A DNA stretch of 64,000 bases, from positions 62,001 to 126,000 of the forward strand of contig JAUQWM010000032.1 of the NCBI GenBank assembly GCA_030835125.1. Reading direction: 5' to 3'. The position numbers and the translations under genes are program-made. The notes beneath the pieces were generated by a model, which was given only the letters and a program-made list of their open reading frames with translations, was not told where the DNA came from and made no database searches. Within the stretch, counting starts at the first letter, position 1. Each line of letters begins with the position of its first letter. The stretch comes from Gemmatimonadaceae bacterium. Lineage in GTDB: Bacteria; Gemmatimonadota; Gemmatimonadetes; Gemmatimonadales; Gemmatimonadaceae. Positions 1 through 64,000 of this stretch are shown in pieces.

Positions 1-1592
<1,592 letters not shown>

Positions 1593-1723
1593 TCTGTTTT
1601 TCAACCCTCAGGGTTCGCTGCGTGCGGACGCGGAGTGCGTCCGGAGCGTAGGGACGCTACCGGGAAACGCAAATCGCGCGAGCCGAGTCCTCCTGCCCGC
1701 GCGAATGGGTTGCCCGATGCGTG

Positions 1724-1984
1724 TTAGTGGCGGAGGCCAAGATCCGTGATGATCTGGCGGTACCGCTCGACGTCGTTGCGCTTGAGGTACGTCAGCAACC
1801 GGCGACGCTTGCCCACCATCTTGAGGAGGCCGCGGCGGCTATGGTTATCCTTGACGTGACTCTTGAAATGTGCAGACAGGTAGTTGATCCGCTCGGTGAG
1901 GAGCGCAATCTGCACCGGTGGCGATCCCGTATCGTCGGCGTTGGCCCGGTACTTGGCGATCGTCGGTGCCTTTTCAAAACTCAT
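1724..1984 (-). CDS. rpsO: 30S ribosomal protein S15
   Basis: An 86-residue protein starting [20 protein letters not shown] and ending IITDLGLRH. It binds the central domain of 16S rRNA and helps nucleate platform assembly. The [19 protein letters not shown] segment is the conserved S15 core. Length is close to the usual 88-89 residues. A GGAG box lies about ten bases before the ATG. A promoter overlapping a palindrome lies upstream, and pnp follows after 131 bases. Confidence 0.97.
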
Positions 1985-2032
1985 GACGTATATTCTCCGC
2001 GCATCCCGCGTCGGGTGTGTGCTAAGTCCTTT

Positions 2033-2056
2033 GGAGCACAGTAATTTACTGGCTCC
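2033..2056. promoter_or_regulatory. Inverted repeat in the rpsO/kinase divergent spacer (operator or stem-loop candidate)
   Basis: The core CAGTAA-T-TTACTG is a perfect palindrome. It is extended outward by GGAGC and GCTCC, with one unpaired A. It is AT-rich against a GC-rich background, lies midway between two divergent genes and covers the predicted -10 of rpsO. No regulator can be assigned. Confidence 0.55.
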
Positions 2057-2071
2057 GACCCCCCATGTAAA
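2043..2071 (-). promoter_or_regulatory. Predicted sigma-70-type promoter of rpsO
   Basis: Read on the minus strand the sequence is TTTACA, 17 bases, TAAATT. This predicts a leader of about 50 nt before the rpsO ATG. The -10 box lies inside the palindrome at 2033-2056. Confidence 0.5.
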
Positions 2072-2083
2072 GGCGTGCCCTGA

Positions 2084-3748
2084 GTGCCCGAACGCTACCT
2101 CGGTCAGACGTTGGGGAAGTACCAGATCGAGAGCCTGCTCGGATCCGGGGGGTTCGCGTGGGTATTCAAGGGCTACTATCCCGAGCTCGACATTCCGGTC
2201 GCCATCAAGGTCCTGAAGCCCCAGTTCTCCGGGGACCAGGCGGTGGTCGATCGGTTCCGGCGCGAGGCCTCGACGGCGGCGCGACTCCGTCACCCGAACA
2301 TCATCAAGATCTACGATGTCGGGTTCGAGAAGGGCGCCGTCTACTTCGTGATGGACTACCTCCCGTCGGGCCTGGCGAACCGGCTCGAGGCCACCCAGTC
2401 CCTGCCCGAGGACTACGTCCTCAAGGTCGGCGTGGACGTCGCGCGCGCCCTCGGCTTTGCCCACCGGGAGGGAGTGATCCACCGCGACATCAAGGTGGAC
2501 AACATCCTGTTCGACACCCATGGCAACGCCGTGGTCGCCGACTTCGGGATCGCCCGTGCCCTGTCGGGCTACACCAACCAGACCGGCACCAACATGGTGG
2601 TCGGCACGCCGCAGTACTTCGCGCCGGAGCAGGCGCGGGCGAAACCACTGGACGGCCGGGCCGACCTCTATTCGCTCGGCGTGACGCTGTTCCGGTCCGC
2701 CACGGGGCGGCTCCCGTTCGAGGGCGAGGACTGGTACGAGATCGCGCGGCAGCATGTCGAGGAGCCTCCGCCGACCCCCCGGTCGGTGAACCCCGCGCTG
2801 TCACCGGAGTTCGAGGCGGTGGTGCTGCAATGCATGGCCAAGTCGCCCGACGACCGGCCGCCGACCGGCGAGGTCCTGGCCGACACCATGCAGGACATCC
2901 TCCAGATGCGTCGCGATCCGTCGTCAGCCAACACCGTGACGGTGCTCGCGACCCCGGGCGGGACGCCGGTGAGCGCACAGCGCGGGCGGGTGGCCACGGG
3001 CTCGATGCGGCGGAAGCGGATCGTCTCCGGCGCGGTCGTGGGCACGGTGATCCTCGCGGGGATCGCGGCGCTCCTGTTCCTGCCCATTGGGCCGACCGGC
3101 TTGTCGAGCGCGACTCCGGACTCGATGGTGGTGGATACCAGCGTCGCCGGCGTGCCCGAGACCACGATGATCATCCCCCCGGCAGTGGTCACGGAGTCGG
3201 GAACGCCGAAGGTGACGATTCCCGGGAAGTCGACGCCGCCGCCGAAGAACGCGCCGCCGGCAACGACGGGATCGATCGTGGTCACCGCGCCGGTCGATGC
3301 CGAGATCTCCATCCGCGACGTGGTGATCGGCTTCGGCAACACCAGGCGCGACAGCCTCGCTCCCGATACGTATGTGGTCCGGGCGGAGCTCCCGACCATT
3401 GACGGATGCACCGACGGGCGCCAAACGACCACCGTGCGGGTGCGTGCCGGCGGCACGCATCAGGTCACCTTCACGCCGAAGTTCTGCGGGATGATCGAGA
3501 TCAACGCCGTGGGCAGAAGGGACGAGCGAACGACGGTGCCCGGCCCGATCTGGTATTCGCTGAAGCCGCTCGGCGCGAGCGAGGATCCGAAGGAACAGAT
3601 CCTCCCCATGGCGAGCCCGCTCGTGCTCCCGGTGGGGAAGTACCAGCTCCAGGTGCGGAAGCCGAACTGCGTGCCCTACAACGAGACGGTCGAGATCCTC
3701 GCTGGTGAGACGATCCGGCGAACGTCGCTGGTCCTGATTTGTTCGTAG
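2084..3748 (+). CDS. Membrane Ser/Thr protein kinase (PknB/Hanks type)
   Basis: A 554-residue kinase starting at GTG 2084. The catalytic domain fills residues 12-275. It has the glycine loop GSGGFAWV (20-27), lysine in VAIKVLKP (K42), helix-C Glu61, HRDIKVDN (133-140, catalytic D135), DFGIAR (153-158) and [10 protein letters not shown]. All catalytic residues are present, so an active kinase is expected. A basic stretch RRKR precedes one membrane helix near residues 310-330. A Thr/Pro-rich linker and a region of about 190 residues outside the membrane follow, part of which resembles PEGA-type repeats ([17 protein letters not shown]). The extracellular ligand is unknown. It diverges from rpsO across a palindrome. 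Confidence 0.9.
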
Positions 3749-3800
3749 AGCGCCCCCGGCCGGACGCCTGCCCGGCATCCACGCCGACCCACCTGCCGCG

Positions 3801-4226
3801 CTAACGTCCTGCCGCGGCGATCCCCGCCACAAAGCCGAAGACGACGCCGCCCCAGAACGTGATCCCCCGGTACCACGGGCGTGGCGGCTCGGACAACACG
3901 GCGATGTGCTCCGTCGCGACGCGCGTGGTCTGGCCGGTCACCAGAGCGGTCACCTGGCCGGAGTCGACGCGAACAACGCGAAACCGGGCGACGAGAATGT
4001 CGCGCTGCCGTGGGTCAACCGCGTGGCCAATCAAGCCTGGCTTCACCCAGCCCGCCGTCCCCCGTGGGAACCGGAACGTCGTATCGCCCACCTGTGTGAT
4101 CTCGAACCGGATTCCCCGGGACTGCGCGTCAGCGTGCCCTGCGGTCAACGCGAGCACCAGCCCCAGCCCCAGCAACCCGCGGCAGCAGCGGTACGCAGCA
4201 ATCAGCACGCAGCGTGGACCGCTCAC
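3801..4226 (-). CDS. Small exported or membrane protein of unknown function
   Basis: A 141-residue protein whose GTG start overlaps the rseP stop codon in the form GTGA, so it is probably translated with rseP. It has a hydrophobic signal segment (GLLGLGLVLALTAGHADAQ, residues 17-35). A beta-rich middle includes RDILVARFRVVRVDSGQVTAL. A C-terminal hydrophobic helix (ITFWGGVVFGFVAGIAAAG) could anchor it. No family is recognised. The valine at residue 7 is an alternative GTG start. Confidence 0.65.
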   Translation of the reverse strand: MSGPRCVLIAAYRCCRGLLGLGLVLALTAGHADAQSRGIRFEITQVGDTTFRFPRGTAGWVKPGLIGHAVDPRQRDILVARFRVVRVDSGQVTALVTGQTTRVATEHIAVLSEPPRPWYRGITFWGGVVFGFVAGIAAAGR

Positions 4227-5422
4227 CGGAAGATCAACGCCTTCACGTCGTTGAACATCACGAGCGCAAAAAGGAGGGCAATCGCCACCAGCCCGGCGCG
4301 CAGGACATACTCACGCGTGCGCGCGCTGAACGCGCTTCCCTTGATGCCCTCGGCCACGTTGATGAGGATCTGGCCTCCGTCGAGGATGGGGATGGGGAGA
4401 AGATTGAGGACCGCGACGTTGATGCTGAGGAATGCGATCAGCGAGAACAGCGTTTCCATCCCGGACTTTGCCGCCTCGACCGACGTGCGGGCGATGGTGA
4501 TCGGCCCGCCCAGTTGCGACACGCTCACCTTGCCGGTCACCAGGCCGCCCACCACGCGGATGACCGCCGTGCCCATGGCCCAGGTGCTGTGCCAGCCGGC
4601 CACCGCCGATTCACCCAGCCCCATGGGCTCCCGCGCAATATTGATCGTCGAAGCCGCGCCGATGCGCCCCACAGGCTCGACGGTGCCGATGTCGGTCGTA
4701 TCCTCCCGCAGTTCGGGCGTGATGCGAATCGTCTCGGAGCGCCCGCCCCGCATCACCTCGAAGGTGAGCTCGCGGCCGGCCGAGGCCGAGACCCGTTCCG
4801 TCACCTCGTTCCAGCGCCGCACCGGCGTGCCGTCGACCGCGATGATGCTGTCCCCCTTGAGCAGCCCCGCGCGGTCGGCGGGACGGTCGGGGACGATGGA
4901 ATCCACCACCGCCGGGATGTAGGCCCGGCCATAGCCGGCGTAGAGTCCCGTCGAGACCACGAGCGCGAGCACGGCGTTCATGGTGACGCCGGCCAGCATG
5001 ATCACCAGCCTGCCCCACAGCGGCTTGGACTCGAACCAGCGATTCTCGGGGACCGGCTTCGGCCCGAACGGCACCATGGCATCGGGATCCCAGTCCTTCG
5101 GCCGGGCCTCGACGGCATGGTGCTCACCGGTAATGGTCGGTGACGAACTGGCGCCGACGGCGGGAACCCGGGCCTCGCTGCCGCCCTCGAGGAAGGCGGT
5201 GGCCTCGTCCTCGCGCGACGCCATCCGCACGTACCCGCCTAACGGCAGCGCGCCGATGATGTACTCGGTCTCGCCGAACCGGCGGCGCCAGAGGGCCGGA
5301 CCGAAGCCGATCGAGAAGCGGGGCGCATACACGCCGAGCCACTTGGCGGCCATGAAGTGCCCCAGTTCGTGCACCAGCACGACGAGGCCGAAGACGAGAA
5401 CAGGGGCGAGCCAGCTGAGCAT
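4223..5422 (-). CDS. rseP: RseP-type site-2 intramembrane zinc metalloprotease
   Basis: A 399-residue polytopic protease. The zinc motif HELGH is at residues 18-22 in the first membrane segment, followed by the GFGPALWRR and LPLGGYVRM stretches typical of the family. One PDZ domain follows (about residues 190-275, GRAYIPAVVDSIV onward). The second metal-ligand region NLLPIPILDGGQ lies in the C-terminal membrane part. Members cleave anti-sigma factors and signal-peptide remnants inside the membrane. It follows dxr with two bases between the stop and its ATG. Confidence 0.95.
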   Translation of the reverse strand: MLSWLAPVLVFGLVVLVHELGHFMAAKWLGVYAPRFSIGFGPALWRRRFGETEYIIGALPLGGYVRMASREDEATAFLEGGSEARVPAVGASSSPTITGEHHAVEARPKDWDPDAMVPFGPKPVPENRWFESKPLWGRLVIMLAGVTMNAVLALVVSTGLYAGYGRAYIPAVVDSIVPDRPADRAGLLKGDSIIAVDGTPVRRWNEVTERVSASAGRELTFEVMRGGRSETIRITPELREDTTDIGTVEPVGRIGAASTINIAREPMGLGESAVAGWHSTWAMGTAVIRVVGGLVTGKVSVSQLGGPITIARTSVEAAKSGMETLFSLIAFLSINVAVLNLLPIPILDGGQILINVAEGIKGSAFSARTREYVLRAGLVAIALLFALVMFNDVKALIFR

Positions 5423-5424
5423 CG

Positions 5425-6597
5425 TTACTGCCGGGAATCGGGAATCGGGAATCGGGAATCGGGACTTCCAGACTGGAACAGCGTCGACACATGGCGGCGC
5501 GCGGCCGAGTCGGCCTCCAGCAGTGCCTCCCGGCTTCCGCCGGGAAGCCCACCGAGCCGCTCCAGCGCCGAACCGATGGCCCGCGGGATACCGACGAATG
5601 AAAGCGCCCCGTCGAGGAACAGCGCAACTGCCTGCTCGTTGGCCGCATTGAAGACGGCCGGCGCGGCGCCGCCGGCCCGGCCTGCCTCGATCCCCATCCG
5701 GAGCGCCGGAAAATCGTCGAGTCGGACCCGCTCGAAGGTCAACGGGGATGCCGCGACCGGATCGAACGGTGGGATGGCCGGCTCCGGAACGCGTTCGGGA
5801 TGCGTCAGGGCGTACAGCACGGGCAACTCCATCGACGGCGCGCCAAGCTGCGCGAGGACGCTGCTGTCGACGAACTCCACCAGCGAGTGCACCACGCTCT
5901 GCGGGTGGACGACCACGTCGATGGCATCGTACGGGACGCCGAAGAGGAAATGCGCCTCGATCACCTCGAGGGCCTTGTTGGCGAGGGTCGCACTATCGAC
6001 CGTGATCTTCCGCCCCATCTGCCAGGTCGGATGGCGCAGCGCGTCGGCCAGCGTCGCATGCGCGAGTTGCTGCCGGTTCCAGTCGCGGAACGGGCCACCC
6101 GACGCCGTGAGGATCAGCCGCCGGACCTGCGCGTCCGGCCGGCCGGCCAGGCACTGGAGGATCGCGGAGTGTTCGGAGTCCACCGGGACGATTTCCCCTC
6201 CGTTTTCGCGCGCCGCGAGCGACACCAGCTCCCCGGCGACGACGAGCGTCTCCTTGTTCGCGAGGGCGACCCGCTTTCCCGCCCGCAGCGCGGCGAGCGT
6301 GGCGTCGAGTCCCGCGGCGCCCACCACGGCGTTGAGGACGATGTCCGCGTCAGGCAGCTGGGCGGCCTGCACGAGGGCATCGGGGCCCAGGCACCAGGTT
6401 TCGGGAACGCTCCCTTGTCCGGAGACCAGTCCCGCGAACGGAGCGCCGGTCGCCCTGACCTGCTCCGCGAGGAGTGTCGCGTTGGCGTTGGAGGTGAGCG
6501 CGGCGACGTGGAATCGCGAGGGATGCCTGGCGAGCACCCGCAGTGCGGTCGTGCCGATCGAGCCCGTGGAGCCGAGGACAGCGACGCCCTTCGTCAC
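5425..6597 (-). CDS. dxr: 1-deoxy-D-xylulose-5-phosphate reductoisomerase
   Basis: Catalyses the second step of the MEP isoprenoid pathway, forming 2-C-methyl-D-erythritol 4-phosphate with NADPH. The likely start is GTG 6597, giving MTKGVAVLGSTGSIGTTALR with the NADPH-binding GSTGSIG at residues 8-14; a longer frame upstream is repeat-derived spacer. The family segments PVDSEHSAILQCL and LTASGGPFRD are present. Length is 390 residues. The last dozen residues (PDSRFPIPDSRQ) are encoded by a GGGAATC tandem repeat and are not family sequence. dxs lies in the same window at 40618-42492. Confidence 0.95.
   Translation of the reverse strand: MTKGVAVLGSTGSIGTTALRVLARHPSRFHVAALTSNANATLLAEQVRATGAPFAGLVSGQGSVPETWCLGPDALVQAAQLPDADIVLNAVVGAAGLDATLAALRAGKRVALANKETLVVAGELVSLAARENGGEIVPVDSEHSAILQCLAGRPDAQVRRLILTASGGPFRDWNRQQLAHATLADALRHPTWQMGRKITVDSATLANKALEVIEAHFLFGVPYDAIDVVVHPQSVVHSLVEFVDSSVLAQLGAPSMELPVLYALTHPERVPEPAIPPFDPVAASPLTFERVRLDDFPALRMGIEAGRAGGAAPAVFNAANEQAVALFLDGALSFVGIPRAIGSALERLGGLPGGSREALLEADSAARRHVSTLFQSGSPDSRFPIPDSRQ
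5433..5464. repeat. GGGAATC heptamer tandem repeat, about 4.5 copies
   Basis: Four perfect copies plus a partial copy. It encodes the C-terminal tail of dxr on the minus strand and ends a few bases before the rseP start. Because seven is not a multiple of three, the repeat encodes a rotating peptide (PDSRFPI). Confidence 0.9.
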
Positions 6598-6673
6598 GGG
6601 CAGGAGGCGGGAAACGGGAGATGGGAGCAGCCTCCCTCCATGCCCCCCACCCTCGACACGCATGGGCGCGCTT

Positions 6674-7531
6674 TCATCGCGGGGCCGCCAGCAGCAACCG
6701 TCCCAGGATCAGGTAAGCGACGGGGATCGCGAAGTAGAGGCTATCGAGGCGATCGAGCACGCCGCCGTGGGCACTGAAGATGGCCGAGCTGTCCTTCACG
6801 CCGGCCTCGCGCTTGAACAGCGACTCGACCAGGTCGCCCACCTGCCCCACGATGCTGATCACCAGCCCGAAGATCAGCGCGGTCCACGGCGCCAACGCGA
6901 GTTGCGCCAAGGGAACGAGCACCTGGTCGTTGTACAGCCACGCTCCCGCCATGGTGGCCAGCGCGCCACCGACCGCGCCGGCCACGGTCTTTCCCGGGCT
7001 CACGGCCGGCATGAGCTTCCGCCGCCCGAAGGCGCGTCCCACGGCGTAGGCACCGGTGTCACTGACCCACGTCAGGACGATGGGAAAGAACGCGAGTGCG
7101 GCGCCGGCGGCCGGCTCCACGATGAACCGGTGATGGCGCAGCGCATAGGCATAGGCCAGCGTGGCACCGGCGTACAACACCCCGAATACGGTGACCGCGA
7201 TCGCGCCGAGGGGGCGTTCGCCAGGCGACCGGCTCCAGAGCACGGCCCCCACGAGCGTGATGAACACGGCCCCCCCGGCGGCGAGCGGGGCATCGATCCA
7301 GCCAAGCCGATGCGCGTGGACCGCGAGCGGCATGAGCGCCGCCAGCGGGATGCCGATCGGTTCGATGGCCGGGGTGCCATTGGCCCGGGACAGTCGGAAC
7401 AGCTCCCAGGCACCGAGCCCCGCGAGGACGGCGAGGAGGGTCGCCAGGACGAGGCCGCCCGCGTAGCCGGCGGCGAGGGCGACGGGGATCCCGATCGCGG
7501 CGACGAGGATCCGGCGGCCGCAGGCACCCAC
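6674..7531 (-). CDS. cdsA: Phosphatidate cytidylyltransferase
   Basis: Makes CDP-diacylglycerol from phosphatidic acid and CTP in the inner membrane, feeding phospholipid synthesis. The 285-residue sequence is a string of hydrophobic helices. The conserved SDTGAYAVGRAFGRRK and SPGKTVAGAVGG blocks come before the C-terminal signature HGGVLDRLDSLYFAIP, which carries the catalytic aspartates. GTG 7531 is the start, twelve bases after the uppS stop. The gene order frr-uppS-cdsA-dxr-rseP is the common bacterial one. Confidence 0.95.
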   Translation of the reverse strand: MGACGRRILVAAIGIPVALAAGYAGGLVLATLLAVLAGLGAWELFRLSRANGTPAIEPIGIPLAALMPLAVHAHRLGWIDAPLAAGGAVFITLVGAVLWSRSPGERPLGAIAVTVFGVLYAGATLAYAYALRHHRFIVEPAAGAALAFFPIVLTWVSDTGAYAVGRAFGRRKLMPAVSPGKTVAGAVGGALATMAGAWLYNDQVLVPLAQLALAPWTALIFGLVISIVGQVGDLVESLFKREAGVKDSSAIFSAHGGVLDRLDSLYFAIPVAYLILGRLLLAAPR

Positions 7532-7542
7532 CGCCGGGCTCG

Positions 7543-8292
<750 letters not shown>

Positions 8293-8306
8293 GGGACCCG
8301 GTCCCG

Positions 8307-8861
8307 TCAGACTTCCATGATCTCGTGCTCTTTCGCCTTCATGAGCGCGTCGATCTTCGCCATGTACTCGTCGTGCACCTTCTGCAGGTCCTTCTCGGCG
8401 TGCTTGACGTCGTCCTCGGAGACGCCGTCCAGCTTCTTCAGCCGGTCGCGGCACTCGGTGCGCCAGTGCCGGACCCCGATGCGCCCCTCCTCGGCGAACT
8501 TGTGCACGATCTTCACCAGGTCGCGGCGGCGCTCCTCGTTCATCTGCGGGAGGGGAACGCGGATCATCGGGCCCTGCGTAATGGGGTCGAGGCCGAGTTC
8601 CGCCTCACGGATGGCCTTCTCGATGACCTTGATCTGCGACTTGTCGAACGGCGTGACCGTGAGGAGCCGCGGCTCGGGGGCCGCCACGCTCGCCACCTGG
8701 TTGAGCATCATGAGCGTGCCGTAGACCTCGACGCGCACGGTGTCCAGCATGTTGGAAGTGGCCTTGCTGGACCGGACCGACGAGAACTCGTGCCTCACCG
8801 AGTCGATCGCCTTGTCCATGTGCGTGCGGGCGTCCTTCAGGATCTGCGGGATGGTACTCAT
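8307..8861 (-). CDS. frr: Ribosome recycling factor
   Basis: Splits post-termination ribosomes together with EF-G. The 184-residue sequence has the expected three-helix-bundle pattern with a small inserted domain. It includes VRSSKATSNMLDTVRVEVYG, the LTVTPFDKSQIKVIEKAI core and NEERRRDLVKIVHKFAEEGR. Its ATG directly abuts the pyrH stop codon with no spacer, so coupled translation is likely. Confidence 0.97.
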   Translation of the reverse strand: MSTIPQILKDARTHMDKAIDSVRHEFSSVRSSKATSNMLDTVRVEVYGTLMMLNQVASVAAPEPRLLTVTPFDKSQIKVIEKAIREAELGLDPITQGPMIRVPLPQMNEERRRDLVKIVHKFAEEGRIGVRHWRTECRDRLKKLDGVSEDDVKHAEKDLQKVHDEYMAKIDALMKAKEHEIMEV

Positions 8862-9593
8862 CTAGCGCTGGTCCCCCGTGACAAGTGTGCCGACCCGCTC
8901 GCCGCGCACGGCCATCGCCACGGCGCCCGGTCGGTGGATGTTGAGCACGATCAGCGGCAGGTTGTTCTCCTTGCAGAGCGTCACCGCGGTCTGGTCCATG
9001 ACCCCCAGTTCCTCGACCATGACGTCGCGATAGCTGATCTGTTCATAGAACGTGGCGTCGGGGTGCTTCTTCGGGTCCGCCGAGTAGACCCCATCGACAC
9101 TGGTCGCCTTGATGATCACGTCGGCCTTCATCTGGATGGCGCGCAGGGCGGCCGCCGTATCGGTCGAAAAGTACGGGTTGCCGGTGCCGCCGGCAAAGAT
9201 GACGATGCGCCCCTTCTCGAAGTGGCGCAGGGCGCGGCGGCGGATGTAGGGTTCCGCGAGTTCCTCCATCCGGATGGCGGTCATCACCCGGGTGTCGAGC
9301 CCGCGGCGCTCCATCACGTCCTGCAGGGCGAGCGCGTTGATGACGGTCCCGAGCATGCCCATGTAGTCGGCGGCCACCCGGTCGAGGCCCATCTCGGCCA
9401 GCTGCCGCCCGCGTACCATGTTGCCACCACCGATGACCATTCCCACGCCGACGCCCATGGTGACGACCGCGCGCACCTCGTCGCAGAACTGCCCGATGCG
9501 CTCGAAGTCGAAGCCCGTGCCCCGCTCCCCGGCGAGGGCCTCGCCGGAGAGCTTGAGCAGGATGCGCGAGTAGGCCGGCTGGCCGGCGGTCAT
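8862..9593 (-). CDS. pyrH: Uridylate kinase (UMP kinase)
   Basis: Phosphorylates UMP to UDP. It is the bacterial hexameric amino-acid-kinase-fold enzyme. The 243-residue sequence has ILLKLSGEALAG near the start (phosphate binding), VGMVIGGGNMVRGR, the DRVAADYMGMLGTVINALAL block and FAGGTGNPYFSTDTAAALRA. It lies between tsf and frr, its conserved position, three bases after the tsf stop. Confidence 0.97.
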   Translation of the reverse strand: MTAGQPAYSRILLKLSGEALAGERGTGFDFERIGQFCDEVRAVVTMGVGVGMVIGGGNMVRGRQLAEMGLDRVAADYMGMLGTVINALALQDVMERRGLDTRVMTAIRMEELAEPYIRRRALRHFEKGRIVIFAGGTGNPYFSTDTAAALRAIQMKADVIIKATSVDGVYSADPKKHPDATFYEQISYRDVMVEELGVMDQTAVTLCKENNLPLIVLNIHRPGAVAMAVRGERVGTLVTGDQR

Positions 9594-9596
9594 GCG

Positions 9597-10484
9597 CTAC
9601 TCACCCATCCGGTAGCGCACGAACCGCCGGACCGTCAGCGTGCCGCCAGCGGCCTTCGAGGCGTCGTCGACGAGCTGCTGGATCGACTTCGACTCGTCGC
9701 GGACCCACGGCTGGTCGAGGAGGGTGACCTCGGCGAAGAACTTCTTCACCTGACCCTCGACGATCATGGCGATCCTCGCCTCGGGCTTGCCCTCGGCGAT
9801 CGCCTTCTCCGTGAAGATCCGCTGCTCACGCTCGACCATGTCGGCCGGGACGTCCTCGCGGCGCACGGCCTCCGGGACACGCGGGACGCCCGCCGCGACG
9901 TGCTCGGCGACCGTCTTCGCGAGGTCCTGGGCCGCCGGGCCGGCCGGACCCGTGACCTCCACCATCACGGCCACGCGACCGTTGTGGTGGATGTACGTGC
10001 CTAACGTCCCGTCGGTGGTGAGCCGGGCGTACCGGCGCAGCACGACGTTCTCCCCCGTCCGGGCCGCGGTCTGGGTGACCTTGTCCTGGACGGTGATGCC
10101 ATTGACGGGCCTGGCGAGGAACGCCCCGCCGGTGGCATCGGGGACGATGCCGTCCCACGAGGTGTCGGCGAGGAGGGCGCGTCCGAGCTCCTGGGCCACG
10201 GCGACGAACTCCTCGTTCCGGGAGACGAAATCGGTCTCGCAGTCGAGCTCGAGCATCGCGCCGGACCTGGCGTCCGGGGCGAGCAGGCAGACGATGCTGC
10301 CCTCGGAGGCCACGCGACCGGCGCGCTTTTCGGCCTTGGCGATCCCCGACTTGCGGAGGTTCTCGATGGCGAGGTTGATGTCGCCGTTGGCGGCGGTCAG
10401 GGCATTTCGGCAGTCCATCATGCCCGCGCCGGTGCGCTGGCGGAGCTCCTGGACGTCTTTGGCGCTTGGCTTGTAGTCGGTCAT
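9597..10484 (-). CDS. tsf: Elongation factor Ts
   Basis: Nucleotide exchange factor for EF-Tu. Starting at ATG 10484 it is 295 residues: a UBA-like N-terminus (VQELRQRTGAGMMDCRNALT), the core with ELDCETDFVSRNEEF, and a C-terminal dimerisation region. A second ATG lies at 10490. The frame stays open upstream through a CACCAG hexamer tract, and an ATG at 10586 follows a GGGAG sequence. A form with an (ST)n-rich N-terminal tail is therefore possible but has no family precedent that I know of. No clear Shine-Dalgarno site precedes 10484. Confidence 0.94.
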   Translation of the reverse strand: MTDYKPSAKDVQELRQRTGAGMMDCRNALTAANGDINLAIENLRKSGIAKAEKRAGRVASEGSIVCLLAPDARSGAMLELDCETDFVSRNEEFVAVAQELGRALLADTSWDGIVPDATGGAFLARPVNGITVQDKVTQTAARTGENVVLRRYARLTTDGTLGTYIHHNGRVAVMVEVTGPAGPAAQDLAKTVAEHVAAGVPRVPEAVRREDVPADMVEREQRIFTEKAIAEGKPEARIAMIVEGQVKKFFAEVTLLDQPWVRDESKSIQQLVDDASKAAGGTLTVRRFVRYRMGE

Positions 10485-10542
10485 TTTCATTTGAGGATCG
10501 GGCTGCGTGCTGATTGCTGGTGGCTGGTCCTGCCGCTGCGTG

Positions 10543-10578
10543 CTGGTGCTGGTGCTGGTGCTGGTGCTGGTGCTGGTG
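10543..10578. repeat. CTGGTG hexamer tandem repeat, 6 copies, upstream of tsf
   Basis: Six perfect CTGGTG units on the plus strand (CACCAG in the tsf sense). The same unit and orientation occur upstream of dxs at 42549-42638. The length is a multiple of three and stays in frame with tsf. Confidence 0.9.
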
Positions 10579-10610
10579 GTGCTCATCTCTACTCCCATCT
10601 CCCATCTCGC

Positions 10611-10643
10611 AAAAAAACGCCGCCGGCTGGAGGGCCGACGGCG
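10611..10643 (-). terminator. Intrinsic terminator between rpsB and tsf
   Basis: A ten-base-pair GC stem with one mismatch (arms 10634-10643 and 10618-10627, six-base loop), followed on the minus strand by seven T residues (10617-10611). It lies after the rpsB stop and upstream of tsf, so some read-through or a separate tsf promoter is implied. Confidence 0.85.
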
Positions 10644-10725
10644 CTTCGGTGACTTCACCGAGTGCACATGATCCGGAGATCATGTCCGGCCAGACGGGGC
10701 GGCCGGAATCCGTGGCGCTCGAAAG

Positions 10726-11688
10726 CTATTCGCCTCCGTCCTCGGCGGCGTCGGCGACTTCACCGACGGCCTCGCCTTCACCTTCGACCTCACCTTCGGC
10801 GCCCGGCTTGCGACGGGCGGCGATGGCTTCGGGCTTGGCGCGACGACGGCGGGGACGGCGCCGGCGCTTCTTCTCGTCGTCTCCACCGGCCGCGGCGGGC
10901 TCGAGACCACGATCCGAGCTGTACGTGCTCTCTTCCGCCTCTTCCTCCGCCGTACGCGCCGGGGCCTCGCGACGGGCCTCGCCGATCGATTCCGCCAGGA
11001 AGCGGGTGATCAACTCCACCGAGCGAATCGCGTCGTCGTTCCCCGCGATCGGGACCGTGATCAGGTCCGGATCGGCGTTGGTATCGACGATGGCGACGAT
11101 CGGGATGCCGAGCTTGTTGGCCTCGGACACCGCAATGCGTTCCTTCCGCGAGTCGATCACGAACATCAGGCCCGGCAGGCGCCCCATGTTCTTGATGCCT
11201 TCGAGGTACTTCGAGAGCTTGTCGCGCTGCCGCGTCAGGAGGAGCTGTTCCTTCTTCGTGTAGTTCTCGAACTCACCGCCCGCCTCGGTCCCCACTTCGA
11301 GGTCCTTCAGCTTGCGGATCTGCTTCTTGATGGTCTGGAAGTTCGTCAGCAGGCCACCAAGCCACCGCTCGGTGACGAAGAGCGAATTGCTCCGCTCCGC
11401 CTCGCCCCGCACGATGGCGGCGAGTTGCCGTTTCGTGCAGACGAACAGGATGTTGTCGCCCCGCAGCACGACTTCGCGCACGAGCTTCTGGGCGAGCTCG
11501 ATCTGCCGCAGCGTCTTCTGCAGGTCGATGATGTGGATGCCGTTGCGCTCGGCGAAAATGAAGCGGCGCATTTTCGGGTTCCAGCGACGGGTCTGGTGCC
11601 CGAAGTGGACGCCGGCTTCAAGGAGCTGTTCGAGGGTGGGCTGCATTGCGTGATGAGGCGTGGTGGGTTGGTCGTCCGCTTCCGTCAT
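10726..11688 (-). CDS. rpsB: 30S ribosomal protein S2 with long charged C-terminal tail
   Basis: S2 sits on the back of the 30S subunit and is required for S1 binding. The preferred ATG 11688 is preceded by AAAGGAG and gives 320 residues; a later ATG at 11649 begins MQPTLEQLLEAGVHFGHQTR. The core contains the conserved GVHFGHQTRRWNPKM, NRLWLGG-like ERWLGGLLTNF and PIAGNDDAIRSVELI segments. Residues from about 245 onward form an unusual tail: an acidic part, a strongly basic patch (KKRRRRPRRRRAK) and a final acidic repeat (EGEVEGEGEAVGEVADAAED). Confidence 0.96.
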   Translation of the reverse strand: MTEADDQPTTPHHAMQPTLEQLLEAGVHFGHQTRRWNPKMRRFIFAERNGIHIIDLQKTLRQIELAQKLVREVVLRGDNILFVCTKRQLAAIVRGEAERSNSLFVTERWLGGLLTNFQTIKKQIRKLKDLEVGTEAGGEFENYTKKEQLLLTRQRDKLSKYLEGIKNMGRLPGLMFVIDSRKERIAVSEANKLGIPIVAIVDTNADPDLITVPIAGNDDAIRSVELITRFLAESIGEARREAPARTAEEEAEESTYSSDRGLEPAAAGGDDEKKRRRRPRRRRAKPEAIAARRKPGAEGEVEGEGEAVGEVADAAEDGGE

Positions 11689-11743
11689 CGTCTCCTTTCG
11701 ACCGGCGGTGCCGGCACCCCGGGAGACTCGGGAAGCGTGAGGG

Positions 11744-11830
11744 GTGATTCGTGATTCGTGATTGGTGATTCGTGACTCGGCACTGCGGGGTTCGCGCCCG
11801 ACCTGCCGAGTCACGAGTCACGCGTCACGA
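11744..11830. repeat. Word-repeat hairpin between rpsI and rpsB (GTGATTC / GAGTCAC units)
   Basis: Left arm 11744-11782 has repeated GTGATTC-like units ending GACTCGGCA. Right arm 11803-11830 begins TGCCGAGTCAC and repeats GTCAC units. The arms can pair as a long imperfect stem. It lies directly after the rpsI stop and may act as a terminator or processing site. Confidence 0.75.
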
Positions 11831-11832
11831 GA

Positions 11833-12228
11833 TTACCGCTTGCTGAACTGGAACCGCTTCCGGGCGCCGGGGCGACCGGGCTTCTTGCGCTCGACCGAAC
11901 GGGCGTCGCGGGTCAGGAGGCCGAGGTCACGGAGCTTGCGCCGGTGGACCTCATCGACCTTCAGGATGGCACGCGCCGCCGCGAGGCGAAGCGCACCCGC
12001 CTGGCCTGCCTGGCCACCGCCCTCGAGATGCGCCTTCACGTCCCACCGGCCAAGCATGTCGGTGGCCGTGAACGGCTGCTGGATGGCGGACACGAGCGCC
12101 GGCCGGGGGAAGTAATCCCCAAGCGTCCGGCCATTGATGTCCCACTTGCCCGAGCCCGGGCGCAGGTAGATGCGGCAAACGGCTTCCTTCCGGCGTCCGA
12201 TTGCGTGGATCGTCTCGTTCTCGGCCAT
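11833..12228 (-). CDS. rpsI: 30S ribosomal protein S9
   Basis: A 131-residue protein whose basic C-terminal tail (KKPGRPGARKRFQFSKR) reaches the P-site tRNA. Conserved blocks are AIGRRKEAVCRIYLRPGSG and GGGQAGQAGALRLAAARAI. The ATG at 12228 lies one base after the rplM stop. A GTG nine bases further up would overlap rplM and is less likely. Confidence 0.97.
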   Translation of the reverse strand: MAENETIHAIGRRKEAVCRIYLRPGSGKWDINGRTLGDYFPRPALVSAIQQPFTATDMLGRWDVKAHLEGGGQAGQAGALRLAAARAILKVDEVHRRKLRDLGLLTRDARSVERKKPGRPGARKRFQFSKR

Positions 12229-12229
12229 G

Positions 12230-12676
12230 CTATTCACTCGTGGTGCGAATGGTCAGCGACGTCGGCTGCTGCGCGGCGTGCGGATGATCGGCGCCCGCGT
12301 AGACGCGGAGCTTCCGGCGCAGCGACTCCCGCGCCAGCGTGGTCTTTGGCAGCATCCCGTACACGGCCTTCTCGATGACTCGCTCGGGGTGCTTGGCCAG
12401 CATGGTCGCATACGGCGTGAACCGTTCGTGACCCATGTAGCCCGTATGGTTGAAGTACCGCTTCTGCTCCGCCTTGCGGCCCGTCACCACGACCTTGGAT
12501 GCGTTGAGCACGATGACGAAGTCACCGGTATCCATGTGGGGCGTGAAATCGGGCTTGTGCTTGCCGCGGAGGATCTTCGCGATCTCGGAAGCCAGCCGAC
12601 CGAGCACCTGTCCGTCGGCGTCAACGACGAACCACTTGTGCTGGATGGTCTTGGGCGTGGCAGTGAAGGTCTTCAT
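12230..12676 (-). CDS. rplM: 50S ribosomal protein L13
   Basis: A 148-residue primary rRNA-binding protein of the large subunit, the first gene of the rplM-rpsI unit. Landmarks are [20 protein letters not shown], the [20 protein letters not shown] block and [20 protein letters not shown]. It is preceded by an 80-base leader with a stem-loop and a strong predicted promoter, which suggests autoregulation of the kind known for L13 operons. Confidence 0.97.
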
Positions 12677-12718
12677 GGGAAACGATCAGCCTTGGGGACA
12701 ACCAGTTCGATGACAAGG

Positions 12719-12742
12719 CGGGCAGGCCTCGCGGCCCACCCG
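12719..12742 (-). promoter_or_regulatory. Stem-loop with GCGA tetraloop in the rplM leader
   Basis: The minus-strand transcript folds as a ten-base-pair stem (including two adjacent G-U pairs) closed by a GCGA loop, a GNRA-class tetraloop. It lies about 43 bases before the rplM ATG and downstream of the predicted start site. It is a candidate L13 autoregulatory element. Confidence 0.5.
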
Positions 12743-12759
12743 GATTTTTGCAGAACTTC

Positions 12760-12788
12760 AACATAGACAGTCATTTAGGGCGTGTCAA
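12760..12788 (-). promoter_or_regulatory. Predicted sigma-70-type promoter of rplM-rpsI
   Basis: On the minus strand it reads TTGACA, 17 bases, TATGTT: a consensus -35, optimal spacing and a fair -10. It is the best-matching promoter seen in the window. Confidence 0.7.
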
Positions 12789-12796
12789 CGGGAATC

Positions 12797-12829
12797 AGGG
12801 TCGAGGCTCGAGGCTTGAGGGTCGAGAGG
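12797..12829. repeat. Degenerate GTCGAGG word repeat
   Basis: Four related units of the form GGTCGAGG, GCTCGAGG, GCTTGAGG and GGTCGAGA lie between the biotinyl gene and the rplM promoter. No pairing arm is seen nearby. Confidence 0.65.
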
Positions 12830-12830
12830 G

Positions 12831-13337
12831 CTACGACTCACGCAATTCAACGAGCACCGCTCCTTTCTCCACGGCCTGGCCCGGTTGCACCCGCAGTGAA
12901 GCCACCGTTCCGGCCGCGGTCGACCGCAGCTCGTTCTCCATCTTCATCGCCTCCATCACCACCAGCGACTGACCCGCCTGGACCTGGTCTCCCACCTGCA
13001 CCGAGACCCGCACGACCAGGCCCGGCATGGGGGCAACCAGGGGCGCCGGACCCGACCGGGCCGCCTGCGCGCCGGTCATGTCGGCGATGACGCGGCGCCG
13101 TTCGTCCAGCGCCTCCACCTCGAAGCGGTGCCCGTCGCTCCAGAGCGTGTAACGGCCACGGCCTTCACCACGCACGACCGCCAGCCGGTGCGACCTGCCG
13201 CCCAGGGTCACCAGCACGATCGGGGTCCCGTCGACCGCCTCGAGGCGTGCCTCCAGGCGCTCGCCATCGACCTCGATTCCGTCCGATCCCACGTCCACGG
13301 CGACCCGCTCGCCGTTCACGTCCACGATGTACTTCAG
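12831..13337 (-). CDS. Biotin carboxyl carrier subunit of an acyl-CoA carboxylase
   Basis: The C-terminal half is a biotinyl domain. It has the biotin-attachment motif VVMEAMKMENE, preceded by PMPGLVVRVSVQVGDQV and followed by the QPGQAVEKGAVLVELRES ending. The N-terminal half is a beta-rich region typical of separate carriers of acetyl/propionyl-CoA carboxylases. No ATG or strong GTG start exists. CTG 13337 overlaps the stop codon of the preceding methyltransferase gene (CTGA) and is preceded by GGAGGA, so it is chosen; GTG 13325 is the alternative. It completes the accC/carboxyltransferase set of this operon. Confidence 0.85.
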   Translation of the reverse strand: MKYIVDVNGERVAVDVGSDGIEVDGERLEARLEAVDGTPIVLVTLGGRSHRLAVVRGEGRGRYTLWSDGHRFEVEALDERRRVIADMTGAQAARSGPAPLVAPMPGLVVRVSVQVGDQVQAGQSLVVMEAMKMENELRSTAAGTVASLRVQPGQAVEKGAVLVELRES

Positions 13338-14551
13338 GCGTCCTCCGGGGTGAGCTCGCAGACCACCTCGACGTGGGCGGTCTGCGGAAACATGTCGAAC
13401 GCCTGCACCCAGGTCACCCTCCACCCCGGGAGGCGCGAGACGTCGCGCGCCAGCGTGGCGGGATCACAGCTCATGTACAGCACGCGCCGTGGGCGCGGCA
13501 CCGCCAGCAGGGCGGCGGGCACGCGCTCGTGGAGACCGGCCCGGGGCGGGTTCACGATCACCACATCGGCCGGCAGGCACCGGGGCAACAGGTCCTCCAC
13601 CCTCCCCGCCAGCACGGTCGCGCCCGGCGCATGGCTGGCCGCATAACGAGCGGCGACCGCGTCGAGCTCGATGGCGGTGACGGCGACGCCGTGCGCACCC
13701 AGCGCCCGGGTGGTCATCCCGAGTCCCGCATAGGCGTCGACCACGGTCCCCGGGTTCGCCGCGAGGACCCGCTCCACGAGCGCCGCGCGGGCCAGTGCGG
13801 CGACCGGCTGGTTGACCTGGTCGAACGACTCCTCCGGCGTGCCCTCGACGCGCCGATCGACCACGACGCGCATCGCGCCATCGTGGGCCCGCCAGCGGAT
13901 CACGCCGAACGCGGGGACCGCCTCGCTGAACGCGTGCGACGCCGGCCACGCCGAGCCGCCCTCGAGCACGAAGGCCAGGTCGTCCCCCGCGAGGCGGATG
14001 GTGCCGCGCAGCTCGCGGGCGACGGGCAGCAGCCCGGACGCCTCCCGCACGGCCATCCATCCCGCCACCACGCGGTCGTCGGTGATCCGGCACTCGGTGA
14101 GGTCGAAGACCTCGTCGACGGCATCGTAGCGGTGCAGTCCCAGGGTCCACCGCGACCCGTGGCGCCGCATCGCGAGCGTCAGCCGGGAGCGGTACTCCCA
14201 TTCGCGCGGACTCGCGACCAGCGGGGGCACGTCGAGGACACGCCGGGCGATGCGCGCGAACGCGTCGCCGACCATGCGGCGCTTGGCCTCCCGCTGCGCG
14301 GCGATCGACAGGTGCTGCAACTGGCAGCCCCCGCACCGGTCGCCGTCATAATGCCGGCATTGCGGAGCAACCCGCTCGGGCGATGCCTCGACCACGCGGA
14401 GCAGGCGCCCCGTTCCCATCCGGCCCGTGGTCCTGACCGCGACGTCCACGAGGTCTCCCGGGGCGGTCCGGGGCACGAACACCGCCAGGCCATCCAGGCG
14501 GCCGATGCCGTCGCCCCCGGCGGCGACGGACTCCACGCGCAGCGTCGGCAT
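13334..14551 (-). CDS. 23S rRNA (uracil-5-)-methyltransferase, RlmD/RumA type
   Basis: A 405-residue SAM-dependent enzyme that methylates uridine in 23S rRNA. It has an N-terminal TRAM-like domain (residues 1-55). The iron-sulfur cysteines C65, C73 and C76 lie in CRHYDGDRCGGCQLQH, with a later Cys in DLTECRI. The methyltransferase fold starts near VVDAYAGLGMTTRALG. The catalytic blocks VNPPRAGL and YMSCDPATLARD are present, the latter with the nucleophilic Cys. Which uridine it modifies cannot be told. It is placed between the biotin carboxylase and biotin carrier genes, eight bases after accC. Confidence 0.9.
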   Translation of the reverse strand: MPTLRVESVAAGGDGIGRLDGLAVFVPRTAPGDLVDVAVRTTGRMGTGRLLRVVEASPERVAPQCRHYDGDRCGGCQLQHLSIAAQREAKRRMVGDAFARIARRVLDVPPLVASPREWEYRSRLTLAMRRHGSRWTLGLHRYDAVDEVFDLTECRITDDRVVAGWMAVREASGLLPVARELRGTIRLAGDDLAFVLEGGSAWPASHAFSEAVPAFGVIRWRAHDGAMRVVVDRRVEGTPEESFDQVNQPVAALARAALVERVLAANPGTVVDAYAGLGMTTRALGAHGVAVTAIELDAVAARYAASHAPGATVLAGRVEDLLPRCLPADVVIVNPPRAGLHERVPAALLAVPRPRRVLYMSCDPATLARDVSRLPGWRVTWVQAFDMFPQTAHVEVVCELTPEDA

Positions 14552-14558
14552 GGGCTGC

Positions 14559-16058
14559 CTAACGAAGCGCGTCCCGGCGCGCCGCGTCCTTCCAGCGGTC
14601 GGCGGTGACCCGGGACGGGGCCGCGCCGGGCGTCGCGCCGCCCCGGTCCCGCTCGGCCAGCAGCGCCGCCGCCACGGCGGCGAGCCGGACCTCGCCAGGC
14701 GGCGGCGCCTGCGCGACCAGGCCGGGCAGCGCCTGCTCCAGCCACTGGATGCTGACGGCGCCGGCGCGGTAGTCCTCGTGCTCCATCACGCGCAGGTGGA
14801 ACTCGCGCGAGGTCTCGACGCCCACGATGCGCAACTCGTGCAGGGCGCGCTGCATGCGGGCGATCGCCCCGGACCGGGTGCGGGCCCACACGATGAGCTT
14901 GCCCAGCAGCGAGTCGTAGTGCAGCCCGACCGTACTCCCGGGCTCGATGCCGCCGTCCCAGCGCACGCCCGGACCCGCGGGGACGTGCAGGTACGACACC
15001 CGGCCCGTGGAGGGCAGGAACCCGTGGGCCGGGTCCTCACTCGTCAGGCGGCATTCAATCGCCCAGCCCCGCGGCTCGATGTGGTCCGGCAGGTCGAGCG
15101 GCTCGCCGGCGGCAATGCGAAGCTGCCACTGCACGAGGTCGATCCCGGTCACCAGTTCGGTCACCGGGTGCTCCACCTGCAGCCGCGTGTTCATCTCCAG
15201 GAAATAGAAGTCGCCATTCCGGTCGAGGAGGAACTCGCAGGTGCCCGCGTTCACGTACCCGGCCGCGCGCGCCGCGGCCACGGCCGTGTCGCCCATCCGG
15301 CGTCGCAGCGCCGGCGTCAGCGCGACACTCGGCGCCTCCTCGATCATCTTCTGGTGCCGGCGCTGGATCGAGCACTCGCGCTCGCCCAGAGAGATGACAC
15401 GGCCATGCTGGTCGGCGAGGACCTGGATCTCGACGTGGCGCGGACCCTCGATGTACTTCTCGACGTAGACGGCGTCGTCGCCGAACGCGTTCCTGGCCTC
15501 ACGCTGCGCCGCCGCGAGCGACGCCTCGAGGTCCTCGTCGGCCCGCACCACGCGCATGCCCTTTCCCCCGCCGCCGGCCGCGGCCTTGAGCAGCACCGGA
15601 TAGCCGAACCGTTCCGCGGTTTCGCGGGCGTCGGCGAGATCCCGCAGGGGCTCGGTGGTGCCGGGCACGACCGGCACGCCCGCCGCGATGGCGAGTATGC
15701 GCGCCGATGTCTTGCTGCCCATCGCCGCGATCGCCTCGGCGGGGGGACCCACCCAGGCCAGGCCGCTGTCGCGCACCAGGCGGGCAAACCACTCGCGCTC
15801 GGACAGGAACCCGTAGCCGGGATGAACGGCCTCCGCGCCCGTCGCGCGCGCGGCGGCAATGATCGACTCGCCCAGCAGGTAACTCGCGGACGAGGGCGCC
15901 GGCCCGATGTTCACGGCCTCGTCGGCCTCGCGCACATGGGGCGCGTGCGCATCGGCGTCGGAGTAGACGGCGACGCTGGCAACGCCGAGTTCGCGGCAGG
16001 CGCGAATGACGCGCACCGCGATCTCCCCGCGATTGGCAACCAGAAGTTTCCGGAACAT
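14559..16058 (-). CDS. accC: Biotin carboxylase subunit of acyl-CoA carboxylase
   Basis: Carboxylates biotin on the carrier protein using ATP and bicarbonate. The 499-residue sequence begins MFRKLLVANRGEIAVRVIRA. It has the ATP-grasp glycine loop (KAAAGGGGKGMRVV), RHVEIQVLADQHG, the ECSIQRRHQKMIEEAPS block and the catalytic EMNTRLQVEHPVTE. It ends without a biotinyl domain, which is encoded separately two genes downstream. Its TAG stop is part of a CGTTAGG word. A hairpin repeat separates it from the upstream carboxyltransferase gene. Confidence 0.95.
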   Translation of the reverse strand: MFRKLLVANRGEIAVRVIRACRELGVASVAVYSDADAHAPHVREADEAVNIGPAPSSASYLLGESIIAAARATGAEAVHPGYGFLSEREWFARLVRDSGLAWVGPPAEAIAAMGSKTSARILAIAAGVPVVPGTTEPLRDLADARETAERFGYPVLLKAAAGGGGKGMRVVRADEDLEASLAAAQREARNAFGDDAVYVEKYIEGPRHVEIQVLADQHGRVISLGERECSIQRRHQKMIEEAPSVALTPALRRRMGDTAVAAARAAGYVNAGTCEFLLDRNGDFYFLEMNTRLQVEHPVTELVTGIDLVQWQLRIAAGEPLDLPDHIEPRGWAIECRLTSEDPAHGFLPSTGRVSYLHVPAGPGVRWDGGIEPGSTVGLHYDSLLGKLIVWARTRSGAIARMQRALHELRIVGVETSREFHLRVMEHEDYRAGAVSIQWLEQALPGLVAQAPPPGEVRLAAVAAALLAERDRGGATPGAAPSRVTADRWKDAARRDALR

Positions 16059-16060
16059 CA

Positions 16061-16141
16061 GGTCGGAGGTTCGAGGTTCGAGGTCCGACCGGATTCCACG
16101 CCGCGGAACAGCCCGGACCTCCGATCTCCGACCTCCGACCT
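16061..16141. repeat. Word-repeat hairpin (GGAGGTTCG / CTCCGAC units) between carboxyltransferase gene and accC
   Basis: Left arm 16061-16092 repeats GGTCGGAGGTTCGAGG-like units. Right arm 16113-16141 repeats CTCCGAC units. The arms are complementary over most of their length with a loop of about 20 bases. The right arm touches the stop codon of the upstream gene. Confidence 0.8.
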
Positions 16142-17690
16142 ACAACGGAATGTTCCCATGCTTCTTCTTCGGGTTCGTGTCGCGCTTGCCCGCGAGGGCG
16201 TCGAGCGCCTCGATCAACCGCGGCCGCGTATCCCGGGGATCGATGATGTCATCCACGAACCCCCGTGAGGCGGCGACGTAAGGGTTGGCGAACTTCTCGG
16301 CATACTCCGTGACGCGCTGGTCGAGCGCGGCGACCGGGTCCGCCGCCTCGGCGATTTCCTTCCGGAACAGGATCTCGACCGCGCCCTTCGGTCCCATGAC
16401 CGCGATCTCGGCGGTCGGCCATGCCAGGTTGAGGTCGCCGCGGATGTGCTTCGAGCTCATCACGTCGTACGCGCCACCGTACGCCTTGCGGGTGATCACC
16501 GTGAGCTTGGGGACGGTGGCTTCGCAGTAGGCGAACAGCAGCTTGGCGCCGTGCCGGATGATGCCGCCGTGCTCCTGGGCGACCCCCGGCAGGAAGCCCG
16601 GTACGTCCTCGAAGGTCACGAGGGGGATGTTGAACGCGTCGCAGAAGCGCACGAACCGCGCGGCCTTCACCGACGCATTGATGTCGAGGACGCCGGCCAG
16701 CACGGCGGGCTGGTTCGCCACGATGCCGACGCTGTAGCCGCCCAGGTGGGCGAAGCCGCAGACGATGTTGGCCGCGAAGTCGGCGTGGATCTCGAAGAAG
16801 CCGCCATCGTCGACGATGCGGCGGATCACGTCGTGGATGTCGTACGGCTTGCTGGCGTGGTCGGGGACGATGTCGAGCAGTTCCTCGTCCCGCCGGTCGC
16901 GCGGGTCGGTACCGAGGCCGCGTGGGGGATCGGCGAGGTTGTTCTGCGGGATGTAGCGGAAGAGGTCGCGGATCCGCTGGAGGCAGGCCGGCTCCGAGTC
17001 ACAGGCGGCGTGCGCGACGCCCGAGGTCCCGGCGTGCGTGTCGGCGCCGCCCAGGGCCTCCATGGTGACATCCTCGTGGGTCACCGTCTTCACCACGTTC
17101 GGCCCGGTCACGAACATGTACGAGGTGCCGCGCACCATGAAGACGAAGTCGGTGATCGCGGGGGAGTAGACCGCGCCGCCCGCGCAGGGGCCGAGGATGG
17201 CCGACACCTGCGGCACCACGCCCGAGGCCAGCGTGTTGCGGAGGAAGATCTCGGCGTACCCACCTAACGATGCCACGCCTTCCTGGATGCGGGCCCCGCC
17301 GGAGTCGTTGAGGCCGATGATCGGGGCACCGTTGCGCACGGCGAGGTCCATGACCTTGCAGACCTTGGCGGCGACGGTCTCGGAGAGCGAGCCCCCCAGC
17401 ACCGTGAAGTCCTGCGAGAAGAGGTAGACCAGCCGGCCATCGATGCGGCCGTGCCCCGTGACGACGCCGTCCCCCCAGACCTTCTGCTGGTCGAGCCCGA
17501 AGTCGGTGCTGCGATGGGTGACGAACCGGTCGGTCTCGACGAAGCTCCCCTCGTCGAGGAGCAGGTCGATGCGCTCCCGCGCGGACAGCTTCCCCTTGCC
17601 GTGCTGCGCAGCCACGCGCGCCTCGCCGCCCCCCTGCTCCGCTTCCGCGCCGCGCCGCGCCAGGAGCGCCAGCTTGTCTCGCATCGTCAT
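16140..17690 (-). CDS. Carboxyltransferase (beta) subunit of acetyl/propionyl-CoA carboxylase
   Basis: Transfers the carboxyl group from biotin to an acyl-CoA, giving malonyl- or methylmalonyl-CoA. The start is ATG 17690 ([14 protein letters not shown]), giving 516 residues; a second ATG lies at 17684. Crotonase-fold halves are visible with [23 protein letters not shown] and [20 protein letters not shown] in the first, and [20 protein letters not shown] in the second. The C-terminus KKKHGNIPL is characteristic of propionyl-CoA carboxylase beta chains (PccB), which favours propionyl-CoA, but substrate choice is not decided by sequence alone. Confidence 0.92.
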
Positions 17691-17699
17691 GCGGCAAAT

Positions 17700-17837
17700 C
17701 TGGAGCTGGGAGAGAGGAGATGGGAGATGCGTTCTCGAGATGGGAGCAGGGAGCGGGAAGGCGCCACGCAGGAAAGTGCGGCGATCCTCCCACACCCACT
17801 CCCATTGCCCACTCCGATCTCCCATCTCCCATCCCCG
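17700..17837. repeat. Word-repeat hairpin (GGGAGATGGGAG / CTCCCATCTCCC units)
   Basis: Left arm about 17708-17760 repeats GGGAGA and GAGATGGGAG words. Right arm about 17789-17836 repeats ACTCCCA and ATCTCCC words. It fills the divergent spacer between the carboxyltransferase gene and the histidine kinase gene, so it may hold regulatory sites as well. Confidence 0.75.
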
Positions 17838-17860
17838 GTCCCTAGCTTCCGCCCACCTCC

Positions 17861-20491
17861 ATGGCTGTTCCCCCACCCGTTTCGTCGCGCCACTCCCGGC
17901 CGCTCATTTCGCCCCTGCGGCTGCGCCTCCTGGCGCTGGTCGCGATTGCGTTCGTGCCGATCATCATGCTCGTCGCGCGGCTGGCCGACGACGAGCGTCG
18001 CGCGACGTTTCTCCGCGAACGGGAGTCGTCGCGGCGGCTCCTCGACGTCGCCGTCGCCGGGCACCAGGACATGGTCAATGCCGGCCGGGAGCTGGCGCGG
18101 CACCTCTCGCGCATCCCGCACGTGGCCGGCGGGACGCCCGAGACCTGCCGCCGGACGCTGAGCGAACTCATCGCGCCGTACGCGAGCTTTTCCGGGGTGA
18201 CCCGCATCTCGGCGGGCCTGCGCATGGACTGTTCAACGACCGCGTTTCCGGACAGCCTGGCCGACGTCGCCCAGGTGCCGTCGGTGGCGCTCGCCGCCCG
18301 GACCGGCGAACCGGTCAGCAGCTGGTTCCGGGTCGGTCGACTGGGACAGGGACTCGCGACCATCATCGAGCCGGTGCGCGACCAGTCCGGAACGGTCAGC
18401 TTCTACCTGGCGATCGAGGCGGAACTGTCGTGGTTCTCGAACCTGGCCCGCGCGATTCCGCCTGACGCGGGCGCCATGGCCGCCCTGGTGACCGCCTCGG
18501 GGCTCATCATCGCGCGGCAGCCCGACAACGAGCGATTCGCCGGCGGGCGCTACACGCCAAACGGCGTGATGCTCCGCATGATCGCCAAGGACAGCGGGTT
18601 CGTCGAGGGCACGGGCCTCGACGGCCGCGAACGCCTGTTCGCGTTCCGCACCCTGCGCGCCGACAACGACGAGAAGGTGCTGCTGATGATCGGGCTGCCG
18701 ACGGCGCTGGTCTACGCCGACGCCAACCGGCACCTGCGCGCCAACCTCGTCCTGCTGGCGGCCATGCTGGTCCTGACCCTGATGATGGCGTGGATTGCCG
18801 CGGACCTGTTCGTCCTGCGCGACGTCAAGGCGCTGCTGGGCGCCACCGAGCGCATCGCGGATGGCGACCTGTCCACGCGCGCCCCGCCGGTGGCGGCGCG
18901 GGGTGAGTTGAACGACCTCGCCGTCCGCTTCAACGACATGGCGCGCCGTCTCGAGGAGCGGCGCCGCGAGTTCGTCGTCCTTGGCGACTCCTCGTCGGAC
19001 GCGATCGCGCGGATCACGCGCGACCTCGATGTGGAGTGGGCCAATGCCGCCCTGCTGCACCACGTGAACGCGTCGCTCGAGGACATCGCCGGGTTCCCGC
19101 TCGAGAAGCTGCCGCTCGAACCCGCCCTCGCGGCGGCCGTCGCGCGGCAGGCGCGCGACGTGTTCGCGACCGGCCGGCGGCGGGAGAGCGAGCAGTTCGT
19201 GCCCACCGCGAAGGGCGACCTGTGGATCGACCTGCGCATCTCGCCGGAGCGGGCCGCCACCGGTGAGATCTCGCACGTCATGGTCATCGCGCGTGACGTG
19301 ACGGCGCGCCGCCAGCTGGCGGCGCACCTCGCACAGGCCGAGCGGCTCGACTCGATCGGCAAGCTTGCCGGGCACATTGCCCACGACTTCAACAACCTCC
19401 TCACCGCGATCATCGGCAATGCCGAGATCGCGCTGCGCCAGCTCGAGCCGGGTGACCGGGCGGCGGCCGATGTCGCCAAGGTGCTCGACGTCTCGCGCCG
19501 CGCATCCTCGCTCACGCGGCAACTCCTGTCCTTCGCACGCCGCCAGTCGACCTCGACGCGGGTGGTGGACGTCAATGCCATCGTGGAGGAGATCGCCCCG
19601 CTCCTCCGTCGCGTGATCGGCGACCAGTCGAAGCTCCACGTCCGCCTCGACGCGCCGAACGCCCACGTGCGCTTCGATCCCACGCAACTGGAACAGGTGC
19701 TGGTCAACCTCGCGGCCAACGCCCGCGACGCCATGCCATCGGGGGGCATGCTCACGATCACGACGGCAATCGATGCCGTTCGCCCCGGCGATCCCGTCCC
19801 GGATGGCCGCGGCCCGGGCGAATACCTCGAGCTCACCGTCGCGGACACCGGGGTCGGCATGTCCGCCGAGGTGCGGCAGCGGATCTTCGAGCCCTTCTTC
19901 AGCACCAAGCTTGGCCAGGGAGGGACCGGTCTCGGCCTCGCGGTCGCGTATGGCGCAGTGCGCCAGCACGGCGGGACGATCGAGGTGGAGAGCGCCGAGC
20001 ATCACGGTGCCACCTTCCGGATCTTCCTGCCGCTGACGACCGCCGCGCCGGATCGGCGCATCACGCCGACCTGGACGCGTGAGGCGCCGCGCGGCCGGGA
20101 GACCATCCTGCTCGTGGAGGACCAAAACGACGTCCGGTCGACGATCGCGCGCCAGTTGCGCGCCCAGGGCTACGTGGTCGTGGATGTCGCGGACGGCGCC
20201 GAGGTGCTGGCGCGCCTCGAGCGCCGCGAACTGGCGCCGTTCCATCTCATCATCACCGACCTGGTGATGCCGCATGTCGGGGGAGAGACGCTGATGGCCT
20301 CGCTCCGCCCGCTGTTTCCGGACGTGCCGGTCCTCGTCATCTCGGGCTTCGACCAGCAGGGAAGCCTGCGCCGGATGTTCGACCGCGGCCATGCGTCGGC
20401 ATTCCTCGAGAAGCCGTTCGAGGGCCAGCCGATGCTCAAGCTGGTGCGGGAATTGCTCGACGCCCGCGCCGCCGCGGTGCTGGGGACCTGA
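17861..20491 (+). CDS. Hybrid sensor histidine kinase (periplasmic sensor, HAMP, PAS, HisKA, HATPase, receiver)
   Basis: An 876-residue membrane sensor. A first membrane helix (about 20-42) is followed by a periplasmic sensory region of about 240 residues, probably dCACHE, and a second helix (about 288-312). A HAMP segment ([15 protein letters not shown]) and a PAS-like domain come next. The dimerisation domain [16 protein letters not shown] carries phosphoacceptor H508. ATPase boxes include [18 protein letters not shown] and [12 protein letters not shown]. The C-terminal receiver ([11 protein letters not shown]) has acceptor D800 in LIITDLVMP. No DNA-binding partner gene lies nearby, and the signal is unknown. 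Confidence 0.92.
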
Positions 20492-20520
20492 CGTCGCGGC
20501 TCACGAGGGCATGATACGAA

Positions 20521-20555
20521 GCGGGGAGGCGGAGCCGCTGGCTCCCCCTCCCCGC
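20521..20555. terminator. GC-rich hairpin between convergent kinase and rpsA genes
   Basis: A 16-base-pair stem with one mismatch (GCGGGGAGGCGGAGCC against its complement) and a three-base loop sits midway between two convergent stop codons. No T-run follows on either strand, so it would be an atypical bidirectional terminator. Confidence 0.7.
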
Positions 20556-20583
20556 CCGCCCCTCGTCGGCCCTTGGTTCCGGC

Positions 20584-22371
20584 CTACTCGGAATCCTCCA
20601 TCTCCATGTCCACCACGTCGGGCACCGGGACTTCCGCGTCCTCGGTGAAGATCTTCGACGGGGTCTCGGGGCGCGGCGGCTGATCGGCCGGGATGTCCAC
20701 CACCGTGAGCACGATGCGGCGATGGATCGGGTCCACCTCCACGATGCGCAGGTCGAGGATCATCGTTTCGTAGCAGATGTCCGCCGGCGACTCGATCGGC
20801 TTGTCCGACGGGATGTGGCTGAGCGGGACGAAGCCTTCGATGTCGTTTCCGATGTCGACGACGACGCCCTTGTCCATCAGCCGCGCCACGGTGCCGCGCA
20901 GCTCGGTGCCGACCGGGTAGGTCTCACCGATGCGGAGCCACGGGTCCTCGGTCGCCTGCTTGAGGCCGAGGGAGATGCGCTTGTTGTCGCTGTCGATGTT
21001 GAGGATCAGCACGTCGACGGTGTCGCCCTTCTTCACGACTTCCGACGGGTGCTGGACGCGCTTCGTCCAGCTCATGTCGGAGATGTGGATCAGGCCGTCG
21101 ATGCCCGGCTCGATCTCGACGAACGCCCCGAAGCTGGTCAGGTTGCGGACCTTGCCGGACAGGCGCGTGCCGACCGGGTACTTGAGCGGCAGCACCATCC
21201 AGGGATCCTGCTCCGTCTGCTTCATGCCGAGCGAGATCTTCTCCTCGTTCGGGTCGACCTTCAGGACCACGGCCTCGATCGTCTCGCCGATGGACACGAT
21301 CTTCGACGGGTGGCGCACGTTGCGCGTCCACGACATCTCGCTGATGTGGACGAGGCCCTCGATGCCGGGCTCCAGCTCGATGAAGGCGCCGTAGTTGGTG
21401 ATCGAGACGACCTTGCCGGCGACGCGCGTGCCGACCGGGTACTTCTCGATGACATCCTTCCACGGGTACGGCTGCAGCTGCTTGAGGCCTAACGAAATGC
21501 GCTCGCGGTCCCAGTCGATGTCCAGGACCTTGACGTCCATCTCCTGGCCGATCTGGACCATCTCGCTGGGATGCGAGATGCGGCCCCACGACATGTCGGT
21601 GATGTGGAGCAGGCCGTCGACGCCGCCGAGGTCGATGAACGCCCCGAAGTCGGTGATGTTCTTGACCACGCCCTTCCGCACCTGGTCCTTCTGCAGCTCC
21701 TTCATGAGCTTCTCGCGCTTGCCGGCGCGCTCGGCCTCGAGGATCACGCGGCGCGAGACGACGATGTTGCGGCGGCGCTTGTTGAGCTTGATGATCTTGA
21801 ACTCGAACTTCTGGCCGAGCAGGTCGTCGATGTTCGGGACCCGGCGGAGCGCGATCTGCGACCCGGGAAGGAAGGCGTCGACGCCCATGAGGTCGACCAC
21901 CACGCCACCCTTGATCTTCTTGACGAGCGTCCCGCTGACCGGCTGGTCCGTCTCGTACGACACGCGGATCTTCTCCCAGACCCGCATGAAGTCGGCCTTC
22001 TTCTTGGAGAGGACGACCGAGCCTTCCTGGTCCTCGAGGTGCTCCAGCAGGACCTCGACCTCATCGCCCGGCTTGAGGTCGGGCATGTCCTTGAACTCCT
22101 CGAGCGGGATCGAGCCTTCCGACTTGAAGCCGATGTCCAGGACGACCATGTTGTCGCGGATCTCCAGGACCTTCGACTTCACGATCTCGCCCTCGTCGAT
22201 CGACGCGAGCGTGCCCTGGTAGAGTTCCATCATCCGCTCGTACTCGGCGGAGGTGTATTCGTCCTCGTCGTAGAGTTCGGGGCGCCGGTTCGCGAGCGGG
22301 CGCAACTGCGCCTTCTGCTCCTTGCGGCGGGCCACGACGTCTACGGTCGTGGTGGTGGTCTCGTCAGCCAT
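20584..22371 (-). CDS. rpsA: 30S ribosomal protein S1
   Basis: A 595-residue protein that recruits mRNA to the 30S subunit. Six S1 repeats are visible. Four close copies occur in the C-terminal part with the pattern ITNYGAFIELEPGIEGLVHISEMSW. Two diverged N-terminal copies (about residues 58-125 and 140-210) bind the ribosome in known S1 proteins. The acidic tail (DVVDMEMEDSE) is typical. It follows cmk after a 184-base spacer with its own predicted promoter, the common cmk-rpsA order. Confidence 0.97.
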   Translation of the reverse strand: MADETTTTTVDVVARRKEQKAQLRPLANRRPELYDEDEYTSAEYERMMELYQGTLASIDEGEIVKSKVLEIRDNMVVLDIGFKSEGSIPLEEFKDMPDLKPGDEVEVLLEHLEDQEGSVVLSKKKADFMRVWEKIRVSYETDQPVSGTLVKKIKGGVVVDLMGVDAFLPGSQIALRRVPNIDDLLGQKFEFKIIKLNKRRRNIVVSRRVILEAERAGKREKLMKELQKDQVRKGVVKNITDFGAFIDLGGVDGLLHITDMSWGRISHPSEMVQIGQEMDVKVLDIDWDRERISLGLKQLQPYPWKDVIEKYPVGTRVAGKVVSITNYGAFIELEPGIEGLVHISEMSWTRNVRHPSKIVSIGETIEAVVLKVDPNEEKISLGMKQTEQDPWMVLPLKYPVGTRLSGKVRNLTSFGAFVEIEPGIDGLIHISDMSWTKRVQHPSEVVKKGDTVDVLILNIDSDNKRISLGLKQATEDPWLRIGETYPVGTELRGTVARLMDKGVVVDIGNDIEGFVPLSHIPSDKPIESPADICYETMILDLRIVEVDPIHRRIVLTVVDIPADQPPRPETPSKIFTEDAEVPVPDVVDMEMEDSE

Positions 22372-22460
22372 GGTGGGTGGGATCGCGGGTTTATCCTCGC
22401 CGCGATTCGAGGAATGGGGTGGAGGGATACCGGCGGCAGCGCCGTCGGAGCGAGCCGGTA

Positions 22461-22489
22461 ACGATAAGGGGATCGGCCGGTGAACTCAA
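22461..22489 (-). promoter_or_regulatory. Predicted promoter of rpsA
   Basis: On the minus strand it reads TTGAGT, 17 bases, TATCGT, about 90 bases before the rpsA ATG in the only sizeable gap of this operon. Confidence 0.45.
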
Positions 22490-22555
22490 CCGGTCCCGGC
22501 GCTTCTCCGAGCCGTCCCCGCACCGGCCGGGAGGCTCATGCCACGCCCTGCAGCG

Positions 22556-23239
22556 TCACGCCGGACCGAGCGCCGCTCTCGCCAGTGCCACGATGCGCGC
22601 CACCTGCTCTTCCTGCATCAGGTGCGTCGTGTCGATCAGGACCGCGTCCCGCGCGGCGACGGACTGCGTGGCGTCCGCGGCGTCGCGATGCACCAACCGG
22701 TCGGTCTCGGCGGCGATTTCCGCGTCGGTGGGCAGCCGCCGCAGGTGCTGCATCAGGCGGCGCTTGGCGCGCTCCCAGGGGTCCGCGACGAGATAGACCT
22801 TCACGTCCGCCTCGGGAAAGACGGCGGTCCCCATGTCCCTGCCGTCGACCACGATGGGACGTTCGGTGGCCACCTGCCGAACCTGAGCATTCACCCACGC
22901 CCGGACCGCCGGCATCCGCGCCACCCGCGGGACGTTGGCGGTCACCTGCGGATTCCGGATCTCGGCGTCGGCAGGATCCCCCACGAGGTGGGGCACCATG
23001 GATGCGCCCGCCAGGGCCGCGCTCACGATCCGGGCCGCTTCGAGCACCAGTTGAGGCGTCCATTCCCCGGGCGGCATCCCCGTTCGCAGGACCGCCGCCG
23101 TCACCGCCCGATAGAACGCGCCCGAGTCGACGTGCGTGAAGCCGAGTTCCCGCGCCACCCACTCCGCCGTGGATGACTTGCCCGAGGCGGCGGGGCCATC
23201 GATGGTGACGACGCCGCGACGCAGCTCAGGAGGCGACAT
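22556..23239 (-). CDS. cmk: Cytidylate kinase
   Basis: Phosphorylates CMP and dCMP. The start ATG 23239 (MSPPELRRGVVTIDGPAASG) gives 227 residues with the P-loop GPAASGKSS, followed by HVDSGAFYRAVT and IVVDGRDMGTAVFPEADVKV. The longer upstream frame is a shadow of aroA. It overlaps the aroA 3' end by 14 bases, so translation is probably coupled. Confidence 0.95.
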   Translation of the reverse strand: MSPPELRRGVVTIDGPAASGKSSTAEWVARELGFTHVDSGAFYRAVTAAVLRTGMPPGEWTPQLVLEAARIVSAALAGASMVPHLVGDPADAEIRNPQVTANVPRVARMPAVRAWVNAQVRQVATERPIVVDGRDMGTAVFPEADVKVYLVADPWERAKRRLMQHLRRLPTDAEIAAETDRLVHRDAADATQSVAARDAVLIDTTHLMQEEQVARIVALARAALGPA

Positions 23240-24506
23240 GCGCCAGGTCGCGCCAGAAGTCCGGGTACGACACGGCAACGCACTCGGGCCGATCCACCTG
23301 CAGGTCGGCCTGCGCGGTGGCGCCGAGCACGCCGAACGCCATGGCGAGGCGATGGTCGCCGTGCGTGTCGATGCGTCCCGACAGCGGGGCGCGGGTCCCG
23401 CGGATCCGCATCCCGTCGGGCGTCTCATCCACATCGACGCCAATGGCGCGAAGGTTGGCGACGACCGCGCCGATGCGGTCACTTTCCTTGACGCGCAATT
23501 CCGCCGCGCCCGCGATGATCGTCTCCCCGGACGCGCGGGCGGCCACGCAGGCCAGCACCGGCAGTTCGTCGATCAGCGACGGCACCTCGTCGCCGTCGAT
23601 GACGGTGCCGGAGAGGTGGACCGGCCGCACCACCAGGTCGCCGAGCGGCTCGGGACCCGCGTCGTTGCGATCGACGATGTCGACCCGCGCCCCCATGCGG
23701 CGAAGGACGGCGATGAAGCCGCAGCGCCCCGGATTGAGGCCCACGTCGCGGATGGTCACCGAACCCACGTCGGCCATCGCCGCCAGCGCCGCAAAGAAGG
23801 CGGCCGACGACGGATCGCCCGGGACGGTGATGTTGAGCGGATCGAGTCGCGTGGGCGGGTCAAGGACGATCATCCCGCTGCCGACGTCGATGGCGGCGCC
23901 CTGCGAACGCAGCATGCGCTCGGTGTGGTCGCGCGTGGGCGCCGGCTCGCGGATGACGACCGCCACGCCACCGGTCACGCCCGCGATGAGCAGCGCACTC
24001 TTCACCTGGGCGGATGGCGTCTCGAGGGTCCAGTCGAGCGCGCGAAGGCCTCCCCCCTCGACCGTCAACGGGAGGCCGTCGCGGTCCCCGTGGATCGTGA
24101 TCCGGGCGCCCATGTCGACGAGCGGCTTCGCCACGCGGCGCATGGGACGGCGGCTCAGGCTCTCATCGCCCGTGAAGGTGGCCTTCACCGGATAGCCCGC
24201 GACCAGGCCCATGAGGAGGCGGGTGCTCGTGCCGGAGTTGCCGCAATCGAGCTGGGAGATGGGGGACGGGAGGTGGGAGAGCCCGCTCCCCGGCACCATC
24301 AGCTCCGGGGCCAGCGCCGGCACGGGCCAGCCTAACGCGCGGAGCGCGCCGGCGGTCGACTCGATGTCGGCCGAGCGCAGGATCCCCCGGACGGTGGTGG
24401 TGCCGTCGGCCAGGCACCCGAACATGAGCGCCCGGTGCGAGACCGACTTGTCGCCGGGGACGCGCAGTTCGCCGCGCACGGCGAGGCGCGAGCGGCCACG
24501 CGTCAC
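23226..24506 (-). CDS. aroA: 3-phosphoshikimate 1-carboxyvinyltransferase (EPSP synthase) with repeat-derived insert
   Basis: Joins shikimate 3-phosphate and PEP in the chorismate pathway. GTG 24506 overlaps the dapD stop as GTGA and gives 426 residues. Active-site blocks are GELRVPGDKSVSHRAL, DCGNSGTSTRLLMG, DESLSRRPMRRVAKPL, VKESDRIGAV and THGDHRLAMAFGVLG. Just before DCGNSG, at about residues 76-86, the peptide LSHLPSPISQL is encoded by a GGGAGATGGGGGA-type word repeat otherwise confined to spacers. The reading frame stays open and all active-site motifs remain, so function is probably kept. Confidence 0.93.
   Translation of the reverse strand: MTRGRSRLAVRGELRVPGDKSVSHRALMFGCLADGTTTVRGILRSADIESTAGALRALGWPVPALAPELMVPGSGLSHLPSPISQLDCGNSGTSTRLLMGLVAGYPVKATFTGDESLSRRPMRRVAKPLVDMGARITIHGDRDGLPLTVEGGGLRALDWTLETPSAQVKSALLIAGVTGGVAVVIREPAPTRDHTERMLRSQGAAIDVGSGMIVLDPPTRLDPLNITVPGDPSSAAFFAALAAMADVGSVTIRDVGLNPGRCGFIAVLRRMGARVDIVDRNDAGPEPLGDLVVRPVHLSGTVIDGDEVPSLIDELPVLACVAARASGETIIAGAAELRVKESDRIGAVVANLRAIGVDVDETPDGMRIRGTRAPLSGRIDTHGDHRLAMAFGVLGATAQADLQVDRPECVAVSYPDFWRDLAHVAS
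24251..24281. repeat. Spacer-type GGGAGATGGG word repeat embedded in aroA
   Basis: About 31 bases made of GGGAGATGG-, GGGACGG- and GAGGTGGGAGAG-like words. It matches the style of the spacer elements at 17700 and 34126 but lies inside a reading frame. Confidence 0.7.
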
Positions 24507-25375
24507 CGGAGCCACGATTCGAGCGCCGTGGACAGGTCGGTGCGCGCGTCGCGGTACTTCACGATCACCGGCGTCTGCAGGGACAGCCCCTGCTCCCTCC
24601 CCCACGGACTCGTGACGGCACGGGCACCGGGAACCACCACCGCGCCTTCGGGGATCTCCAGCGGCGCCTCGGCGGAACCGCGGATGACCTGCTGCCTGAC
24701 GAGGTCGAAGACCGGCGTGCCGCGCGTGAGCACGGTGCCGGCCGCGAGGACCGCGCGCGCGCGGACGACGGTCCCCTCGTAAATGCCGCAATTTCCCCCG
24801 ACCACCACGTCGTCCTCGATGACGACCGGCGCCGCGTTCACGGGCTCCAGGACGCCGCCGACCTGCGCCGCCGCGCTGAGGTGTACGCGTTCCCCGATCT
24901 GTGCGCAGGAGCCGACGAGCGCGTGGGAATCGATCATGGTTCCCGATCCGACCCAGGCGCCCGCGTTGACGAACATGGGCGGCATGCAGACCACGCCCGC
25001 TGCCACGTAGGTGCCGCGGCGGATCGAGGAACCGCCGGGCACGATGCGGACGCCGTCGCCCACCGAGAACGCCCGCGGGGGAATCGTGTGCTTGTCGATG
25101 AAACGCAACGTGTCGGTGTCGGTCGACATCTCCACGACCTTCCCGGCACGGAATGCCAGGAGGATGCCACGCTTCACCCAGGGGTGGGCCTTCCAGGTGC
25201 CGTCGGCGCCTCGCTCGGCGGCACGGATCGTTCCCGCCTCGAGCAGCGAAAGCAGCGCGGAGACCCGGTCGGCTGCCTCGGGCGGCAGCGGCTCCCCCGG
25301 CGGCGTCGCCGCCAGTTCGTCGATGCGCGCCGCCAGCGCAGCCAGATCCGCGGGCGACGCACTGGAACCCGGCAT
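24503..25375 (-). CDS. dapD: 2,3,4,5-tetrahydropyridine-2,6-dicarboxylate N-succinyltransferase
   Basis: Succinylates tetrahydrodipicolinate with succinyl-CoA in the succinylase branch of lysine/diaminopimelate synthesis. The start ATG 25375 (MPGSSASPADLAALAARIDE) overlaps the dapA stop and gives 290 residues. The centre is a left-handed parallel beta-helix of hexapeptides (FVNAGAWVGSGTMIDSHALVGSCAQIG). The family segments KRGILLAFR, VPGGSSIRRG and GGNCGIYEGTVV are present. Its presence with dapE points to the succinyl route. Confidence 0.95.
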   Translation of the reverse strand: MPGSSASPADLAALAARIDELAATPPGEPLPPEAADRVSALLSLLEAGTIRAAERGADGTWKAHPWVKRGILLAFRAGKVVEMSTDTDTLRFIDKHTIPPRAFSVGDGVRIVPGGSSIRRGTYVAAGVVCMPPMFVNAGAWVGSGTMIDSHALVGSCAQIGERVHLSAAAQVGGVLEPVNAAPVVIEDDVVVGGNCGIYEGTVVRARAVLAAGTVLTRGTPVFDLVRQQVIRGSAEAPLEIPEGAVVVPGARAVTSPWGREQGLSLQTPVIVKYRDARTDLSTALESWLR

Positions 25376-26268
25376 CAGAAGCCCTCGACCCCCGCCGCGG
25401 CCAGCGACGCGCGAACCGCCGACACACTGGCGTCCCCGAGCGTGACCAGCGGCAGTCGGAGGACGTTTTCGATCTTCCCCATCATCGCCAGCGCCGCCTT
25501 GGCCGGGATCGGATTCGGCTCCACGAACGCCGCGGACATCCAGGGCTGGAGCTTTCGATGCAGCGTGCGCGCCGTCGCGAGGTCCTGTGCCGAGCACGCG
25601 TCCGCGAGTTGCGACATCAGCCGGGGCGTTACGTTGCTCGTCACCGAGATCACGCCGTCGCCCCCGAGGGCCATCACCGGCAGCGTGATCGAGTCGTCTC
25701 CCGACAGCACCGAGAAGCCCGGCGGCCGGTCGCGGATGATGTCGGCGATCTGGTTGATGTTTCCCGACGCCTCCTTGACCGCGACGATGCGCGGGTGCCT
25801 GGCCAGCTCGAGCGTGGTGCGCGCCTCGATGTTGCTTCCCGTCCGCCCGGGGACGTTGTAGACGACGATCGGGAGGTCCACCGCATCGGCGATGGCCCGG
25901 AAATGCGCGAGGATCCCGCGTTGCGGGGGCTTGTTGTACATCGGCGAGACGTGCAGCAGGTGTGTCGCCCCGGCGGCCTTCACCTCCTTCGACATCGCGA
26001 TGGCGCGCGCGGTGTCGTTCGAGCCGGCGCCGGCGACGACCGGCACACGGCCCGCGACAACCTCGACGGTCAACTCCACGACCCGGCGGTGCTCGGCGGG
26101 AGTCATCGTGGCCGCCTCACCCGTCGACCCGCAGGGCACCACGAAGTGCACGCCTTCGGCGACCTGCCACTCGACGAAAGCGCGCAGCGCCGCCTCGTCG
26201 ACCTGCCCGTCGCGCTGGAACGGCGTGACGAGCGCCGTCCCGCATCCGGTGAGCGTGCGGCCGTTCAT
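25375..26268 (-). CDS. dapA: 4-hydroxy-tetrahydrodipicolinate synthase
   Basis: Condenses pyruvate with aspartate semialdehyde, the first committed step toward lysine and DAP. ATG 26268 overlaps the dapB stop (ATGA) and gives 297 residues. Key motifs are CGTALVTPF, VPCGSTGEAATMT, HVSPMYNKP, the catalytic Tyr in VYNVPGRTG and the Schiff-base Lys in VAVKEASGN. Confidence 0.96.
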   Translation of the reverse strand: MNGRTLTGCGTALVTPFQRDGQVDEAALRAFVEWQVAEGVHFVVPCGSTGEAATMTPAEHRRVVELTVEVVAGRVPVVAGAGSNDTARAIAMSKEVKAAGATHLLHVSPMYNKPPQRGILAHFRAIADAVDLPIVVYNVPGRTGSNIEARTTLELARHPRIVAVKEASGNINQIADIIRDRPPGFSVLSGDDSITLPVMALGGDGVISVTSNVTPRLMSQLADACSAQDLATARTLHRKLQPWMSAAFVEPNPIPAKAALAMMGKIENVLRLPLVTLGDASVSAVRASLAAAGVEGF

Positions 26269-26966
26269 CTCTCCCCCCGATGGTCCAGGATGTCCTTCAT
26301 GGTGAACACGCCGCTCCCCCGCGCCTGGAGCCATTCCGCCGCCGAGATGGCTCCATCGGCAAACACGCGACGGTCCCGCGCCTCGTGCACCAGGCGAAGC
26401 TGCTCGAACGGCGCGTCCACCACCAGTTCATGCGTGCCGGGCACGTGGCCGGTGCGAATGCTCGTGATCGGCACCTCGCGGCCCATGGCGTGTCCGGCCC
26501 GCTCGGCGAGCATGGCGGCGGTCCCCGACGGCTTGTCCTTCTTGGCCGCGTGGTGCGTCTCGACCAGGTGCACGTCGAAGCCCGGCAGGCCCCGGAGAGC
26601 CGCTCCGGCCGCCGCGATTGCGGCCGCGATCACGGCCACGCCCACGGAGAAGTTCGGGGCCCAGAACAGCGAGCCGTTCACGCGCTGGGCCTCGGCGACC
26701 ACTTCGTCGAGGCGCTCATACCATCCCGTCGTTCCGACGACGACGGGGATACCGGCGCGAAGGCAGGCCATCACGTTGGCGAACGCCGCTGACGGCTCGG
26801 TGAACTCGATGGCCACGTCGGGTCGGCCGAGCCGGTCGCGATTGATGCCCGACCCGCCGGCGTTGTCGCCCATCCCGAGCATGGCCGAGATCGTGTGGCC
26901 GCGCTCGACGGCACGCTCCGCGATCGCCCGTCCCATCCTGCCGTCGCCGATGAGCGCGATCCTCAC
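26265..26966 (-). CDS. dapB: 4-hydroxy-tetrahydrodipicolinate reductase
   Basis: Reduces the DapA product with NAD(P)H. At 233 residues it is slightly short for the family. The dinucleotide loop is IGDGRMGR at residues 6-13. Catalytic and substrate-binding residues lie in ETHHAAKKDKPSGTA, and VGTTGWYERLDEV and APNFSVGVAV are conserved. GTG 26966 overlaps the lysC stop as GTGA, and the stop overlaps the dapA start as ATGA. Confidence 0.95.
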   Translation of the reverse strand: MRIALIGDGRMGRAIAERAVERGHTISAMLGMGDNAGGSGINRDRLGRPDVAIEFTEPSAAFANVMACLRAGIPVVVGTTGWYERLDEVVAEAQRVNGSLFWAPNFSVGVAVIAAAIAAAGAALRGLPGFDVHLVETHHAAKKDKPSGTAAMLAERAGHAMGREVPITSIRTGHVPGTHELVVDAPFEQLRLVHEARDRRVFADGAISAAEWLQARGSGVFTMKDILDHRGER

Positions 26967-28324
26967 GAGTCGCCTCCCGGCGGGAAGAAGGCCGCGTGGA
27001 GTTGCCGCATCGCCGGTGCCACCTGGTCGGCGTCGACGAGCATTGTGAGGTTGATGCCGCTGGCGCTGAGGGACAGCATGTGGATCCTCATCCCGTGCAT
27101 CGCGGCCAGCGCGCGCGCCATGGCATCGCTGTCGGCGCCCAGCCCGGCACCCACCAGCGCGACGATGCCGCGATTCCGCTCCACGGAGACGTCGCCGAGC
27201 TGCAGCAGGTCGACCATGAGCGTGTCGAGGTGCCGCGCGTCATCGATGGTGAGGCTCACGCTGATCTCCGACGTGGCGACGACGTCCACCGAGGTCCGGT
27301 GGCGGTCGAAGATCTCGAAGATGCGCGCCAGGAAGCCGTGCGCCAGCAGCATCCGCAGCGAGCGCACCTTCACCACGGTGACGCCCTCCTTGCCGGCGAT
27401 CGCCGTCACCGGGCGCCGCGGGGCATCGAAGGCGATCAGCGTCCCGTGCCCCGCCGGGTCCTTCGCGTTCAGGATCGACACCGGGATCCCGAGCCGGACC
27501 GCCGGGGCGATGGTGCTCGGGTGGAGCACCTTGGCACCGAACGACGCCAGCTCGGACGCCTCGTCGAACCGGATCCGCTCGATGAGCCGGGCGTCGGGCA
27601 CGATCCGCGGGTCCGCGGTGAGCATGCCATCCACGTCGGTCCAGATCTCGATCGACTCGGCGCCTAACGCGGCGCCGAGGAGGGAGGCGCTGAAGTCGCT
27701 GCCGCCGCGACCCAGCGTGGTGATGATGCCCTGCTCGGTCGCCCCCACGAAGCCGCCCACCACCGGGACCGAGCCCTGCGCGAGCAACGGCCGGATCACC
27801 GCGCTGGCCCGCTCGGCGATGCGGTCGGTCCTGGGTTCCGCCTTCCCGAACTGGTCGCCGGTGATCATGACGTCCATCGGTGAGACGTACACCGCCGGGA
27901 CCCCGCGCTTCCGGAAGGCGGCCACGACCAGCGCGGAGGAGACCAGCTCGCCCTTGGCCGCGATCGCATCCACGCTGCGCGGCGTGGCGTGGCCGAGCAC
28001 GAACAGCGCCTCGGCGAGCGCGGCCAGTTCGTCGAACGTCGCCGCGACCTCGGCGGCCACGTCCGTGGCGTCCTGGTCATCGCCCAGGAGGTCGCTCGCC
28101 ACCTGGAGGTGGCGCTCCCGCAACGCCTCCACGCCGCGCATCGCCAGGATCACCTGGCCCGACGCCGCCTGCTCGGCGATGGCGATGAGCGCATTGGTGG
28201 CGCCGCCGAGGGCGGAGACCACGACCAGCGGCTGTCGCGGCACCCGCTCGGAGACGATCCGGGCGGCACGATCGATCGCCGCGGCGTCACCGACGGACGT
28301 CCCGCCGAACTTGGCGACGATCAT
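26963..28324 (-). CDS. lysC: Aspartate kinase with C-terminal ACT domains
   Basis: Phosphorylates aspartate, the entry step to lysine, threonine and methionine. The 453-residue enzyme starts MIVAKFGGTSVGDAAAIDR. The catalytic region carries GRGGSDFSASLLGAALGAESIEIWTDVDGM, and ACT-type regulatory repeats occupy roughly residues 310-453. The position in a DAP operon suggests feedback by lysine, but this is inference. ATG 28324 overlaps the asd stop. Confidence 0.95.
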   Translation of the reverse strand: MIVAKFGGTSVGDAAAIDRAARIVSERVPRQPLVVVSALGGATNALIAIAEQAASGQVILAMRGVEALRERHLQVASDLLGDDQDATDVAAEVAATFDELAALAEALFVLGHATPRSVDAIAAKGELVSSALVVAAFRKRGVPAVYVSPMDVMITGDQFGKAEPRTDRIAERASAVIRPLLAQGSVPVVGGFVGATEQGIITTLGRGGSDFSASLLGAALGAESIEIWTDVDGMLTADPRIVPDARLIERIRFDEASELASFGAKVLHPSTIAPAVRLGIPVSILNAKDPAGHGTLIAFDAPRRPVTAIAGKEGVTVVKVRSLRMLLAHGFLARIFEIFDRHRTSVDVVATSEISVSLTIDDARHLDTLMVDLLQLGDVSVERNRGIVALVGAGLGADSDAMARALAAMHGMRIHMLSLSASGINLTMLVDADQVAPAMRQLHAAFFPPGGDS

Positions 28325-29382
28325 GCCGGTTCGAGCAACCCCCGTGAGGCGAGCAGCTCCGCGTTGAGGACGGATCCTCCCGCGGCACCCCGGATGGTAT
28401 TGTGACCGAGGGCGACGAGCTTGACGTCGAACAGCGGGTCGGGGCGGATGCGCCCGACGGTGACCGTCATCCCGCGCCCGGCCCACACGTCGCGGCGCGT
28501 CTGCGGCCGGTCGGGCTCGCTCGTCACGACGATCGGCAGGTCCGGCGCCGACGGCAGTCCCTTCACGTCAGGGTGACCGCGCCAGGCGCCAAGGACGCCG
28601 ACCACCTCATCGACGCTTGCCGCTCTCCCGAGGGCCAGCGACAGGCACACGAGGTGCCCGTGCTCGGTCGGCACGCGATTGGTGTGCGCGCTCACCGTGA
28701 ACGGGGCGTGGCGCACAGTACCCGCGTCCAACGTGCCGAGCATCTTGGCCAGTTCCCGCTCGACCTTGGGCTCCTCTTCCCCGATGTACGGAATGACGTT
28801 GCCGAGGATGTCGAGCGACGGCACACCCGGATACCCGGCCCCGGACACGGCCTGCATCGTGAAGACCATCGCCTTCGAGATCCCGAACGCCTCGTGCAGG
28901 GGGGCCATCGCCATCGCCGCCACGGTGGCGGCGCAATTGGCATTGGTCACGATGCCGCCCGTCCACCCGCGATTCCGCTGCTGCACCGCCAGGAGGCCGA
29001 GGTGCGCGGCGTTGACCTCCGGGATGACGAGGGGGACGTCCACATCCATGCGGTGGTTCTTCGCGTTGCTCAGGACGAACCGTCCGGCGCGCGCGAACGC
29101 CTGCTCCACCTCGCCGGCCACGCCACTGTCGAGCGCGGAGAAGACGAGCGGGGCCTTCACCTCGGAGGGATCGCAGCGGACGACCGTTCGCGATGCGAGC
29201 TCGGGCGGGAGGGTTCCCTCCAGCCACCGGCAGGCCTCGGCGTACGGACGGCCCGCTGATCGGTCCGAGGCGGCGAGTTCCGCGATCTCGAACCAGGGGT
29301 GACCGGCGAGTTGACGGATGAACGTCTGCCCGACGGCACCGGTGGCGCCGAGGATGGCGACGGCCCAGCGGCGCTGGCTCAT
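28321..29382 (-). CDS. asd: Aspartate-semialdehyde dehydrogenase, archaeal/fungal-like type
   Basis: Reduces aspartyl phosphate to the semialdehyde with NADPH. The 353-residue sequence has ILGATGAVGQTFIRQL for NADPH binding. The catalytic Cys lies in VTNANCAATVAAMA. The ending GHNTIRGAAGGSVLNAE belongs to the archaeal/yeast branch rather than the E. coli branch. ATG 29382 overlaps the dapE stop as ATGA. Confidence 0.93.
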   Translation of the reverse strand: MSQRRWAVAILGATGAVGQTFIRQLAGHPWFEIAELAASDRSAGRPYAEACRWLEGTLPPELASRTVVRCDPSEVKAPLVFSALDSGVAGEVEQAFARAGRFVLSNAKNHRMDVDVPLVIPEVNAAHLGLLAVQQRNRGWTGGIVTNANCAATVAAMAMAPLHEAFGISKAMVFTMQAVSGAGYPGVPSLDILGNVIPYIGEEEPKVERELAKMLGTLDAGTVRHAPFTVSAHTNRVPTEHGHLVCLSLALGRAASVDEVVGVLGAWRGHPDVKGLPSAPDLPIVVTSEPDRPQTRRDVWAGRGMTVTVGRIRPDPLFDVKLVALGHNTIRGAAGGSVLNAELLASRGLLEPA

Positions 29383-30371
29383 GCGAGCAGGCTCCGCACG
29401 ATGCGCTGGTAGGCGTCGACGGCGGCACGCAGCTCCGTCACGTCGATGTACTCGTCAGGCGTGTGCGCGACGTGGATGGACCCCGGCCCGAAGAGGAGCG
29501 GCGTCCCCCAGCGATCGAGGAGCGGAATGTCCGACGTGTACGACATGGGCGCGGTGTCGAACCCCGGCAGCGTGTGAAAGAACTGGGCCGGGATCGTCGA
29601 ACCCCACGTGATCTCGGCGCGACCGGCGACCCACTGTTCCACCATCTGCTTCACCACCGCGACGTCGCCGGTGAGCCGGAACATCATCTCCGCCTCGCAC
29701 GTGCCCGGGATGATGTTGGCCTCGGTCCCGCCGCGTATCACGCCGATGTTCACGGATCCCGTGCCGAGTCGCGCGTCCCCCGGCAGGTCCAGCTTCATGA
29801 CCCCGGGCAGCAGTTCCAGCATCGGCTCGATCGCGGACTTGCCCAGCTCGGGATAGGCCGAATGGGCTTCCCGGCCGCGCGTGAGCAGCTTGACGCGGAG
29901 GGAGCCCTTGGCGCCGCTCGCGAGCCTGCTCTCCGTGGGCTCACCATTGACGAGGAAGCGGCTGGTGGCCGGGAGCCGGTTGGCGGCCCGCGCCCCGTCG
30001 GAGTTCTTCTCCTCGCCGACCACGAACAGGAGGTCCACCCGGTCCTCACCCTCGCCCGCCAGCGCATCCGCGGCGACGAGCATCGCCGCCGCGATCCCCT
30101 TGGCGTCGCAGGCACCGCGTCCGTACAGGCGCGAACCGTCGAGGCGCGGCGACACGAAGGGCGGGACGGTGTCGAGGTGCGTGGAGAGCGTGACGCCCCC
30201 ACCGGCCCGGGAAGCCCAGATGTTGCCGCGTCGATCGGAAACCTCCTGGACCGTCACGTTCCAGCCGCGCGAGATGAGCCACCGCGAGACGAAGTCAACG
30301 ACCCGGCCTTCGCTGCCGGAGGAGGATTCTATGGCCAGCAACTCGGCGGCCAGCGCGACGACATCGACCAT
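29379..30371 (-). CDS. dapE: M20 family amidohydrolase, probable succinyl-diaminopimelate desuccinylase
   Basis: A 330-residue zinc peptidase-fold enzyme. Metal ligands are in LSTHLDTVPP and GRGACDAKGIAAAML, the catalytic acid is in LFVVGEEKNSDGA, and AHSAYPELGKSAIE belongs to the lid. Enzymes of this clade also include LysK/ArgE-type hydrolases. The operon with dapD, which makes the N-succinyl intermediate, favours DapE. As first gene of the operon its ATG lies seven bases after a TACAAT box, so the mRNA may be leaderless. Confidence 0.85.
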   Translation of the reverse strand: MVDVVALAAELLAIESSSGSEGRVVDFVSRWLISRGWNVTVQEVSDRRGNIWASRAGGGVTLSTHLDTVPPFVSPRLDGSRLYGRGACDAKGIAAAMLVAADALAGEGEDRVDLLFVVGEEKNSDGARAANRLPATSRFLVNGEPTESRLASGAKGSLRVKLLTRGREAHSAYPELGKSAIEPMLELLPGVMKLDLPGDARLGTGSVNIGVIRGGTEANIIPGTCEAEMMFRLTGDVAVVKQMVEQWVAGRAEITWGSTIPAQFFHTLPGFDTAPMSYTSDIPLLDRWGTPLLFGPGSIHVAHTPDEYIDVTELRAAVDAYQRIVRSLLA

Positions 30372-30378
30372 GGCGACA

Positions 30379-30384
30379 ATTGTA
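30379..30384 (-). promoter_or_regulatory. Predicted -10 box (TACAAT) of the dapE operon
   Basis: TACAAT on the minus strand is followed by seven bases and then the dapE ATG. The expected start site falls at or next to the ATG. No Shine-Dalgarno site is present, which fits a leaderless transcript. The -35 region is weak and overlaps the palindrome at 30395-30409. Confidence 0.45.
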
Positions 30385-30394
30385 GCCAGCGGCG

Positions 30395-30409
30395 ACCTGC
30401 TTTGCAGGT
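30395..30409. promoter_or_regulatory. Palindrome ACCTGC-TTT-GCAGGT in the dapE/hydrogenase-like divergent spacer
   Basis: A perfect six-base inverted repeat with three-base centre. It contains TTGCAG, which with TACTGT at 30424-30429 (16-base spacing) could be the plus-strand promoter, and it covers the -35 position of the minus-strand promoter. This is a candidate shared operator. Confidence 0.45.
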
Positions 30410-30474
30410 GTGTGGGGATATCCTACTGTCGCCGCGGCACGCGGATCGTAGTTTTCCGTGCCCGCGCCTCCTTC

Positions 30475-31410
30475 ATGCCCCTCGCCCCGGAAGCCCCGAT
30501 ACGCGCCGCGATCCTTGGCACGGATGCCCTGCTGGCTTCGCAGCCGGCAGATCCGGTCCAGGTGGTGCATGCGTGCCAGCGGATCGGATTCGACCTCGTG
30601 GCACCGGTCGCCTGGGGTGAGGAGTTGATCGCGGCATACCTGGCGACGCGCATGGGGGCCGACGGACCGGGCGCCGCGGTCATCTCGAGTTGCCCCTTCG
30701 TGAACGAGGAACTGCGGGACCTTCCGTCGGGGCCATACACGATCCGGACCGTCTCACCGCCGGTCGCCTGTGCGCGCTATCTCCGCGCGGCGTTCCGCCC
30801 ACGCCCCGTGCACGTGACCTACGTCGGGGCGTGCCCGGGCGCGGCGTCCGCCGACGTCGACTTTCAGGTGCTGCCGGACGTGCTGCTCGCGCGGTTCGTG
30901 GACGGCGGGATCGACCTCGCGCGCCAGCCGCGCCATTTCGAGGGGCAGGTCCCCCCGGGACGTGCTCGTTATGCGTCCCTGCCGGGAGGGGCGCCAGAAC
31001 CCGGCTGGCTCCGCCTGGCCGCCGACGCCCTGCTGGTGGAGGCGGCGCCGGTGACCGCCCTGGCCGTGGCGGTGGAGCACCTGCAGGACCATGTGGTCAT
31101 CGACCTGGCGCCGGCGTGCGGCTGTGCCTGCGCGCGCGACCGGTTCAGCGCCACGCGACTCGAGCCGCCGCGCGCCACGGCACCGGTGGTCCTGGACTTC
31201 GGGGTGTCGGTCCTCGAGGATCGCGAGGTGCCGCCGCTGGAACGCGAGGTACCGACGGTTCCGGCGGTTGAGCCGATTCCCGCCCGCCCGGACGGTCCGG
31301 CGCGGGAACTCCGGGTCACGTTCGCCCAGTATGGCCTGTCCTCGGTGGAGGCAGAGCCGCCGGCGAAGCTGACGTCGGACCTCGTGACCGCGATCGAGCC
31401 GTGGACGTGA
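30475..31410 (+). CDS. Protein resembling the [FeFe]-hydrogenase large-subunit C-terminal domain
   Basis: A 311-residue protein. The region 28-160 follows the layout of the [FeFe]-hydrogenase H-domain. It has GFDLV and a gap, then ISSCPFVNEEL (C73) where the family has TSCCP. Next come VSPPVACARYL and YVGACPGA (C120) where the family has MPC. DVDFQVLPDVLLARFVDGGIDL then matches the DVDxVLTxREL region. A later cluster CGCAC (C215, C217, C219) could replace the third cysteine loop. There is no N-terminal ferredoxin domain. Four or more cysteines could hold a [4Fe-4S] cluster; hydrogenase activity is doubtful. No hydrogenase maturation genes are seen. The last 80 residues are unassigned. Confidence 0.6.
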   Translation: MPLAPEAPIRAAILGTDALLASQPADPVQVVHACQRIGFDLVAPVAWGEELIAAYLATRMGADGPGAAVISSCPFVNEELRDLPSGPYTIRTVSPPVACARYLRAAFRPRPVHVTYVGACPGAASADVDFQVLPDVLLARFVDGGIDLARQPRHFEGQVPPGRARYASLPGGAPEPGWLRLAADALLVEAAPVTALAVAVEHLQDHVVIDLAPACGCACARDRFSATRLEPPRATAPVVLDFGVSVLEDREVPPLEREVPTVPAVEPIPARPDGPARELRVTFAQYGLSSVEAEPPAKLTSDLVTAIEPWT

Positions 31411-31487
31411 CGATCGCACCGTGCAGATTGCAGTGTTGCAGGTTCCGGATGAACACGGACCACTGAACAGCGAACCGGGAGTCGGTC

Positions 31488-33083
31488 ATGGCGAAACTGG
31501 TGAGGACGATCTCGATGGCGGCGGCGTGCGCGCTGATGGCGACGGCCGCCGGGGCGCAGGACGCGCGGCTGCAGCGCCTGAAAACCGAAGCACAGGCCAA
31601 GGTCGAGGCGCGTGCCAAGCTGGTGCAGGAGATCATCGACCAGGTCTTCTCCTTCGGCGAACTCGGCATGCAGGAGTTCGAGACGTCGAAGTACCTGACC
31701 GGCGTCCTGGAGAAGAACGGATTCCGGATCGAGCGCGGGATCGCCGGGATCCCGACGGCCTGGACCGCGACGTGGGGCTCCGGAAAGCCCGTCATCGCGC
31801 TCGGGTCCGACATCGACGGGATCCCGCAGTCGAACCAGAAGCCGGCCTTCGGTTACCGTGAGGCCCTCGTGCCATTCGCCCCCGGCCACGGAGAAGGGCA
31901 CAATTCCGGGCAGGCGGTGAACATCGCCGCGGCGCTGGTGGTGAAGGAGATCATGGAGCGCGACCGGATCCCCGGGACGCTGATCCTGTGGCCGGGCGTG
32001 GCCGAGGAGCAGGTGGCGACCAAGGCGCACTACGTGCGGGCGGGGATCTTCAAGGACGTGGACGTCAACCTGTTCACCCACGTCGGCAACAACCTCGGCG
32101 TGTCGTGGGGGCAGTCGGGGTCGAACGCCCTGCTGTCGGTGATCTTCAAGTTTCGCGGGCAGACGGCGCACTCGGCGGGAGCGCCGTGGCGCGGGAAGTC
32201 GGCGCTCGACGCGGTGATGCTCATGGCCCAGGCCTGGGAGATGAAGCGCGAGCACCTCGAGCTGCCGCAGCGCTCCCACTACGTGATCACCGACGGGGGC
32301 GACCAGCCTAACGTGGTGCCGCAGACCGCCGCGATCTGGTTCTATTTCCGCGAGCGGGACTACCCGCGGACGATGGCCATGTTCGAGGCCGCGAAGAAGA
32401 TGGCGCAGGGCGCGGCGCTGATGACGGACACGCAGGTGGACTCGATCAACATCGTGGGGTCCGCCTGGTCGGGGCACTTCAACAAGACGATCGCCGAGGC
32501 GACGTACGAGAACATCAGGAAGGTCGGGCTGCCGAAGTGGGACGCCGCGGACCTGATGCTGGCGAAGGGCATCCAGAAGGAACTCGGGTCGCGCGAGGTC
32601 GGCCTCGAGACGGAGATCGATCCGCTGGGCGGACCGGTGAACGAGGCGACGCGGATGGGCGGCGGGTCCGATGACATCGGCGACATCTCGTGGAACATGC
32701 CCACGGTGACGCTGCGATTCCCGTCGAACATCCCGGGGCTCCCGGGGCACAACTGGGCGAACGGGATCTCGATGGCGACGCCGATCGCGCACAAGGGTGG
32801 CGTGGCGGGGGCGAAGGTGCAGGCGATGACGCTGCTGGACATCCTGTTGACGCCCAAGGTGGTGACGGACGCCTGGGACTACTTCCGGAGCGTGCAGACG
32901 AAGGAAACGAAGTACACATCCTTCCTGGGACCTGACGACAAGCCCGCGATCTGGCTCAACGCCGAGATCATGGCGAAGTACCGGGACGAGATGCGGAAGT
33001 TCTACTACGATCCCACGAAGTTCAAAACGTACCTGGAGCAACTGGGGATCAAGTACCCGGTCGTGAAGGGGATCGCGCAGTGA
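31488..33083 (+). CDS. Exported M20 family amidohydrolase (AbgB-like)
   Basis: A 531-residue protein with a signal peptide (MAKLVRTISMAAACALMATA, cleavage near AGAQ). The metallopeptidase core has IALGSDIDGIP, a GHGEGHNSG stretch in place of the cytosolic metal-ligand loop, WPGVAEEQVATKAH and FRGQTAHSAGAPWRGKSALDA. It resembles aminobenzoyl-glutamate hydrolase subunits. The physiological substrate is unknown. The start ATG 31488 follows GGGAG at good spacing. Confidence 0.88.
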   Translation: MAKLVRTISMAAACALMATAAGAQDARLQRLKTEAQAKVEARAKLVQEIIDQVFSFGELGMQEFETSKYLTGVLEKNGFRIERGIAGIPTAWTATWGSGKPVIALGSDIDGIPQSNQKPAFGYREALVPFAPGHGEGHNSGQAVNIAAALVVKEIMERDRIPGTLILWPGVAEEQVATKAHYVRAGIFKDVDVNLFTHVGNNLGVSWGQSGSNALLSVIFKFRGQTAHSAGAPWRGKSALDAVMLMAQAWEMKREHLELPQRSHYVITDGGDQPNVVPQTAAIWFYFRERDYPRTMAMFEAAKKMAQGAALMTDTQVDSINIVGSAWSGHFNKTIAEATYENIRKVGLPKWDAADLMLAKGIQKELGSREVGLETEIDPLGGPVNEATRMGGGSDDIGDISWNMPTVTLRFPSNIPGLPGHNWANGISMATPIAHKGGVAGAKVQAMTLLDILLTPKVVTDAWDYFRSVQTKETKYTSFLGPDDKPAIWLNAEIMAKYRDEMRKFYYDPTKFKTYLEQLGIKYPVVKGIAQ

Positions 33084-33088
33084 ACTGC

Positions 33089-33208
33089 AGGGTCGAGGGT
33101 CGAGGGTTGAGGCTCGAGGAGTGAGGAGGGCTTGAGGGCAATGGGTGATGGCTTGAACCTGTCCCCGTGCCCTCGACCCTCGACCCTCGACCCTCGACCC
33201 TCGACCCT
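33089..33208. repeat. Word-repeat hairpin (GGGTCGA / TCGACCC units)
   Basis: Left arm 33089-33118 repeats GGTCGAGG. Right arm 33170-33208 holds five or more CCCTCGA units. The arms pair over most of their length. It lies between the convergent M20 and GNAT genes and probably acts as their transcription end. Confidence 0.85.
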
Positions 33209-33210
33209 AA

Positions 33211-33969
33211 TCACGCCAGCCTTCCCTTGGCTCCGCGTACAAAACCGGCGTAGGCGGGGATCGCCTCGAGGCGCCGGAAAAAGCCCTCGGTGCCCGGCGG
33301 GATCTGGGCGACGGCGAGCTTTCCGGTTGCGCGATCGGCCGCCTGGCGCATGAGCGCCGTGCCGATGCCTCGACGGCGACAGGCGGGATCGACGAGAAGG
33401 TCGGTCACGACGCTCCACTCGTACCCGTCGCTGAGGAGGCGCACCACGCCCACCAGGCGTCCGTCGTCCCAGGCGCCGAGGTTGATCGTGCGGCCGAGCG
33501 ACCCGCGAAGGCGCTGGAGGTCGGGCGCGGGAAGGGCGGCGCGGACCAGGAGTGCACCCAGCGACTCCGCATCGACACCCGAGGCGATGCGGACGGACGG
33601 CAGCGCGATGTCGACAGGCCCGGCCGCGGCCTTCGCGATGACCTCGATCGCCGGTCCGGTCCCTCCCCGCCCCGGTGCCCCGGCCACGGCGAACTCCCGG
33701 CCACGGGCGCGGCGCAGGACCTTGTGCCCGCCTTCCCAGGCGGATCCGAGCAGCCGTCCCACCCCGAGCCCGACGACGCCTAACGCGACCCCGGACCCGA
33801 ACGTGATGCCGATGAACCAGGCGAACCCCTTGACGATCTCCTGGGTCTGGAAGCCGACCTGGAGGTACGGCCAGGCGATCGGGGACGATCCGAGGAACCC
33901 GATGAGGAACCCGAAGAACGCCGACAGGTCGGTGATGGCGTTGCGTCGGAGGGCGTAGAACTCGGACAC
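33211..33969 (-). CDS. GNAT acetyltransferase with N-terminal membrane segments
   Basis: A 252-residue protein starting at GTG 33969. Residues 12-77 hold two hydrophobic stretches (ITDLSAFFGFLIGFLG and FAWFIGITFGSGVALGVVGLG). A linker follows, and residues about 120-250 are a GNAT domain with LLVDPACRRRGIGTALMRQAAD (acetyl-CoA loop RRRGIG) and GFFRRLEAIPAYAGFV. The fold predicts acetyl transfer to an amine. The target and the purpose of the membrane anchor are unknown. Confidence 0.8.
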   Translation of the reverse strand: MSEFYALRRNAITDLSAFFGFLIGFLGSSPIAWPYLQVGFQTQEIVKGFAWFIGITFGSGVALGVVGLGVGRLLGSAWEGGHKVLRRARGREFAVAGAPGRGGTGPAIEVIAKAAAGPVDIALPSVRIASGVDAESLGALLVRAALPAPDLQRLRGSLGRTINLGAWDDGRLVGVVRLLSDGYEWSVVTDLLVDPACRRRGIGTALMRQAADRATGKLAVAQIPPGTEGFFRRLEAIPAYAGFVRGAKGRLA

Positions 33970-34036
33970 GGCGGATTGGGGTCTATGGCCCGGGACACGG
34001 TGAAGCCGGGCCTCAGGCCCGGGGCAACAGGCCCCA

Positions 34037-34119
34037 TGCGAAGGGCGGGACTCGAACCCGCACCCGGTTGCCCGGAGGGGATTTTAAGTCCCCCGCGTCT
34101 GCCATTTCGCCACCCTCGC
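34037..34119 (-). tRNA. tRNA-Leu (anticodon UAA)
   Basis: An 83-base gene with acceptor GCGAGGG paired to CCTTCGC, anticodon loop CTTAAAA (anticodon TAA), a variable arm of leucine-tRNA size and T-arm GCGGGTTCGAGTCCCGC. The discriminator is A and no CCA is encoded. It is needed for the rare UUA codons, many of which here come from the CGTTAGGC word. Confidence 0.96.
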
Positions 34120-34125
34120 GGAACA

Positions 34126-34182
34126 GACGGGAGACGTGAGGCGGGAGATGCGAGACTTCACTCCTCCCATCTCCCATCACCC
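34126..34182. repeat. Word-repeat hairpin between two tRNA genes (GGGAGATG / CATCTCCC units)
   Basis: Left arm 34126-34153 (GACGGGAGACG, GGCGGGAGATG) faces right arm 34159-34182 (CTCCTCCCATCTCCC). It fills the tRNA-Gly/tRNA-Leu spacer and could guide processing. Confidence 0.75.
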
Positions 34183-34194
34183 ATTTCGAAATGA

Positions 34195-34267
34195 AGCGGG
34201 AAACGGGACTCGAACCCGCGACCCCAACCTTGGCAAGGTTGTGCTCTACCAACTGAGCTATTCCCGC
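34195..34267 (-). tRNA. tRNA-Gly (anticodon GCC)
   Basis: A 73-base gene with acceptor GCGGGAA paired to TTCCCGC, D-arm AGCTCAGTTGGTAGAGC, anticodon loop TTGCCAA and T-loop TTCGAGT. The discriminator is T and no CCA is encoded. It is transcribed first of the tRNA pair. Confidence 0.97.
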
Positions 34268-34302
34268 AAACGGCGATCGGTTGCTCCCGGCCGCACGTGA
34301 TC

Positions 34303-34332
34303 AGTATAGGCGATGATTCCGGAAAGCGGCAA
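34303..34332 (-). promoter_or_regulatory. Predicted promoter of the tRNA-Gly/tRNA-Leu unit
   Basis: On the minus strand it reads TTGCCG, 18 bases, TATACT, with the -10 ending 35 bases before tRNA-Gly. Confidence 0.55.
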
Positions 34333-34339
34333 CGGCGGG

Positions 34340-34447
34340 TGAGGCATCAGGCATCAGGCATCGGGCATCAGGCATCAGGCATCAGGGGGAAGCAACCCCG
34401 ATTCAGGCATCGCGCCCCCCTGAGCCCTGATGCCTGATGCCTGATGC
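34340..34447. repeat. Word-repeat hairpin (GGCATCA / TGATGCC units)
   Basis: Left arm 34343-34386 holds six copies of AGGCATC-type units with one variant. Right arm 34420-34447 holds CTGATGC units. The arms pair well across a loop of about 35 bases. It follows the stop of the 594-residue gene and precedes the tRNA promoter. Confidence 0.85.
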
Positions 34448-34450
34448 CTC

Positions 34451-36235
34451 TCACGTCCCCACCCCCAGCGCATGCACCGCGTACCACACCGAGTACGCGA
34501 GCAGCCCGGCCAAGGCCGCATCCGTGCCGTTCGCCGTCGCCAGTCCCGAGGCGTCGACTTCCTCCGCGGCCAGCCCCAGGTGCAGCGGCGCGCGTCGAAG
34601 CCACTTGAGGACGTCCTTGGCGTCCGGACCCATCAACCGCGCGCATTGCTGGACCAGGTACCGGGGCTCGAGGTCGAGCGATCGCACCGTCCGTCGATAG
34701 GCGGAATCGCTCCGGTCCACCATGTCGTACAGCGGGAGCCAGAGCACCGACACCAGCGGATCGTCGTCGGCGACCGCCTCGCCCGCGAGGTTGATCGCGG
34801 AGAGGAACTGCGGCTTCCCTTCCCGCTCCTTGGTGAACTGGCGCCGGAGCGCGGCACGCACGGCCTCCGGCTCCTGGACTTCGCGGGCGGTTTCCTCATC
34901 GAGGGTGCGGCGGAAGACGTCGAGCGCCTGCGCGACCACCGCGTTGCCGTGCAGCGTGTAGGGGAAGGCCGCCGGCTGTCCCGACGGCGTCACTTCCGTG
35001 GAGTACAGCGGGACCTGCTCATTGCGCCGTGCCTTGATGTCCTCGCTCGACGCATACAGGGCATCGGCCAGGATCGGCTCCTCGACGATCTGGTCGTCGC
35101 CGGTCTCGCGAATGTACCGGTCGGTGGCGAGCGCGTAGGCGGCCGCCCCCTCGATGCAGAACCCGGGCTCGAACAACGTGCCATCGAAGTACCGCACCCC
35201 GCTTCCCGGGGCGTAGCCGTGCAGTTCGCACGATCGCAGGAGGAGTTCACGGGCCAGTGGCGGATCGGCGAGTTGCACCGCCGGGATGGTCCAGGTCAGG
35301 GCCTCCCACTCCCGGACGGTCACGCCCCGCCCGTGCCAGGGCGCCCGGCTCCGGACCAGGTAGAAGTGCGCGTCGTCGAGCGCACGCGCGACGCCGAAGA
35401 AGTAGGCGAGGAGCAGGTTCCGGTTGATGAGTCCATCGACCCCCTCGTTTCCCGTCGACTGCTCCAGCGACCGGATGGACTCCCGGGTGGCACCGAGGAG
35501 CGCACGCCAGCCCCGGCGGCGCATCACCGCGGTCGTCGCTTCCGCGCCATCGCCTTCGGGCCCGACGGCCATGTAGAACGCCGCTTCGGCGTGGCCGCCG
35601 GCGGGCGCGCGCACCTGGCGGTGGACTGCATAACGAGCGGCGCCCTCGGCCATGGTGACGGTCGACTCGCCATCGGCGGCGATGGCCACCGCCACGAGTC
35701 CGGGAAGGGCGCTGCCGCCGAGGATGACCGCACTGGACTCGCCGCGCCGCGCCACGTGGTGGTCCTCGAACATCCGCGGCGTGCGCACGCGGAGCTGGCG
35801 ATGCCCCAGTTCCCCCTCGAGGCCGATCGTGAGCCGGACCTCGCGGCTGCCGCGGTTCTCGATGGCGATGGCGTACACCAGCCCGGCCGTGTCCGCGTCG
35901 CGCCCGTACGGCGCGAAGATGGTGGCGCGCACCACCAGGTCGCCGACAGTCGAGGTGAACGTGGGGATCCAGCCGGAGACGCGCTCCCAGGCGAGCGCCC
36001 CCTCGCCGAGCGGAACCGCGCGGCCATCCACCTGTAGCACGGGACGCGCCAGCGCCGGGCCGCGCCCCGAGGCGAAGTCGGGGCCGCCCGCGAACTCGAC
36101 CGCCGACCGCGAGCCGCGATGGAGCACCCCGATGGCGTGGATGGCGCCGTCCATGGGATGAATGCACGGCACGGCAACCCAGTGGTTGCCCGTGATCTGC
36201 CAGGGAATGGGAGGAATCGGCGTTGACGAGATCAT
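34451..36235 (-). CDS. Uncharacterised protein with sugar-hydrolase-like (alpha/alpha) toroid
   Basis: A 594-residue protein. The N-terminal 190 residues look like a beta-sandwich (LVYAIAIENRGSREVRLTIG). The rest is helical with Trp/Tyr-rich turns (RSRAPWHGRGVTVREWEALT, YFDGTLFEPGFCIEGAAAYA, SVLWLPLYDMVDR), a pattern seen in toroid-fold glycoside hydrolases such as GH63/GH125-type enzymes. I do not recognise a specific family. No signal peptide is seen, so it is probably cytoplasmic. The ATG at 36235 is chosen as the first in-frame start beyond spacer-like sequence. Confidence 0.65.
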   Translation of the reverse strand: MISSTPIPPIPWQITGNHWVAVPCIHPMDGAIHAIGVLHRGSRSAVEFAGGPDFASGRGPALARPVLQVDGRAVPLGEGALAWERVSGWIPTFTSTVGDLVVRATIFAPYGRDADTAGLVYAIAIENRGSREVRLTIGLEGELGHRQLRVRTPRMFEDHHVARRGESSAVILGGSALPGLVAVAIAADGESTVTMAEGAARYAVHRQVRAPAGGHAEAAFYMAVGPEGDGAEATTAVMRRRGWRALLGATRESIRSLEQSTGNEGVDGLINRNLLLAYFFGVARALDDAHFYLVRSRAPWHGRGVTVREWEALTWTIPAVQLADPPLARELLLRSCELHGYAPGSGVRYFDGTLFEPGFCIEGAAAYALATDRYIRETGDDQIVEEPILADALYASSEDIKARRNEQVPLYSTEVTPSGQPAAFPYTLHGNAVVAQALDVFRRTLDEETAREVQEPEAVRAALRRQFTKEREGKPQFLSAINLAGEAVADDDPLVSVLWLPLYDMVDRSDSAYRRTVRSLDLEPRYLVQQCARLMGPDAKDVLKWLRRAPLHLGLAAEEVDASGLATANGTDAALAGLLAYSVWYAVHALGVGT

Positions 36236-36338
36236 GCCGTTAGTTTCGTACGCGGTCGCGCGAAGGTTCGGCGCGCACTGCACCAGCCATCGGACACCGC
36301 AACTTACCGTGCGACTGCCGAAGTACAACGGACCCGCC

Positions 36339-37997
36339 GTGGCGCCGCGTCGTTCCCACCGCTCTCCGGCCACCTGGGCGCTGGCGCTGGCGCTGGCGCT
36401 GGCGGCCATCCCTGCCGCCGGGCATGCGCAGCGCGTCACCGGGCCCTGGGAGGACGCGACGATCGCGCCGCGGGGCGTGCTCCGCCTGGGCATCAGTCCC
36501 CGGTGGGAACAATGGCGCGAGCGGTACTCGCCCGCCGGGACCCGTGAGGCGTTAGGCTCCGACCTCTCGGTCGACAGCCTGGGAGCCTCCGCGATTCCCT
36601 TCCTGGCGGGCCTCCAGCCGTCCCTGGCGACGCTCACCGGACTGGCAGCACCGCCCCTGACGCTGGGATCGCTGGCGACGAGCGTCGATGTCACCCAGGT
36701 CACCACCCCGATCACGCTCGACTACGGGGTCACGACGCGCCTCGGCCTGCAGGTGGTGATCCCTTACGTGAAGAACCGCGTCCACGTCTCCGCGACGATG
36801 CACCCGGATGGCCTGAACGCCACGCTGGGCTTCAATCCCGCGATCTCGATCGCGGGGGCGCAACAGCAGAACGGGCTGGTCGTCACGAGCCTCGGCACGG
36901 CGGCGACGACGCTCAGCACGGAGTTGGCCCGGTGCGCCGGCATCACCGATCCCGGTTGCTCGGCCATCAACGCCGACCGCGCTGGAGCGACGGCACTGGT
37001 GGACCTGGCCGGCCAGGTGGCCGATGCCGTCATCGCGGTCTACGGCACGCAGGTCGCACCGGGAAGCCTGTATGCACCCGTCGCCGGGAGTGCGCTCCAC
37101 ACCGCGGTCGATGCCCGTCTCGCGGCCCTCAACACGCAGTTCGTGTCGTTCCTCGGTGCGCCCACGGCCGGCGACTGGGTGAGCGGTCGTCCCGTACCGG
37201 CGCCACCCATGGCGGCCGCCGACCTCGCGGCGCTCCTCAGCAGTTCCGCGTACGGCATCTCGGCGCATCCGCTCGGAGACTACGAGCACAGCCACGTGGG
37301 CGACATCGAGGTCGGGGCCAAGCTCCTGCTGCTCGACACCTTCGGCCCGCCGGCCACCGCACCGCTGCCGCGCGCCGGCGCCCTCCGCCTCGCCGTGGCC
37401 GGTGTGCTGCGGCTGCCGACCGGCCAACTCGACCTTCCCGAGGACTTCACCGATGTCGGCACCGGCGACCGGCAGACGGACATCGAACTGCGCGGGTTCG
37501 CCGACCTCGCGATCGGGCCACGCTTCTGGACCTCAGCGGTGGTGCGCATCGGCGTCCAGCGTCCGCACCAGCTAACGATCCGGATTCCCGCGCCGGGCGC
37601 CGCGTTCCCGGAACTGGTCCGCGAGCAGGAGGTCCGTCACGACCCGGGTGACGTGATGGAACTCGAGCTCGCCCCGCGGTACGTGCCGAACGACGAGTTC
37701 GCGTTCAGCGCACGCTACCGGCTCCGCACGAGGGCGGCCGATTCCTTCCAGGGGACGTTCAGCGTGGCGGGCGCCGACGGGACGCTGCTGGCCCTGGACG
37801 CCTCCACGTTAGGCATCGGCTCGGCACAGACCGAGCACCTGGGGGGCTTCGCGGTCACGTTCTCGACGGTCCGGGGCCACGCGCGCGGCAGCGCCAGGTG
37901 GCCGCTGGAGATCTCGTTCGTCCACACGCAGGTCCTGTCCGGCAAGGGCGTGCCGAGGATCGCGGCGAACGGCCTGTCCTTCCGGATCTACCGATGA
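36339..37997 (+). CDS. Exported protein, probable outer-membrane beta-barrel
   Basis: From GTG 36339 the protein is 552 residues, with basic residues, a hydrophobic ATWALALALALAAIPAAGHAQ signal and cleavage near HAQ. GTG 36309 is an alternative start. The signal's Ala-Leu run comes from tandem GCGCTG hexamers. Alternating hydrophobic strands (LDYGVTTRLGLQVVIPYV, ALRLAVAGVLRLPTGQ, DVMELELAPRYV) and an aromatic/basic C-terminus (GLSFRIYR) suggest a barrel. No family is assigned. It diverges from the toroid protein. Confidence 0.65.
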   Translation: MAPRRSHRSPATWALALALALAAIPAAGHAQRVTGPWEDATIAPRGVLRLGISPRWEQWRERYSPAGTREALGSDLSVDSLGASAIPFLAGLQPSLATLTGLAAPPLTLGSLATSVDVTQVTTPITLDYGVTTRLGLQVVIPYVKNRVHVSATMHPDGLNATLGFNPAISIAGAQQQNGLVVTSLGTAATTLSTELARCAGITDPGCSAINADRAGATALVDLAGQVADAVIAVYGTQVAPGSLYAPVAGSALHTAVDARLAALNTQFVSFLGAPTAGDWVSGRPVPAPPMAAADLAALLSSSAYGISAHPLGDYEHSHVGDIEVGAKLLLLDTFGPPATAPLPRAGALRLAVAGVLRLPTGQLDLPEDFTDVGTGDRQTDIELRGFADLAIGPRFWTSAVVRIGVQRPHQLTIRIPAPGAAFPELVREQEVRHDPGDVMELELAPRYVPNDEFAFSARYRLRTRAADSFQGTFSVAGADGTLLALDASTLGIGSAQTEHLGGFAVTFSTVRGHARGSARWPLEISFVHTQVLSGKGVPRIAANGLSFRIYR

Positions 37998-38107
37998 ATT
38001 GCAGATCGCAGAGTGAAGATCGCAGAGGGTCTCCAATCATCACTCTGCACTCTGCAATCTGCACTCAGCAATTCGCACTCTGCACTCACGCATTCTTCAC
38101 TCTGCAC
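37998..38107. repeat. Word-repeat hairpin (GCAGAGTG / CACTCTGC units)
   Basis: Left arm 38000-38027 holds GCAGATC and GCAGAGTG words. Right arm 38041-38105 holds repeated CACTCTGC and AATCTGC words. It lies between convergent genes and its right arm runs into the 3' end of recN. Confidence 0.8.
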
Positions 38108-39758
38108 CCAGTAGTTCCCGGGCGTGGGCGCGGCTCACCGTGCTCGCGGGGTCTCCGCCAAGCATCCGGGCCACCTCGGCCACGCGATCCTCGCCCCGGG
38201 CGACGCTGATGTCCGCGGTCGAGACCCCGCCCTTCGCCCCCTTGGCGACGACGACATGGTGATGCGCCCGCGACGCGACCTGCGCCAGGTGGGTGATCAC
38301 CAGGACCTGGTGGTGCGCGGCCAGTCGCCGCAGGGCGTCTCCGACGCGCAGTGCCACCGTGCCCCCGATGCCGGCGTCGACCTCATCGAACACCAGGGTC
38401 GGCACCTGGTCCAGGCGGGCGAGGATCGTCTTCAGCGCCAGCATCACCCGCGACAACTCCCCGCCCGAGGCCGTGCGCGCGAGCGGGCGCGGGTCATGCC
38501 CGACGTTGAGCCCGACGCGGAATTCGACGTCCTCGGCGCCTGACGCGACCACCGCCTCGAGCGGCGCGAGGGACACGAGGAATGTCCCGCCGGGCAGCCC
38601 GAGTTCGGGCAGGAGCGCCTCCACCTCGGCCGACAGCTTCCGCGATGCCTTCTGCCGGAGCCGGGTCAGCTTCGCCGCCTGCGTCGCCAGTTCGGCACGC
38701 GCCGCCTCCTCGCGCGCGGTCAGGGCACGGAGGTCGACCGCCGCCGTATCCAGCACCTCCAGCTCGGCCCGGGCCTGCCGCAGCGCCTCGAGCGCGGCGG
38801 CGACGCTGCCGCCGTGCTTCCTCGTTATGCGGTGGACCTGGTCGCGCCGGCGGTCCACCTCGGCCAGCCGCTCCGGGTCGCTGTCCAGGGTCGCGTCGTA
38901 GGCGCCGAGGTCGCGCGCCAGTTCCTGCAGGGTCACGACGGCGGCGTCGATCGCCTCGGCCACGGGCTCGACGCCGCGGTCGAGCCTGAGCGCGGACGAC
39001 ACCGCGCGCCGCGCCGACAGCAGCGCGTGCAGGGCGCCGGCATCGCCATCCTCGATCGCCGCCAGCGCCTGCTCGACGTGGGCCCGCAACTCGACGGCAT
39101 GGGTCAGCCGCCTTGCCTCGTCGTCGAGCCGCTCTTCCTCGCCGGCCACGAGCCGGCCCTCCTCGATCTCGCGCACGACGTGGCGCAGGTAATCGGCGCG
39201 CTTCGACGCCTCGTCACGCCGGCGCACGAGCTCGGCGATGGACGCGCGCACCGAGTCGACCTCCCCGTGCGCGTCGCGCACGGCGGCCGCCACCCCGGCG
39301 GCGCCGGCCATCGCGTCGAGGACGTCGCGCTGGGCGTCGCCGCCAAGGAGGGCCTGGGACTCGTGCTGGCCGTGCAGGTTCACCAGGAGGCGGCCGACCG
39401 CGGCGAGCGCGGCGGTGGTCACCGTGACGTCGTTCACCCAGGCGCGACTCTTCCCGGCGGCCGAGACCTCGCGGCGCAGCAGCAGGAGGCCGTCCTCGGC
39501 CGTGATCCCGCGTTCCTCCAGGAGGGCGGCCAGCGGTGCGTTGCCGGAAGCGTCGAAGACGCCCTCCACCACCGCCCGGTCGGCGCCGCCGCGCACGACG
39601 TCGGCGCTGCCCCGCTCGCCGAGCAGCAGGCCCAGCGCGCCGACGATGATGGACTTGCCGGCGCCGGTCTCCCCCGAGAGGACGTTGAACCCGGGAGCGA
39701 CCGGCAGCGTCACCGACTCAATGACCGCCAGGTTGCGGATCCGGAGCTCGGTCAGCAT
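38097..39758 (-). CDS. recN: DNA repair protein RecN
   Basis: An SMC-like ATPase in double-strand-break repair. ATG 39758 (MLTELRIRNLAVIESVTLPV) overlaps the nadK stop and gives 553 residues. Walker A is GETGAGKS near residue 35. Long coiled-coil arms fill the middle with frequent Arg/Glu/Ala. The C-terminal signature ARTASGGELSRVMLALK and Walker B VFDEVDAGIGG precede ITHLAQVASRAHHH. The nadK-recN order is common. Confidence 0.95.
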   Translation of the reverse strand: MLTELRIRNLAVIESVTLPVAPGFNVLSGETGAGKSIIVGALGLLLGERGSADVVRGGADRAVVEGVFDASGNAPLAALLEERGITAEDGLLLLRREVSAAGKSRAWVNDVTVTTAALAAVGRLLVNLHGQHESQALLGGDAQRDVLDAMAGAAGVAAAVRDAHGEVDSVRASIAELVRRRDEASKRADYLRHVVREIEEGRLVAGEEERLDDEARRLTHAVELRAHVEQALAAIEDGDAGALHALLSARRAVSSALRLDRGVEPVAEAIDAAVVTLQELARDLGAYDATLDSDPERLAEVDRRRDQVHRITRKHGGSVAAALEALRQARAELEVLDTAAVDLRALTAREEAARAELATQAAKLTRLRQKASRKLSAEVEALLPELGLPGGTFLVSLAPLEAVVASGAEDVEFRVGLNVGHDPRPLARTASGGELSRVMLALKTILARLDQVPTLVFDEVDAGIGGTVALRVGDALRRLAAHHQVLVITHLAQVASRAHHHVVVAKGAKGGVSTADISVARGEDRVAEVARMLGGDPASTVSRAHARELLGAE

Positions 39759-40621
39759 CACGCACGCGCGTCGTCGGGCGGCAGCCCCCACCCGAGCTTG
39801 CGCCGCATCCGCGTGAAGAACGTCATCTCGGGGAACCGCACCAGGATCACCGAGCGGGTGGCCCGGCGCACCATCAGCGACTCGGCGGTGCCTAACGTGG
39901 TGCCGACCTGGCCGTCCACCGTTACCAGGCGGTCGGTGCCATCGTCGTCGGCATGGACGACCACGGTGGCGTCCGGCCCGACGACCACCGGGCGGATCGA
40001 GAGCGCGTGCGCCGAGATGGGGGCGATGATGATGGAGTGGTGTCGCGGCACCACGACCGGCCCGCCGACCGACAGGTTGTAGGCGGTGGACCCCGTCGGC
40101 GTCGACATCACGATCCCGTCGGCGGCGTAGCTGGCCACCTCCTCGCCATCCACCTCGACCCGGAGCCAGATGACGCGTGCCTTGCCGCTCTTGTGGAGCA
40201 CGATGTCGTTGAGGGCATACCAGCGCCGCGGATCGTCAGGCACCCCCGGCCGCCCCTCGAGGATCATGCGGGCCTCGCCGCGGTAGTCGCCGAGCACGAG
40301 GCGGCGCACCGCCGTCTCGAGTTCCTCGCGACCGCAGGCGCTCAGGAACCCGAGGCGACCCAGGTTCACGCCCAGCACGGGGATTTCCCTCCCGGCCAGG
40401 AAGCGCGCTCCCCGCAGCAGGGTCCCGTCGCCGCCGAGCGTCAGCAGGGCATCGAGGTCCTCGGGGACGGCCGCCGGCGCGTCGTGACCCTGCACCATGT
40501 CGGCCAGTCCCGCCTCGAGCCTGACGTCGACCTCAAGCGCCGATGCGAGCGCCAGGAGTCGTTCCAGGACGCCCCCGAGACCCGCGTAGTCGCGATTGCC
40601 GACGACCCCGAGCCGGATCAC
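39758..40621 (-). CDS. nadK: NAD kinase
   Basis: Makes NADP from NAD and ATP or polyphosphate. GTG 40621 overlaps the dxs stop as GTGA and gives 287 residues. Motifs are LTLGGDGTLLRGAR (GGDGT), VNLGRLGFLS, WYALNDIVLHK (the NE/D region) and DGIVMSTPTGSTAYNLSVGGP. It may supply NADPH pools for the MEP enzymes encoded alongside. Confidence 0.95.
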   Translation of the reverse strand: MIRLGVVGNRDYAGLGGVLERLLALASALEVDVRLEAGLADMVQGHDAPAAVPEDLDALLTLGGDGTLLRGARFLAGREIPVLGVNLGRLGFLSACGREELETAVRRLVLGDYRGEARMILEGRPGVPDDPRRWYALNDIVLHKSGKARVIWLRVEVDGEEVASYAADGIVMSTPTGSTAYNLSVGGPVVVPRHHSIIIAPISAHALSIRPVVVGPDATVVVHADDDGTDRLVTVDGQVGTTLGTAESLMVRRATRSVILVRFPEMTFFTRMRRKLGWGLPPDDARA

Positions 40622-42492
40622 CCGGCGACAGCCTCGCTTTCGTGCAGCGCCCGCACGCGCTCGGCGATCCCGTTGGCATCGAGACCGCACAACGAAAGCT
40701 GGCGTGCGCGTGAGGCGGCCGGGATGATGCGATCGGGAACGCCATGGGCGACGACCCGCACCGACGGCTCGAGCCGCTCCACGACCGAGGCGAGGTACGC
40801 GCCGAAGCCGTTCACCACCGTGCCTTCCTCCACCACGAGCAGCTGCCGGTGCTCCGCCAGGATGGTCGACAGCGTGAGGCTGTCGTACGGCTTGAGGAAG
40901 CGGCAGTTGACGACGGTCGGGTTGAAGCCTTCGCGCGCCAGGATCGCCGCCGCCTCGAGCGCGGGCGCCACCATCGTCCCGACGGCCAGGATGGCGATCT
41001 CGCTCCCGTGGCGCGGCACTTCCCACGTGCCGTACGGGACGGCCTCGACCTGCGCCATCGTCGGCGGCACGTCCGGCGCGGTATCGCGGGGATACCGGAT
41101 CGAGAAGGGGCCGTCGGCATCGACGGCGGTCCGCAGCAGGCCGAGCATCTCGGTCGCGTTCCGCGGTGCCGTCACGGTGACCCCGGGAACGGCCAGCAGG
41201 TACGCGATATCGTACAGCCCCATGTGCGTCTCGCCGTCCTCGCCGACCAGGCCTGCCCGATCGAGGCAGAAGGTCACCGGCAGGTGCTGGAGGGCGACGT
41301 CGTGGATGATGCTGTCGTAGGCGCGCTGGAGGAACGTGGAGTAGATCGCCACCACGGGACGCACGCCGCGCGTGGCCATTCCCGCGGCGAACGTCACCGC
41401 ATGGGCCTCGGCGATCCCCACGTCGAAGAAGCGCGTCGGGTGCTGGCGCGTCACGACCGACGTCCCGGTGCCGCTCGGCATGGCCGCCGTGATCGCGACG
41501 ATGTCGGCGCGCTCGGTCATCAGCTCGCCAAGGCCGGTGCCGAAGACCGTGGTGTAGTTCGCGTTCGCCGTGCTGGCCTTGCGTTGCTTGCCGGTCGCCG
41601 GGTCGTGGCCGGGCGGCAGCGCATGCCACTTCTCCCCGTGCTCGCCGGCGGGGAATCCCCGGCCCTTCTGGGTGATGACGTGGACGAGTCGCGGGCCGGT
41701 CATGGCCCGCACGGCGCCCAGCGTTTCCACGAGGCTGTTGAGGTCGTGCCCATCGATCGGCCCGAAGTACCGGAACCCGAGTTCCTCGAAGAGCACGCCG
41801 GGCGTGAGGAACGACTTCACGCTCTCCTCCCACTTCCGGACCAGGGAGTTGAGGACGTTGTGGCCCTCGAGGACCTCGCCGATGCGCCCGCGGATCCGGT
41901 TGTAGAGGGGGTTCCGCTGCACCGAGGTGAGGTACTTCGAGATGGCGCCGACGTTAGGCGCGATCGACATCTCGTTGTCGTTGAGGATGACGACGAGGTC
42001 GCGTCCCGAGTGGCCGGCGTTGTTGAGTCCCTCGTACGCCAGGCCCGAGGTCAGCGCGCCGTCGCCGAGCACCGCGACGACCTTGAACGCCTCGCCCTGG
42101 AGGTCCCGGCCCGCGGCGATCCCCAGCGCGGCCGAGATCGACGTGGCGGCATGCCCGGCGCCGAAGGCGTCGTACTCGCTCTCGCTGCGCTTGAGGAAAC
42201 CCGATAACCCGCCTTCCTGGCGCAGCGTCTCCAGGCGCCCGTTGCGGCCCGTCAGGAGCTTGTGCGGGTAGCCCTGATGCCCAACGTCCCACACCAGCTG
42301 GTCGCGGGGCGTGTCGAACACAGCATGCAGGGCAACCGTGAGTTCCACGACCCCTAGTCCCGCGCCGATGTGCCCGCCGGTCCTGGAGCAGACATCGATG
42401 AGCCGCTCACGGATCTCCTGGGAGAGCGTGCGCAACTCGTCGCGCGTCAGCGCCTTGAGGTCAGCCGGGGAATCGATGCGGTCGAGGAACAT
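40618..42492 (-). CDS. dxs: 1-deoxy-D-xylulose-5-phosphate synthase
   Basis: Thiamine-diphosphate enzyme that joins pyruvate and glyceraldehyde 3-phosphate, the first step of the MEP pathway. The 624-residue sequence has SRTGGHIGAGLGVVELT, WDVGHQGYPHKLLTGR and the ThDP motif GDGALTSGLAYEGLNNAG. The transketolase pyrimidine domain from about 320 includes DRAGLVGEDGETHMG. A long hexamer repeat lies in its 5' spacer. ispA upstream and nadK/recN downstream are usual neighbours. Confidence 0.96.
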   Translation of the reverse strand: MFLDRIDSPADLKALTRDELRTLSQEIRERLIDVCSRTGGHIGAGLGVVELTVALHAVFDTPRDQLVWDVGHQGYPHKLLTGRNGRLETLRQEGGLSGFLKRSESEYDAFGAGHAATSISAALGIAAGRDLQGEAFKVVAVLGDGALTSGLAYEGLNNAGHSGRDLVVILNDNEMSIAPNVGAISKYLTSVQRNPLYNRIRGRIGEVLEGHNVLNSLVRKWEESVKSFLTPGVLFEELGFRYFGPIDGHDLNSLVETLGAVRAMTGPRLVHVITQKGRGFPAGEHGEKWHALPPGHDPATGKQRKASTANANYTTVFGTGLGELMTERADIVAITAAMPSGTGTSVVTRQHPTRFFDVGIAEAHAVTFAAGMATRGVRPVVAIYSTFLQRAYDSIIHDVALQHLPVTFCLDRAGLVGEDGETHMGLYDIAYLLAVPGVTVTAPRNATEMLGLLRTAVDADGPFSIRYPRDTAPDVPPTMAQVEAVPYGTWEVPRHGSEIAILAVGTMVAPALEAAAILAREGFNPTVVNCRFLKPYDSLTLSTILAEHRQLLVVEEGTVVNGFGAYLASVVERLEPSVRVVAHGVPDRIIPAASRARQLSLCGLDANGIAERVRALHESEAVAG

Positions 42493-42497
42493 TCGAT

Positions 42498-42548
42498 TGC
42501 AGAGTGCAGAGTGCAGAGTGCAGAGTGCAGAGTGCAGAGTGCAGAGTG
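42498..42548. repeat. GCAGAGT tandem word repeat upstream of dxs
   Basis: About seven copies of TGCAGAG directly follow the dxs start on the plus strand and run straight into the CTGGTG tract. This word matches the unit of the hairpin at 37998-38107, but no pairing arm is present here. Confidence 0.85.
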
Positions 42549-42638
42549 CTGGTGCTGGTGCTGGTGCTGGTGCTGGTGCTGGTGCTGGTGCTGGTGCTGG
42601 TGCTGGTGCTGGTGCTGGTGCTGGTGCTGGTGCTGGTG
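42549..42638. repeat. CTGGTG hexamer tandem repeat, 15 copies, in the dxs leader
   Basis: Fifteen uninterrupted CTGGTG units (CACCAG in the dxs sense) in the 181-base ispA-dxs spacer. The same unit and orientation precede tsf. Perfect repeats of this length are prone to slippage. Confidence 0.95.
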
Positions 42639-42673
42639 CTGCGGTGGAGAGGGCCGGGTTCGGGTAATCTAGC

Positions 42674-43573
42674 TCAGGATTGCCGTTCGACGACGTGGCC
42701 GGCCAGGCGTTCGAGGTCGGGGGTAAGGCGGCCGGCGCCTTCCATGGCGGCGCATGCCTCGTCGACCAGCGCCCGCGCGCGACGCCGGGCGCCCTCGATG
42801 CCCAGCACCTGGGGGTAGGTGCTCTTCGACAGCGCCACGTCCTTCCCCGCCGTCTTGCCCAGCTGGTCGCTCGTGGCCGTCACGTCGAGGACGTCGTCGG
42901 CGATCTGGAACGCGAGGCCCAGCGCGTCGCCGAACCGCGTGAACGACGCGAGGAGCGCGTCGTCGGCGCCGGCGGCGAGGGCGCCGATCCGCGCCGAGGC
43001 GCAGATCAGGATGCCGGTCTTGGCGCGGTGCACCCGCTCGAGGTCCTCGAGGCTCAGGCGCTTCCCCTCGGCGAGCAGGTCCAGCAGTTGCCCGCCGATC
43101 ATGCCGCCCGCGCCCGAGGCGCGCATCAACTCTCCCACGATACGGCCGGCCAGCCCGGGACTCGCGCCCAGGTCGGAGGCTGCGCGATGGGCACGTCGCG
43201 CGGCCAGGGGCACCATCGCCACGCCGGCCATCATCGCGGTGCCGACGTCGAAGGCGCGGTGCACCGTGGGCCGGCCGCGACGGAGATCGTCGTTGTCCAT
43301 GCACGGCAGGTCGTCGTGCACGAGCGAGTAGGCATGCACCACCTCGACCGCCGCCGCGAGGCCGCCGGCGTCGCCGTCGCCACCCGCCGCCCGGTACGAG
43401 GCCAGGACGAGCAACCCGCGGAAGCGCTTCCCCTGCCCGAGCAGGCTGTAGCGGATCGCCTCGGCGACGCGCGGCGCCACGCCGGTCAGGTCGTCGTCAC
43501 AGCAGGCCGCGAGCGCCGACTCGACGATGTCGCGGGCGCCGATATCCACCGCGAGCGCGGACTCGTCAGGCAC
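42674..43573 (-). CDS. ispA: Farnesyl diphosphate synthase (short-chain trans-prenyltransferase)
   Basis: Condenses isopentenyl and dimethylallyl diphosphates. The 299-residue protein starts at GTG 43573, overlapping the xseB 3' end by eight bases. Aspartate-rich motifs are VHDDLPCMDND and FQIADDVLD, with GQGKRFRGLLVLAS for substrate binding. The xseA-xseB-ispA-dxs order supports the call over other prenyl lengths. Confidence 0.93.
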   Translation of the reverse strand: MPDESALAVDIGARDIVESALAACCDDDLTGVAPRVAEAIRYSLLGQGKRFRGLLVLASYRAAGGDGDAGGLAAAVEVVHAYSLVHDDLPCMDNDDLRRGRPTVHRAFDVGTAMMAGVAMVPLAARRAHRAASDLGASPGLAGRIVGELMRASGAGGMIGGQLLDLLAEGKRLSLEDLERVHRAKTGILICASARIGALAAGADDALLASFTRFGDALGLAFQIADDVLDVTATSDQLGKTAGKDVALSKSTYPQVLGIEGARRRARALVDEACAAMEGAGRLTPDLERLAGHVVERQS

Positions 43574-43778
43574 GGAGGTCGGTGGCCTCGAGGACGCCGT
43601 CGGTGCGCTCCTTGAGCACCTGGACCGCCGCCTCGGCGCGCGCCAGCTCGGCGGACGCGTCCCGCAGGCAGGCGATGCCCTCCTCGAACAGCGTGAGTCC
43701 CTTGTCGAGGCTCACGTCGCGCGACTCCAGCGCGCGCACGATCTCCTCGAGCCGCTGGACCTTCTTCTCGAAGCTCAT
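43566..43778 (-). CDS. xseB: Exodeoxyribonuclease VII small subunit
   Basis: A 70-residue coiled-coil protein ([20 protein letters not shown], then LDKGLTLFEEGIACLRDASA) matching the small-subunit family in length and pattern. It assembles in several copies with XseA. The ATG overlaps the xseA stop by four bases, and its end overlaps ispA. Confidence 0.93.
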   Translation of the reverse strand: MSFEKKVQRLEEIVRALESRDVSLDKGLTLFEEGIACLRDASAELARAEAAVQVLKERTDGVLEATDLRA

Positions 43779-45127
43779 GCTCCTCCCGGCTTCCCGGACG
43801 GGACGATGTCCTCCGTCCGCGCGTGCACGTCGCCGTCCCGCAACCTGGCCACGAAGGCATCGCCCGGCGCGAGCGCCTCTACCGACGTGACCGCCGCTCC
43901 CGACGGCAGCGTCAGCGCGGCATAGCCCCGCCCGAGCGTCGCCAGCGGGCTGAGCGCGTGCAGCTGCCCGGCCAGTCCCTCGAGCATGAGGCGCCGGCGC
44001 TCGACCGGGTGCGTGGCGGCACGGGTGACGGCCACGCCCGCCGCGGTGAGGCGCTCCCGCGCGGACTCCACCTGCGCGACGGCGGCATCGCGCAGCCCGG
44101 CCCCCAGCGTGCGCACCTGCCTGACGAGATCCGACAGCCTCGGCACTGCGGCTTCCGCGGCGGCCGAAGGGGTGGCCGCGCGATGGTCGGCGGCCAGGTC
44201 GCAGAGGGTGACGTCGACCTCATGGCCGACGGCCGAGATCACCGGGACCCCCATCGCCGCGGCGGCCCGCACGACGCGCTCATCGTTGAAGGCCCAGAGA
44301 TCCTCGCGGCTCCCGCCGCCACGACCGAGGATGACGACGTCCGCCTTCCCCCAGCGCGACACGCGGCGCAGGGCACGGACGATGGACGCCGGGGCGTCCT
44401 CGCCCTGGACCGTGCAGTGCGCGACCACCACCTGCGTGATGGGGCAGCGGCGACGAACCACCGCGACCACGTCGTGGAGGGCGGCCCCATCGGCGCTGGT
44501 GACGACCGCGACGCACGACGGCAGCAGCGGAAGGCGGCGCTTGCGCTCGAGGGCGAACAGTCCCTCCGCCTCGAGCTTCATCCGGACCTTCTCGAAGGCC
44601 TTGCGCCACAGGCCGTCGCCGGCGGCCTCGATCTTCAGGACGCGCAACTGCAACTCACCCCGCGCCGCATAGACCGTGAGCCGCGCGAACGCCGTGATGG
44701 TCATGCCCTCGTCGGGCGCGGCCAGCGCGCGCCGCGCATCCGACGCCCACATCACGCAGCGGATCTGCGCCTCGGCGTCCTTGAGCGTGAAGTACCAGTG
44801 CCCGTTCCGGTGCTCCTTGAGCCCCACCACCTCACCGCGCACCCAGAGCGGCTCGACCGAGCCCTCGAGAATGTCACGCGTCGCCAGCGTGAGCAATGCG
44901 ACCGAGACCGCCGATTCCGGCGAGACACCCGGGGCGGCATTCTCCGCGGCGGGGCGGCGCGCCCGCGCCTCGGTGCGCCGTGCCGGGGGCGGTGGCGGTG
45001 GCTCGAGGTCGTCGAAGAGCGCCAGCGTTTCGGGCTCGGGCTCGGCCGGACCCCGTGCCCCCGTTCGCGGACCAGGCGCCGGGGCCCCCGGATCACCGGG
45101 AGCCCGTCGAGCCGGCCGGGAGTTCAC
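43775..45127 (-). CDS. xseA: Exodeoxyribonuclease VII large subunit
   Basis: Catalytic subunit of the single-strand nuclease. From GTG 45127 it is 450 residues. A proline/alanine-rich N-terminal tail of about 70 residues (with PPPPPPARR) is not part of the usual protein. The OB-fold domain has [22 protein letters not shown]. The catalytic domain has [33 protein letters not shown] and [28 protein letters not shown], and coiled-coil helices precede LGRGYA. The start overlaps the folD stop; a later start would remove part of the tail. Confidence 0.93.
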
Positions 45128-46053
45128 GCACCCGCCTGGCGCGCCGCACGCACCGTGTTCTTGAGCAGCATCGCGATCGTCATCGGTCCCACGCCTCCCG
45201 GCACGGGCGTGATGTGCGACGCCACGGCACGGGCGCTCTCGAAATGCACGTCACCGACCAGCCGGTATCCCTTCGGGTTCGAGGCATCGTCCACGCGATT
45301 GATGCCGACATCGATCACGACGGCGCCCGGGCGGATCATGTCGCCCGTCAGCATCTCCGGCTTCCCGATCGCGGCGATGATGATGTCGGCGCGCTTCGTG
45401 TGAAACGCGAGGTCCTTCGTGCGGCTGTGACAGACGGTGACGGTGCCATCCGCGCCCGGACCCTGCTGCATGAGGAGCGCAGCCATGGGCTTGCCCACGA
45501 TGTTGCTGCGGCCGAGGACGACCACTTCCTTGCCCTTCGTGTCCACGCCGTAGCGGACCAGCAGCTCCTGCACGCCGGCCGGGGTACAGGGCGCGAAACC
45601 GTCCTTCTCGCCGATCAGCAGCTTGCCCACGTTCACCGGATGGAACCCGTCGACATCCTTCTCCGGCGCGATGCGCCTGACGACGGTATTGGCGTCCATG
45701 TGCCGTGGCAGCGGACTCTGGACCAGGATCCCGTGGATCGTCGGGTCGGCGTTGAGCCGGTCGATGATCGCCTCGAGCTCCGCCTGCGTCGTCGTCGCGG
45801 GCAGGCGGATGGTCTCGCCCTTCATGCCCGCCTCGATCGACGCCTTCTCCTTCGACTTCACGTAGCTCTGGCTCGCGGGATCCTCGCCCACGATCACCAC
45901 CGTCAGGCCGGGCGTGATGCCCTTCGCCCTGAGCTCGGCGGTGTCGCGGGCCACGTCGGCACGGACCGCCTTGGCGACCGCCACGCCATCGATGAGCACC
46001 GCGCCGGGGTGCGCGGTGCCGGTTGCCTGGGTTCCCGCTGCGTCAGCGTGCAA
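45124..46053 (-). CDS. folD: Methylenetetrahydrofolate dehydrogenase/cyclohydrolase
   Basis: Bifunctional one-carbon enzyme converting methylene- to formyl-tetrahydrofolate. Landmarks are [14 protein letters not shown] (catalytic Lys), [27 protein letters not shown] for NADP and [16 protein letters not shown]. The reported start is TTG 46053, overlapping the rny end and preceded by GGTGGA. GTG 45999 would remove an 18-residue tail and give a more typical start. Confidence 0.94.
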
Positions 46054-47626
46054 AGTCCACCGCCCTCGTCTCTCGAATGACCACGACCTTGATCTGTCCC
46101 GGGTACTGCAGTTCCGCCTCGATGCGGCGCGCGATCTCGTCCGACAGGGACGTCATGCGCGCGTCGTCCACGTCCTCGGGCGTGACCAGCACGCGCACTT
46201 CCCGCCCGGCCTGGATCGCGTAGACCTTGTCCACCCCGCGATAACTCGACGCGATCTTCTCGATCCCCTCGAGGCGCTTGACGTACGTCTCGAAGGCCTC
46301 GCGACGCGCGCCCGGACGGGAGCCGGAGATGGCGTCGGCCGCCTGCACCAGCACCGACACCTCGCTCTCGTGAGGCACGTCGTCATGGTGCGCCGCGATG
46401 CAGTTCACGATCATCGGGTTCTCGCCGTACTTCGTGGCGACCTCGACGCCCAGCTGCACATGCGTTCCCTCGTGTTCGTGCGTGAGGACCTTGCCGACGT
46501 CGTGGAGGAGGGCCCCACGCTTGGCCATCGTGACGTCGAGCCCCAGCTCGGCCGCCATGATCCCGGCCAGGTGCGCCACTTCCTTCGAGTGATCGAGGAT
46601 ATTCTGGCCGTAGCTCGTCCGGTACTTCATCCGCCCGATGAGCTTGATCATCTCGGGATGAAGGCCGTGGATGCCGGTCTCATACGCGGCGCGCTCCCCG
46701 AGCTCGACGATCTGGGCATCGACTTCCTTCCGCGACTTGGCGACCACTTCCTCGATCCGCCCGGGGTGAATGCGGCCATCGGCGACCAGCTTCTCCAGCG
46801 CCAGACGGGCCACTTCCCGGCGGACCGGGTCGAAGCACGAGACCACCACCGTGTCCGGCGTGTCGTCGATCACCACGTCCACCCCGGTCGCCAGCTCGAA
46901 CGCGCGGATGTTGCGACCCTCGCGGCCAATGATGCGACCCTTCATCTCGTCGCTCGGCAGGGACACGGCGGATACGGATATTTCGGACGTGTGCTCGGAG
47001 GCGATGCGCTGGACGGCGAGCGCCACGATCTTCTTCGCCTCGCGCTCGGCGTCTCGCCGGGCCGACTCGCGGATCTCCCGCAGGCGGTTGGCGGCGTCGG
47101 CCTCCGCCTGCGCCTCCATCCGCTGGATGAGTTCGGCCTTGGCCTGCTCCTGCGACAGCCCGGCAAGCGCCTCCAGCCGTCGCCGTTCCTCGGTGGCGAG
47201 CTTCTCCAGTTCCTGCTCGCGTTCCCCGACGAACTTCTCCCGCCTGCCGAGTTCCGACGCGCGCTTGCCCAGGTCCTTCTCCCGGACCTCGACGAGCTCG
47301 AGCTTCTTCTCGAGCTGCGCCTCCTGGTCGTCCAGCCGTCGCTCTTCGCGCTCGATTTCCTCGCGCCGGTGCCTGGCCTCGGCTTCCCAGCCCTCGCGGA
47401 GCTTGATCTGTTCTTCCTTGCCCGCGATGATCGCGCTCTTGCGGGTCGACTCGGCGTCACGTTCGGCCTCGCCAACGATGCGCCTGGCCGTTTCCTCAGC
47501 CGTTGCCTTGGCGCCCGCCTGCCGCTGGACCTCGCCTGTGCGACCCTGACGAGTCCCGAAAACGAAAGACGCCGCGGCGGCGAGCAGGACGGCAGCGCCA
47601 GACGCAGCGAAAAAGATCAGGTCCAT
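46043..47626 (-). CDS. rny: Ribonuclease Y
   Basis: Membrane-anchored endoribonuclease that starts mRNA decay. ATG 47626 gives 527 residues. An N-terminal membrane helix ([20 protein letters not shown]) precedes a long charged coiled coil (about 40-200). Next come a KH domain ([20 protein letters not shown]) and an HD domain ([13 protein letters not shown] and ALLHDVGK). The start codon lies within the palindrome CCATAT-GT-ATATGG. With pnp also in the window, two main RNA-decay enzymes are present. Confidence 0.96.
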
Positions 47627-47636
47627 ATGTATATGG
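47623..47636. promoter_or_regulatory. Palindrome over the rny start codon
   Basis: CCATAT-GT-ATATGG is a perfect six-base inverted repeat with two-base centre that includes the rny ATG. A GGAG box lies just upstream on the minus strand. It could be chance or an mRNA/operator element. Confidence 0.35.
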
Positions 47637-47818
47637 CTCCAAACGCGGCGACCTCGCCGCGATTCCGGGGAGTACCACGGCGGGCGGGTCGACAACCTTG
47701 CTTGCCGCGGACCGGGCGGACGCCGACGCAGGGCGTGAACCGGGTCGCGCTAAATCAAGCGGCTGCTTGGACCTGCGCCGCAACGCAGAACGAGTTTCGA
47801 AGGTACGTCCTCAGGCCC

Positions 47819-47860
47819 AAAAAGGCAATCTGGACCGGCTCGCCAGGGGCGAACCGGTCC
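47819..47860 (-). terminator. Terminator after the beta-helix lipoprotein gene
   Basis: A 13-base-pair stem with one mismatch and a three-base loop (47832-47860) is followed on the minus strand, after eight bases, by five T residues. It lies 24 bases beyond the lipoprotein stop. Confidence 0.65.
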
Positions 47861-47884
47861 GGATCGGAAGGGACGAAATCCGAC

Positions 47885-50800
47885 TCAGCGAACCACGTCG
47901 GGCATCGCCACGCCCCCGTTTTTCGCGGGATCGGGAGCGAACATGCCTGCCTTCCCGGACCTGGACCTGGCCGCTTTCAGGGTGACTCGCGTGACAGCCG
48001 GCCTGGCACCGATTCGTGGTGACGACCCGGGGGCGGGAGCCGCGCCGCCAAACTCGAAGGCGCCGATATCACACGTGCCCTGTCTCGAGTAGCCGCGCTG
48101 GTCGGTGGTCGGACAAGCGGCCGGGTTTCCGGCGTTGATCGCCGCGCTGCCCGTCAGGACGGCATGGGTCTGTGTCGGCCCGCCATTGTCCGCGAGGGTC
48201 GTACTGATGCCGGCCGGGACGTTGACCAGGTCGGTCGGATGGTTGAAGAATGGCGCTGCGACGTCGGCGCTGCCGATATCGGCGAGGGAGCATGAGAAGT
48301 TGTCGCTCAGGTTGTAGCCGGTCGACGTGATCATGGCGAGCCCACCCGCTCCGCAATTGATGGCGTCGATCCCGACCATGTTTCCTGCCAGCAGGGAGCT
48401 GGAGATCGTGACGGCGCCGTTGTTGTTCGCCCCGAGTCCGCCGCCAAAGGTCAGCGCGGTGTTGTTGACGATCGTGAGGCTGGTGAGGGTTGCCTGCCCC
48501 GTCACGCTGATCCCGCCGCCAAGCGTCGTGGCGCTGTTGCCCGAGATGGTGCTGTTACGAATGGTCGAGTTGGCGGTGGAGGCGGAGAAGATTGCGCCGC
48601 CCTGCCCCAGGGCGGGACTGGCCAGCGTCCCGGCCGCATTGCCGGTGAACGTCGACGTCTCGACCAGCATCGTGGCGCCGGTAGTGATGGCGCCGCCTCC
48701 GGTGACCGAGGTATTCCCGGAGAACGTCGAGCGGCTGATGGTGGCGTTCCCGGTGCCCACGAGGTGCATCGCGCCGCTCTGGAGCGTCGCCTGGTTGCCG
48801 ATGAATCGCGAATCGGTCACGGTGAGCTGACTGGCCTCACCCTTGCCGATCGCCCCGCCCGATGTGGGCGTGGTATTCCCCTCGAACAGGCTGTTCGAGA
48901 CGTTGAGCACCGACGTGCCGAACATGCCGATCCCGCCGCCGTTGCCAGCGCTGTGGTTGTTGCGGAAGGTGACGTTGGCGAGGGTGACGTTGCTGGAGCC
49001 CAGCAGCTGCATGCCTCCCCCCTGCACGTCGGCATCGTTGTCCTGGAACGTGACGTTCTGGATACTGGCCGTCGAGGAACGGGCGATCATGCCGCCACCG
49101 GCCGCCTGCGTGGCCACGTTCCCGGTAACCGACCCGCCCATCATGGTGAGCGTGGCGCCATCGATCAGCGCCATGCCGGCGCCGATCGCGATACCGCCCG
49201 TGTTGTTGCGGATCGCGACGTCGGTGAGCGAGACGGAGCTGCTGCCGCTGGCATAGAGGCCGGCCCCCCATCCGGACTCGGTGTTGTTTTCCTCGATGAC
49301 ACCGCCGGTCATGATCACCGAGGTGCCGCTGGTCGCGAAGATGCCGCCGCCCACCTGGCCCGTCACGAATGTCTCGTTCCGGCTGACGGTGCAGTTGTTG
49401 AGGCGGGCCTTGGCGGTGTGCTGGAGGTAGATGCCGCCCCCGCCGGTGGTCAGGGCAACATTGTCGCTGACCGTGGAGCCGGTGAAGGTCACGTCGGAGG
49501 TGCCCCACAGCCACGCGCCGCCGGCGCGCGTGGCGGCAGTGTTGCCGGTGATGGTGGTCCCGGTGACGGCGAACGCACCGACGTTGCCCAACACGATGCC
49601 GGCACCGCCGTTCGCGGAGTTGTTCGAGATCGTCGAGTTGGTGATCGTCCCGGTGACGCCGGTGAGGATCCGCGCGCCACCTCCTTCCCCGGCCGGTGCG
49701 GAATTGCCGCTGATGGTCACGTCATCGAACGTGAGGGTGGACTGCCCGTCGATGAGCATGCCCGCGCCACCGAATGCGCCGGCGAGGACCTGGTTGCCCT
49801 CGACATCGACCCCGGTCAGGGTCACGGTGCCCGCATTGACGCGGAGACCACCGCCCCATCCGTTCTCGACCACGTTGTCCCTGATCCTCCCGCCGGTCAT
49901 GACCAGCGCGCCGCCGGCGCCGACGCTGATCCCCGCGCCCGGCTGGTCCGTGCCGAACACCTTGTTGGCTTCGACGATCGAGCCCGCGGTGAGCCGGGCG
50001 ATGCTGCTGTTGCGAACGCGCAGGCCCCCGCCATCGCCACCGCGCGACTCGTTCTCGACCACCATGACGTTCCTGAACTCGATGTCGGACGCATTGTCCA
50101 GGTTGACGCCACCGCCACCGGTCGCCACCCCACCGCGCAGCCGGATACCCGTGACCGAGCCCGTGGCGCCGTCGAAGTCGAGGACGCGGCGCTGGTTCGC
50201 CACGGAGCCGGTGGCGTCGATGGTCAACACGTCCGGCCCCGGCCCGACGATGTGCACCGCACCGGTGATCACCGGGAGCGCCGCGGTCAGCGAGATGGTC
50301 GAGGTCGTATTGCCGAACGCGGCGCCGGCCACCAGGAACTGGATCGAGTCCGAACCCGCCTGGGTGTTGGAGGCCGTCAGCGCCTCGCGCAACGAGCAGT
50401 GGGTCCAGGAGCAAGCGCCGTCGTCGGCGTCGTTCATGCTGCTGACGCGCCAGGTCCCGCGCACCGTCATCGTGGCGACGGCGGAGATCGCGTTGTCGAC
50501 CGCGCTCCGCACGGTCACCGTGCAGGTGCCGGCCGCGTCAGGCGCCGTCCACGTCACCGATGCGCCCGTGCCGGCCACCGTGCCACAGCTGGTCGTCCAC
50601 GTGACGCCGTTGAGGGAACTTCCGGTCACAGCGGCCGTGAGCGCGACCTCTTCTCTCCGGAACGTCGTGGAGGTCGTGGGCGACACCGTCAACGCCACGG
50701 AGGTCACTGTCGTCGTCGCGGTCGCTGATTTCGTCGGGTCCTCGACGCTCGCGGCACGCACGGAGTACGTCCCACCAGAAGCCGGAGCGGTCCAGGTGAC

Positions 50801-51046
50801 CGTCGTGCCCGTCCCGGAGACCGAGCCACCTGTCGCAGTCCAGGTGACGCCCTGCGTGCTGTTGGTGACGGTCGCCGTGAACTGCTGGGTCTCTCCCGCC
50901 CCGAGCGTTGGGTTCGTGGGCGAGATCGAGACTGAGACCGCGGGCGGTGGCTCGACGGGATCTCCTCCGCCGCCGCAGCCAATGACCAGGCCGGCTCCCA
51001 TCGTCGCCGCGGTGGCACGCACTCGAAGAACGAAGGCTTTCGTCAT
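47885..51046 (-). CDS. Large surface lipoprotein: Ig-like domains, CSLREA motif, parallel beta-helix
   Basis: A 1053-residue protein from ATG 51046, preceded by GGGGGAG. The lipobox GLVIGC predicts lipidation at C24. Two bacterial Ig-like (BIG2-type) domains follow (VSVSISPTNPTLGAGETQQF; VALTVSPTTSTTFRREEVAL). CSLREALTASNTQ is at about residue 225. A long right-handed beta-helix of repeated GNSA/GGGI-type turns fills about residues 260-950. The region ADNGGPTQTHAVLTGSAAIN through TCDIGAFEFGG matches the choice-of-anchor Q domain. It is probably surface exposed; adhesion is inferred only from architecture. Confidence 0.85.
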   Translation of the reverse strand: MTKAFVLRVRATAATMGAGLVIGCGGGGDPVEPPPAVSVSISPTNPTLGAGETQQFTATVTNSTQGVTWTATGGSVSGTGTTVTWTAPASGGTYSVRAASVEDPTKSATATTTVTSVALTVSPTTSTTFRREEVALTAAVTGSSLNGVTWTTSCGTVAGTGASVTWTAPDAAGTCTVTVRSAVDNAISAVATMTVRGTWRVSSMNDADDGACSWTHCSLREALTASNTQAGSDSIQFLVAGAAFGNTTSTISLTAALPVITGAVHIVGPGPDVLTIDATGSVANQRRVLDFDGATGSVTGIRLRGGVATGGGGVNLDNASDIEFRNVMVVENESRGGDGGGLRVRNSSIARLTAGSIVEANKVFGTDQPGAGISVGAGGALVMTGGRIRDNVVENGWGGGLRVNAGTVTLTGVDVEGNQVLAGAFGGAGMLIDGQSTLTFDDVTISGNSAPAGEGGGARILTGVTGTITNSTISNNSANGGAGIVLGNVGAFAVTGTTITGNTAATRAGGAWLWGTSDVTFTGSTVSDNVALTTGGGGIYLQHTAKARLNNCTVSRNETFVTGQVGGGIFATSGTSVIMTGGVIEENNTESGWGAGLYASGSSSVSLTDVAIRNNTGGIAIGAGMALIDGATLTMMGGSVTGNVATQAAGGGMIARSSTASIQNVTFQDNDADVQGGGMQLLGSSNVTLANVTFRNNHSAGNGGGIGMFGTSVLNVSNSLFEGNTTPTSGGAIGKGEASQLTVTDSRFIGNQATLQSGAMHLVGTGNATISRSTFSGNTSVTGGGAITTGATMLVETSTFTGNAAGTLASPALGQGGAIFSASTANSTIRNSTISGNSATTLGGGISVTGQATLTSLTIVNNTALTFGGGLGANNNGAVTISSSLLAGNMVGIDAINCGAGGLAMITSTGYNLSDNFSCSLADIGSADVAAPFFNHPTDLVNVPAGISTTLADNGGPTQTHAVLTGSAAINAGNPAACPTTDQRGYSRQGTCDIGAFEFGGAAPAPGSSPRIGARPAVTRVTLKAARSRSGKAGMFAPDPAKNGGVAMPDVVR

Positions 51047-51164
51047 GGCTCCCCCAGGACAGGTCCGACCACGGACCGACACGGAAGTCAGGTCCTGCTG
51101 GTGAGGCGTGAGAATGGCCGGGCGCGGCTCAAACTGGCACGGGACTCGAAAGCCACCATCGGTT

Positions 51165-51179
51165 GCCCGGGACCCGGGC
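51165..51179. promoter_or_regulatory. Palindrome GCCCGGG-A-CCCGGGC in the lipoprotein/Tat-protein divergent spacer
   Basis: A perfect seven-base inverted repeat with one-base centre, about 40 bases before the 51218 start. In GC-rich DNA this may be chance. It is an operator candidate for the divergent pair. Confidence 0.3.
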
Positions 51180-51217
51180 GCCACTAACTTGGTGCGGACC
51201 GCTTTCAGGAGTCGCAG

Positions 51218-51847
51218 ATGAAGTCGTCCCGTCGCACGTTCCTCTCCTCAGTAAGCGCGCTGGCTGGTGCGTCGCTGCTCCCTGAGCTGGCCGGTTCACA
51301 GGCGGCGCAGAACTGGGACATGTCTTTCCTGGATCGCATGACCGGGAAGCACCGCCAGGTCTTCGACTTTTCGGACCTCGATGTGGGCCTGGTCGTGGTG
51401 AAGAACTGGGTGGATGCCTGGGAGTCCGTCTTCGGACTCAAGCACCCCGACGTGAACGCGATGGTCGGCATTGCCGGGCAGGGGTTCCCCGTCAACGCGA
51501 CGGACGAGATGTACGCGAAGTACCCGATCGGCCAGCTGTGGAAGGTGAACGACCCGGCGACCGGGAAGCCGGCGGTGCGGAATCCGTTTGTTGCCGGTGA
51601 TGGTCGCGGTGCGTTTGCCGGCGCCGGCGTCCGTCCCCTTCAGTCGCGAGGGGTGGCGTTCTGGATGTGCAACAATGCGCTGCAATCGGTAGCGTCTCGG
51701 ATCTCGGGGGCGACCCAGCGCCCGCAACCGGAGCTGTACCAGGAGATTCGTTCCACCGGCCTGCTGCCCGGCGTGATCGTCGTGCCGGCGCATACGATGA
51801 TGGTCGGCATCTGTCAGGAGCGCGGTTTCACGTACGAACGCGTCTGA
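51218..51847 (+). CDS. Tat-exported small protein, DsrE-like fold suspected
   Basis: A 209-residue protein. The twin-arginine signal SRRTFLSSVSALAGASLLPE is at residues 4-23. The mature part has a repeated beta/alpha pattern (DLDVGLVVVKNWVDAWESVF) and ends with VIVVPAHTMMVGICQERGFT, reminiscent of DsrE/DsrF-like sulfur-relay folds with a late cysteine. The family cannot be confirmed by eye. AGGAG precedes the ATG. Confidence 0.6.
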   Translation: MKSSRRTFLSSVSALAGASLLPELAGSQAAQNWDMSFLDRMTGKHRQVFDFSDLDVGLVVVKNWVDAWESVFGLKHPDVNAMVGIAGQGFPVNATDEMYAKYPIGQLWKVNDPATGKPAVRNPFVAGDGRGAFAGAGVRPLQSRGVAFWMCNNALQSVASRISGATQRPQPELYQEIRSTGLLPGVIVVPAHTMMVGICQERGFTYERV

Positions 51848-52003
51848 TCGGCCGGCAACGGCCCGACACGCCAGGTCGTCGTCCCGTGCGCCGGTCGCCA
51901 TCGCGGCCGGCGTGCGCACCCGCCTGACACATTGCCTCCGGGTCCCTGACGCCCCCGGGATCTACCGCAGCCGACATTCTTCCTGACGCTGCGTGGAGTG
52001 CTT

Positions 52004-52672
52004 ATGCGAGTCTTTGCAGACAGGCACGAGGCGGGACGCCTCCTGGCCCGCGAACTGACGGCCTTCGCCAATCGTGATGACGTGATCGTCCTGGCGCTGC
52101 CCCGGGGCGGGGTGCCGGTCGCCTGGGAGGTCGCGTCGGCGCTCAACCTCCCGCTGGACGTCTTCGTCGTCCGGAAGATCGGCGCCCCACAGCACGAGGA
52201 GGTGGCCCTTGGCGCCATCGCGTCAGGCGGTGCGATCCGGATCGATGAGGAGATGGTGCGGTTGTCAGGCGCGACCCCAACGCAGGTGGCCGCCATCGTC
52301 GCCAGGGAGCGCATCGAACTGGAACGCCGCGAGCGGTTGTATCGGGGCGATCGTCCGGAGCCATCGCTCACGGGTAGGACCGTGATCCTGATTGACGATG
52401 GACTGGCGACGGGCTCGACGATGCTGGCGGCGATTCAGGCAGTCCGGGAGCGTCACCCCGGGGCGATGGTCGTCGCCGTTCCGGTTGCTTCCCGCGAAGC
52501 CTGTGCCCGCCTCCACGAAGAGGGGATCGAGTGTCGATCGCTGGTGACGCCCGACCTCCTGTTCGCGGTCGGGAGATGGTATCACGACTTCGACCCGACG
52601 ACGGATGAAGACGTCAGGGAGTTGCTCGGTCACGGCACCAACGGTCGCATTGGGGATCCCGTCACGCGTTGA
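52004..52672 (+). CDS. Phosphoribosyltransferase domain protein
   Basis: A 222-residue protein. The PRPP-binding motif VILIDDGLATGSTMLAA lies at about 125-141. VLALPRGGVPVAWEVASAL and VVRKIGAPQHEEVALGAIAS are typical of stand-alone phosphoribosyltransferases of unknown substrate that often accompany hydrolases. ATG 52004 follows GGAG and is preferred to GTG 51998. The next gene begins 16 bases after its stop. Confidence 0.85.
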   Translation: MRVFADRHEAGRLLARELTAFANRDDVIVLALPRGGVPVAWEVASALNLPLDVFVVRKIGAPQHEEVALGAIASGGAIRIDEEMVRLSGATPTQVAAIVARERIELERRERLYRGDRPEPSLTGRTVILIDDGLATGSTMLAAIQAVRERHPGAMVVAVPVASREACARLHEEGIECRSLVTPDLLFAVGRWYHDFDPTTDEDVRELLGHGTNGRIGDPVTR

Positions 52673-52687
52673 CCGGAGGAACTCGGG

Positions 52688-54043
52688 GTGCCCAGGATGA
52701 TGCGGGAGGCTCCAGCAGACGTCGCGGTCCGAGGCGTGGCCGCGGACGCGCACCGACTCGATGGCGGGCCGTCCGACTTCGACCTGCTCCTCGAGCGCGT
52801 GGGTGACGCGCGCTTCGTGCTCATCGGCGAGGCCTCGCACGGGACGCACGAGTTCTACCGGGTCCGTGCCTCGATCACCAAGCGCCTGCTCGTGGAACAC
52901 GGCTTCTCCGCCGTGGCCGTCGAGGCCGACTGGCCGGACGCGTGGCGCGTCAACCGCTTCGTCCGGGGCAGCAGCCTCGACCAGGATGCGACGGACGCGC
53001 TGGGCGCCTTCCGGCGGTTCCCGCAATGGATGTGGCGCAACGCCGACGTGCTCGATTTCGTCGGCTGGCTCCGCGCGCATAACGAGTCGACCGAGCCGAA
53101 CCGCCGGGTGGGGTTCTATGGACTCGACCTGTACAGCCTGCACGCGTCGATGGACGCCGTGCTCGAGTACCTCGCGGTGGTCGATCCCGATGCCGCCACG
53201 ACGGCGCGTGAACGGTATGCCTGCTTCGACCGGTTCGGCGCCGACCCGGTCGCGTATGGCCGGGCCACCACCATGCGACTGGCGCCCAACTGCGAGCGCG
53301 AGGTGCTGGCGCAACTCGTCGCCCTGCAGCGCGCGGCCGGCGAGTACGCGCGGCGGGACGGCCGGGTCGCCGCCGATGCCCAGTTCTTCGCGGAACAGAA
53401 CGCACGCCTGGTGCTGAACGCGGAGCGCTACTATCGCACGATGTTCCTGTCGAGTGAATCGTCGTGGAACCTCCGTGACCGGCACATGGCGGATACCCTG
53501 TCGGCCCTGTCCGACTACCTCAGCCGGCCGGCCGCGCCGGCGCGCATCGTGGTCTGGGCACACAACTCGCACCTGGGCGACGCGCGGGCCACCGCCATGG
53601 GCGACGAGGGCGAAATGAACCTCGGCCAGTTCACTCGTGAGGCATACGGCCGGGATTGCGTGCTGACGGGGTTCACCACCAGCAGGGGGACGGTGACGGC
53701 GTCGAGCGACTGGGACCGTGCAGCCGAGCGGAAGGTGGTACGCCCGGCACTCGCGGACAGCTACGAGGACGTGTTGCACCGTGTCCCGCTCCCCAACTTC
53801 TTCCTGGACTTCAGCCGGGACCGATCGGCGCGGGCCGCGCTCGAGCCCGAGCGGCTGGAGCGCGCCATCGGCGTGATCTACCGGCCGTCGACGGAACGGG
53901 CGAGCCACTACTTCCGTGCCTGCCTGCCGCGGCAGTTCGACGCGCTGTTTCACTACGACGAGACGCGGGCGGTGGAACCGCTGGAGCGGACGGGCCTGTG
54001 GATCCGCGGTGAACCGCCCGATACCTATCCCAGCGCGCTGTGA
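52688..54043 (+). CDS. Erythromycin esterase family protein
   Basis: A 451-residue hydrolase-family protein. The family landmarks GEASHGTHEFYRVRASITK (catalytic-region His and Glu), AVEADWPDAWRVNRF, GFYGLDLYSLHASM and IVVWAHNSHLGDARAT are present. GTG 52688 follows GGAGG; ATGs at 52697 and 52700 are alternatives. Most family members in environmental bacteria have no proven macrolide activity, and here the pairing with a phosphoribosyltransferase suggests another role. Confidence 0.87.
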   Translation: MPRMMREAPADVAVRGVAADAHRLDGGPSDFDLLLERVGDARFVLIGEASHGTHEFYRVRASITKRLLVEHGFSAVAVEADWPDAWRVNRFVRGSSLDQDATDALGAFRRFPQWMWRNADVLDFVGWLRAHNESTEPNRRVGFYGLDLYSLHASMDAVLEYLAVVDPDAATTARERYACFDRFGADPVAYGRATTMRLAPNCEREVLAQLVALQRAAGEYARRDGRVAADAQFFAEQNARLVLNAERYYRTMFLSSESSWNLRDRHMADTLSALSDYLSRPAAPARIVVWAHNSHLGDARATAMGDEGEMNLGQFTREAYGRDCVLTGFTTSRGTVTASSDWDRAAERKVVRPALADSYEDVLHRVPLPNFFLDFSRDRSARAALEPERLERAIGVIYRPSTERASHYFRACLPRQFDALFHYDETRAVEPLERTGLWIRGEPPDTYPSAL

Positions 54044-54085
54044 ACGCCGCCGGGAATGCACGGGCTCCCGTCCCCCTGACGACAT

Positions 54086-54117
54086 CGCCCGCCCATCGGG
54101 AGTCCGATGGGCGGGCG
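54086..54117. terminator. Bidirectional hairpin between convergent genes
   Basis: A perfect 14-base-pair stem (CGCCCGCCCATCGG and its complement) with the loop GAGT lies between the stops at 54043 and 54143. There is no T-run on either side. Confidence 0.75.
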
Positions 54118-54142
54118 ACCGACGAAGCGCGCGATCGTCGCG

Positions 54143-54841
54143 TTACTTCTTCGTCATCGTCAGGCCGGTGACGAGCGCCTCGGTGTTGTGCCCGAAGCGG
54201 AGGCCGTAGATGCCGTCGGTCGACTTGAGCTTGCCGGCGCCGACGATGTCGGACTTGGGGTAGCTCGCGACCGTGGTGCCGTTGATCGCGCACTCGACCT
54301 TGTCGGCCGTGACCGTCACCGCGATCTCCTGGGTGACTTCCGCGCCCGGGCCTGACGCCTTGTGGACCGCAGCGTTCATCTCTCCGCGACCGCCGTTCAT
54401 ACGGAAAGGAGCCGGGCCGAAGCCGCGAACGATGAAGTTGCCGGCACCGTAGGCGGCACAGTAAAGGTACGTCTGCTGGTCGGTGCCGAGGTCATTGCCC
54501 CCGATCATGAGGCCGTACGGATGCGGGTGGTCATTCAGGGCCATGTACTTCGGCTCCTTGAACGTCGCCTTCACGGTGTAGTTGCCGCTGGCCGTGTTGG
54601 CGGCGTTCCAGTACACGAGCTGCGGCCCGGTGGTCACGTGCAGGGCATCGCCCTCCTTGGCCAGCTTCGAGTCCGTCAGCTTCGCGCCCTTCGCGGCTTC
54701 GGTGGCGTCGATCATCCCTGACCAGCCCGGGACGGAGATGCCGCCGCCCGCCACCGCGCGCGACGCATCCTGCGCCGCGATGGCCGCCGGCGTGACCAGC
54801 GTGACGGCGAGGGAAAGCGCGATTCCATGGCTCCAACGCAT
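54143..54841 (-). CDS. Secreted protein of unknown function, lectin-like fold suspected
   Basis: A 232-residue protein. ATG 54841 follows AGAGGA and begins a clear signal peptide (MRWSHGIALSLAVTLVTPAA, cleavage near IAAQ). The mature part is beta-rich with PHPYGLMIGGNDLGTDQQTY and VECAINGTTVASYPKSD, the pattern of jelly-roll domains (DUF1080-like or LamG-like). No catalytic motif is seen. Confidence 0.65.
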   Translation of the reverse strand: MRWSHGIALSLAVTLVTPAAIAAQDASRAVAGGGISVPGWSGMIDATEAAKGAKLTDSKLAKEGDALHVTTGPQLVYWNAANTASGNYTVKATFKEPKYMALNDHPHPYGLMIGGNDLGTDQQTYLYCAAYGAGNFIVRGFGPAPFRMNGGRGEMNAAVHKASGPGAEVTQEIAVTVTADKVECAINGTTVASYPKSDIVGAGKLKSTDGIYGLRFGHNTEALVTGLTMTKK

Positions 54842-55027
54842 GATCAATCCTCTCAGCAATAGGGGGTGAATCCGCCAATAATACGCGGTCAGCGGCGCAA
54901 CGGTTACCCCGCCCACCCCAGCCGACCCATCCGCTGGATGCGGTTCGTCACACAGCGCGGCCCGTCAACAGCCTCCCGTTATCCCGGCCTCAGCCGCAAG
55001 ATTCACAGACTTCCTACGAGAGGACCG

Positions 55028-55432
55028 ATGGGGCGATCAATCGGCGCAGTGCTGGCGGGCCTTCTGGTCGCCTTCGCGGTGGTCTTCGTGGTGGAACTGG
55101 GCTCCGCCCTCGCCTTTCCAGCACCGCAGGGGATGGACCCGATGGACCTGGAGTCGGTCCGGCAACACATGTCCGAAGTCAGCACCGGGGCGTTCGCGCT
55201 GCTGCTCGTCGCGTACGTGTCGGCGGCCTTCTGCGGTCCCCTGGTTGCACGCCGCGTCTCCCGGTCCACCGGCCGTGGCACCGCCCTGGTGGTCGCGATC
55301 CTGTTCGCCGCGGTCTGCGTGCTGAACTTCGTCCGCGTGCCGAATCCCTTGTGGCTGGTGGTCGCCACCGCGGTGTTCGTCCCGATGTCGAGCTGGATGG
55401 CGATGCGGGGCACGGGCGGTACGGCGCGGTGA
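55028..55432 (+). CDS. Small four-helix membrane protein
   Basis: A 134-residue protein with hydrophobic segments at about 5-28, 58-80, 88-104 and 106-124. The start ATG 55028 follows AGAGGA. The stop overlaps the next gene's GTG (GTGA). No family is recognised; the coupling suggests it works with the DUF4159-like protein. Confidence 0.65.
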   Translation: MGRSIGAVLAGLLVAFAVVFVVELGSALAFPAPQGMDPMDLESVRQHMSEVSTGAFALLLVAYVSAAFCGPLVARRVSRSTGRGTALVVAILFAAVCVLNFVRVPNPLWLVVATAVFVPMSSWMAMRGTGGTAR

Positions 55433-56175
55433 GGAGAACCCGTTTCGCGGAGTCCCTGCAGGATCGGCGTTCGTTCCTGGCGAGCGCCGCCCGCGGCCTG
55501 TCGGCGATGGCACTGGCTCCGCTGGGAGAACGACTGGCCCCGGGCGGGCCCGCAGGCAATCCCGACTTCACCTTCGCGCGCCTGCGCTACGACTCCGGGG
55601 ACTGGGACTACAATCCCAAGGTCTGCGCGAACGTCCTCGACGCCGTGGTCCAGTACACGAACATCCCGGTGCACCAGGAGGAGGTGGTCATCACCGCCGA
55701 CTCGACGGAGCTCCTGGCGTTTCCGTTCCTCTTCATGACCGGCCACAAGCTGGTCCGGTTCAATGCGAAGGAGCGCGCGGGGCTGGTGCGGTTCGTCGAG
55801 AACGGCGGGCTGCTGTTCTCGGACGATTGCAACCACGACGTGAACGGCCTGTACGCGAAGTCGTTCGAGGCGGAGATGGGGCGCCTGTTCCCGGGTGGCG
55901 ACTCGATGCCGAAGCTCCCGAACGCGCACGCGATCTACCGCTCGTTCTTCCGCTTTCCCGACGGTCCGCCGCAGACGAGCCACGAACTGAACGGCTGGGG
56001 CGACAACATCGTCCATGACTACCTGCGGGGGCACGAGCACCGCGGCCGCCTGGGGGTGCTGTACTCCAACAAGGACTACGGCTGCGAATGGGACTACGAC
56101 TGGCGGAACAAGCGGTTCAGGCGCGACGACAACACGAGGTTCTGCGTGAACCTCGTGGTGTACGCGATGACCTGA
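55429..56175 (+). CDS. DUF4159-like protein with Tat-type signal
   Basis: A 248-residue protein from GTG 55429. A twin-arginine motif DRRSFLASAARG at about residues 11-22 leads a hydrophobic stretch. The body has FTFARLRYDSGDWDYNP, the FPFLFMTGHKLVRF and NGGLLFSDDCNHD segments, and ends FCVNLVVYAMT, typical of the DUF4159 family found beside MoxR/BatA/DUF58 genes. The fold resembles a glutamine-amidotransferase-like domain; no activity is known to me. Confidence 0.75.
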   Translation: MRRTRFAESLQDRRSFLASAARGLSAMALAPLGERLAPGGPAGNPDFTFARLRYDSGDWDYNPKVCANVLDAVVQYTNIPVHQEEVVITADSTELLAFPFLFMTGHKLVRFNAKERAGLVRFVENGGLLFSDDCNHDVNGLYAKSFEAEMGRLFPGGDSMPKLPNAHAIYRSFFRFPDGPPQTSHELNGWGDNIVHDYLRGHEHRGRLGVLYSNKDYGCEWDYDWRNKRFRRDDNTRFCVNLVVYAMT

Positions 56176-56233
56176 CACCGGGGCCAGCGGCCGGGCGAAT
56201 GCGAGGTCGCCTGGCCGCTGGCCTGCGTCAGGG

Positions 56234-57910
56234 TCAGTCGAACGCGGCCCCGGTCATGATGTTCCGGATCAGCAGCCACGGGCTGCCGTGCGAGATCGCG
56301 TTCGTCTGCGTCGGCTGGCCCTTGGCGTCCCCGCCGGTGCCGAACATCTGCCACTCTTTCGGCCCGGTGATCGCGTCGAGGTTCGCCCAGAAGTCGGTCG
56401 TGATCGCGTTGTAGGTGACGTCGGTGCACATGCGGGTGACCTTCCCGTTCCTGATCTCCCAGAACACGTGCCCGCCGAACTGCCCGTTGTAGCGCTGCTG
56501 GTCGATCGAGTAGCTCCCGCGGCCATCGATCATGATGCCGTTCTTCACGTCGGCGATCATCTCCTCCCGCGTCGGCGCGTTCGCCGGCCCGGGCTCGAGC
56601 TGGACGTTAGGCATCCGGAGGAAGGGGTAGTCGCGCCAGGAGTTCCCGAACGTGCACCCGCGGCTGAAGTTCTCGTTCATGTAGTGGGCGGTCTCGCGGT
56701 TGGTCGCCAGCCCGACCAGGATCCCGTCGCGGATGATGTCCCACTTCATGGTCTTCACGCCGTCGTCGTCGAAGCCGACCGAGCCCAGCCCGCGGGTGGT
56801 CTTGTCGGCCACCACGTTGAGGTGCTTCGATCCGTACTTGAGCTTCCCGACGTCGGACAGCTTCACGAAGCTCGTCCCGGCATAGTTCGCCTCGTAGCCC
56901 ACGACCCGGTCGACCTCGGTCGCGTGCGCGATGATCTCGTGGATCGTGAGCGCGGCGTGCGACGGCGACAGGATCAGGTCGCGCAGCCCGCTCGACCCCA
57001 TCGGCTTCGCCGAGCAGTTCTCGACGGCCTCGCCGGCCACCCGCTCGGCCACGTCGAGGAAGTCGCACTCGTCGATGATTTCCCAGCCGGCCGTGCCCTG
57101 GACGCCGGGGTAATTCCGCGTCCGGGTGACATCGCCCACGCGCGCCGTGATGTTCATGTTCGGCGTGGTGGTGAACAACTCCTGCTCGATGAACGAGCCC
57201 TCGCTGGACGCGAAGTAGCGCCACTCGTAGCTGCACTGGGCCGAGACATTGACGGCCGTCACGCCGGCGACCTTGCTGGCCTTGTCGACCACGGCCTGCG
57301 CCCAGGCCTGCTTGTCCGCCTGGGAGACGCTCAGCGGGTGCTTCGTCATGGGCGTGATGAAGTTCTCGACGTAGGCCGGCACGGGGGCCAGGCGCACGTC
57401 GGACCGCTTGGCGATCGCGCTGGCCCGCGCGACCTCCACGGCCATCCTCGTTATGCGGCGGACCTCGTCCTCGGTGACGATCGGGCTGCTGGCGAACCCC
57501 CAGACCCCGCTGTGGATCACGCGCACGCCGAAGCCGCCCGGGCGCCGGTCGGCATCCACCGGGATGCCCTGGGTGCCGCCGCCACCACGGCCCCCGCGTC
57601 CGCCACCGCCCCCGAATCCACCGCCGCCCCCGCCGCGGCCCCCACCCCCGCCGCCGCGCCCTGCCCCGGCGGCGCTGAAGTTCGCGGTGGCACCGGGCAG
57701 CGTCGACGTCAGCGTGAACCGGACGTCGGCGTACGTCGCGCCGGCCAGCCTGGCCTCCGCCAGCACGATGTCCGCCATGCCCTTGAAGCGCGTCTCGAGG
57801 ACGCGGCCTTTCGGCGACGTGGCGAGGAGGTTGTTGATCAGGTCACGCGAATAAAGCGCGAGCGCGGCCGAGGAGCCGGCGGTCTTCAGGAAGTCGCGTC
57901 GGGAACCCAT
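56234..57910 (-). CDS. TldD-like metalloprotease homologue with Tat signal and Gly-rich insert
   Basis: A 558-residue protein. The N-terminus GSRRDFLKTAGSSAALAL is a twin-arginine-type signal. Residues about 80-112 are almost pure Gly/Arg. The zinc motif HEIIAH (HExxxH) lies in LTIHEIIAHATEVDRVVGYE. Near the C-terminus, where TldD proteins usually have a CGKGQP-like motif supplying a Cys ligand, this protein has TGGDAKGQP without Cys. TldD acts with TldE on peptides and is normally cytoplasmic. It follows the TldE-like gene by 65 bases. Confidence 0.85.
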   Translation of the reverse strand: MGSRRDFLKTAGSSAALALYSRDLINNLLATSPKGRVLETRFKGMADIVLAEARLAGATYADVRFTLTSTLPGATANFSAAGAGRGGGGGGRGGGGGGFGGGGGRGGRGGGGTQGIPVDADRRPGGFGVRVIHSGVWGFASSPIVTEDEVRRITRMAVEVARASAIAKRSDVRLAPVPAYVENFITPMTKHPLSVSQADKQAWAQAVVDKASKVAGVTAVNVSAQCSYEWRYFASSEGSFIEQELFTTTPNMNITARVGDVTRTRNYPGVQGTAGWEIIDECDFLDVAERVAGEAVENCSAKPMGSSGLRDLILSPSHAALTIHEIIAHATEVDRVVGYEANYAGTSFVKLSDVGKLKYGSKHLNVVADKTTRGLGSVGFDDDGVKTMKWDIIRDGILVGLATNRETAHYMNENFSRGCTFGNSWRDYPFLRMPNVQLEPGPANAPTREEMIADVKNGIMIDGRGSYSIDQQRYNGQFGGHVFWEIRNGKVTRMCTDVTYNAITTDFWANLDAITGPKEWQMFGTGGDAKGQPTQTNAISHGSPWLLIRNIMTGAAFD

Positions 57911-57975
57911 GAGGTCCGAGGTCCGGGGTCAAGGCGAAGCGCCGGGCGCACAGCCGCACGGCGCGAGGGACGGCG

Positions 57976-59385
57976 TCAGAGTGCCGGGGACACTGAGGTC
58001 ATGTAGAACTCTTCGATCCGGACCGGTGGCACGAGTGCCGTCCCCAGTCCGTCGTACGATTCGCCGGTGTGCATCGGGACCGGCTTGCCCACCAGCGTCA
58101 GGTTATTGTAGCCGACGATCGGCGACATATTCCAGCGGAAGTTCTGCACCGGGCCGACCACCTCGCCGTTCTCGATGAGGAACAGCCCGTCGCGCGTCAT
58201 GCCGGTATTGAGCAGTGGCTGGTCCTCGGACGGCACGCCGCGGATGTACCAGAAGAACGTGACCAGCAGGCCGCGCCGCGTCTGCCGGATCATGTCCTCG
58301 ATCGACAGGTTCGATCCCTCCTGCGACAGGCTCATGTTCGGCGTGGCGCCCTGGTCCGCCCCGACCGCCCTGAGGAGGCCCTTCTCCACCCAGGTCACCG
58401 GTTTCGCAGGGCGGTTGTCGTTGAGGATCGGCGTCTGGCGCAGGATCGGGTTGCCGACATCGCTCTTGAGCGTGAACAGGTCGCTGAAGAGCTTGTCCCC
58501 CAGCTTCTTGTCCGCCATGTACCGGCCGACGGTGTTCAGGCCGGCCGCGCCGCCGCCCTGCGGCGCGCCAGCCCCGGGGGGACCACCAGCCCCGGGGGGA
58601 CCACCAGCACCGCGTCCGCCACCGCCGCCACCACCACCAAAGCCACCGCCGCCAAAGAGGCCGGTCATCAGCGACAGGAAACGCGCATTGGCGCGGGGCT
58701 CCAGGATGACCGTGTACCGACCCGGTTCGATCGCCCGCGCCTTCCGGCTCTTCAGCGCCTTGTCGGAAGCGACCTCGGTCAACGCCTTCGCGTCAATCAT
58801 GCGGAGGTCCTTGATGCCGGTCGTGCCCGCCCAGCCGGACCCGCTGCCGTCCGCCATGCGGCAGGTGAGGACGAAACCCGCCTCGGCCACGCGGTAGTAG
58901 GCGAACAGCCCTTTCGAGTTCGCGTTGCACGTCGCCTGGTCGATCTTGGGGATGTACCCCGCGCCCAGGACGCCCTTGCGCTCGGCGAGATCGATCGAGT
59001 CCTTCACCAGCCGCGCGCGCTCACCGGGACCGAAGTTGACCATGTCCGGGAGGGCGGCATCCACCGGGATGTACTCCTGGGGACCGAGCAGCTCCGGGAG
59101 GTTCGCATTGTCCGGTGCCTGACGAGCCTCCGAAAGCGCTTCCTCGACCATGGCCTTCAGGCCGGCATCGCTGAAGTCGCGGGTGTCGGCGTTGCCGCTC
59201 TTCTGCCCCAGCCGCACCGTCACGGTCACCTGGCGGTCGTACTGGACGAGGTTTGTCGTGATCGACGAGTTGGCCCACCGCGTGCCCGAACGTTCACCGC
59301 CGGTCAGGTTGACTTCCACCGCGTCGGCCGTGGCCATGTTCAGGACCTTGTCGACGATTTCCTTTGCCTGTTCGCGAGTATACAT
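57976..59385 (-). CDS. TldE/PmbA-like protein with Gly/Pro-rich insert
   Basis: A 469-residue partner-type protein. The N-terminal modulator domain has KVLNMATADAVEVNLTGGER and TVTVRLGQKSGNADTRDFSD. TVILEPRANARFLSLM leads into the core, and LLNTGMTRDGLFLIENGEVV lies near the end. No HExxxH motif is present, as expected for TldE. Residues about 248-280 form a Gly/Pro-rich loop (GFGGGGGGGGRGAGGPPGAG) like the one in the TldD neighbour. It has no signal peptide, in contrast to that neighbour. Confidence 0.85.
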   Translation of the reverse strand: MYTREQAKEIVDKVLNMATADAVEVNLTGGERSGTRWANSSITTNLVQYDRQVTVTVRLGQKSGNADTRDFSDAGLKAMVEEALSEARQAPDNANLPELLGPQEYIPVDAALPDMVNFGPGERARLVKDSIDLAERKGVLGAGYIPKIDQATCNANSKGLFAYYRVAEAGFVLTCRMADGSGSGWAGTTGIKDLRMIDAKALTEVASDKALKSRKARAIEPGRYTVILEPRANARFLSLMTGLFGGGGFGGGGGGGGRGAGGPPGAGGPPGAGAPQGGGAAGLNTVGRYMADKKLGDKLFSDLFTLKSDVGNPILRQTPILNDNRPAKPVTWVEKGLLRAVGADQGATPNMSLSQEGSNLSIEDMIRQTRRGLLVTFFWYIRGVPSEDQPLLNTGMTRDGLFLIENGEVVGPVQNFRWNMSPIVGYNNLTLVGKPVPMHTGESYDGLGTALVPPVRIEEFYMTSVSPAL

Positions 59386-59442
59386 AGTGGTCGAGAGCTA
59401 GGATCGCGCACCGGGACTGTCAAGCAGTTTCGACGCTCTTGC

Positions 59443-61161
59443 TCAGGCCAGTCCCCGCCGCCGGCGGTGCCACCATTCGACGCCGAGCGCGAGCGCGAAC
59501 GGGATGATCCACCACGGCGATCGCATCGGATGCCACGTCTCTACGCGCGACGCAGGCTGGAACGCTGCCGCCAGGCGCGCCGGGAGCGAGGAGAGTTCCG
59601 CCTCCGGAACCACCGACCCACCTCGTGACGTCATCAGGAGCTCGAGCAGGCCGGGCTCCGGTGGCGCAGCCACCCGAGCGGCGCTGTCCACCACGAAGGG
59701 GACGATCGCCTCGTCGTTGCCAGAGCGGACCACCAGGTGATGGACACCGGGACGGCCGGGTGCAGCAAGCGTCGCGGTGAACAGTCCCCTCGTGGATACG
59801 GGCCAGGGCCGGATGACGGCGCTGTCGTCGCCGGCGATCACTGCCACGGGGACGGTGCGGTCCCCGACCGCGGCGGCCGCACGCACGGCCACGGTGACCG
59901 CGATCGACTGGCCCGGCGCGGCGACACGGCGATCCAGCACGACCTCCAGCGGAGCAGGTGCGCCCGCACTCCACTCGGCCAACTGGTTCGTCCAGAATCG
60001 ATCGAAGCCACTGTTGCCATCGCGAAAGTGCCAGGCATCCAGAGCGCCGCTCGTATAGACACGACCCCCACCCAGGGCGAACGAGAACACCACCGGCTGC
60101 TCGATCGCGTCGCGACCCGCAAACGCGGCATGCACCGCCGTGCCAGGCGGGGTGGTAACGGGCCGGGCGAAATCGCGGGCGCGCAGGCTGTCGCCGGTCG
60201 CGGTCCGCAGGACCATGGCGCTGTCGAGCCGCGTACCGCGCCACTCCCGCATGCCGGTCAGGCGATCCACCGGTCCGGCCACGCGCTGGTCCATCAGCAG
60301 CACGATGCGGCCGCCGCGGTTCCGGGCGTACGCCTCCAGCCCGGCGACGCCGGCCTCGTCGAGGGCCTCGGGGGCACCAATCACCACGCTCGCGAATGGC
60401 GCGATCGAGAGGGCATCCCGCAACGACGTCGGCGCCGGTCCACCCGTCGCCGCCACGCCGCGCGATGCCTGCACGCGCCAGGTCACCAGGAACCGCGGAT
60501 CATCCTCAACGGACCGCCTGACGAACGTGGACAGCCAGGACGGGCGGGGGTCGAAGAACAGGACCTGCAGGCGCGCATCGTGGACGTGCGTGGCGGTCGT
60601 CGCTTCGTCCGTGAGACCGGCGACCGTCGCCGACGCGCGGAGCAGCACGGTGCCGGTGTCGGTCGGGAGGTGGAAGAGGTGCACCCGGACGTCGGCGCTG
60701 TCCCCGACCACCGAGTCGGTCACCTGGTCGATGATTCCCGCCCCGGTGGCCAGCTGCACGCTGAGTGCCTGACGAGCGGCGCCCGTGACCCTGACCGTCA
60801 CCGCGACGGGCACCCGCGAGTCGCGCGGCGCTGACGCCGGAGCCTCGACCGACAGGATCGTGACGCCGGCCCGCGCGGGACGTGGCGCGACGGCAAACAG
60901 CGGTGCCGCCGGCATGTCGGCGATGTCCGGCAGCCGGTCCCCGGCGACGACGCTGGCGGCCGCGCCGGCAAAGGGGCCGCGTACCACGGTGAACCCGCGG
61001 ACGAGCGACTCCGCGACGCGACCGGACAGCGACTCGTCAGGCACGCTCGACGCCACGACCGCCACGATCGGCCGGGACGGCCGCCGCGACGAGATCGCGG
61101 GGTCGACGATCGCCACCACCACGATCGCGACCGCGAGGGCCCGCAGCGGCATCACGCTCAT
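59443..61161 (-). CDS. Membrane protein of the BatA/DUF4175 neighbourhood, amidotransferase-like middle domain
   Basis: A 572-residue protein. The N-terminal helix (LRALAVAIVVVAIVDPAI) and C-terminal helix (WWIIPFALALGVEWWHRRRR) frame a large periplasmic part. The centre (LQVLFFDPRPSWLSTFVRRS; FASVVIGAPEALDEAGVAGL) resembles the glutamine-amidotransferase-like fold seen in such clusters. Ig-like segments precede and follow it. ATG 61161 overlaps the preceding stop as ATGA. Function unknown. Confidence 0.65.
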   Translation of the reverse strand: MSVMPLRALAVAIVVVAIVDPAISSRRPSRPIVAVVASSVPDESLSGRVAESLVRGFTVVRGPFAGAAASVVAGDRLPDIADMPAAPLFAVAPRPARAGVTILSVEAPASAPRDSRVPVAVTVRVTGAARQALSVQLATGAGIIDQVTDSVVGDSADVRVHLFHLPTDTGTVLLRASATVAGLTDEATTATHVHDARLQVLFFDPRPSWLSTFVRRSVEDDPRFLVTWRVQASRGVAATGGPAPTSLRDALSIAPFASVVIGAPEALDEAGVAGLEAYARNRGGRIVLLMDQRVAGPVDRLTGMREWRGTRLDSAMVLRTATGDSLRARDFARPVTTPPGTAVHAAFAGRDAIEQPVVFSFALGGGRVYTSGALDAWHFRDGNSGFDRFWTNQLAEWSAGAPAPLEVVLDRRVAAPGQSIAVTVAVRAAAAVGDRTVPVAVIAGDDSAVIRPWPVSTRGLFTATLAAPGRPGVHHLVVRSGNDEAIVPFVVDSAARVAAPPEPGLLELLMTSRGGSVVPEAELSSLPARLAAAFQPASRVETWHPMRSPWWIIPFALALGVEWWHRRRRGLA

Positions 61162-63242
61162 GGCCGTGCCCCACCCCGGATCATGGCGTCGCGGAGTGCT
61201 CCCTCGAGGAAGGCGGCCGGCTCCTGCCCCGCCACTCCCGGCGCGGAACGCAGGTCGGCCCGCAGCATCGCGGCCAGGGTGCGAACGACTTCGTCGACGG
61301 TCGCGCCGCCAGCGCGCGACCCGCGCGGGAACTCCTGCACGCGGGCGACGATGTCGCGCACGGCCTGCGAGGATGGGTCCTGGCGCAACAACGCCACGGC
61401 GGCTGCCTGGGCGCGCGCCGCCGAGCGAACGGTGGTGTCCATCGCCAACGGTGCCACCGCGGCGAGCAGTGCGCGGATTGCGACCGGACGCGCCGCCAGC
61501 GGCGCGGAAGCCCCTGGACCGGACATGCCGGCGGTCAGCGCGAGCGTCCCGGTCAGCCGCCGGTCGAGGTCGATCCGCTCACGTTGCGTCAGCGCGCGCA
61601 GGATGAAGCGAGACCGCGCGAAGGCGCGCATCAGGTTCTCGAGCGCCGCGCGCTCATCGCGGAGTGCCTGGTCGAGGCTCGCCTCATTGAGCGCCGTGGA
61701 CGCCCGGCTCATCGATCGGATGGCGCGGGTCATTTCGATACGACCCCGGTTCTGCAACCTGCCGGCGAGGATGTCGCCTTCCGCCTCGGCCTCGGCTTCC
61801 TCGTTGAGTTCGAGCGTCCCCGCGGTCTCCAGGGCCTCGTCCTCCAGTTCGCCACCCATCATGAACACGAACTCGGCGCGCACCTGGCGCTGCTCCGCCG
61901 ACAGCTGACGGGCGGCATCCGCCACCGAGTCGGCCGACATTCGCGACCGGGCGGCGAGCAGGCGTTCGGTCTTGAGGATGACCATCTGCTGGCTCACCGC
62001 ATAGCGATCGCGCTCGTCCTCCGCGGCAAAGCCCTCGGCGGCGACTGCGCCCGGCGTCACGACCTCCAGGACGTAACTCTCCGATTCGACGGGCGGAGCG
62101 CCCGGCCGGCGGTCGGTCGCGATGGCGCGGTAGACGACGAGGTCACCCGGTGCCAGGTCCATCCGGGCCACCTGCCATGTTCCGCGTCCCGCCCACGATC
62201 GCGTACCCTGGCCGTCGATGCGGAGCGGGACGTCCTGCTCCGTGAACGTGAAGCGTTCGCCGGAACCGGAGACGGCGGTGTATCGCAGCCGCAGCGACGC
62301 CAGGGCGAGGTCGTCTTCCGCCTCGACGCGGACCGGAAGTGAGTCGGGCACGGTGGCGAAGAACAGGTCGCGACCCGGCGAGGAGAGCGTGACCCGCGGC
62401 GGCCGATCCGGCGTGACCGACAGGCCGAGCAGCCTCCGCGGGCCGCGGTTGCCGGCGACATCCCTGGGCTCGAGCGCGAGGAAGCCATCGGCATCGGCGA
62501 CGAACTCGGTCGTGACCGATCCGTTCGAGACCGCCAGCGTGCGCGTGCCGGCCAGCGTCTCGAGCAGGACGGAGTCGGCGCCTGCCTCGACCCGGATTCT
62601 CACGTGGCTGGCGGCGAGCGCGTCGATGCGCGACGGATCTTCAGTTACGGACCGGGCGAGCCCGCTGTACGCCGGGGGATCCACCGTGATGACGACCCGG
62701 CCTAACGATGGGAGGGATCCGCGGGGAGCGCCGGTCGGCGACCGGGCGGCGCCCCCGGCCGGCCGCGCGATGCCCGCGACGACCAGCAGGCCGCACGCGA
62801 GCACCGCGAGGGCGGGATGGCGCGCCGGGAAGAGCCGCCCCACGTCCACGTCCTTCACGACCTCTGCGGCCCGCCGGGCGATGACGTCCCGGACGTACCC
62901 GGAAGTCCCGGTCCGGCCCGCGGCAAGTTCGGCAGCCGTGACGATGAGGTTCCGGCACTGCGGCGCCCGGCGCTCCACGCGGCGGGCGACATCGGTCGTC
63001 GAGCGCCACCATCCCGGTCGCCACGCATCGCCGAGGAGCATCCGCGCTCCGGCGCCCGCCACCGCGAGCGCCACCAGCGCGATGATCCGCGGCGTCGTGT
63101 CCGGGCGGAGACCGGCGGCGAGGACGAGCGCGGCGGCCGCCAGGCCCGCGGCGAGACCCTCGAGCGCACGCACGGCCAGGAGCCTCGTGCGCACGACGCC
63201 GAGGAAGCCGAGGACCCCGCTCTCGTCAGGCAGCACGCGCAT
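61158..63242 (-). CDS. DUF4175-like membrane protein
   Basis: A 694-residue protein. Two N-terminal hydrophobic helices (GLAAGLAAAALVLAAGL and IIALVALAVAGAGARMLL) and a third near 185 (ALAVLACGLLVVAGIA) precede Ig-like beta domains (VVITVDPPAYSGLARSVTED) and a helical, Glu/Arg-rich C-terminus with predicted coiled coil. This layout matches DUF4175-type proteins encoded next to BatA genes. ATG 63242 overlaps the upstream gene by 17 bases. GTG at codon 3 is also possible. Confidence 0.7.
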   Translation of the reverse strand: MRVLPDESGVLGFLGVVRTRLLAVRALEGLAAGLAAAALVLAAGLRPDTTPRIIALVALAVAGAGARMLLGDAWRPGWWRSTTDVARRVERRAPQCRNLIVTAAELAAGRTGTSGYVRDVIARRAAEVVKDVDVGRLFPARHPALAVLACGLLVVAGIARPAGGAARSPTGAPRGSLPSLGRVVITVDPPAYSGLARSVTEDPSRIDALAASHVRIRVEAGADSVLLETLAGTRTLAVSNGSVTTEFVADADGFLALEPRDVAGNRGPRRLLGLSVTPDRPPRVTLSSPGRDLFFATVPDSLPVRVEAEDDLALASLRLRYTAVSGSGERFTFTEQDVPLRIDGQGTRSWAGRGTWQVARMDLAPGDLVVYRAIATDRRPGAPPVESESYVLEVVTPGAVAAEGFAAEDERDRYAVSQQMVILKTERLLAARSRMSADSVADAARQLSAEQRQVRAEFVFMMGGELEDEALETAGTLELNEEAEAEAEGDILAGRLQNRGRIEMTRAIRSMSRASTALNEASLDQALRDERAALENLMRAFARSRFILRALTQRERIDLDRRLTGTLALTAGMSGPGASAPLAARPVAIRALLAAVAPLAMDTTVRSAARAQAAAVALLRQDPSSQAVRDIVARVQEFPRGSRAGGATVDEVVRTLAAMLRADLRSAPGVAGQEPAAFLEGALRDAMIRGGARP

Positions 63243-64000
63243 CCGCCACCTCGCGACCCGAACGGCCGACGCGTGGCGCGCGCCGGCGCAGCCACTCCTC
63301 GACCCCCAGCAGGACCAGCGCCGCCACCCAGAGCCACCGTCCATCGGGCGAGGACTCGTCGCGACCGCCGGGAGCCACCTCGGTCGCCGGGCGCTCCCAC
63401 TGCCGGAGCCGGTCGTCGGCCACGACCGAGGGGTCGAGTTCGCGCGGATCCAGGCCGGTCTGCAGCGAGGTCCCAAGCCCGGCGAGCACCGCGGTCGCGG
63501 CCAGGCTTCCTGGCGGTGCGCAGGAGAACAGCACCAGCGTGTCGCCGCCGGCCGCGCCCGCGACCGAGGCGATCACGGAACCGCGATCGTTGCGCGCCAG
63601 TGGCGTGCCGGGGGCGATGCACCCGTCGACCGCATCGGTCGCGCGGCTTGCCGCCGCCAGCGCGCGATAGCGCCGCATCGCGATCGCCACGTCCGCCTGC
63701 CAGGGATGGGCCAGCGGCGCCAGGCGCCGCCCCAGGGCGTCGCGTCCCGCATAACGAGGAAAGACGACGGCCGCCTTGCGGGGACCCGGGGTGGCGGCGC
63801 TCGTCGCCTGCACCGCGGCCCGCATCGCCGATACCGCTGGGCGGTCCTCCTCGGCAGCGAGGATCACCAGGCCCGCGTCGCCGGACCGTGACGCTGCCGG
63901 CCAGGTCGCGGCGGTCGACCGCGCGCCGATGGCGACATGGACACCGTTCTCGAGCACGACGCTCGTATCGGGCAGCGGCCCGATGCCGCCGCCGGCCCGC
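63226..64000 (-). CDS. BatA-like membrane protein, C-terminal part, cut by window edge
   Basis: The frame is open to the window end. The 257 visible residues have a beta/alpha region (AAVVFPRYAGRDALGRRLAP; DTLVLFSCAPPGSLAATAVL) and end in a membrane helix (RWLWVAALVLLGVEEWLRRR), the usual C-terminus of BatA-domain proteins. The N-terminal aerotolerance-type domain would lie beyond 64000. MoxR and DUF58 genes are expected further upstream, which is inference. Confidence 0.65.
   Translation of the reverse strand, partial: RAGGGIGPLPDTSVVLENGVHVAIGARSTAATWPAASRSGDAGLVILAAEEDRPAVSAMRAAVQATSAATPGPRKAAVVFPRYAGRDALGRRLAPLAHPWQADVAIAMRRYRALAAASRATDAVDGCIAPGTPLARNDRGSVIASVAGAAGGDTLVLFSCAPPGSLAATAVLAGLGTSLQTGLDPRELDPSVVADDRLRQWERPATEVAPGGRDESSPDGRWLWVAALVLLGVEEWLRRRAPRVGRSGREVADARAA

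Follow-up and report, generated by a model that had tools for sequence, protein, structure and literature searches.

To our knowledge, few H-domain proteins that do without [2Fe] chemistry have been described, the main one being Nar1. Among the [FeFe]-hydrogenases, the sensory enzymes of groups C and D combine N-terminal clusters, a catalytic (H) domain and a C-terminal [4Fe-4S] cluster, with a PAS domain in group C (PMC13104023), and in sensory hydrogenases the position of C299 is often not a cysteine (PMC10055695). Nar1 is an H-domain protein that has the cubane site and lacks [2Fe]H (PMC12621388). In the part of the literature covered by our search, we found no description of the stand-alone family reported here, or of an H-domain-GGDEF fusion.

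We analysed a stretch of 64,000 nucleotides from a soil bacterium of the Gemmatimonadaceae (hereafter the window), in which an earlier reading of the letters alone (the original prediction) had placed a stand-alone H-domain-like protein beside the lysine operon. The open reading frame, its coordinates and the motifs ISSCP (C73), SPPVACARYL, YVGACPGA (C120), DVD/GGIDL and CGCAC (C215, C217 and C219) were all found as predicted, and GC by codon position (0.79/0.54/0.86) is coding-like over the full length of the gene. The genome (4.48 Mb, 99% complete) carries a second copy of the gene on contig 23. The locus is laid out as follows:

29379..30371, minus strand: divergent neighbour, an ArgE/DapE-type M20 deacylase at the end of the dapD-dapA-dapB-lysC-asd cluster (context only)
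30372..30474, no strand: intergenic region of 103 bp towards the divergent M20 deacylase gene (sequence read directly)
30475..31410, plus strand: gene for the H-domain-like protein, 311 aa plus stop (open reading frame, PF02906 match, structure search)
30496..31209, plus strand: degenerate [FeFe]-hydrogenase H-domain core, residues 8-245 (AlphaFold2 pLDDT mostly 75-97, Foldseek matches to [FeFe]-hydrogenases, alignment of relatives)
31210..31407, plus strand: low-confidence tail, probably disordered (AlphaFold2 confidence, alignment with relatives)

The resemblance to the H-domain, for which the original prediction proposed a profile search, a structure prediction and a check of cysteines in orthologues, goes beyond chance. 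PF02906 matched residues 16-120 of the window protein with E=4e-4 and 20.5 bits, against a curated cut-off of 22.1, and a close relative, L013, passed the cut-off with 26.6 bits. This is the only Pfam family matched, so the ferredoxin domain is missing, as had been noted; the closest NCBIfam model, that of monomeric [FeFe]-hydrogenase, scored far under its own cut-off. A PDB search with the window sequence alone gave zero matches, and a search for related loci with that single sequence returned none, an alignment being required as the query. An AlphaFold2 model built with 17 relatives as the alignment has a confident core (pLDDT mostly above 90), and the 50 PDB fold matches listed are without exception [FeFe]-hydrogenases, led by 8a6t_A (E=1.9e-8); TM-scores of about 0.5 of the query indicate a partial, shortened H-domain. 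Relatives fused to a GGDEF domain supply the intermediates. The profile of the window family matches that of the GGDEF type at 99.9% probability (E=2.8e-32), the three cysteine motifs of the GGDEF-type profile align with solved HydA sequences, and GGDEF-fused relatives match PF02906 with E values down to 2.8e-18. On the weak profile match, the fold matches and this chain of intermediates, the window protein is a remote yet genuine homologue of the [FeFe]-hydrogenase H-domain.

It is not a hydrogenase, because the HydE, HydF and HydG maturases are absent and both the ferredoxin domain and the lysine that holds [2Fe] are gone. The lack of maturation genes, first remarked for the window, extends to the whole genome, in which none of the three gave a match over the cut-off while a Thermotoga maritima control was positive. 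HydG over the cut-off was likewise absent from 19 of 19 tested Gemmatimonadota genomes with the stand-alone or the GGDEF type. In a twentieth genome of the same phylum, HydG lies on the contig of a canonical 2xFd-H-FeS-histidine-kinase protein; this protein (L129:6300-8321), from a distant family, joins a true sensory-type [FeFe]-hydrogenase to a histidine kinase. Compared with it, the window protein has ISSCPF for ATTCPS, GACPGA for GPCIAKK and APACGCACA for LCCNGCIMG. Lost with GPCIAKK is its lysine, the residue that binds [2Fe] in CpI.

A wider comparison is with sensory groups C and D (TmHydS and TamHydS), which have a homologous H-domain and, like the window protein, no cysteine at the C299 position. 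Unlike them, the window protein has no ferredoxin or C-terminal FeS domain (both the N-terminal [4Fe-4S] pair and the C-terminal FeS domain of HydS are missing, and PF04060 is absent from the window genome), no maturases in its genome and no [2Fe] lysine; in its family the third motif is CxC, and a disordered or membrane tail replaces PAS. Of the "non-hydrogenase cluster protein" originally predicted, maturases and ligands bear out the first part, and sequence conservation makes a bound cluster the probable second.

The residues that would hold such a cluster are these:

30691..30693, plus strand: Cys73, aligned with the cluster-ligating second cysteine of TSCCP
30832..30834, plus strand: Cys120, aligned with the second H-cluster motif (MPC/GPCIAKK), with no Lys at Cys+3
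31123..31125, plus strand: Cys217, aligned with the distal cysteine of the third H-cluster motif
31129..31131, plus strand: Cys219, family-invariant, not Cys in GGDEF relatives, proposed replacement fourth ligand

We counted conservation over 50 distinct family members, the third-motif positions being readable in 49. Cys73 and Cys120, predicted as the first two cluster loops and aligned with H-cluster motifs, are invariant (50/50). The suggestion of CGCAC as a third loop held for Cys217 and Cys219, a CxC pair present in 49 of the 49 members with data, and failed for Cys215, which is not conserved across the family alignment and is ruled out as a ligand; its presence here is incidental. Cys71 is found in 88% of members and Cys34 in 82%, and the window protein has Ser at 71. 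The first cysteine of the TSCCP pair is absent, as the original prediction said, with Ser at residue 72. This serine takes the place of the proton-relay Cys299 of CpI, and Cys73 and Cys217 are aligned with CpI C300 and C503. In other words, three cubane ligand positions of the H-cluster are matched (C73, C120 and C217), and the fourth is not a cysteine in the window family; the canonical set of four cubane cysteines in three motifs is not present, C219 standing elsewhere. We propose C219 as a lineage-specific substitute for the fourth ligand. Since four cysteines are invariant and three of them fall on H-cluster ligand positions, we infer that C73, C120, C217 and C219 hold one all-cysteine [4Fe-4S] cluster with one ligand exchanged.

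Scanned with patterns from the alignment, about 85,000 species genomes gave matches in Gemmatimonadota only. Within this phylum (297 genomes), the stand-alone type occurs, patchily, only in the window's own family, Gemmatimonadaceae; GGDEF-type scores occur in families f2, f7 and f9, with the architecture read directly in a subset; and no genome was seen to have both. In the tree, the two types each occupy one side of a branch. The window protein forms a supported subclade (99/98) with L072, on long branches.

The neighbourhoods of the stand-alone relatives fall into four types. In type A (22 loci), a Crp-family gene lies directly divergent from the H-like gene; its product has cNMP-binding and HTH_Crp_2 domains and lacks FNR-type N-terminal cysteines. 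In at least 20 of the 22 loci, the gap between them contains, in constant orientation, a 15-bp element, GCAATGnnnGGGCCG, which is nearly unique, with about one site per genome, at the H-like gene; at that frequency, a genome-wide regulon was not seen. The element, found in L033-L063 and L069 (for example at L040:7822 and L059:4974), is non-palindromic, and no FNR-box or other palindrome is consistent between the Crp and H-like genes. Type C (six loci) has the order Crp, SCO1, CtaG, the H-like gene and sulfocyanin where the flanks are covered. In type D (three loci), the neighbours encode an ECF sigma factor, a thioredoxin-domain protein and a penicillin amidase; the single annotated locus also has an RskA-type anti-sigma gene. 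Type B consists of the window and L072, adjoining dapD-dapA-dapB-lysC-asd.

The tails also differ among relatives. A strong hydrophobic segment, either C-terminal or followed by a further segment, marks the tails of about 23 of 41 members, and many relatives are accordingly predicted to be membrane-tethered. Most type A and type C members have an (L/V)PRAYxARR-like tail motif. Within the otherwise disordered linker in the tails of L039-L064 and of type C (for example, L040 residue 355), it reads (L/V)PRAY(V/M)ARRR(S/T)P and is possibly an interaction peptide. The tail of the window protein, in contrast to many relatives, has neither a transmembrane helix nor the PRAY motif.

On the minus strand at 24503-30371, the window holds the cluster of dapD, dapA, dapB, lysC, asd and the ArgE/DapE-type M20 deacylase. 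The adjacency to the lysine operon given in the original prediction is real; the operon is a neighbour only, and most relatives are located elsewhere. Any window-specific meaning of it is weak, as the locus is common to just one other genome (L072), of the same paralogue branch. The GCAATGnnnGGGCCG element of the Crp-linked relatives is not present in the 103-bp intergenic region (30372..30474). Because the window copy lies on a long branch and has no adjoining regulator, tail motif, membrane anchor or upstream element, its function may differ from that of its relatives.

We favour the reading, at a probability of roughly 60%, that the window protein is a hydrogenase-derived Fe-S redox sensor or relay and not a catalyst. 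The evidence suggests an old enzyme core reused as a redox sensor, since relatives sit beside gene regulators or inside signalling enzymes. Of the roles first put forward (electron transfer, sensing or Nar1-like assembly), the wiring of relatives to Crp-family regulators and a diguanylate cyclase domain leans towards redox sensing or relay. Mechanistically, a catalytically retired H-domain would retain the cubane pocket without the [2Fe] subsite, Cys 73, 120, 217 and 219 would hold one [4Fe-4S] cluster in it, and a change in the cluster's oxidation state or in its integrity (by O2, NO or redox poise) would alter domain contacts and hence the activity of a partner. The partner would probably be the Crp-family regulator without FNR-type N-terminal cysteines in type A, respiratory machinery in type C, and, in the GGDEF type, the fused cyclase with c-di-GMP as output. 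The window copy itself falls in a divergent soluble branch of the family.

The main rival, which we consider unlikely, is an electron-transfer protein, that is, a single [4Fe-4S] domain that exchanges electrons with respiratory or copper-assembly components and has no signalling role. The placement of type C genes between CtaG and sulfocyanin, downstream of SCO1, would suit this, as would the membrane anchors of many members. However, the polypeptide has no ferredoxin domain, unlike hydrogenases, most relatives adjoin a regulator and not a redox enzyme, and the soluble window copy lies next to lysine genes.

A further alternative bears on the cluster itself: the H-fold may be a cluster-free scaffold for protein interaction or ligand binding, with cysteines that serve a structural purpose, coordinate a different metal or are joined in a disulfide. 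The GGDEF relatives are what recommends it. They belong to a neighbouring family of the same order, have 560-600 aa and combine a pair of Fer4 motifs with an H-domain, a PF04060 FeS motif and GGDEF; sensory groups C and D share with them the [4Fe-4S] pair at the N-terminus, the H-domain and the FeS cluster motif at the C-terminus (PMC13104023, PMC10055695). These Fd-H-FeS-GGDEF proteins are the nearest relatives outside Gemmatimonadaceae and share RRRxxS..GG and EPPRA-type motifs with the window family; unlike it, they are multi-domain diguanylate cyclases whose third motif is PCEGC or cysteine-less, not GCxC. Gemmatimonadota cyclases of this architecture (2xFd-H-domain-FeS-GGDEF) include L021, L023, L025, L028, L019, L032 and others, and in several loci an NtrC-like gene and an HD-domain gene flank the fusion gene. 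Ten GGDEF-branch sequences retain TCP, VC and PCEGC. The other 16 have all lost C73 (15 to Asp, 1 to Ser), and the PCEGC pair is not retained in any of them whose sequence extends across the third motif. In the branch tree, the 10 keepers group together (98/98), and 13 of the losers make up a second clade (100/93); the loss in this major subclade is joint, with Asp at the Cys73 position. Where all three motifs were read, the cluster cysteines are gone together, with the fold kept, in 15 of 25 GGDEF relatives, so the fold can function cluster-free. For the window family, a cluster-free scaffold is nevertheless improbable, as the four cysteines are invariant in every member with data despite highly diverged sequences, and three of them stand at H-cluster ligand positions.

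A Nar1/IOP1-like factor for Fe-S assembly or trafficking is very improbable. Nar1, a eukaryotic CIA factor, is a known [FeFe]-hydrogenase homologue with a cubane site and no [2Fe] (PMC12621388), and the H-domain is common to both. Nar1/IOP1 carries a second site at its N-terminus and a targeting tryptophan at its C-terminus, but the four-cysteine N-terminal site was not found in the window protein, the neighbouring genes are not Fe-S assembly genes, and a patchy spread in Gemmatimonadaceae is ill-suited to a housekeeping assembly role. Finally, on maturases and ligands we reject both an active [FeFe]-hydrogenase and a true H2 sensor that carries an H-cluster: the domain is that of sensory groups C and D, and about 10% of sensory enzymes likewise have Ser at the C299 position (PMC10055695), but the missing HydE/F/G contradict activity unless there is an unknown maturation route, the second-motif lysine is lost and the third motif has become CxC.

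Returning to the redox sensor or relay, we put forward a broader proposal tentatively, at less than even odds: that Gemmatimonadota turned a sensory-hydrogenase H-domain into a hydrogen-independent Fe-S signal-input module with re-plumbed CxC ligands, wired separately to a Crp-family regulator with a private operator, an oxidase-assembly operon, an ECF-sigma locus and a diguanylate cyclase that later dispensed with the cluster and retained the fold. If true, a bacterial family with changed cubane ligands would show a route from a catalytic metal site to a sensor, with a GGDEF branch partly without the site and a same-phylum protein with domain and maturases as the contrast set. A further prediction would be a Crp-family pathway that responds to redox conditions in abundant soil bacteria.
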